Below, piece by piece: positions 1-34,087 of a stretch of DNA of 34,087 bases. Position 1 is the stretch's first letter. Every line of letters begins with the position of its first letter. Both the position numbers and the translations under genes were made by a program. Where the stretch lies: contig JAURMD010000161.1 of assembly GCA_030830875.1 (NCBI GenBank), positions 1 to 34,087 of the forward strand. The letters are read 5' to 3'. Source of the DNA: Thermoplasmatota archaeon (lineage in GTDB: Archaea; Thermoplasmatota; Poseidoniia; Poseidoniales; Poseidoniaceae). Below the pieces are notes generated by a model. The model ran no database searches. It saw nothing but the letters and a program-made list of their open reading frames with translations, and was not told where the DNA came from.

Positions 1-480
1 GAACAACAGCACCTCGATGTCCTCGTTGCCCCCAACTTCGTAATTTGAGCACCCGGTGTTGGTAGGGTAGTTCACGGGGATGTTGCTGCTGTCGAACCCC
101 ACCTCGGTGCCGTCGCTGAGGGTGATTCGGGACGACGACACCGTGAAACTCCACTGGCTGTTGCCATCGCTGTCGGTGGTGCAGGACGCATAGCCGAACG
201 GCACGCCCGGCGTTGTGGCCTGCGTGCGCACCCACACGCCTTCGCTGCCGCTTGTCTTGTACAGCAGCACAGGGTCGCTCATGTCGACGTCCTCCATCGC
301 GTCAACGGTTGGCACGTCCGCGACCGGGGGCACGTCGATCATCGTGGTGCCCGCGAGGAAGACAACCGCTGCGCCTCCGGCCAGAAGCACGCCGAGCACG
401 AGTGCGCCCCAGCCGGTCCATCCCATTGGGAGGCCCGGGACAAAGAAGCCCTGATGGAGGTCTTGACGCGGGTCGCTCAT
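1..480 (-). CDS. Membrane-anchored hypothetical protein, partial (C-terminus beyond window edge)
   Basis: Reverse-strand ATG at 480; continuous frame to base 1: MSDPRQDLHQGFFVPGLPMGWTGWGALVLGVLLAGGAAVVFLAGTTMIDVPP..., one TM helix then an exported domain. Missing from the ORF track because it is truncated. Confidence 0.75.
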   Translation of the reverse strand, partial: MSDPRQDLHQGFFVPGLPMGWTGWGALVLGVLLAGGAAVVFLAGTTMIDVPPVADVPTVDAMEDVDMSDPVLLYKTSGSEGVWVRTQATTPGVPFGYASCTTDSDGNSQWSFTVSSSRITLSDGTEVGFDSSNIPVNYPTNTGCSNYEVGGNEDIEVLLF

Positions 481-514
481 GGTTTCACGTCACAGGACTG
501 AGGGATGAGCCTTC

Positions 515-1555
515 TTACCACGCAGGGAACGTGAGCACCACCTTTCCGCACTCGCCACTTCCGGCCAAGGCCATACCCGCCTTGAACTCAGACACAGGGA
601 GGGTGTGGGTGACCACACGTGAGACGTCGATGGCGCCCCGCTCGAGGAGGCCGTGCATTGTGTCCCAGGTGCTCCACATGCGTCGCCCGTTGATGCCTTT
701 GAGGTGCAGGTATCGGAAGACCACCTCGTTCATCGGCACCTGCGTCATCTGATGCCCATAGACGCTGAGGACGTTGACGAACCCGCCCATTCGCGTGCTG
801 CGGATGGCGTTGTTGAGTGCTGCAGGAGATCCGGAAAATTCGCAGGCGTTGTCCACGCCCCGCCCCTCCGTGGCCTCAAGGATCCTCTCGACCACGTCGT
901 CGTCCTTACCGAGCACGAGGTCGGCCCCGAGGTCTGCCGCCATGTCCATGCGGAATCGGTTGTCCCAGTCCACGGCGATGACCTTGTTCGCTCCCATCGC
1001 TTTTGCAGCGTTGACGGCGAAGAGACCGATGGGTCCGAGGCCGTGAACGGCCACGGTGGCTCCCTCAATCGGTCCTCCCGTGAGCGTGTGGATGGCGTTG
1101 CCGAGCGGGTCCTGCACCGAGGCCAAGGCCGGGTCGAGTCCCAAAGGGACAGGCCGAGCGTTCACGGCAGGCACAACGAACCATGGCGCAAAAGCGCCGT
1201 GCTGATGGACACCGAAAATGGATCCGTCTTCGCAGACGTGGGCGTTTCCTTCCTCGCACCGGGGGCAGGACCAATCCGCAAGATGGCATTCCACTGCGAT
1301 GAGGTCCCCAACCGTCAACCCGTCCACGCCCTCACCAATCATGGCCACCTCCCCGCTGGTCTCGTGGCCCGTGATGGTGCCAAGCGGGACGTTTGCGCGG
1401 CTCCACTCGTCCCAGGCCCAAATGTGGAGGTCGGTTCCGCAGATGCTGGTGGCTCGGGTGCGCACCAAAACTTCACCCGGTCCCGGGAGGGGGACTGGGT
1501 GCTCAACGAGGTCGAAACCGTCCGCTTCGTCCCGTACTTTCGTCCAAGCAAGCAT
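515..1555 (-). CDS. tdh: L-threonine 3-dehydrogenase-like zinc-dependent medium-chain dehydrogenase
   Basis: SICGTDLHIWAWDEWS, GHETSGEV and a GLGPIGLFA Rossmann motif; likely start MLAWTKV inside ORF 515..1609. Confidence 0.82.
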   Translation of the reverse strand: MLAWTKVRDEADGFDLVEHPVPLPGPGEVLVRTRATSICGTDLHIWAWDEWSRANVPLGTITGHETSGEVAMIGEGVDGLTVGDLIAVECHLADWSCPRCEEGNAHVCEDGSIFGVHQHGAFAPWFVVPAVNARPVPLGLDPALASVQDPLGNAIHTLTGGPIEGATVAVHGLGPIGLFAVNAAKAMGANKVIAVDWDNRFRMDMAADLGADLVLGKDDDVVERILEATEGRGVDNACEFSGSPAALNNAIRSTRMGGFVNVLSVYGHQMTQVPMNEVVFRYLHLKGINGRRMWSTWDTMHGLLERGAIDVSRVVTHTLPVSEFKAGMALAGSGECGKVVLTFPAW

Positions 1556-1618
1556 GGTCGTTGGCCGTTCCACGCCATCGGGTCGCGTGGTCGACCCTTG
1601 AGGTTTCACCCTTGCCGG

Positions 1619-3205
1619 TCAGGAGGAAATCCATGAGTACCGGCGGGCTCCCTCAAGGTCGTCTTCCGCTTCCTCAGAGCGTACGAATTCGTCGGTTGGG
1701 GGAACCACGGAGTCTTCGCGGACGCCCTTGTGAAGTTCTTCGTAGACCGCGGCATCGATAGCGACGCGGCCCGCGAGGCGCTCAAACAAGTTCCATCGAG
1801 AGACGACCTCGCGCCAGCGTGGGTCCACGACCCCCTCGAAGACCTTCGCTTTAGCACCGGATCCATAGCCGCAGAGTCCGAAGCGCGTACCATCGAGGTC
1901 TGTGTTGTCCTCGAGGTCGGACTCAAACGTGGACATCAGCGCAAGGAAAATGCTACCCGTGTACTGGTTTCCGATGAGGCTGCTGGCTCGCTGACCTTTT
2001 TCGATGCACTCCGTGTGGAACTTGGTGTAGGCTTCAGTTTTCGAAATCGCCCTCCTGTACGCATCCATGGTGTCGTGCCAAGCGTCGTCGTCCATTCCTT
2101 CGGCGCGCTCTGGCGCTGGACCAACCACCGCTTCGACATCAGGCCACATCGTGGTGCCGGTACGGTCCCTGTGAAACACAGCAGGAAACATGCGCTTGGC
2201 TTGGAAGGCGTAGGGGAGGTGCATGATGATGCGGCCCCATTGTTCGGTAAACCGGGGGTCTTCTCCGTGGGTGTAGCGGCCGCTTCGTTCAGCGCGACGT
2301 TGGAAATCCAAGAATGCGTCCCGCACCGCGTCTTGGTAGCATCGGTTGGAGTATTGCCCGTCGAACACGGGCTCGTCCCTGTGGATGCTGATGGTGTCTT
2401 CACCGTGGGCGAATATGCCCAAGCGGCGGAGGGCAGACTTTGGAAGATGACGGACCATCCGATCGAGGATGCCTTCCTTCAGGTTGGCCCCTGCTTCGCG
2501 TGCAAGGTCGAGGACGTCCCCCATCATGGAGCGAACGGACACCTCCCGTCGCGGCTTGAAGAAATCATGGGCGGGGCTCGTGGAAATTCCCCAGCAGTCA
2601 GGAATCACAAGGAGGCGAGGGTTGCGACGGATGAGCAACGCACCGCCTCCAGCGCCTTGGGTGTACTCGCCGGGTGAGCCAAGTTCGTACTTTGCGTTGT
2701 CCGCGTAAACCACGATCCCCATCCGTTCGTCGTCGTCCGTGCTTCGAGCACACCAATCGAGCGTGGTGTGCAAGGCATCCACAGCCCCGATGCAGGCGAA
2801 GGTCATGTCGACCACGTCGCAATTTTGGAAGCAGTCATGGCCGAATCGGTCACCGTAGCGTTGGGTCAACATTTCGACGATGTAGGTCGCCGTCGGCTTT
2901 GCACCGTCGAGCGCGGATTCCGTACCGAGGTACAACCTGCCGATCTTCCGTGGGTCGAGCCCGTTTCGGTCAATGAGGCGCATGACGGCCATGGCGCCCA
3001 TCGTGGCGGTGTCTTCGTGAACGTCAGGAATGGCCATCGCAGAGAGGCCCAAACCCTTGTTCAGTTTGTCGTAATCGGCCTCACGCAGCGCGGCGAAGTC
3101 ACGCATGTCGAGGTACAGACGTGGCACGTGAATGGCCAAGTCATCGATACCGACATGCACTCCGGTGCTGATGGTGGTCACAGGCCCCGGGCTGTCGGAC
3201 TGCAT
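1619..3205 (-). CDS. Hydroxymethylglutaryl-CoA synthase
   Basis: Start MQSDSPGP inside ORF 1619..3385; GTESALDGAKP (Glu), FACIGAVDAL (Cys) and MHLPYAFQAKRM (His) match the HMGS catalytic triad contexts; ~528 aa. Confidence 0.85.
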   Translation of the reverse strand: MQSDSPGPVTTISTGVHVGIDDLAIHVPRLYLDMRDFAALREADYDKLNKGLGLSAMAIPDVHEDTATMGAMAVMRLIDRNGLDPRKIGRLYLGTESALDGAKPTATYIVEMLTQRYGDRFGHDCFQNCDVVDMTFACIGAVDALHTTLDWCARSTDDDERMGIVVYADNAKYELGSPGEYTQGAGGGALLIRRNPRLLVIPDCWGISTSPAHDFFKPRREVSVRSMMGDVLDLAREAGANLKEGILDRMVRHLPKSALRRLGIFAHGEDTISIHRDEPVFDGQYSNRCYQDAVRDAFLDFQRRAERSGRYTHGEDPRFTEQWGRIIMHLPYAFQAKRMFPAVFHRDRTGTTMWPDVEAVVGPAPERAEGMDDDAWHDTMDAYRRAISKTEAYTKFHTECIEKGQRASSLIGNQYTGSIFLALMSTFESDLEDNTDLDGTRFGLCGYGSGAKAKVFEGVVDPRWREVVSRWNLFERLAGRVAIDAAVYEELHKGVREDSVVPPTDEFVRSEEAEDDLEGARRYSWISS

Positions 3206-3254
3206 ATGAATGCTGAGGCGGTCACCGTGGTTGCAGGGTCTGCTTTCACATCCC

Positions 3255-4898
3255 TCAAGCGTCAGCGTCGCGCTCTCCCATCGCGTCAAGTTGTGCTTGG
3301 ATGTCGTCAGGAATCTGTGCTTCAAGGCGTGCCCACAGCACGTCATCGATTCGAAGCACGGCGCATGCTGCTTCGGTGGCACCATGAATCGTCGGACGCA
3401 CCACGCTCAGGGGTTCGAGAACACCGATGGCGCCAAGGTCCTTCGGCGTGCCATCGGTCAAATCAAGCCCGATTCGGTGTGCGTCCGACCCACCATCGGC
3501 CTGCGCAGCGGTCACGTCGAGCAGCGCGTCGATTGGATCGAGTCCGGCATTTTCTGCTAAGGCGCGAGGAATGGATTCAAGCGCGTCGGCGTAGGCTTCC
3601 ATGGCCAATTGCTCGCGGCCGGGGGTTGCTTCAGCTCGTCGTCTCAAATGACGTGCAATGGCCACGTGGGCCGCACCTCCACCCACGAGCAAGCGTCGGT
3701 CGATGCGAACTTGTGCAGCGACGCCAACTGCGTCATCAAAGCACCTCGATGTCTCCTCGACCACATGATCGCTGCTGCCACGAGCAATGAAGGTCGCTGC
3801 GACGCCCTCGCCTCGAACGGTCCAGTGGTGCATGTCCCCGATGAGGTGAGAACGGCTCTCGATGACGTTCCCAACGTCGGATGTGCCGGCTTGGTCGGCC
3901 CGGAGGACCACACGTGCTCCCGTCGCGAGGGCGAGCAGGTCGAGGTCACTTGCGGGCACGCGCCGGAAGGCTTGGATCCCCGCGTCCATCAAGGACCGAT
4001 GGGCCTCGTCGTCGATGGCCCCGGAGACGGCAAGGACGTTCACGCCGAGGTCCGTCACGTGCTTCACGTCGAGCTTCATCCGTTCACCTTCTCGGCGCCG
4101 CAACGCGTTCAGAACCTCTGGCGAGGTGGCTTGGAAACTGACGTCGCTGCGCATACCACGTCGCTCAAGACCGCCGTCGACGAGCAGGATTCGACCGTTC
4201 TCTACCACTTTCACCATGGAGGGGTTGGCAAGCCGCTTCGCAAGAACGAGGCCGTTGACGACCTCTGAGTCGGTGGCCGGGCGGCCAACCGCCATCACCG
4301 TGGAAATGCGTGTTGGGTCGACGTCGATTCGCCCGTCCACTTCGCGCTCGATGGCTTTGGCCGCTTCAGCGGCCAAGACGGCCAGTCGTGCCTGCACTGC
4401 AGTGCTTGATTTTCCGGCAAGGCTCGAGCGAACGGCGGTGACGAGGTCGTCATCCGTGCCCTCCATGGCGAGTCGCTCGAGCATCGCGAGGGCTTCCGCT
4501 TCCGCACGACGGTAGCCGCGCACGATGGTGCTGGGATGCACACCTTCCACCACGAGGTGCCATGCATTTCGCAACAATTCCGCTGCGATGATCACCGCCG
4601 AGGTGGTCCCGTCCCGCGCGGTTCGATCCTGGGCGGAGGATGCATCGATCAGCATGCGAGCAACCGGATGTTCAACGCGTGCCGTTTCAAGCACGGTCAC
4701 ACCATCGTTGGTGACCAGGGTACGACCTTCCTCGTCGAGCAGTAGCTTGTCGAGGCCCTTTGGACCGAGCGTGCTCCGCACCGCACCTGACAACGCCATG
4801 GCGGCTGCGATGTTCTTGCGGAGTGCGGTCCGCCCGGTGGTTCGGGCGGTGTCCTCCAGCAAGGGGGCCTCGCTCATGGCGCCGCCACCGGTGGGCAC
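3255..4898 (-). CDS. Thermosome / group II chaperonin (TCP-1/Cpn60) subunit, divergent
   Basis: RSTLGPKGLDKLL, VTNDGVTVL, RDGTTSAVI, VGGGAAHVAIARHLR, ALAENAGLDPIDALLDV, VLRIDDVL. A start at MSEAPLL (4877) is also possible. Confidence 0.9.
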   Translation of the reverse strand: MPTGGGAMSEAPLLEDTARTTGRTALRKNIAAAMALSGAVRSTLGPKGLDKLLLDEEGRTLVTNDGVTVLETARVEHPVARMLIDASSAQDRTARDGTTSAVIIAAELLRNAWHLVVEGVHPSTIVRGYRRAEAEALAMLERLAMEGTDDDLVTAVRSSLAGKSSTAVQARLAVLAAEAAKAIEREVDGRIDVDPTRISTVMAVGRPATDSEVVNGLVLAKRLANPSMVKVVENGRILLVDGGLERRGMRSDVSFQATSPEVLNALRRREGERMKLDVKHVTDLGVNVLAVSGAIDDEAHRSLMDAGIQAFRRVPASDLDLLALATGARVVLRADQAGTSDVGNVIESRSHLIGDMHHWTVRGEGVAATFIARGSSDHVVEETSRCFDDAVGVAAQVRIDRRLLVGGGAAHVAIARHLRRRAEATPGREQLAMEAYADALESIPRALAENAGLDPIDALLDVTAAQADGGSDAHRIGLDLTDGTPKDLGAIGVLEPLSVVRPTIHGATEAACAVLRIDDVLWARLEAQIPDDIQAQLDAMGERDADA

Positions 4899-4919
4899 GT
4901 CTTGAAGCGTCCGACCGCT

Positions 4920-6797
4920 TCAGTCCTCGTCGACGACCTCGAAATCTGCGTCAACGACGTCGTCGGCTACGGGGATGCTCCCGTCCCCGTCCTCTTCGGC
5001 GTCGACCTTCGCAGCCGCGGCTTCGTACAACTTGGCTGAGACCGCGTGCATGCTTTGCTCGATTTCGGCCACCTTGGCTTGGACCGCCGCTTCATCGAGG
5101 TCTTCGATGGACTTGGGCCGACCTTCGCCGTCCTGCACCATCGCCTCAAGGTCATCGAGAAGGCCTCGAACAACGGCGGTGTCGTCGTCCGTCAAGGTCT
5201 CGCCCGCCTCGTCCAACGTGCGTCGGGTTTGGTAGACGATCTGGTCGGCCATGTTGCGCAACTCGACCTTGGCTTTGCGGGCCTTGTCGGCCTCTGCGAA
5301 TTCCTCCGCTTCAGCAATCTTTGCCTTTATTTCGTCCTCGGAGAGGGAGGTCTGGGATTCAATCTTGATCGATTGCTCCTTCCCGGTTCCAAGGTCTTTG
5401 GCGCTCACGTTCACGATGCCGTTCGCGTCGATGTCGAAGGTCACTTCGATCTGCGGCATCCCACGTGGTGCAGGAGGAATGCCGACCAGTTGGAATTGAC
5501 CGAGCGTGATGTTGTCCTTCGCAAACTCCCGCTCGCCCTGAAGCACGTGGATTTCCACGGCAGGTTGGTTGTCGGATGCCGTCGAGAAGGTCTCGGAGCG
5601 GCGCGTTGGGATTGTTGTGTTGCGCTCGATCATGGTGGTGGTCACTCCACCAAGCGTTTCGATGCCGAGGGTCAGCGGCGTCACGTCAAGGAGCAGGACA
5701 TCGGACACGCCCTGGTCTCCAGCGATGATCCCAGCCTGCAGGGCTGCTCCGAGTGCGACGGCTTCGTCAGGGTTGATGCCACGGTACGGGGTCTTTCCGG
5801 TCTCCTTTTGGATGGCCTCTTGGACTGCAGGAATCCGAGTCGAGCCTCCAACAAGGATGACCTTATCGATGTCACCGGCTTTGAGTCCTGCGTCCTTCAT
5901 CGCTTGACGCGTCGGCTTCATGGTCTTCTCCACCAGACCGGACGTCATCTTCTCGAAGGTGCTGCGGGCCAGGCTCATGTCCAGATGCGCTGGATTTCCA
6001 TCGCTCATCGTGATGAAGGGCAAGCTGATTTGCGTCTGTTGAGTACCGGAGAGTTCGATCTTGGCCTTTTCTGCCGCTTCTTTGAGCCTGCTCATGGCCT
6101 GTGCATCGCTGGAAAGGTCGACGCCGGTGCTCTTCTTGAACTCGGCAATGAGCCAAGCGATGATAGCATCGTCGAAGTCGTCCCCGCCGAGAAGGTTGTT
6201 GCCCGCGGTCGCCTTGACCTCAATCTGTGGTTGCCCGTCCACATCGTAGATCTCAAGGACGGAGACGTCGAACGTCCCCCCGCCAAGGTCGTAGACGAGG
6301 ATGGTTTGGTCGACGTCCTTGTCCACGCCGTAGGCCAACGCCGCTGCGGTTGGCTCGTTGATGATGCGAAGGACCTCAAGACCTGCGATTCGGCCCGCAT
6401 CGCGGGTCGCTTTTCGCTGTGCATCTGAGAAGTACGCGGGGCAGGTGATGACGGCCTTTGTGACCTCATGACCAAGGTATGACTCAGCGTCGGCCTTCAA
6501 CTTCTGAAGGACGAAGGCGCTGACCTCCTGAGGGGTGTAGGTGGATCCGTCCACCTCTGTGGTCCAGTCGGTGCCCATGTGCCGCTTGACGGAGATCATC
6601 GTTCGGGCCGGATTCGTCACCGCTTGCCGCTTTGCGGTGATGCCAACCAATCGTTCACCGCCGTCCTTAGCGAAGGCCACCACGGAGGGTGTTGTTCGTG
6701 CACCTTCCGCGTTTGGAATGATGACGGCTTCTCCGTTTTCGATGGTTGCGACGCAGCTGTTGGTGGTGCCTAGATCAATACCGATGACGTTGCTCAT
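4920..6797 (-). CDS. dnaK: Molecular chaperone DnaK (Hsp70)
   Basis: [46 protein letters not shown]-terminal [10 protein letters not shown]; 625 aa. Confidence 0.97.
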
Positions 6798-6817
6798 GGT
6801 GTGTTCCTCCTCGGGGA

Positions 6818-7543
6818 TTACAAGATCGGGATGCCACCATCATCGTCGTCATCGTCCTCGTCCTCGGAGAGGTCGATGGCGATGGTGCCATCCTCGAAGG
6901 TGTTGGGTTCGTCGTCGTTGAGCTCATCAGGGTCCTCATTTTCGTCGACCGAGGGGAGGTCGCCGACGGGGACCAGACGCAAGGTGATGTCGAGAACGCC
7001 GTTGTTGAGGGTCCAGTCCACAACGTCCTCGCAGCGATGAGGCAGACGCACCCTCGCAACAGGGGTGACTTGTGTGCGCCGTAGAACTTCGATCTGCTGG
7101 CCTTGTTCCACGAGGGTGAGTTCAACCTGGTCAGAGGTGAGGTCCGCACGGCGTGCCACGTCCAAGGTGATGATCATGTTCCAATCTTCAAGGAACACAT
7201 CGCTGGGTGGAAGGTCAATGTCAGGAGTTGACGGATGGGCGGATTCATCCAACTCCACCTGCTTGGCGTCAACGGTAACGTCGAGTCCAAGACCCCGGAG
7301 CAATTCGTCGAGTCCGCCTCCCCCATTGAAGACCTTGGCAAGGTCGTCCATGTCGAAGTTGAATCGGACGTCACCTCCAGCCTTCTCGAGGTCGATTCCT
7401 AGACCTTCCATGTGCGTCTTGAAGTGCTCCATCATGCGGTCAAGGTCGTCCCGGTTGAGGTTGATGCCGAGGTTCTTCAGCATGGCAAGCAACTGTTCGA
7501 GGAGCCGTTCCTCCCAGTCGTCTTTGCCAGCCATCTCCCTCAC
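6818..7543 (-). CDS. Small heat-shock protein-like (Hsp20/alpha-crystallin-like) protein with acidic C-terminal tail
   Basis: ACD-like region [16 protein letters not shown]...[30 protein letters not shown]-terminus [18 protein letters not shown] with an IxI motif; directly upstream of dnaK. A start at MAGKDDW (7531) is also possible. Confidence 0.65.
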
Positions 7544-7660
7544 CCACTACTGAACCATTGGTTACATAATCCGCTGCCCTTCGGGGGTATTTCAAGGTAT
7601 GGCGATGACGGTGATGGAGTCAAAGGCAAGTTCATGGGGCGGGAGCAGGAGGGCCCCACG

Positions 7661-9157
7661 ATGTCTCCCATTGAGGTGCTCAATGGCCTCAACGCCCTTC
7701 GAGACCGCCAGGGGGTTCGGGGAACACCGGGCCTTCCAGACAAGGTAATCCTCGACTTTGCGGCCAAGGATCCGGCCATCGGACGTGCCGTTGAAGAAGC
7801 CACGGTACGGTTGCAGGCCCTCATCGATGAACTCGGTGCTGAGCGTGTCCTCTGCGACGAGCATGCCCTCGTCGCTTTCCTTCAATCCGGCTTCGTGAAT
7901 TTTTACGCCGCTGCAACCGTCAATCCGTACGTCGCCTTGGCCGCGCGTGGCCCGTGGATCGTGACGTCTCATGGCGCCCTGTTGCACGACAACGGTGGCT
8001 ACGGGATGCTTGGCGCAGGACACGGGCCGGACGATGTGATTGAGGCGATGTCGCAGAACCATGTCATGGCGAACGTCATGACGCCTTCGTTCAGCCAGCA
8101 TCGCTTCGTGGAGCGCATGCGGCGTGAAGTGGGCCATGCTCGAGTGGACGGTTGTCCTTTTTCACGCTTCATTTGCATGAATTCGGGTTCGGAATCCATG
8201 ACGGTCGCGATGCGAATTTCGGACGTCAACGCCCTGCGTCACACGTCAACAGGCGGTGCCTACGAAGGAAAACCCACCCGAATGTTGGCCATTGAGCGCG
8301 CCTTTCACGGCCGCACCGACCGCCCTGCCCAGATTTCTCACTCGTGCATGGAAGGCTACGACCGAAACCTCCGCACCTTCCAAGGGAGGAACAACCTTCA
8401 CCTCATTCCTGCAAACAACATCGATGCGCTCCGAGCCGCCTTCGATAAAGCAAACAACGACGGTGTTTTTGTCGAACTCCTCGCGATTGAACCTGTCCAG
8501 GGAGAGGGTGCTCCAGGTGTTCGCGTGGAACGTGCGTTCTACGATGAAGCAAGACGGCTCACGCTCGAGCATGGCAGCATGCTCATCGTCGACTCTGTTC
8601 AGGCGGGATTCCGAGGCCAAGGCTGCCTCAGCCTTGTCGACTATCCCGGCTTTGAGGACGCGGAAGCTCCGGACATGGAGGCGTGGTCCAAAGCGATCAA
8701 TGCCGGTCAATACCCGCTCTCGGTCCTCGGCATGACCGAGCGGGCGGCCTCCATCTACGTCACGGGCATCTATGGCAACACGATGACGACGAACCCGCGA
8801 GCCCTCGAAACAGCGATTGCTGTGCTCGACCGTGTGACGCCAGAGATGCGAAAGAACATCCTCGAGCGCGGTGAAGAACTCGTCGCTGGGCTTCGGACGT
8901 TGATGAAGGAGTACCCGAACGAGGTGCTGGGCGTGACGGGCTCCGGCCTGCTCGTCGCGGCAGAACTCGACCCAGTTCGCCTCAAAGTGGTCGGCGACGA
9001 ATTGGTCGAAATGTGGTGCCGAAGGCACGGGCTCGGCATCATCCATGGTGGTATCAACGCCCTCCGTTACACGCCACACTTTGGCATCACGAGCGATGAG
9101 GTGGCCTTGGTGGTCGAGATGACCCGGCAGGCCATCGAACACTTCCGAAACCTCTGA
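7661..9157 (+). CDS. Class III PLP-dependent aminotransferase
   Basis: MNSGSESMTVAMRI, AIERAFHGRTD, IVDSVQAGFRGQG, SKAINAGQYPLSVL, GNTMTTNPRALETA. Start uncertain (7634 or 7661). Confidence 0.82.
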   Translation: MSPIEVLNGLNALRDRQGVRGTPGLPDKVILDFAAKDPAIGRAVEEATVRLQALIDELGAERVLCDEHALVAFLQSGFVNFYAAATVNPYVALAARGPWIVTSHGALLHDNGGYGMLGAGHGPDDVIEAMSQNHVMANVMTPSFSQHRFVERMRREVGHARVDGCPFSRFICMNSGSESMTVAMRISDVNALRHTSTGGAYEGKPTRMLAIERAFHGRTDRPAQISHSCMEGYDRNLRTFQGRNNLHLIPANNIDALRAAFDKANNDGVFVELLAIEPVQGEGAPGVRVERAFYDEARRLTLEHGSMLIVDSVQAGFRGQGCLSLVDYPGFEDAEAPDMEAWSKAINAGQYPLSVLGMTERAASIYVTGIYGNTMTTNPRALETAIAVLDRVTPEMRKNILERGEELVAGLRTLMKEYPNEVLGVTGSGLLVAAELDPVRLKVVGDELVEMWCRRHGLGIIHGGINALRYTPHFGITSDEVALVVEMTRQAIEHFRNL

Positions 9158-9199
9158 GGAATGCACGAAGGCTGATGGCCGAGCCTTCCATCGAGGTCC

Positions 9200-10009
9200 A
9201 TGGTACGAGTCCCAAAGAAACGGTACGAGGCGGAACTTTCCCGCTTGCAGCTTGAATTGTTGCAGATGCAGGCGTGGGTGCAATCGACGGGCGCTCGCCT
9301 TGTGGTCATCTTCGAAGGGCGGGATGCTGCCGGAAAAGGAGGGGTCATCAAGCGCATCATCGAGCACCTCAACCCACGGGCGGTGCGGGTGGTCGCCCTG
9401 CCAAAGCCAACCGAACGTGAGCGTGGTGAATGGTACTTCCAGCGTTACGTGTCTCACCTCCCAACCGCGGGTGAGGTGGTCTTGTTCGACCGTTCATGGT
9501 ACAATAGGGCAGGTGTTGAACGGGTGATGGGCTTCTGCAGCGACGAGGAGCACGCACGGTTTCTGAAGGCCGTGCCGGCCTTCGAGCAGATGCTCATTGA
9601 CGATGGCATCATGCTCAGGAAATACTGGTTCTCCGTGTCGGCCGAGGAGCAGCACGCACGCTTTCAGGCCCGCGCCGATGAGGCGCACAAACGTTGGAAA
9701 TTGAGCCCAATGGATCTTGCCTCCCTTGACAAGTGGTCCGAGTACAGCCATGCGAAGGACGAGATGTTCGCACACACCGACACGGAAGCGTCTCCTTGGT
9801 ACGTGGTCGATGCTGAAGACCAGCGCCACGCTCGATTGGATTGCATACATCACCTTCTCAGCACCGTGCCGTACGAGGGAAGGGAGCCACAACCGCTCGA
9901 CGTCCCGCCACGTCCGGTGACCTCAGACGCTCCACGTCCTCCGAAGCACGACCTCCATTGGGTGCCAGCCTGGCACGAGACCTTGCTTGAAGGGTTGAAA
10001 ACCCGTTGA
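9200..10009 (+). CDS. ppk2: Polyphosphate kinase 2 family protein
   Basis: FEGRDAAGKGGVIKRI (Walker A), PKPTERERGEWYFQRYV, LFDRSWYNRAGVERVMGFC, RWKLSPMDLASLDKW. Confidence 0.93.
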   Translation: MVRVPKKRYEAELSRLQLELLQMQAWVQSTGARLVVIFEGRDAAGKGGVIKRIIEHLNPRAVRVVALPKPTERERGEWYFQRYVSHLPTAGEVVLFDRSWYNRAGVERVMGFCSDEEHARFLKAVPAFEQMLIDDGIMLRKYWFSVSAEEQHARFQARADEAHKRWKLSPMDLASLDKWSEYSHAKDEMFAHTDTEASPWYVVDAEDQRHARLDCIHHLLSTVPYEGREPQPLDVPPRPVTSDAPRPPKHDLHWVPAWHETLLEGLKTR

Positions 10010-10034
10010 TATTCTCAACCTCACCTTTCAAATC

Positions 10035-10243
10035 GTGAGAAACGTCGGTGGTGCAGAGCGGTTGGCTCGGGTCATCTTTGGAACAGGTTTCGTGGTCGCC
10101 GATTTCTTCGCGAGCGTTCAGATTGAATTCCTCTTTCTTGGGGTGGGCCTGTGGGGGTGCTCACGTCCGCATTCGGTTACTGTCCCTTCAACGGCTTGAT
10201 GGGGCGAAACACGTGTGCAGTGGACTTCAACTCCGGTGCGTGA
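10035..10243 (+). pseudogene. DUF2892 (YgaP-TM-like) small membrane protein interrupted by a 1-nt frameshift at a G-run
   Basis: Frame from GTG 10035: MRNVGGAERLARVIFGTGFVVADFFASVQIEFLFLGVGLWG, stop at 10197. The -1 frame from ~10157 continues VLTSAFGYCPFNGLMGRNTCAVDFNSGA*, the classic family C-terminus (GFCPLxxLLGINTC). Confidence 0.7.
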
Positions 10244-10246
10244 GGG

Positions 10247-11743
10247 TCAGGCACCGGTGATCAGCCGATGCAGGGTTCGCACGTGCACACCTGTGGCGCC
10301 ATGCGCAACCATCGTGTTGGATTTCGCGCCCCAAAAGGTCCCTGCGATGTCCATGTGGGCCCACGGCACCTGCTCCGCGTCCTTGCCTTCGCTTTGGTTC
10401 GGCACGAACTGCTTGAGGAAGGCCGCGGCGGTGTTTGCACCCCCCCAACGGCCGGCCCCGAGGTTTCGGGTGTCGGCGATCTTTGAGTCGGTCATTTCCT
10501 TCTCGAACGCAGGCAGCAGCGGCATCGGCCATGCGAGTTCACCGACGGCGTTGCCCGCGTCATGGATGCGGGCCCGCAGGTCGTCGTCGTTGGACCACAG
10601 ACCCGTGGCTTCGTGACCAAGCGCCACGACGCATGCGCCCGTCAGCGTGGCCAGGTCGACGATGTACTCCGGCTCATATTCACCGGCCTTCCAAAGGCCA
10701 TCGGCGAGGACCAGGCGGCCTTCGGCGTCGGTGTTGAGGACTTCGATGGTCTTGCCGGAATAGCTTCGGATGACGTCCCCAGGGCGCGTCGCGTTGGCCG
10801 AGGGCATGTTCTCGGCCATGCAGGCGATGCCCGTGACCTTGCCTTCCCAGCCGGTTTCAACAAGCGCTTGAATCAGGCCGAAGACCACGGTGGAACCCCC
10901 CATGTCGTACTTCATCTCGTCCATGCCTGCAGCAGGTTTGATTGAAATGCCGCCGGTGTCGAAGGTGATGCCCTTGCCCACGATGACAGGGGCCTTGCCG
11001 GACACCTGCTTGTTCAGACTGAAAATAACCATGCAGGGTTTCCGTTCTGAGCCTTGGCCAACGGCACAGAGGCCACCCATACCTTTGTCTCGGGCTTCCT
11101 CGTAACGGATCACCGTCACCTCAAGGTTGGGCACAGACTTCGCATATTCTTCCGCCAATGAAGCGTATGCCATTGGGTACATGTCGTTCGGAGGGCAGTT
11201 TCCAAGGTCACGGGAGCGGTGAACGCCCTTCACCACGCCAGCGATGTGCTTCACACGCTCGGTGAGGGGGCCCGTGTCTTCGTCCTTGCAATGCAGACGA
11301 ACCACAAGTTCGGCCCCGTCGTCCTCGTCGTCCTCGTCCTTGGACAGGTAGGCGTCGTAGCGGTAATCGCGAAGGAGCAACCCCTCCGCCATGGCGGACA
11401 GCTCGTCCAAACTCGCACCTTCGGTGGCGACGGTGAGTTCCTTTCCATGGCTTGGTTTGATGGCGGCCACAACAGCTGCACCCGTCTCCCTCCAGACGTC
11501 GAGGTCCACCTTGTCCTCAGGGCCGAGGCCGATGAGCAACGCACGCCCGTCTTCAGCACCCACGAGGCTCAGGACCTCGCCCTTCTTTCCTTTGAAATCG
11601 CCACCCTCGAGGGCACGAGCGACCTGGTGCTTCAGCGAAGCGGGCACGCCTGTAAGCGTGGCTTCCGCCACATCGTCCCCCTTGACGAGTGGAAGGACAA
11701 GCGTGCCGTTGCTGGTGTTGGTTGGACTGACGTCGATGCGCAT
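10247..11743 (-). CDS. pepA: Leucyl aminopeptidase (M17 family)
   Basis: Start MRIDVSPT; VGKGITFDTGGISIKPAAGMDEMKYDMGG and NTDAEGRLVLADGL signatures. Confidence 0.93.
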   Translation of the reverse strand: MRIDVSPTNTSNGTLVLPLVKGDDVAEATLTGVPASLKHQVARALEGGDFKGKKGEVLSLVGAEDGRALLIGLGPEDKVDLDVWRETGAAVVAAIKPSHGKELTVATEGASLDELSAMAEGLLLRDYRYDAYLSKDEDDEDDGAELVVRLHCKDEDTGPLTERVKHIAGVVKGVHRSRDLGNCPPNDMYPMAYASLAEEYAKSVPNLEVTVIRYEEARDKGMGGLCAVGQGSERKPCMVIFSLNKQVSGKAPVIVGKGITFDTGGISIKPAAGMDEMKYDMGGSTVVFGLIQALVETGWEGKVTGIACMAENMPSANATRPGDVIRSYSGKTIEVLNTDAEGRLVLADGLWKAGEYEPEYIVDLATLTGACVVALGHEATGLWSNDDDLRARIHDAGNAVGELAWPMPLLPAFEKEMTDSKIADTRNLGAGRWGGANTAAAFLKQFVPNQSEGKDAEQVPWAHMDIAGTFWGAKSNTMVAHGATGVHVRTLHRLITGA

Positions 11744-11777
11744 AGGAAGCCCCGATGCCGCTCCGGGGCGAAGCACT

Positions 11778-13139
11778 TCAATGCTCGCCACGGTCGTTGT
11801 CCTCGTCACGTTCACGGGCTTTTCGCTCGACGGCCACGGCTGCGATGAGGCTGGCGACAAGGAGCGGGGCCGTTCCAAAGGGCAACGCGGAGCCTTCGAT
11901 TGACGGTCGGAGGTTCACCACCGTCGACGGGACGCTTTCGTTCACCCACTGGGCAGCGTCAATCACGCGTTTCTGGTAGTTCAGGTTCCACGTGCCGCCC
12001 TGCTCAACCAGACTTCGTTTGAATGGAAAAACCGCTGCGGCATTGGCGCTCGCGTTGACCGTGAACATCGAAGATGCCCAAAGCACCTCACCTTCTTGGT
12101 TGTGGTATTCCAGCGAGGCGTTCGCGGTGGTGGCGTGGCCGAGGTTTTCCACGTTGATGGTGACCTCGTCGTCACCGATGACAAGGGAAGCAACCTCGAG
12201 CCGAGCACGCCAATACCACACGTTCTCAATCAGGTACTCCATCACATCGAGTTCCTCACCAAGCCTGCTTGAGAGGGGCTCGGTGGTTCCCGGCAGCCAT
12301 TGTTCGTCGTCTGTTTCGAAGGTGAAGGTTGGAAAACCCATCACGCCATAGCCGTAGTCACGGCTCGTACCCGAATTTGGGTAGAGGCCTTGGTTCGCGT
12401 TCTGAATCGGGATGTCCGAAATGCCGTCATGGACGACGTCCCGGATGTAATGGAAGAGTTCCCAATCCACCGGCTGGTCAGGGACAATACCCCACGGGTA
12501 GAGCATGATCCACACGCCGGTGTGCATGGTGACGTACAGGTCGGCGTTCGGAACCACCTCGCGCATGTAGATCCCGTTGGCCGTCGTTTCAGGCTCGCTG
12601 AAGGGGCCGCTTCCCGGCTGGGTTTCGTCGTGTTCGTTCCAATGGTGGTCGTAGTTCCGATTCAAGTCAACCTGCCGAACATTCCAGCGCGTGTCCATGT
12701 CGTTTCCGTCGGCGTTCAGCATGACCAAGATGTGCAACTCCGTGGTTTGAAGCACCTTGACGACTGCTTCGTCCCCCTCAGCCCAGCCTTCGATGTAGTG
12801 CTCCGCCACCAAGAAAGCGAGGGCGGTCCCAAGGTGCTCGTTCCCGTGATGACCCCCGTCGATGTAGACCACTTCCTTCTTGGTCCCGTCGGGTTTGGTG
12901 TCTACGCTCCAATCGGAGATGCGCACCACGTGGAGCGCGCGCCCAAGGACCGTTTCGCCCGCAGACGTGAGGTCCACGATGTCAGGATGGTCATCGGCCC
13001 ATGCGTTGACGTCGAGCGTCAGTTGAGCATGGGTGTGGTAGATGTGCTCCTGCACAATGTCGGGCTGCTGGGCCTGCACCACGCCGGAACAGAGGGTCGC
13101 AAGGACGATGGTTGCGAGAAGGATGGCTCGCCCGCGCAT
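11778..13139 (-). CDS. Secreted, membrane-anchored M14 zinc carboxypeptidase
   Basis: Signal peptide MRGRAILLATIVLATLCSGVVQAQ; GGHHGNEH zinc motif, VDLNRNYDHHW, TMHTG, FTFETDDE; C-terminal TM followed by charged residues. Confidence 0.85.
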   Translation of the reverse strand: MRGRAILLATIVLATLCSGVVQAQQPDIVQEHIYHTHAQLTLDVNAWADDHPDIVDLTSAGETVLGRALHVVRISDWSVDTKPDGTKKEVVYIDGGHHGNEHLGTALAFLVAEHYIEGWAEGDEAVVKVLQTTELHILVMLNADGNDMDTRWNVRQVDLNRNYDHHWNEHDETQPGSGPFSEPETTANGIYMREVVPNADLYVTMHTGVWIMLYPWGIVPDQPVDWELFHYIRDVVHDGISDIPIQNANQGLYPNSGTSRDYGYGVMGFPTFTFETDDEQWLPGTTEPLSSRLGEELDVMEYLIENVWYWRARLEVASLVIGDDEVTINVENLGHATTANASLEYHNQEGEVLWASSMFTVNASANAAAVFPFKRSLVEQGGTWNLNYQKRVIDAAQWVNESVPSTVVNLRPSIEGSALPFGTAPLLVASLIAAVAVERKARERDEDNDRGEH

Positions 13140-13194
13140 GGCATGACCACGCAATATGGTCTGAAGACCCTTGCCGCTGGTCCGCATCACGCGT

Positions 13195-13614
13195 TCACCA
13201 GTCGGAGGTGAAGGCGTTGGGGTTCGTTACACGTTCGGATTCACGCATCCAGATCGTGGAGCCGTCGCCAGCGTAGATGTCGGCGTACGGGTCCGCGTCG
13301 TCGCTGTCGAGGTTGCGCTGCATGTACGCCTCGACGCGCTCGCGAAGGTCGGGCTTGAATTTCCAGTAGTGAATGCGCCATTCGCGACCGTCCCAGAGCG
13401 TGGTTTCTTCGGATTCCGTGGTGAGCAGGTCCCAATCTTGGAACATGTAGAACAAGTTGCGGTCGTTGGGTTCCAAGGCATTGTCAATGATGCGGTTGTA
13501 GAAACCAAAGAAGCCGAGGGCGTGTTCTGCCATGCCGCGGGCGACCTCCATGTCCATGTCCGTGTCGATGTGCTGCTGGATGGCGCGCGTCAGGTCCTCA
13601 AGGGTCATGCTCAT
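13195..13614 (-). CDS. Archaeal DUF6015-like protein
   Basis: MSMTLEDLTRAIQQHIDTDMDMEVARGMAEHALGFFGFYNRIIDNALEPNDRNLFYMFQDWDLLTTESEETTLWDGREWRIHYWKF; family assignment recalled from the pattern, not searched. Confidence 0.65.
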   Translation of the reverse strand: MSMTLEDLTRAIQQHIDTDMDMEVARGMAEHALGFFGFYNRIIDNALEPNDRNLFYMFQDWDLLTTESEETTLWDGREWRIHYWKFKPDLRERVEAYMQRNLDSDDADPYADIYAGDGSTIWMRESERVTNPNAFTSDW

Positions 13615-13666
13615 CCGAATCACCGTTTCCGCCGCGTGACAACATTCTCCCGCGACGGTAGTGTAT

Positions 13667-13692
13667 ATTGTTCGACACCCTATATGAACAAT
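13667..13692. promoter_or_regulatory. Perfect inverted repeat ATTGTTC-N12-GAACAAT in a divergent intergenic region; possible operator overlapping TATA-like sequence
   Basis: ATTGTTC at 13667-13673 and GAACAAT at 13686-13692, between divergent genes starting at 13614 (-) and ~13720 (+). Confidence 0.45.
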
Positions 13693-13719
13693 CCGAGGGA
13701 TGTGCTGACCTGAAGGACG

Positions 13720-14766
13720 TTGGCCTACGCCAATCCTCATCATCTTGCACCGTTCCGAGGAAGCATGGAGGGCAAGGTTCCAACCATGCTCGGGCTCGAT
13801 GAGGATGCATGGGCCGCGCCGGACGTGGTCGTGCTTCCACTGCCGTACGAGCTGACAACCTCCTACGGGCAAGGGACGGCGGACGGCCCAATGGCCTGCC
13901 TGGAGGCCAGCGCACAGGTAGAACTGCACGACGTCGTCCTTGAGGAGGACCTCCCTGCGGGGTTGACGTTTCGAACGGAACGCCCTTGGTCGAGCGAGGC
14001 GGGCAACCTTCTCGAGCAACTCGATGATCTGGAAGGTTACGTCCGACCATGGGCTGCAGGTGATGTGTTTCCCCTCGCCCTTGGTGGAGAGCACGGCATC
14101 CTCCCTCCGGTGCTGGCCGCGATGCGGGATCACCCCGCGCTTGAGGGCGACCTCAGCCGCCTTACCGTGGTACAGATCGACGCACACGCCGACCTCCGTT
14201 CGGAATTGGACGGCGAAGTCTGGTCGCACGCATGCGCCGCTGCACGCGCCCTTGATTTGGGTGTAGGCCGCCTTATCCAACTCGGCATTCGAGCACATTC
14301 GCTCGAGGAAGAGCAGCGAATACGAGATGACGACCGCATCGAAACCCATTTCGCTCGAAATCTGATGTCCCCCTGCGGTGGTGCCGCAGCGTGGGCACGC
14401 CTCATAGCGTCGTTGAACGCCATCGAAGGACCGGTTCATCTGACCATTGACATCGACGGATTGGACGGAACGCTTGTTCCCGCGACCGGAACGCCGGTGC
14501 CAGGAGGCCTTACGTTTTGGCACGCCTTCGAGGCCATCGATGCCGTGTTTGGAGCGGCGAAAGCCACCGTCGTCAGTGCCGACGTCAACGAAATTTGCCG
14601 GCAGGAAGGCTCTCCTTTGACCCAATTTACCGCTGCAATGTTGGCCACGAAGGTGATTGGAGCGCACGTAAACGCACGACGGGAGGGTCGCTGGACTGCA
14701 TCTTGTTCTTCGACACCGGGGCCACGCCCGTCCGCTCCTCGGAACACGTTTTCATGGTGGAATTGA
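13720..14766 (+). CDS. speB: Agmatinase/ureohydrolase family protein
   Basis: LALGGEHG, VVQIDAHADLR, LTIDIDGLDGTLVPATGTPVPGG, VVSADVNEI. TTG start at 13720 or ATG at 13765. Confidence 0.8.
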   Translation: MAYANPHHLAPFRGSMEGKVPTMLGLDEDAWAAPDVVVLPLPYELTTSYGQGTADGPMACLEASAQVELHDVVLEEDLPAGLTFRTERPWSSEAGNLLEQLDDLEGYVRPWAAGDVFPLALGGEHGILPPVLAAMRDHPALEGDLSRLTVVQIDAHADLRSELDGEVWSHACAAARALDLGVGRLIQLGIRAHSLEEEQRIRDDDRIETHFARNLMSPCGGAAAWARLIASLNAIEGPVHLTIDIDGLDGTLVPATGTPVPGGLTFWHAFEAIDAVFGAAKATVVSADVNEICRQEGSPLTQFTAAMLATKVIGAHVNARREGRWTASCSSTPGPRPSAPRNTFSWWN

Positions 14767-14783
14767 AACATCCTTGACAGGAT

Positions 14784-15230
14784 ATGCATAAAAGCCCGAG
14801 TTCATCCGCTCGCGCATTGACCCACCAACCGCCTGAAGGCTCCCACGGCAAGCATGTGGTGCTTGACTTCACCGGGTATGCCCCTCCGGTCGCTGACGAT
14901 GGCGGTTGGATGCTCGAGGTGATGCGCGCTGCGGTTGGGCGGAGCACCGCCCGCGAAGTGCACGCACACGTCGAACGGTTTGATGGTGCTGTGTCCCCTC
15001 CCGGCTTTGCCGCAGTGGTGCTTCTTGACGAAAGTCACGTGAGCGCGCACTGCTACTCCGAACTTGGTTGGCTCGCTGTTGACTGCTTTACCTGTGGCTC
15101 GACCGACCCGATCGGCATCGCGGACGACATTTCGGCAGCCCTCATTGCCGCGATGCCAGACCTTGTCCTGCGCCACCGCGCTGAAATGCCCCGCTTCGTG
15201 CACGGCGAGGTGGTACACCTGGGGGCCTGA
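14784..15230 (+). CDS. speH: S-adenosylmethionine decarboxylase proenzyme
   Basis: LLDESHVSAHCYSELGWLAVDCFTCG: ESHVS is the self-cleavage/pyruvoyl serine site and FTCG is conserved. Confidence 0.9.
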   Translation: MHKSPSSSARALTHQPPEGSHGKHVVLDFTGYAPPVADDGGWMLEVMRAAVGRSTAREVHAHVERFDGAVSPPGFAAVVLLDESHVSAHCYSELGWLAVDCFTCGSTDPIGIADDISAALIAAMPDLVLRHRAEMPRFVHGEVVHLGA

Positions 15231-15232
15231 GG

Positions 15233-16192
15233 ATGTCGGTCCGCGACTTCGTGGACCATCATTACGAACACTTCAACGCGGGTACGTTGCGAGAAACAGC
15301 CCACAGCCTTGTGCAGTTCCTCCACGATGGAGGGAAATTGATGCTGACCTTGGCGGGAGCGATGAGCACGGCGGGAATGGGGCGGCTCATCGCGCCAATG
15401 ATCCGTGCAGGTCACATCGGCGCGGTTTCCTGCACAGGTGCGAACCTCGAGGAAGACGTCTTTCGACTCGTGGCCCACGACCACTACGAGCGCCTCCCCA
15501 ATTGGCGCGACCTGTCCGCCGAAGATGAGGTGGCCCTTCTTGAGCGCGGCATGAACCGCGTGACCGACGTATGCATTCCCGAGGAAGAAGCGTTCCGAGC
15601 CCTCGAAGGGCACCTGCTCAAGCGCTGGCGCTCGGCCGGTGAAGCGGGCACGCGTGCCCTGCCGCATCGCTACCTCTACGACCTCCTCACCTCGGGCGAT
15701 TTGGACGGTGCGATGCAGGCCGACCCAACGACGAGTTGGCTGCTCGCCGCAGCCGAAGCCGACTTGCCCTTGCTCGTGCCGGGATGGGAGGATTCGACCT
15801 TGGGCAACATCCTGACTGCTCGCGTCCTGCAAGGTGAGGTGGCTTCCACGGATGTTGTGCGTGGAGGTTTGGACTACATGTTGGAGCTCGCGCAATGGTA
15901 TCAGGCACAACAAGGCCCCATTGGTTTCCTTCAGGTTGGTGGTGGAATCGCCGGAGATTTCCCAATTTGCGTGGTACCGATGCTGAATCAAGACCTCGAC
16001 CATGGCGTCCCGCTCTGGTCCTGGTTCGCTCAAATCTCGGAGTCGTCGACCTCCTACGGTGGCTATTCAGGAGCCCCTCCTAACGAGAAGATCACGTGGG
16101 GGAAACTCTCACCCACCACCCCCCGCTTCATCATCGAGTCTGACGCGACCATCGTGCTCCCGCTGCTGATCGGGTACGTGCTCGACCTCTGA
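15233..16192 (+). CDS. Deoxyhypusine synthase family protein (bacterial-type DHS-like)
   Basis: HHYEHFNAGTL, LTLAGAMSTAGMGRLIA, SCTGANLEEDVFRLVAHDHYERLPNWRDL, MNRVTDVCIPEEEAFR, and ITWGKL with the catalytic-type Lys. Confidence 0.9.
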   Translation: MSVRDFVDHHYEHFNAGTLRETAHSLVQFLHDGGKLMLTLAGAMSTAGMGRLIAPMIRAGHIGAVSCTGANLEEDVFRLVAHDHYERLPNWRDLSAEDEVALLERGMNRVTDVCIPEEEAFRALEGHLLKRWRSAGEAGTRALPHRYLYDLLTSGDLDGAMQADPTTSWLLAAAEADLPLLVPGWEDSTLGNILTARVLQGEVASTDVVRGGLDYMLELAQWYQAQQGPIGFLQVGGGIAGDFPICVVPMLNQDLDHGVPLWSWFAQISESSTSYGGYSGAPPNEKITWGKLSPTTPRFIIESDATIVLPLLIGYVLDL

Positions 16193-16236
16193 CAATTGGC
16201 AGACACCCATATGAGGGTCCATGATGAGGTTCTGTC

Positions 16237-19200
16237 ATGGGAGCGCGTGCCATCGGCCTTGTCCTGCTCTTGATGTTCGCCCTCATACCCTCTCCAGCGC
16301 AGGGAGACCTCGTCACGCCTGAATTGGTTGTGGACTGGCAAGGCGACGGTGCCGGGCACCGGTATGAACTCCGCATGGGCGATGATGCTTCGTACGATAT
16401 CAACGTCATCCTCGAGATTGAGCGGAGCCTACAGTCGCTGCAGCCTGAGGTCAATGTCACGTGGTCCACCGTCGAAGGTCGTTCTGTCGCGACACTCAAC
16501 GCCGACCTCGCCCCCGAATGGGGCGATGACGTTCATCTTGAAGTGACGGTGTTGACCAAGGACGGAGAGGCCGTAACTGGGCCGGTCCTCAACCGGGCGT
16601 TCACCGTCGGGCGGTGGAACCAACCGATGGACGACCACGAATTGACCACCACCTCATCATGGACCCTCGAGCAGCGCCGAACCAACAACGATGGACCGCA
16701 AGCCTTCGTGCTCGATTTTAGCGGTCATGGTTGGCAACAGCGCGTCGACAACCGGCTGGATTCCTGGGACCTTGGCGATGGCTCCCTCTTGATGCTCGAA
16801 ACCATCGATTCGTCCACCATGGATCTGAACCTTACCCTTGACCGGGTGTGGCGGAACCAATCGAGCATCGGTGGCGTGGTCACCAGCACGGTGTTCGATG
16901 CCTCGGGTTACGGCTCGCTCATCCTCATTGACACGTCTGGAGGACTCCGAAGCGTGGTGACGACAACGGTGTCGGAGGCCAGCCTCAACCGTTCTGTGGT
17001 GCTTGGCGTCGTTGACGAACGCCTTCGGATTGAGGCGAACGGAAGCCTGAGTGTGAACGAAGATGATCAGGAAGAGGCGGGTGGGCAGTACGACCTCGAT
17101 GGAACCGTTTCGGTGCTTCTGCTCGAGCTTTGGGACGAGAACGGAACCCGCAGACTTGACCACCAGCAGGTCGAGGCTCAGGCCAACCTGGTCCTGATTG
17201 AAGACGGGACAAGGATGGACCTGGATTTGGACGCATTCTCTTCTCTGCAGCGATGGGAAGACGGCGTGCGCGTCGATCAACACGAGTTGTTGAAAGGTGA
17301 AGGCACCTTTGGTTTTGAGGACCAAGATGAGAACGCGACCATGGTCGTGAACGGCACGGTGCACCGTTTCCATCAAGAAAGCGTCGACGGCATCACCACC
17401 CAAGACACGCTCCACGTGGACGGAACGCTTTCCGGTGATGTTCAGGGCACCTTCGGGGTCGTTCGCGGCATTGAGGCGACGACCACGACGATGAACGCTT
17501 CTGGCGTGACATTCGACGTAAACGTCATTCATCAGGAAGATTGGTTCAACATTTCGGGCCTTGGTGGTGGGTCTTTCCTCGATGGGGCTGGCGTAGGGGC
17601 CCACCACAACGAATCGTGGTCGTACGATGTGGTGGGCATCGATTACGACAACCGAACCGTTCGTCTCATTTGGGAACAAACAGGACCCGATCCCTCGGAG
17701 GGTGACGAACGACCACCCCGTTCACCGGTTCCTCTCGAGGCCCAAGCGCCAGAACCGGTTGACGGACTTGGGGAGGTTGACGTTGGGCGTGAGACAGGAC
17801 TTGTGCCAATCCCCATGCAGGCAGGAGACCGTGTCGTGCTCAATGGACAGGAAGGCCTCACGATGCAGGTTCAGGTGATCGAGCAGAGCACCGACGTCGC
17901 CGATGGGCGTACCTTCACCACCGTTCGATGGAGTGGGACCTACCTCGATGTTGAAGGAACGGCGAGCGGTCAGCTCGTTGCCGTAGGGCCGTTGTCCGGG
18001 CTCTCCACGAGCGTTGTTCGAAGCGTCGAAGTTCCCTATGGCGAAGAAAGCGACGTGGCGTGGCTCAATGAAACCCAACACCTCGATCGGGTCCTTTCCC
18101 CTTCGGTGGTGACGGAGGGCCAAAACACCCTTCCCGCACTTGTTTCGCTGTTGACCCCATCCGGCAGTGCCGTTGCAGAAGGTGGACGAAGTGCGGTGCT
18201 CGTCGCGGAGGTGGAGGACCCTGATTGGAACCTGCGGGAGGTCGTGGCGGACCTCTCGGCGCTCGGCCTTGGTCTTCGGTCTTTGAACGACAAGGGGCTT
18301 GACGGAGACACCTCCGTTGGGGACGACCGCTGGAGCACGGTGGTGTCCATCGTGGACGGCAACGTTGGCGTCTTCTCGGTCCCGGTCACGATGACCGATG
18401 CGTTTGGAGAGGTGATCGATGCCACGTGGTCCATCAATGTGGAAAACCCAGGGCCGCGGGCGGTTGGATTTGATATCGTTCCGGACCGAGTTGAACGCGG
18501 CTCGACCGTGATCATCGAGGTTACCGTGGTGGACCAGCACGGCGTGGAGTCCGTGAATCTCGATCTCTCGTTGCTCGGTGGAGGAGTGGAAGCGATGGAG
18601 CGTGTGGATGGAACCGACCGATGGGGCCTCAGCTTTGAGGTCCCTTCCACCTCAATACCTGGAACGGTGCAGTTGTTCTTGGAGATGACCGACGGTCAAG
18701 GTGCTACCCGCCGCAGCAGCGTGACCGTCGATTCCCGTCGTGGACTTGTGGGCCCCTTCTCGGGGGATGGGGTTGCTGAGCCCGTTCCGTTGGAGTTACT
18801 TGTGTTGAACGATGCGCCGAGCATTGTTGTTCCACCTCGTCTCGAGTTGAAGACCGACGACCGTGGTCGGTGCGTGCCGTACGAAGTCGAGGTCTCCGAC
18901 CTCGATGGTGTCCGCACCGTCCAAATTGACAGAGGAACCCTGACCCCCCTCGGAAGCAACGCTGGATGGTCCGATATGGTTGATGATGGAAGCCAAGGGG
19001 ACCTCGTCGCGGGTGACGGCATCTGGACCTCTTGCGTTGAAGTGCGGAGCGGTACCCCGTTGGGCGCCCATGAACTTCTGCTGAGGGCATCGGACGTGTT
19101 TGGGGCCGTTTCTCCGAGCGCTTCGGCGGTGGTCAGCCTTGCAGTGGGCGACGATCCGACTCAACCAGGTCGTGGGGTGTCGCAGGGTATCCTGTGGGTA

Positions 19201-19296
19201 GGTCTTGGAATCGGCGGTCTCGTTGTGCTTTTCGCTCTCGTGGTGATGCTCCGCCGCGGTCCGGTCTCGTTTGACGAAGCCTTCGGGGAGCGATGA
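16237..19296 (+). CDS. Large secreted, C-terminally membrane-anchored exoprotein
   Basis: N-terminal signal MGARAIGLVLLLMFALIPSPAQG; C-terminal TM ILWVGLGIGGLVVLFALVVMLRR; modules DKGLDGDTSVGDDRWS and DDGSQGDLVAGDGIWTS resemble choice-of-anchor-X/Ig-like repeats. Confidence 0.85.
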   Translation: MGARAIGLVLLLMFALIPSPAQGDLVTPELVVDWQGDGAGHRYELRMGDDASYDINVILEIERSLQSLQPEVNVTWSTVEGRSVATLNADLAPEWGDDVHLEVTVLTKDGEAVTGPVLNRAFTVGRWNQPMDDHELTTTSSWTLEQRRTNNDGPQAFVLDFSGHGWQQRVDNRLDSWDLGDGSLLMLETIDSSTMDLNLTLDRVWRNQSSIGGVVTSTVFDASGYGSLILIDTSGGLRSVVTTTVSEASLNRSVVLGVVDERLRIEANGSLSVNEDDQEEAGGQYDLDGTVSVLLLELWDENGTRRLDHQQVEAQANLVLIEDGTRMDLDLDAFSSLQRWEDGVRVDQHELLKGEGTFGFEDQDENATMVVNGTVHRFHQESVDGITTQDTLHVDGTLSGDVQGTFGVVRGIEATTTTMNASGVTFDVNVIHQEDWFNISGLGGGSFLDGAGVGAHHNESWSYDVVGIDYDNRTVRLIWEQTGPDPSEGDERPPRSPVPLEAQAPEPVDGLGEVDVGRETGLVPIPMQAGDRVVLNGQEGLTMQVQVIEQSTDVADGRTFTTVRWSGTYLDVEGTASGQLVAVGPLSGLSTSVVRSVEVPYGEESDVAWLNETQHLDRVLSPSVVTEGQNTLPALVSLLTPSGSAVAEGGRSAVLVAEVEDPDWNLREVVADLSALGLGLRSLNDKGLDGDTSVGDDRWSTVVSIVDGNVGVFSVPVTMTDAFGEVIDATWSINVENPGPRAVGFDIVPDRVERGSTVIIEVTVVDQHGVESVNLDLSLLGGGVEAMERVDGTDRWGLSFEVPSTSIPGTVQLFLEMTDGQGATRRSSVTVDSRRGLVGPFSGDGVAEPVPLELLVLNDAPSIVVPPRLELKTDDRGRCVPYEVEVSDLDGVRTVQIDRGTLTPLGSNAGWSDMVDDGSQGDLVAGDGIWTSCVEVRSGTPLGAHELLLRASDVFGAVSPSASAVVSLAVGDDPTQPGRGVSQGILWVGLGIGGLVVLFALVVMLRRGPVSFDEAFGER

Positions 19297-19321
19297 GCCT
19301 TCAACACCCCGTCCGACAACC

Positions 19322-19330
19322 GTTTATACT
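19322..19330 (+). promoter_or_regulatory. TATA box for tRNA-Gly
   Basis: GTTTATACT about 30 nt upstream of the tRNA 5' end. Confidence 0.5.
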
Positions 19331-19355
19331 CCCGCCCGGTGGGCCGACTGCACAC

Positions 19356-19427
19356 GCGAGTGTAGTGTAGTGGTTATCACCTGGCGTTGCCAACGCTAGA
19401 ACCCGGGTTCGAGTCCCGGCACTCGCA
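19356..19427 (+). tRNA. tRNA-Gly(GCC)
   Basis: Acceptor GCGAGTG/CACTCGC with discriminator A; anticodon arm TGGCG-TTGCCAA-CGCTA (anticodon GCC); T arm CCGGG-TTCGAGT-CCCGG; no encoded CCA. Confidence 0.95.
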
Positions 19428-19469
19428 TCTTCCTGTGTTCAATGAGGCGTGTCGCAGCATTGTAATTTC

Positions 19470-19477
19470 TATAATAA
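19470..19477 (+). promoter_or_regulatory. Candidate archaeal TATA box for alba
   Basis: TATAATAA in an AT-rich island about 60 nt upstream of the Alba ATG, in an otherwise GC-rich region. Confidence 0.4.
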
Positions 19478-19537
19478 TTCATCAAGAGAGGGTTCTTTCG
19501 GCGGAGCCTTGATGATGTGGAGGGGGATGTTTGCCCT

Positions 19538-19855
19538 ATGTCCGACCGCGTTGTCTACATCGGAAGCAAGCCCGTGCATCTGTACGTCCGGGCCGTGGTG
19601 ACGGCGATGTCCAACGGGGACTCAACGGTGGTGCTGAACGCCAGAGGCACGACCATCTCAAAGGCGGTCGATGTGGCGGAGTTGTGCCGTCGACGCCACG
19701 GCCAAATCGCAGCAGGGCTTCCTGCATCCGTTCACGTTCGTGGTGTAGAGATCACAACCGAAGACGTCGAACGTCGGGATGGAGAAGGGACGCGGGGCGT
19801 AAGCGTCATCCGCATTACGCTTGAGGGCGAGGGCGACGTCCCCAATCAGGACTGA
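19538..19855 (+). CDS. albA: Alba family DNA/RNA-binding protein
   Basis: MSDRVVYIGSKPVHLYVRAVVTAMSNGDSTVVLNARGTTISKAVDVAELCRRR. Confidence 0.92.
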   Translation: MSDRVVYIGSKPVHLYVRAVVTAMSNGDSTVVLNARGTTISKAVDVAELCRRRHGQIAAGLPASVHVRGVEITTEDVERRDGEGTRGVSVIRITLEGEGDVPNQD

Positions 19856-20217
19856 GCCTCAATGAGGCGTTGCAAACGACGAGTGATCTCGTCCGCGGTC
19901 GCTTCGTAGACCGCTCGCTCCTTGTGCACGGGGTCATCCAAACCCCAGTCATCGTCGAGGGGAAGGTTGGGGCATTGCACTCCACAACCCATCGAGAAAA
20001 TCATGTCCGCAGCGTCCACGTTGACCTCATCAATTGATTTGGGTCGTAGTCCTGACGTGTCGATGCCGCGGTCCTTCAGGACGGCCAAGGTGTGACCTGC
20101 GATTTCCATTCCGGGGTGCGTGCCAGCACTGCTCGCCTCAAATCCCAGGTGCCGTGCGATGGCTTCGGCAAGTTGTGAACGGCACGTGTTGCCAACGCAA
20201 ACAAAGAGCAGGTGCAT
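19846..20217 (-). CDS. arsC: Low-molecular-weight phosphatase / arsenate reductase ArsC-like
   Basis: MHLLFVCVGNTCRSQLAEAIARH P-loop, SAGTHPG, MIFSMGCGVQCPNLPLDDDWGLDDP. Confidence 0.82.
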   Translation of the reverse strand: MHLLFVCVGNTCRSQLAEAIARHLGFEASSAGTHPGMEIAGHTLAVLKDRGIDTSGLRPKSIDEVNVDAADMIFSMGCGVQCPNLPLDDDWGLDDPVHKERAVYEATADEITRRLQRLIEAQS

Positions 20218-20281
20218 GGTTGAGTGGGGTGGCCACCTGCTTTGAAGGCTCCGAAGGAAAGCATGTGTTCTCAAGGCCGAA

Positions 20282-20659
20282 GTGCCTCGCTGGGGCATGG
20301 GTCGTTTGGTGGTGCTTGCTCCGCAGGCTTCGGCCTTGACGGTCTGGGTGCTGCTCTTTGCAGGCCACATCGTCGCTGCCTCCCAAGGCCATTGGGGACT
20401 GTTTGAGGTGATGTCGTGGACCTTGGGCCTTGTGGGGCTTTCCCTTGGTGGTGTGGCCGTGATGATGGCTCGTGCTTTTGACCTCGACGTGAACCACGTG
20501 AGCGTCTTGACACAGGGTCAACTCATCGCACTTCCCTTGTCGGCCTCGTTTGGTTGGGCACGGGACGGGATCGGCATTGAGTTGCTGTTGTGGCCGTCGC
20601 TCTCACTTCTTGCATGGTGGGCGCTTCGTCGATGGTTGTACGGCGTCACCAACGGCTGA
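20282..20659 (+). CDS. Hypothetical multi-pass membrane protein
   Basis: About four hydrophobic segments in MPRWGMGRLVVLAPQASALTVWVLLFAGHIVAAS...; co-directional with downstream mrp. Confidence 0.6.
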   Translation: MPRWGMGRLVVLAPQASALTVWVLLFAGHIVAASQGHWGLFEVMSWTLGLVGLSLGGVAVMMARAFDLDVNHVSVLTQGQLIALPLSASFGWARDGIGIELLLWPSLSLLAWWALRRWLYGVTNG

Positions 20660-20694
20660 GCGCGACTTGAAAAGAGCCCCACCAATGGAGGGGC

Positions 20695-21708
20695 ATGGCC
20701 GGTTCCCCCGTCTCGACGCACGACCCCGCAGCAGGAGAAGGCGCTGCCCCCGCATCACCTTCACCGGACCAACAGCGGCAAATGGAGCAAGCCTACGCCC
20801 AGATGAAGCGAAAAATGGCGATGCAAGCCCTCGGAAAGCGCATCAAACACAAGATCATGGTCCTCTCAGGAAAGGGCGGGGTTGGCAAGTCCACCGTGTC
20901 CACGGGCCTCGCGCTGTCCTTGGCTCAGCAAGGGCACAACGTTGGCATTTTGGACATCGACATCACCGGTCCTAACGTGCCCAAAATGATGGGGCTGAGC
21001 GGCAAGCGCCTCCATGTCGAAGAAGGGCGAATACATCCTGCGGTCGGTCACAATGGTGTCAAGGTCATTTCCATGGCCTTCTTGCTGGACGACGATGACA
21101 CGCCCGTCGTGTGGCGAGGTCCCATCAAGCTCGGCGCCATCCAGCAATTCATTGGGGATGTCGAATGGGGTGACCTCGATTACCTCGTCATCGATTTTCC
21201 CCCCGGCACGTCCGATGAACCGTTGACGGTCGCCCAATCCCTTCCAGACATCGATGGGATGGTTATCGTGACCACGCCCCAGGACGTGGCCTTGCTTGAC
21301 AGCCGCAAGTCGATTGGCTTCGCTGAGTCCCTCAAGGTCCCGGTGCTCGGTGTCGTTGAGAACATGAGCGGCTACACGCTGAGCGGCCGTGCACCCGCCG
21401 GAACCGAACTTCAGATTGCAGGGCCCGGTGGTCGGATGCACAACATCACCGCCGATGCCTCCGGTACGTTCTCCGTCACCCTCGACCTGTTCAAGCAAGG
21501 CGGAGGAAAATCCACAGCAGAGGAATTTAACGTGCCTTTCTTGGGCGCCCTCCCCTTCGACCCGGGCTTCGTCCGTGGGGGAGACGATGGCGTTCACCGT
21601 ATCGTCAGTGACCCTGAAGGCCCGTCGGCTCAGGCCTTTGCTCAGGTCGTAGCGGCCATTCAAGATCGAATTGCCATTGGCGGAAGCAGCAGCCTCGAGA
21701 TTGTCTGA
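20695..21708 (+). CDS. Mrp/NBP35-family P-loop ATPase, cysteine-less variant
   Basis: LSGKGGVGKSTVSTGLA, DIDITGPNVPKMMG, DYLVIDFPPGTSDEPLTVAQ, GVVENMSGY; no Cys in all 337 residues. Confidence 0.93.
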   Translation: MAGSPVSTHDPAAGEGAAPASPSPDQQRQMEQAYAQMKRKMAMQALGKRIKHKIMVLSGKGGVGKSTVSTGLALSLAQQGHNVGILDIDITGPNVPKMMGLSGKRLHVEEGRIHPAVGHNGVKVISMAFLLDDDDTPVVWRGPIKLGAIQQFIGDVEWGDLDYLVIDFPPGTSDEPLTVAQSLPDIDGMVIVTTPQDVALLDSRKSIGFAESLKVPVLGVVENMSGYTLSGRAPAGTELQIAGPGGRMHNITADASGTFSVTLDLFKQGGGKSTAEEFNVPFLGALPFDPGFVRGGDDGVHRIVSDPEGPSAQAFAQVVAAIQDRIAIGGSSSLEIV

Positions 21709-21718
21709 GGTGAGGGTC

Positions 21719-22075
21719 ATGAGCGGCGACATCCCTCGGCTGGTCCGTCTGGAACGTCGACCGAGCGACCTTCACCTCACATGGGAAGACGGAACAGAGC
21801 ACGAGGTGACCTACGATGACCTCAGGCATGCATGCCCGTGCGCCAAGTGTGCGCCCTCGCGCAACGACGATGGCACCAGCGCCATCCTTCGGAGGGAGGT
21901 CGAATCCTTGCCTTCGACGCTGCCCACCGTGCGAACCGTGGGCCACTATGCAGTGACCTTTGAGTGGGACGACAAGGGATGCAGCTCCGGTATTTACCGC
22001 TTTGAACGACTGTGGGCCCTCGGACGTCGTGAAGACCCCGACGGCGGACGACCCTACGTGCACGGAGCGTGGTGA
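21719..22075 (+). CDS. DUF971 / gamma-butyrobetaine hydroxylase-like N-terminal domain protein
   Basis: LTWEDGTEHEVTYDDLRHACPCAKC...VTFEWDDKGCSSGIYRFERLWALG. Confidence 0.8.
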   Translation: MSGDIPRLVRLERRPSDLHLTWEDGTEHEVTYDDLRHACPCAKCAPSRNDDGTSAILRREVESLPSTLPTVRTVGHYAVTFEWDDKGCSSGIYRFERLWALGRREDPDGGRPYVHGAW

Positions 22076-22076
22076 G

Positions 22077-22745
22077 GTGTTTGAGGCCGTGGAGGTGCTC
22101 CACCTCGGGGCAGAGGCCGAAGTGACCGCTGGCCGATGGCTTGGTCTTGATGCAATTCGTAAGCAACGCCGCTCCCGTTCCTGGCGCCATCCTGATCTTG
22201 ACGAGCGCCTTGGCCGTCAGCGGTTGCTTGGAGAAGCAAGGCTGCTGCTTCGGCTGCATCGTGCTGGATTGCGCGTCCCGGCCCTGTACGACGCTGACGT
22301 TGAGCGTGACGTGCTCATCATGGAACGATTGCACGGCCGGCCGCTGATCGACGTGCTTCGTGACCCCTCGACCCCCGACGTTCTTGCCGTGATGCGCGCT
22401 GTTGGGTCTGAAGTTCGTCGGCTTCACGCTCATGCTGTGACCCACGGTGACCTCTCCACGAACAACATCCTGGTGACCCCAGATGGGAACGTCGCCCTCA
22501 TCGACTTTGGATTGTCCACGATCGAGTACGATGTGGAACGCTTTGGTATTGACCTGCATGTGCTCGACGAAGTGCTTGGGGCCAGCCACCCCGATCGTCA
22601 GGGGGCGATGGAATCCCTGCTCGAGGGCTACCTCGCCTCTGACCTCGCAGCGGCACAGGAAGGCTCTGGCGGAACGGTTCCATCGGCGGTTGACGTCGTC
22701 GAGCGGTTGGACGTTGTTCGCACGCGAGTGCGCTATCACGGTTGA
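22077..22745 (+). CDS. bud32: KEOPS complex kinase/ATPase Bud32
   Basis: GTG start just after the DUF971 stop; HLGAEAEV, IRKQRRSRSWRHPDLDERLGRQRLLGEARLL, THGDLSTNNILV, VALIDFGLS. Confidence 0.9.
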   Translation: MFEAVEVLHLGAEAEVTAGRWLGLDAIRKQRRSRSWRHPDLDERLGRQRLLGEARLLLRLHRAGLRVPALYDADVERDVLIMERLHGRPLIDVLRDPSTPDVLAVMRAVGSEVRRLHAHAVTHGDLSTNNILVTPDGNVALIDFGLSTIEYDVERFGIDLHVLDEVLGASHPDRQGAMESLLEGYLASDLAAAQEGSGGTVPSAVDVVERLDVVRTRVRYHG

Positions 22746-22748
22746 TGC

Positions 22749-24812
22749 TCATTCCTCTTCGGTGGCCGTTGAACGAATCGCGCGTTGGCGTTGAACGACG
22801 TTTGCAACGGTCAGCAACAACGCCACGACCAATCCGGTCTGAAGTACGATGTTGGCGTAGGGTTGGAGTTCGACGTGGCGGCTGTGAATTTCGACGCTGG
22901 TCGAACCATCGATCGCTTCCTCGAGGTAAATGATGTGGTGGTCAAGCACCGTGGGGGACCATTGATGCCTGAGGTCCGCCGTCAAGACTTCCGTCCGGTT
23001 GGTGGTCAGGTTGTGGAGGTGGATTTCACCGTCGAGGTACTTGTTCTCAGGGCTGCGTGGATCGAGGTGGTCCCACGCCGTGAAAGCCATGAGGTGCACT
23101 CCGAGGTCTGGATCGGCCGCGGAATATTTGCCGTCACCGATGAGCACCGACGTCGCCGTCGCTCGCTCGTACAGCACGAGCCGATCGACGGTGCTCACGT
23201 TGACCACAGCGGCAAGATGGGTCGGGCTGAGGTCGAGATCAATCACGGTTCTGTTGACGAGATCGACAGGCAAGCCCCATTCCATCATTGCCTGTTCCTG
23301 TTCGACAGGAGCGGAGGCGTTGAGGACGATGCCCACCGACCCTGTTGTTTGAAGCCGTGCGATTCGAACCACGCCCGGAGCATTGGAGGTGGACCACGCC
23401 AGTTCTCCCCCTGACGTGGCCAAGACGGTGACGTTGGTCGCTTCCTCTGGAAGAGCGACGGGCTCCCCTGTGGGGGACCATGCTTCGAGCACACCCTCCA
23501 CCACCGTCAGGACGACCCTACCTTCCGCGACGGCCACGGCCGTAGGTCGAGCCACCAAGGGCAAGTCGAGGACGAGGGGTGCCTCGGACGTTGCTTCGAC
23601 GGCCATCAACCGCGTCGAGTTCGCCATCACGAGCAACCCATGGTCGAGTGCGAAAGGGTCGCCTTCTCTCATCAGAGGTTGGTCCACGAGGAACGGCTCG
23701 TCAGGAAGGGTCAGGTCGTACAGCAGCATCACGTGGGTGCCGCTCTGGTTGTCGAGGGACGCCAACCATCCGTCGGCTGCCGTCGCCCCTTCTGGAGCGA
23801 CCGTCCCACCGGCAGGAAGGGCCTGATGCGTCAGGTCAAAGGTCACGACGAGGAAGACCACGACCAGAACACCGATCAAGGCGAGGCCGGTCTCACGCGC
23901 TTCAGGTCGGCGGTACCGTCGAGCAAGGTCCACCAACGGTGCTGCGAGCGCAGCAAGCGCGATGCGAGGACGCGTGAGCAAGGATGCCAACCGGGCGTTC
24001 ATGGTGCGCTCATCGCCAATTCGCCACACGAAATTCACGCTCCGCTCCGTCAAGGCGACGGCCAACGAGGCAACGAGCAACCCACCGAGGATGTCGGAAA
24101 GCCAGTGGATGCCCAGGTACACGATGGTGAATGCGGTCAGCAGGATGTACCCAAGGACGGTGTGCCTGTACCGTCGCCAGCGTCCGTCCTCATCCCAACG
24201 TAGCAACGTGAGGAAGACCACAGCGGGGATGCCGATGTGGAGGCTGGGCATGCCGTTCGTGAACGGGTCAATCCTTCGGAACCAGTCTGAGATTTCCGGA
24301 TTGAGATCGTAGGCAAGGGTCTCCATGCCTGGAATCACGTCACCGGTCACACGGACGTTGAAAAAGAGGTAGAAGGGGACAGCGAGGACGTAGACCCACG
24401 CGATGGAGAGGACGATTCGATCGGCCATCCAGCGGTCGTCGAAGTACGCGACATAGAACACGGACACGTAGCAGATGAACATGAACCCGGCCACGTAGAA
24501 GTGGGTGAGCAACGAGGTGAGCCACGCGGATTCGAAGGTCTCCTGAACCCTCAACACGAGGTCGCCTTCGATGGCGTAAATCCACGGTGTCATGTCGAAT
24601 CCGGCGCTCGCCATGAGGATCCGATCGATTTGGTCGAGTGAATCCTTGGCGTTGTAAATGATGAGCAGCAGAAGGACATGCACCCAATACCGTCGAATAA
24701 AATCCACAAATCCCGAGAGGGTTAGTTTTGCCCAAGGTGGGGCATAGACTGGAAGCAGGAGCACCCCCAAGGCGAGGGCGCTCATCATCCAGGTGAGGTA
24801 GACACCTTCCAC
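22749..24812 (-). CDS. PAP2-superfamily integral membrane protein with large extracellular domain
   Basis: Multiple N-terminal TMs; NGMPSLHIGIPAV...GIHWLSDILGG PAP2 signature; then TM, ~330 aa beta-rich exodomain with sequons, and terminal TM IVLQTGLVVALLLTVANVV. Confidence 0.8.
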   Translation of the reverse strand: MEGVYLTWMMSALALGVLLLPVYAPPWAKLTLSGFVDFIRRYWVHVLLLLIIYNAKDSLDQIDRILMASAGFDMTPWIYAIEGDLVLRVQETFESAWLTSLLTHFYVAGFMFICYVSVFYVAYFDDRWMADRIVLSIAWVYVLAVPFYLFFNVRVTGDVIPGMETLAYDLNPEISDWFRRIDPFTNGMPSLHIGIPAVVFLTLLRWDEDGRWRRYRHTVLGYILLTAFTIVYLGIHWLSDILGGLLVASLAVALTERSVNFVWRIGDERTMNARLASLLTRPRIALAALAAPLVDLARRYRRPEARETGLALIGVLVVVFLVVTFDLTHQALPAGGTVAPEGATAADGWLASLDNQSGTHVMLLYDLTLPDEPFLVDQPLMREGDPFALDHGLLVMANSTRLMAVEATSEAPLVLDLPLVARPTAVAVAEGRVVLTVVEGVLEAWSPTGEPVALPEEATNVTVLATSGGELAWSTSNAPGVVRIARLQTTGSVGIVLNASAPVEQEQAMMEWGLPVDLVNRTVIDLDLSPTHLAAVVNVSTVDRLVLYERATATSVLIGDGKYSAADPDLGVHLMAFTAWDHLDPRSPENKYLDGEIHLHNLTTNRTEVLTADLRHQWSPTVLDHHIIYLEEAIDGSTSVEIHSRHVELQPYANIVLQTGLVVALLLTVANVVQRQRAIRSTATEEE

Positions 24813-24917
24813 GTCCTCACCCGGTTGGCCCTCGCCACGCGTCGGACTTCAAGGTTCAGCGAGCTTGGGGCGAAAAGGTGCGTCTATCGGTGCGCTCATG
24901 AGGTGGGGAGTTGTGCG

Positions 24918-25760
24918 ATGGGCATGGGCGACGAGGTCCTGTTGGTCGAGCGTGTCCCCGTGGATGCAGAACGTCCTGAGGTGGGGGTCGTTGTTGTGGC
25001 CACCATCAACCGTCCAGACAAGTTGAACGCCCTGAATCAAACGGTCATGTCTGCCATCAAAGATTTCTGTGCTGATGTTGAGCGGGACGACAAGGTGCGA
25101 TGTATTGTCTTCACCGGCGCAGCCCCTGCCCCTGCTCCCGAAGGGAAGCGGGCGAAGCCGCACGCCTTCGTTGCCGGGGCCGACATCTCGGAATTCCAAG
25201 GCCTTGGAAGCGAGGAGGTCCGCCCGATGTTTTCAGACAACGGGTGGGAAGCCATTTGGCGGCTCTCCCTGCCCACCATCGCGATGGTGGACGGATTCGC
25301 CCTCGGTGGAGGCTGCGAGGTGGCGGTGTCCTGTGACCTTCGCGTGGCTAGCGACCGCTCTCGCTTTGGCACGCCTGAAATCAACCTCGGCCTCATTCCA
25401 GGAGGCGGCGGTACGCAGCGCTTGGCCCGTTTGATTGGGCACGGTCGCACGATGGAGATGGTGTACACCGGTGAGATGATTGACGCACAAGAGGCGCATC
25501 GCATCGGACTTGTCAACCACGTGACTGCGCCTGAGGAGTTGCGCGATCGCACCATGGCGCTCGCACGAAGCATCGGCAGCAAGTCCTCGCATACGTTGCG
25601 CGTGGCGAAAAGCACCATCCGAGCGGCGTTGGAGACATCGCTCAGTGATGGTGTTCAGGTCGAGGCTGACGCCTTTGCGAACCTCTTCGACACCGAGGAC
25701 AAGGAGATCGGCGTCAACGCCTTCCTCGCTCGCGAGCCTGCCGTCTGGAAGCATCGTTGA
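24918..25760 (+). CDS. Enoyl-CoA hydratase/isomerase (crotonase) family protein
   Basis: ATINRPDKLNALNQ, AFVAGADISEF, GFALGGGCEVAVSCDLRVAS, FGTPEINLGLIPGGGGTQRL. Confidence 0.92.
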   Translation: MGMGDEVLLVERVPVDAERPEVGVVVVATINRPDKLNALNQTVMSAIKDFCADVERDDKVRCIVFTGAAPAPAPEGKRAKPHAFVAGADISEFQGLGSEEVRPMFSDNGWEAIWRLSLPTIAMVDGFALGGGCEVAVSCDLRVASDRSRFGTPEINLGLIPGGGGTQRLARLIGHGRTMEMVYTGEMIDAQEAHRIGLVNHVTAPEELRDRTMALARSIGSKSSHTLRVAKSTIRAALETSLSDGVQVEADAFANLFDTEDKEIGVNAFLAREPAVWKHR

Positions 25761-25771
25761 TGTGGGCAGCC

Positions 25772-25819
25772 CGGGGTCCCGCAGGACCCCGAGCCGCGGC
25801 CGCGGGACCGTTCGTCCCG
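25772..25819. repeat. Cluster of three palindromes/hairpins in convergent intergenic DNA
   Basis: CGGGGTCC-CGCA-GGACCCCG (25772-25791); CCGCGGCCGCGG (25794-25805); CGGGAC-CGTTC-GTCCCG (25803-25819). Confidence 0.6.
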
Positions 25820-25838
25820 TATGGCGCAGTTCAGCGGT

Positions 25839-26243
25839 TCACTGTCGTAGCCCGAGCCGCTTTCGCGTTTCGAGCGGAAGGTGGTGGAGGCAGCGCCGAT
25901 GACGCTTGAGCAGCCATTGTGGCGGTCGGTTGTCCCAACTTCCCGTGGCCTCGTTCCACACCTTCACCCAGTTGGTGTGCTGGAGGTCGTGAAGGATCTG
26001 CGTGTTCTTCGCCTCCTTGTCCGTACAGCACGGTGTTCGGCGACCGACGGTCGCTCGTTCACCGTTGAACGGATTCGGAACATCCGGACTGGCGCCTCGA
26101 CCGCTACGCCGTTGCGAGCCAGTCTCCTTCGGCGCCCTTTCCTTCGCCCTCTCCTTTTCCGCTTTCGCGGCCTGCGCCCTCTCCCACTTCCTGCGGGCAG
26201 ACCCCCCGGGCCGGGTCTTGTTCGTGTCGCTCCTCTTGTTCAT
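25839..26243 (-). CDS. Hypothetical highly basic protein
   Basis: MNKRSDTNKTRPGGSARRKWERAQAAKAEKERAKERAPKE...NWVKVWNEATGSWDNRPPQWLLKRHRRCLHHLPLETRKRLGLRQ; no recognised family. Confidence 0.5.
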   Translation of the reverse strand: MNKRSDTNKTRPGGSARRKWERAQAAKAEKERAKERAPKETGSQRRSGRGASPDVPNPFNGERATVGRRTPCCTDKEAKNTQILHDLQHTNWVKVWNEATGSWDNRPPQWLLKRHRRCLHHLPLETRKRLGLRQ

Positions 26244-26361
26244 GTTCCTCCTTTCCTCGTGCATGTTCTGCGTTGCCTTCGGCCGTAGCCGTTGGAATGC
26301 AGATCAATCGAGGTCAGGCGGGTGCGTCACGATACATTATAGGCGCCCAAAGGATATCAAC

Positions 26362-26481
26362 ATGTCGCTTTCTTGTCGGGACATGATGGAAGAGGGGCAG
26401 GCAAGCCCTGCTGCTCTGCAACCTGCACCTTCCAATGCAGAAGGTGAGTTGGTGGGGAAAGGGGGAGATCGCTCCAGGTAG
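26362..26481 (+). other. Possible small leaderless ORF (39 aa) or structured small RNA locus
   Basis: ATG 26362 to TAG 26481, MSLSCRDMMEEGQASPAALQPAPSNAEGELVGKGGDRSR; TATA-like CATTATAG ~23 nt upstream; stem-loop CACCTTC-CAATGCA-GAAGGTG at 26426-26446. Confidence 0.3.
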
Positions 26482-26540
26482 GCTTTCCTCGACCTATGTA
26501 ATCGATCTGACCCTATTTGAAGGGACTGGTCACACCCAGG

Positions 26541-27449
26541 TCAATCTTTGTCCGGCGACAGGGCTGCCAACGCCGCTGAGCGAGCCTCAACAGGGTTGAC
26601 TGGAAGGGCAGGGAGGGGTGGAAGGTCGCCGAGAGGAGGAAGGGGCAGCGGAGGTAGCGCTGCTTCCTCTTCTTCAGCGGCCTGGAACCCTTCATCGAGC
26701 GGGACACGCAACTTCAACACAACGTCATCGTCGAGGCGGAGGAACGCGGCTCCATAGGTCCGTCCTGGTTCAGGTGATTCAGGATGCTCGAGGATGTGCT
26801 GCCCATGGTTCGGTTGGCGAAGCAGGGCAACGAGGTCTTCTCGTTCCTCCGCCTCTTCCCACATGCGGGTGGTTGCTGCTCTGATTTCCGCCATACGGCC
26901 GCGACGACGCGCTTCGATCCGTTCCCTGACCTGTGCATGGAGTTCGCGACGCTGTTCAACGGTCACGGCGATGTCGGCGTCTTCCACCGAGTCCGCGGAC
27001 ACTTCGACCACGAATTCTTCAGCGACGTGAATGTCCTCCACTTCGACCTCAATGAGGGGACCATGCACGGCCGCCTCCACAACAGCCAACTCGGCCATGG
27101 CTTCAGCCTGTGCCGCACGTGCCGCCTCGACCTTCGCTCGCTTTCGCTCAGCGAGCGTCATCGGTGAGGTTTCGACCACAGGGGGGGGCAGGTCGAGCGC
27201 GGGCTGCTCCGTCGCAGCGACGCGTTCCTCAATCGAGCGTTCAACGGGCGCCATGGTGGTCGCAACAGAGGCTCGGCCAACAGGTGCAGGAGCCATGTCG
27301 CCGCCGGTACGGACCCAAACGATGGCCAGAAGGCCGAGGGTTGCAACGGCCCCCCATTGCATGCCTTCGGTCAATTCTGCAGCCAACTGAAGGTAGGCAG
27401 CGAGCACGCCGAGGAAGGCGAGGCCAACCAATAAGCGGAAGGTGCCCAT
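26541..27449 (-). CDS. Hypothetical membrane-anchored coiled-coil protein
   Basis: MGTFRLLVGLAFLGVLAAYLQ...WGAVATLGLLAIVWVR (two N-terminal TMs), Ala/Glu-rich helical region, Pro-rich C-terminal tail. Confidence 0.65.
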   Translation of the reverse strand: MGTFRLLVGLAFLGVLAAYLQLAAELTEGMQWGAVATLGLLAIVWVRTGGDMAPAPVGRASVATTMAPVERSIEERVAATEQPALDLPPPVVETSPMTLAERKRAKVEAARAAQAEAMAELAVVEAAVHGPLIEVEVEDIHVAEEFVVEVSADSVEDADIAVTVEQRRELHAQVRERIEARRRGRMAEIRAATTRMWEEAEEREDLVALLRQPNHGQHILEHPESPEPGRTYGAAFLRLDDDVVLKLRVPLDEGFQAAEEEEAALPPLPLPPLGDLPPLPALPVNPVEARSAALAALSPDKD

Positions 27450-27500
27450 GGTGCTCACCCCCTGCTCGCGCCCGTTGCTTATCACCGTGATGCTGGGCGG

Positions 27501-28151
27501 TCACCGCTCGGAGGGCACCTGAGCAAAGAGGTCCTTGAGGGCTCGGGCGCGGTGGCTGAAGACGTCCTTCGTTGCGGGTTCCACCGCTGCAAAGGTGCGT
27601 CCATGGGTCGAGATTTCGCCGTTTTCTCCTGCTTCAACGGGCTGTCCCGCAAGGTCGAGGTCACGTGGGATGAAGATAGGGTCGAATCCGAAGCCCCCTT
27701 CTCCGTCCTGTGTCGCGGCAATGCGGCCTGGGCAGCGACCGTGCCCAACGAGCACTCCCTCCGGGGTGCGTAAGCACGCCACGGCCCTGAATTCTGCTTC
27801 ACGAAGACCTGCCTCTACTCGCAGGTCCTTGCTTTGGAGGTGAGACAGCAGGCGCAGCAGACCTGCGCATCCGATGGTGTTCAGCGCATGGGCGGAGTAC
27901 ACACCCGGAAACCCGTCGAGGGATCGAACGAACAGGCCAGCGTCCTCGACGAGGATCCACGCATCCTTCGAAGGGAGGTGCGTTTTTGCTTGTTCGATTT
28001 TTGACCTTGCGACGGCTTCAAGGTCGTCGCTTTGCGGTTCAACGATGCCCTCGACGTGGAGCTGAAGCACGTCGTGCCCAAGGGGTTCAAGGTGAAGCGC
28101 GGCCTCACGCACTTTTCCCTGATTGGACGTGAGGAAATGGATGCGTGCCAT
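27501..28151 (-). CDS. rdgB: XTP/dITP pyrophosphatase (RdgB/HAM1 family)
   Basis: FLTSNQGKVREA, LVEDAGLFVRSLDGFPGVYSAHAL, GEGGFGFDPIFIP, SHRARALKDL. Confidence 0.92.
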   Translation of the reverse strand: MARIHFLTSNQGKVREAALHLEPLGHDVLQLHVEGIVEPQSDDLEAVARSKIEQAKTHLPSKDAWILVEDAGLFVRSLDGFPGVYSAHALNTIGCAGLLRLLSHLQSKDLRVEAGLREAEFRAVACLRTPEGVLVGHGRCPGRIAATQDGEGGFGFDPIFIPRDLDLAGQPVEAGENGEISTHGRTFAAVEPATKDVFSHRARALKDLFAQVPSER

Positions 28152-28220
28152 GGACCGCGATGCGGGTCCTATGCTTCAAGCCGGCGGCAACGTTTCATGC
28201 CGTCACGCCCGCGGAATTGC

Positions 28221-28592
28221 ATGGTCGCCAACGTGCTGCTTGTGGCCCTCGGCGGTGCCGTCGGCGCTGTCCTTCGATGGAGTATCGCCCCTTCGGCCGA
28301 TGCGACGGGCCTCCCGTACGGCACCTTGACGGTCAACCTCCTCGGCTCGTTGCTGCTTGGTGCGACGGCCGTGTTGCTTGCTGAATCCGTGATGAGCAAG
28401 GAACAGGCCCTGATGCTCGGAACAGGTCTGCTTGGTGCGTTCACAACAATGTCGACCTTTGCGCTTGAACTGGTTCGGTTGAGCGATGAAGGCTCGTTGT
28501 CCCTTGCTGTCGTGTACTTCCTTCTCACGACGCTTGGCTGCCCCGCGCTGGCTTGGCTCGGATGGAGCGCGACGTCCAATGCGTTGGCGTGA
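28221..28592 (+). CDS. crcB: Fluoride exporter CrcB/Fluc
   Basis: GGAVGAVLRWSIA, PYGTLTVNLLGSLLLG, GTGLLGAFTTMSTFALE; start could be 28197. Confidence 0.9.
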   Translation: MVANVLLVALGGAVGAVLRWSIAPSADATGLPYGTLTVNLLGSLLLGATAVLLAESVMSKEQALMLGTGLLGAFTTMSTFALELVRLSDEGSLSLAVVYFLLTTLGCPALAWLGWSATSNALA

Positions 28593-29708
28593 TCATCTCG
28601 GAGAGCGGATTTCGACCGCATCAACGGCCTCGATGGCGGCCACCGCCGTTCGACCTAGGTGCACCGTGGTGTCCGGGATGGCCGCAGCGCAGCACATCAC
28701 GGCCGTGACGCCAACACCGAGGAGGTGGAGGGTGACGTCGAGCAATGGGGCGTCGTCCGTCGCCTCAGCCCACACCGTCCGAATCTCCTGTTCCAAACGG
28801 AAACTGTCGGGCAAGTGGACGGGCGCATCATCGTCGTCTTCGGGGTCGATGTGGATGGTGATGTCTTCCATCCGTGGCACGGCTTTCAGGACCCGATGCA
28901 TGGCACGATGCGCGATTTCGTGACCTTGAGTCACGGAGATGTGGGGGTGAACCTGCACGTGGGCTTCGGCGAAAATCAGACCGCCAACCGTTTTTGTCTT
29001 CAGCACGTGGACGTCCTCAACCCCACCCGTTGCGAGGATGGTGTCCAGCATCCTCGCGTGGGTGGATTCGTCCACGGCGGCTTCGGAGAGTTCGAGGAGC
29101 GCTTCGGCAAGTATGCCCCAACCGCCGTGTAGGAAGAGCAGTCCGACCACCAATGCAGCGAGGAGGTCCCCGCTGGAGATGCCGGCCATCGCCGCACCAA
29201 GACCGAAGAGCACGGCAACGCTGGAGAGCGAGTCGGTTCGGTGGTGCACTGCGTTCGCTTTGAGGATGGGACGCGCATGTCGGTCAGCGATCCGGACCGT
29301 GATGTGGTACAGCGCCTCTTTCGTCACAATCGCAAACACGGCGATGCCGATGGCGGGGCTGTCTGGTGTGAGCCATTCTTGAGATTGGAGGCGCCTCGCG
29401 GTCTCAAGGATGAGCCCAACACCGGTCGCGATGACGAGCAGGCCAACGGCGAGGGAGGCGATGGTCTCGAATCGCCGGTGCCCGTACGGGTGGTTTTCGT
29501 CTGCCTCAGCGGAGCCGAACTTTACCGCGACGTAGACGACGACGTCTGAAATGAGGTCGGTAAGGGAATGCAGGGCGTCCGCAAGCAGGGCGATGCTTCC
29601 GTAAAGGAGGCCACCTGAGGCCTTGACAGCGATCAGCACGAGGTTGACCAGGCCACCGAGAAGGGTGACCCGCCGCGCGGCGAGGTCGCCTGCGTCCAGG
29701 TCTGCCAT
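28593..29708 (-). CDS. Cation diffusion facilitator family transporter
   Basis: LLADALHSLTDLISDVVVYVAVK, HPYGHRRFETIASL, HHRTDSLSSVAVLFGL. Confidence 0.9.
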   Translation of the reverse strand: MADLDAGDLAARRVTLLGGLVNLVLIAVKASGGLLYGSIALLADALHSLTDLISDVVVYVAVKFGSAEADENHPYGHRRFETIASLAVGLLVIATGVGLILETARRLQSQEWLTPDSPAIGIAVFAIVTKEALYHITVRIADRHARPILKANAVHHRTDSLSSVAVLFGLGAAMAGISSGDLLAALVVGLLFLHGGWGILAEALLELSEAAVDESTHARMLDTILATGGVEDVHVLKTKTVGGLIFAEAHVQVHPHISVTQGHEIAHRAMHRVLKAVPRMEDITIHIDPEDDDDAPVHLPDSFRLEQEIRTVWAEATDDAPLLDVTLHLLGVGVTAVMCCAAAIPDTTVHLGRTAVAAIEAVDAVEIRSPR

Positions 29709-29757
29709 GCCGGGACTTTGGGGGCCACCCCAATAAGCGCACGGCAAGCGCGAGCCG

Positions 29758-30912
29758 TCATGCGGTGATGCTCAACATCCGCTCAAGGGCCACCAATGCC
29801 CCTTGCTGCACGTCCGCAGGAACGGCCACTTGGTTGGGCATCTCCCCCGCTTCCAAACGTTCCAGAACGTCGAGCAAGAACGCAGGGTGGATCATGTACA
29901 TCGTCGAACAGGGACACACCTCGGCATCAAGGCACTCAATGTGTTTGTCAGGATGTTCCTTGGCCATGCGAGCCACCATGTTGATTTCCGTGCCGACTGC
30001 GATGGCGGATCCGGCAGGCTGGGCTTCGATGAACCGCTTGATGTGTTCCGTGGACCCGTCATCATCGGCCGCCTCCACCGTCGCGCGTGGGCATTCAGGA
30101 TGCACCACCACCACACCGGTGGGATACCGCTCCCGAAAGGCGTCGATCTGGGGGACCGTAAACCGCTCGTGCACGCTGCAGTAGCCGTGCCAGAGCACGA
30201 TTCGGGCCTCATCCATGCTGGAATTAGCCCCCTCGTCTGGCGTCCACACCGGCATGACGGCTTCCTCAAGTCCGAGTTTCAATCCTGTGTTGCGGCCAAG
30301 GTGCTGGTCCGGAAAGAACAACACTGCCCCGTTCAGACCGGCTCGTTCGAAGGCCCACTCAAGAACGCCTTTGGCGTTGGACGACGTGCACACGACGCCT
30401 CCGTGCCGTCCGACAAAATCCTTCAATGCAGCACTGCTGTTCATGTAGGTCACAGGGACGAGGTAGGCTGCTCCTTCCTCGGCTGGTGCTCCGGGGTCGG
30501 TCCGCGTGGCCGGGTCCTTCCAGCCCCCCTCCGCAAGCATCGTCGGCCAATCCCGCTCCACTTCGGCCAGGGTCGCCATATCGGCCATCGAGCAGCCAGC
30601 GCGTAGCGTTGGCATCAACACGGCCTGGTCCTCCCTGGTCAGGATGTCGGCTGATTCGGCCATGAAGTGGACCCCACAAAACACGATCACGGTGGCGTCG
30701 GAGTCGGCTGCCTTTCGGCTGAGCATGAACGAGTCCCCGACGTAATCGGCGTGTTCGACGATGCCGTCACGCTGGTAGTGATGGCCGAGGATCAGCACGC
30801 GATTTCCCAAGCGTTTGCGCACGGCGCGGATGGCGTCCGCAATCTCCTGCTCCTCCACAGATTTGGTGGTGTCCATGTAGTCAACCACGCACATGGGCAG
30901 GTTGGTCGCCAT
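29758..30912 (-). CDS. nadA: Quinolinate synthase
   Basis: ILGHHYQRDGIVEHADYVGDSF, LRAGCSMADM, VCTSSNA, AEVCPCSTMYMI carrying the [4Fe-4S] ligand cysteines. Confidence 0.95.
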   Translation of the reverse strand: MATNLPMCVVDYMDTTKSVEEQEIADAIRAVRKRLGNRVLILGHHYQRDGIVEHADYVGDSFMLSRKAADSDATVIVFCGVHFMAESADILTREDQAVLMPTLRAGCSMADMATLAEVERDWPTMLAEGGWKDPATRTDPGAPAEEGAAYLVPVTYMNSSAALKDFVGRHGGVVCTSSNAKGVLEWAFERAGLNGAVLFFPDQHLGRNTGLKLGLEEAVMPVWTPDEGANSSMDEARIVLWHGYCSVHERFTVPQIDAFRERYPTGVVVVHPECPRATVEAADDDGSTEHIKRFIEAQPAGSAIAVGTEINMVARMAKEHPDKHIECLDAEVCPCSTMYMIHPAFLLDVLERLEAGEMPNQVAVPADVQQGALVALERMLSITA

Positions 30913-31010
30913 GGTCCTCGTTTCGGCCAACCGCCCCCCCCTTTTCAACGGATGGTGCGTGGGCGAGGCTCCATATGTGGGTGCTCGAAATTCCTCTCAT
31001 GGGCGATGAC

Positions 31011-31775
31011 CGGCAGCTCCTTGTCGAGGCCAAAGACCTCGGCAAGCGCTACGGTGACTTCATTGCCTTGCATCCCCTTGATGTGCGGGTCCACGAGGGT
31101 GAGTTTTTCGGTGTCTTCGGGCCAAACGGTGCTGGAAAGTCGACCTTCATCAAACTCCTCACCGGGCAACTCCGGCCAAGCATTGGGCACATCGAGGTGC
31201 TTGGCATCGACGCCGTGGCCGACCCTCAGCACCTCAAAGCCAACATTGGAATCGTTCCAGAATCGGAATCTCCGCCTTCGTTCCTGACCCCACCGGAATT
31301 CCTCACCTTCGTGGCCCGGTTGCGGGGACTTGACGAGGTCGAGGCCAAGGTCGAGCACTGGCTAGCGTGGTTCGGGCTCCAAGACAAACGGGACACGATG
31401 TGCAAGGACCTGTCCAAGGGTCAACGTCAGAAGGTGATGCTGGCTTCTGCCTTCATTCATGCACCACGGTTGCTGTTCCTCGACGAACCGTTCGCAAACC
31501 TTGACCCGATTTATCAGAGGAAGTGCCGGGTTTGGTTGCTTGATCACGTTGCGGCCGGGGGCACCATCTTCCTCTGCTCCCACGTGCTCGAGACCGCAGA
31601 GCGTCTGTGCAACAGGATGGCGATCATCAACCAAGGGAAGGTGCTCGCGGCAGGCACGGTTGCGGAGCTTCGAACGCGCGACGATGAAACACTTGAGGAC
31701 GTCTTCATCCGATTGGTTGGGCACTCCATCGAAGAAGCGGAGCGACGCTCCAGCGATGTGAACGAGGAGGAATGA
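31011..31775 (+). CDS. ABC transporter ATP-binding protein
   Basis: FGPNGAGKSTFIKLL Walker A, LSKGQRQKVMLASA signature, LLFLDEPFANLDP Walker B, SHVLETAERLCNR; upstream in-frame start at 30975 also possible. Confidence 0.93.
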   Translation, partial: RQLLVEAKDLGKRYGDFIALHPLDVRVHEGEFFGVFGPNGAGKSTFIKLLTGQLRPSIGHIEVLGIDAVADPQHLKANIGIVPESESPPSFLTPPEFLTFVARLRGLDEVEAKVEHWLAWFGLQDKRDTMCKDLSKGQRQKVMLASAFIHAPRLLFLDEPFANLDPIYQRKCRVWLLDHVAAGGTIFLCSHVLETAERLCNRMAIINQGKVLAAGTVAELRTRDDETLEDVFIRLVGHSIEEAERRSSDVNEEE

Positions 31776-33472
31776 AGATGGGCGTTCACATCGCCTCCCG
31801 TGATTGGGACACGGCGATGGCCGAGCCGGCCACTTCCCCCTGTGGAGGCACCCGCGTTGCAGACCTTGTGCTGAACGAACCGATGCGAGGCTGGGCGGCG
31901 TTTCGCACCACGTTTCGCGCGATGTTCCTTGAGGAATGGCGGGAAACGGTCGACTTTGCTCGTGCACGGCAGATTGTCCTCTTCCCACTGTTGTTGACGC
32001 TCATCACGACTGTGACCACCATCGGACTGCAATTTCTCGTCGGCACTGGAGCGGCGCAGGTCAGCGACATCGAGGAACGGACGTTCAGTTGGGACCAGAT
32101 GCGCGTTGCGCTTCACCTGCCCTTGCTGATGTTCTCCATTGGCATGGGCACCTTCGCCTTCAAAGGCCAAGAAGCCATCATGCAGCGAACGGGCTCAAAA
32201 AATCGCCTCCTAGCGGCTCCGGCGTTGCAACCGCTCACCACTGCAGCGGCGCACTTCACGTATTTTGTCAAGGACCTCGTCTATTACGTGCTGCTGATCC
32301 TCACGCCCATCGTCGCAGGGATGTCCTTGGGATTGCTGCTCGATGGACTTGGTGTCGTGGACACCCCGTTGCGCTGGGCGTCCGTGGGTTGGACGTGGGC
32401 GGCCATGGTCACCACCATCGCCGAAGGATTGGCCCTCGCCTTCCTCGCCTCCGTGCTGTGGCTTCGCGGCAGGCCATTCACCCTCATCGGGCCGTTGCTT
32501 GCGATTGCTGTTGGGATCGGTGCCGGGCTCGGCGTGCTCCCGTGGGACGGCTTGCTTGTTGGCCTTGCCGTGCAGCGTAGCCACGACGTTCTTCCGATGG
32601 CGTTTGGGCTGTTGGCCTCAGGTCTGGTCGGAGCCCTTGCCTCTTCGCTTCTTCTGGACGATTTTGAAGTGCGTGTAACGGCCAGGAAGGACTTGCTGAA
32701 CCCCATCCATGCACGTCTTGGATTCCTCGGACGTGGGACGCTGCGGTTGCTGGTCGCCAAGGAATTTGTCGACCTCTACCGCTCTGGGACGATTCAGAAA
32801 ATGACGGTTTCGTATTCCATCCCCCTGTTGGTGCTGTTGGGCATGGCGTGGTTGATCGATTTCGCTGCAGCCCCTATCCCCATCAACCTGCTCTCATACG
32901 CACCCTTCCTCGGCTTCTTTGGGTTCAATTTCTATTCGTGGCTGACCATCCTGGACTCCCCCGATTTCATGAACGGCCTTCCCCTTCGAGTGCCGCAGTT
33001 GCTGCGTGCAAAAGTGGTGGTGTATTTTCTTGCAACCTCGTGGATTTCGCTGATTTTCTTCGTGTTGATGGCGTGGCGCCTTGACGAATGGAGTGCTTTG
33101 CCGACCGGCCTCGCCGTGATGTTCGCGAATTCCATCTACATCGTCGCGCTCACTGCGTTCTTGATGGGTCTGAAGCCCAACAAAGCCATCTTCGACGGTC
33201 GTATCATGTTCTGGTTCTGGTTGGGTACGGTGTTGCCGCTGCTCTGCCTCTTCCTGCTTTCGTTCACGCAAGGAGACGTTGGCTTGTACGGCAACTGGTG
33301 GGAGCGCGTCAGCGAACAGGGGCTGGACGCGACCTCGACGGCGTACGACGTGTCCATGGTGCGCGGTGGCTACCTTGGCATCCTTGGCGTCTCTGGAATG
33401 CTTCTGCTTGGCTCAGCGGTGCTGTGGGCGCTCATCGACGTGCGATGGTCAAAGCGTCCCTTCGAAAACTGA
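31772..33472 (+). CDS. ABC-2-type transporter permease
   Basis: Start overlaps the ATPase stop (ATGA); many TM segments over 566 aa. Confidence 0.8.
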   Translation: MKMGVHIASRDWDTAMAEPATSPCGGTRVADLVLNEPMRGWAAFRTTFRAMFLEEWRETVDFARARQIVLFPLLLTLITTVTTIGLQFLVGTGAAQVSDIEERTFSWDQMRVALHLPLLMFSIGMGTFAFKGQEAIMQRTGSKNRLLAAPALQPLTTAAAHFTYFVKDLVYYVLLILTPIVAGMSLGLLLDGLGVVDTPLRWASVGWTWAAMVTTIAEGLALAFLASVLWLRGRPFTLIGPLLAIAVGIGAGLGVLPWDGLLVGLAVQRSHDVLPMAFGLLASGLVGALASSLLLDDFEVRVTARKDLLNPIHARLGFLGRGTLRLLVAKEFVDLYRSGTIQKMTVSYSIPLLVLLGMAWLIDFAAAPIPINLLSYAPFLGFFGFNFYSWLTILDSPDFMNGLPLRVPQLLRAKVVVYFLATSWISLIFFVLMAWRLDEWSALPTGLAVMFANSIYIVALTAFLMGLKPNKAIFDGRIMFWFWLGTVLPLLCLFLLSFTQGDVGLYGNWWERVSEQGLDATSTAYDVSMVRGGYLGILGVSGMLLLGSAVLWALIDVRWSKRPFEN

Positions 33473-33510
33473 GCCGGCGCGTTCATGGGCTGCTGCCGCG
33501 AGGCAGGCCC

Positions 33511-34062
33511 ATGCTCGTCCTCGCCGTGTGCGGCTTGCCCGCGTCCGGGAAGGGGGAGTTTGCACAGGTCGCCCGCCGCCTTGGCGTGCCGGTCCGTTCC
33601 ATGGGCGACATGGTTCGAGCCGAGGTCGAAGCCAGGGGCCTCAAGGGTGGGCCTGAGGTGTTTGGCCACGTTGCGGTTGACTTGCGGGCGAAGCACGGCG
33701 ATGAGGTCCTCGCCGTCCGATTGGCCGACGCCATCGACGCAAGCGAACCTGCACCGTTGCTTGTGATCGATGGCATGCGCGGGACGGCGGAACGACGGGT
33801 GTTCAGGGAGCGTTGGGCTGAGGCCTTCAGGGTGGTGGCGATTGAGGCTGACCCGGAGGTCAGGTTTGCCCGAACGCAATCTCGAGGCCGAGCGGAAGAC
33901 GGAAGCCACGAGCAGTTTGAACAGCGGGACATACGAGAGCGCGGCTGGGGCGTGGAGGTGCTGATGTTGGAAGCGGAATTCACGCTCGTCAACCGGGACC
34001 CGTTGTCGGCGTTTCATGCCGATGCAGAGCATCTCCTGCGCCGGTTGCTTCCTGAGGGCTGA
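33511..34062 (+). CDS. P-loop kinase, UPF0200 / dephospho-CoA-kinase-like
   Basis: MLVLAVCGLPASGKGEFAQVARRLGVPVRSMGDMVRAE, LLVIDGMRGTAERRVF, RGRAEDGSHEQFEQRDIRE. Confidence 0.7.
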   Translation: MLVLAVCGLPASGKGEFAQVARRLGVPVRSMGDMVRAEVEARGLKGGPEVFGHVAVDLRAKHGDEVLAVRLADAIDASEPAPLLVIDGMRGTAERRVFRERWAEAFRVVAIEADPEVRFARTQSRGRAEDGSHEQFEQRDIRERGWGVEVLMLEAEFTLVNRDPLSAFHADAEHLLRRLLPEG

Positions 34063-34087
34063 ACGGCGCTCCTGTTCGGGGTGCGTC

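Follow-up and report, generated by a model that had tools for sequence, protein, structure and literature searches.

A cysteine-free Mrp/NBP35-type ATPase in the Poseidoniales with a predicted Big_6-like beta element at the CxxC site and an adjacent four-cysteine DUF971 protein

Mrp-type P-loop ATPases carry a CxxC motif that is described as essential for Fe-S biogenesis and bridges a [4Fe-4S] cluster, and the role of nucleotide hydrolysis in these proteins has been called still unclear (PMC6345978). Here we report an Mrp/NBP35-homologous ATPase from a stretch of archaeal DNA of 34,087 nucleotides (the window) in which the CxxC loop is replaced by a longer, cysteine-free insert. The next gene encodes a DUF971 protein (Table 1), a partner domain that is fused into the Fe-S carrier HCF101, where its function has been called elusive (PMC7980591). 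The order under study has two families (f1 and f2 in the text below), lies within the Thermoplasmatota and groups with UBA59; it is probably Candidatus Poseidoniales (Marine Group II), whose families are Poseidoniaceae and Thalassarchaeaceae.

Table 1. Features of the ATPase gene and the DUF971 gene in the window.
Feature	Position	Strand	Remarks
Mrp/NBP35-homologous P-loop ATPase, 337 aa, no Cys	20695..21708	+	ATG start; PF10609 E 2.7e-89
Deviant Walker A GKGGVGKS (residues 59-66)	20869..20892	+	All 64 Mrp sequences agree at residues 58-65; residue 66 is nearly invariant
Switch II / Walker B region DFPPGTSDE (residues 167-175)	21193..21219	+	Compared in 25 insert-type sequences
Insert (residues 227-264) replacing the CxxC loop; four predicted beta strands	21373..21486	+	Big_6-like; AlphaFold2 model
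DUF971 / GBBH-like_N protein, 118 aa	21719..22075	+	PF06155 E 1.8e-17; 10 bp downstream of the Mrp stop codon
CPCAKC motif of the DUF971 protein (Cys 39, 41, 44)	21833..21850	+	CPCAxC kept in the order
Fourth Cys of the DUF971 protein (Cys 88, GCSSGIY)	21980..21982	+	In place of His in DGHxxGI

Results

In a profile search, the window ORF scored 299 bits against PF10609 (NUBPL/Mrp; curated cut-off 27.1), with two matching stretches (residues 50-229 and the C-terminal part) that flank the unmatched residues ~230-260. Its PDB relatives were Cfd1, AF2382 and ApbC (E 1e-52 to 1e-54), and by sequence it was nearer to Cfd1/ApbC than to HypB (1e-54 vs. 2e-30); the archaeal MinD profile matched at 6e-22. 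The AlphaFold2 model (pLDDT 92.1, pTM 0.88; alignment of 64 sequences) had a fold close to MinD and HypB ATPases in Foldseek, where ranks 6-17 were taken by the ATPase-type HypB of T. kodakarensis (target-normalised TM-score 0.87-0.91). The protein shares the P-loop fold, the deviant Walker A, switch II and the ENMSG and F-x-x-GGG anchors with the Mrp/ApbC/NBP35-Cfd1/NUBPL carriers (best PDB matches 8zkc, 2ph1 and 6g2g), from which it differs by a 39-residue, four-strand segment in place of CxxC. These matches support its descent from Mrp.

A sequence-only reading of the window had described a cysteine-free Mrp/NBP35 ATPase with intact Walker motifs, and both points held: the 337 residues include no Cys, and SGKGGVGKS and DFPPGTSDE are present and conserved, with D167, P169-G171, D174 and E175 invariant among 25 insert-type sequences. 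The canonical CxxC after ENMSG is absent from the window ATPase and from all insert-type relatives read. Among 75 insert-type sequences of the order and family f31, 61 have no Cys and 14 have one stray Cys. The cysteine-free state itself adds little, because many CxxC-type relatives have just those two Cys and loss of the loop leaves none. Many members of the order also share the N-terminus M-x-DSPV/I (20695-20775) and a C-terminal tail LEII/LEIV (21690-21705).

At the CxxC site, the window ATPase has 39 Cys-free residues, counting from the G of ENMSG (GYTLSGRAPAGTELQIAGPGGRMHNITADASGTFSVTLD), up to the LFKQGGG anchor. In relatives this stretch is about 12 residues long and contains CPHC, the motif that most Thermoplasmatota of other families, among those read, have here (for example GLICPHCHNTIDLFKKGGG). 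The net gain in the window ATPase is about 27 residues; the earlier statement that ~9 residues with CxxC had given way to ~36 without Cys was right in these terms, and its flank alignment and coordinates were correct. The AlphaFold2 model placed four strands in the insert (residues 227-232, 238-242, 248-252 and 258-263; pLDDT about 95 or more), and the same four were recovered when the insert was predicted alone (47-residue model; mean pLDDT 86.8).

The window insert alone matched the bacterial Ig domain Big_6 (PF17936) at E 2.3e-5 and 25.0 bits, with a curated cut-off of 27.6 that the equivalent insert of a relative (L014) exceeded at 29.6 bits. Two f2 inserts matched at 8e-6 and 7e-5, and those of f31 at 0.01-0.02. 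The likeness to Big_6 is a sequence pattern over about 40 residues of the insert; the difference is that the insert covers only about 40 of 83 profile positions (about 12-59 or 14-57), or about half of the domain. It does not form a complete beta-sandwich, as it has four strands and the remaining Big_6 strands are missing. The claim of an Ig-like insert thus stands for a partial Big_6 resemblance and not for a sandwich domain: profile and models support a probable folded beta element of Big_6-like sequence, amounting to half an Ig-like unit. A Foldseek search of the isolated insert against the PDB returned nothing significant; the Ig-like domains of bacterial adhesins that it listed (SiiE, TM-score about 0.67 by query) had E values of about 0.7 and above, a likeness between model and structures that is suggestive at most. 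The idea that the insert was copied from one of the genome's own surface proteins was rejected, since no other Big_6 match occurs in the assembly (1.8 Mb).

A homologue of the ATPase was found by protein search in 105/116 genomes of the same family, in most genomes of the order's two families (251 in number), and in 266 of the 294 genomes of the class, mostly with one match per genome. All 75 collected sequences (the two families and f31) carry the insert, in a sample that was gathered by a pattern filter, includes a few duplicates and, taken alone, leaves room for other types of loop. The order yielded no Mrp of the CxxC type and one Mrp per genome, and a second, CxxC-type copy that could act as a backup was not found. 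The search of related genomes that had been proposed thus found the insert throughout the order's sequences read, and no CxxC homologue at the site within the order. Within the genus, dN/dS (Nei-Gojobori) was 0.01-0.05 in the core and 0.04-0.29 in the insert, so that purifying selection acts on both and is weaker on the insert. With the same insert in many independent assemblies and under purifying selection, the probability of an assembly or frameshift artefact is negligible. One f2 genome (G266, genus g17) has an f1-like Mrp-DUF971 adjacency (L147), and its Mrp groups with an f1 sequence (L145), owing to either transfer or mis-binning.

In nearly all of the f1 loci that were retrieved, the DUF971 gene lies directly downstream of Mrp and is co-directional with it, and DUF971 was present in 14/14 genomes of the order tested. 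In f2 it usually lies elsewhere in the genome, not adjacent to Mrp; in f3, a family of the same class, it is fused to Mrp. No DUF971 gene was found in f31 (two genomes), and no DUF971 motif near the insert-type loci of Neomarinimicrobiota. Sequences were collected by a pattern that required CxCAxC and, further on, a motif of the GI[Y/F] type and left the fourth residue free; all 61 distinct sequences from the order have Cys there (CPCA[KN]C, then GC[SN][SA]GI[YF]). The same position is His (DGH) in f3 genus g23, two bacteria and the PDB entries 3luu, 2l6n and 2l6p, and Ala in f3 genus g24, which is without CxxC. As a lead only, this His may be the counterpart of a zinc ligand that is structural in gamma-butyrobetaine hydroxylase; the alignment to that enzyme stopped short of the position. 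In a Gemmataceae bacterium (L250), a stand-alone DUF971 gene (3431-3892) lies directly upstream of a short-loop Cys-less Mrp, possibly a second, independent DUF971-Mrp pairing.

The genome of the window encodes SufB, SufD and a DUF59 protein together on one contig (C139), and the SufB/SufD and DUF59 families occur across the order; by gene content, Fe-S assembly is present in the order. HypA was absent from 13/14 genomes of the order tested, the other having one match below the cut-off. Second Mrp-like paralogues, Cys-less at the loop, were noted at L300-L308 (families f16, f5 and f34). Those of f16 lie beside HypA, which is consistent with ATPase-type HypB, and are about 34-44% identical to the f31 query.

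The sequence-only reading had also called the arrangement unusual, which was overstated, since many bacteria have Mrps without CxxC and Neomarinimicrobiota have similar inserts. An open-access literature search found no paper describing such a loss in Mrp. Among 125 Mrp sequences compared, the loop is short and Cys-less in 18; of these, 14 are from bacteria, among them Rhizobiales, Bacteroidota, Chlorobiota, Chloroflexota, Gemmatimonadota and Planctomycetota. The bacterial cases (L209, L221, L230, L233, L235, L236, L238, L250, L256, L258, L261, L263, L266 and L268) often have PDTG-type loops. Proteins of this kind (e.g. Rhizobiales, YFVAPDTGKRYDIFG) resemble the window ATPase in the loss of CxxC at the same site, but their loops are 7-13 residues long and without an inserted module. 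In f3 genus g24, a DUF59-Mrp-DUF971 fusion (L075-L079) is without CxxC (GFTPPGSEEIFH), whereas its sister genus g23 has kept HCPEC; the loss in g24 is independent of that in the order. Loss of CxxC does not track loss of SUF; the order has SUF, and so do most genomes of f3.

Insert-like segments of 34-41 residues at the CxxC site were also found on Mrps of Neomarinimicrobiota (L215, L222) and of a further bacterium (L220). They share with the window ATPase a Cys-poor, beta-type segment at the same site and differ in their other Mrp backbone, which has an N-terminal DUF59-like region. On a tree built without the loop region, from a quick search and with weak support for many branches, four changes are required for the insert, and a single origin of all inserts in one clade was rejected (AU test, p = 0.0006). 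The order and f31 as one clade were not rejected (p = 0.66), the constrained tree being better by 13 log units. The bacterial inserts (Neomarinimicrobiota and L220) match Big_6 weakly or not at all, so that the modules may have a common origin or separate ones.

Discussion

The ATPase signature is kept and CxxC is missing, so the protein should not be classed among the Mrp Fe-S carriers, and annotation of the order's ATPases as Fe-S carriers by homology alone is unsafe. Two known systems can be compared with it. HCF101 combines DUF59, Mrp and DUF971, and its cluster requires C128, C347 and C419 (PMC5890173). The same three families are present in the genome of the window (DUF59 in the SUF neighbourhood), but as three separate genes, with DUF59 on another contig and DUF971 as the next gene; in addition, the DUF971 of the order has Cys for His at the fourth position, and its Mrp has the insert. 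The ATPase-type HypB belongs to the Mrp/MinD ATPases, has no identified nickel site of its own and acts on the zinc-binding HypA; with HypA its ATPase activity is three times higher, and a nickel site of high affinity forms in the complex (PMC7055735). By analogy, the insert-type ATPase would be a dimer, and it would resemble the HypB of Thermococcus in being an Mrp-like dimer ATPase without its own metal site and, in the proposed logic, in acting on a small metal-binding partner. It differs in that the order is without HypA and has no nickel link, and the HypB-like paralogues read are without the insert. HypB/HypA logic and HCF101 composition together make an ATP-driven switch acting on a DUF971 partner the most economical reading.

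Our best explanation, which is tentative and to which we give somewhat less than even chances, is a carrier split between an ATP-switch ATPase and a metal-holding DUF971 protein. The ATPase would have lost its bridging [4Fe-4S] site and gained in its place a small module of four strands for docking or clamping, and ATP binding and hydrolysis would still switch the dimer between conformations. The metal or cluster would be held by the adjacent DUF971 protein with its four conserved Cys (CxCxxC + C); the ATPase would open or close this site or hand the DUF971 partner to targets, SUF would supply the clusters, and the system would be a split, rearranged HCF101 working by the logic of ATPase-type HypB. 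The two genes may be co-transcribed and their products would bind each other, with the insert as a candidate contact surface and Fe-S or another metal held on the DUF971 protein. The loop loss and the extra conserved Cys suggest, short of proof, that the metal-holding job shifted to the neighbour protein. Possible but doubtful is the fuller scenario in which the order moved the cluster or metal duty from the ATPase to DUF971 through CxxC loss and a His-to-Cys change, with the half-Ig module as docking surface.

Several observations favour a split carrier: the one Mrp per genome and missing CxxC backup; the conserved Walker A and switch II together with the low dN/dS of the core; the recurrence of DUF971, which directly follows Mrp in nearly all f1 loci, is present in all genomes of the order tested, is fused to Mrp in f3 and lies upstream of it in L250; and the presence of SufB/SufD and DUF59. 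The fourth DUF971 Cys is found throughout the order as opposed to His in g23 and bacteria, and in g24, which lost CxxC separately, this position has also changed (to Ala). The cluster cysteines of HCF101 and the HypB precedent, with the Foldseek matches and the Cys-less loops of the paralogues, point the same way. What speaks most strongly against it is f31, where CxxC has likewise been replaced by a related insert, yet two genomes yielded no DUF971. The usual separation of the two genes in f2 and the lack of a DUF971 motif near the insert-type loci of Neomarinimicrobiota also count against a split carrier, and the four-Cys site of DUF971 may just bind zinc.

Unlikely, but deserving weight, is a structural substitution in which the insert clamps the two subunits in place of the cluster and the ATPase acts as a cluster-free assembly or chaperone factor that does not need DUF971. 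The insert sits exactly at the site of the bridging loop and folds confidently in the model, and Mrps of other backbones, with no known link to DUF971, bear similar inserts. However, this leaves the fourth DUF971 Cys of the same order unexplained, and the short Cys-less Mrps lost CxxC without a replacement module, so that a clamp is not generally required. We consider it somewhat less probable that the ATPase has left Fe-S metabolism to act as an organiser of the ParA/MinD kind or as chaperone of a different cofactor, although its canonical cluster site is gone, its fold is close to MinD and HypB, and the MinD profile matches. The far stronger Mrp/NUBPL matches count against a ParA/MinD-like protein, and the retention of SUF and DUF59 and the adjoining DUF971, the HCF101 domain, argue for an ATPase that stays in the Fe-S pathway. 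The sequence-only reading had suggested that Fe-S carriage may have been lost and a new role gained. The canonical bridging-cluster site is indeed unusable, but a role outside Fe-S metabolism is unsupported as stated, in genomes that keep SUF, DUF59 and the HCF101 partner domain next to the ATPase.

Cluster ligation by residues other than Cys exists in other proteins, and a bridging cluster still bound through such ligands in or near the insert would need no CxxC. We regard this as very improbable, as the insert has no conserved Cys, most of the insert-type proteins lack Cys entirely, and relatives do not conserve the His of the window's insert. Lower still is our credence in a nickel-insertion ATPase-type HypB acting with HypA. 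It draws on the Foldseek ranks and on the Cys-less loop of that family in the paralogues read; the window ATPase is nearer to Cfd1/ApbC in sequence, the likely HypB paralogues that adjoin HypA in f16 are only distantly identical to the f31 query, and the absence of HypA from 13/14 genomes tested in the order effectively refutes it.

In this marine lineage of archaea, an ATPase kept under strong purifying selection without its cluster site is a natural separation of two Mrp functions. The part most worth testing is the paired cysteine change in the neighbouring DUF971 protein: if this partner carries metal, there would be a testable role for the domain called elusive in HCF101 (PMC7980591).

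Other genes in the window

Further downstream, a 687-aa protein (22749-24812, minus strand) begins with a membrane domain resembling PAP2 phosphatases, and its long C-terminal part is without a Pfam match. The end of the DUF971 gene is overlapped by an ORF for a RIO/Kdo/ABC1-like kinase (21960-22745, plus strand), possibly of the Bud32 type, whose true start is uncertain.
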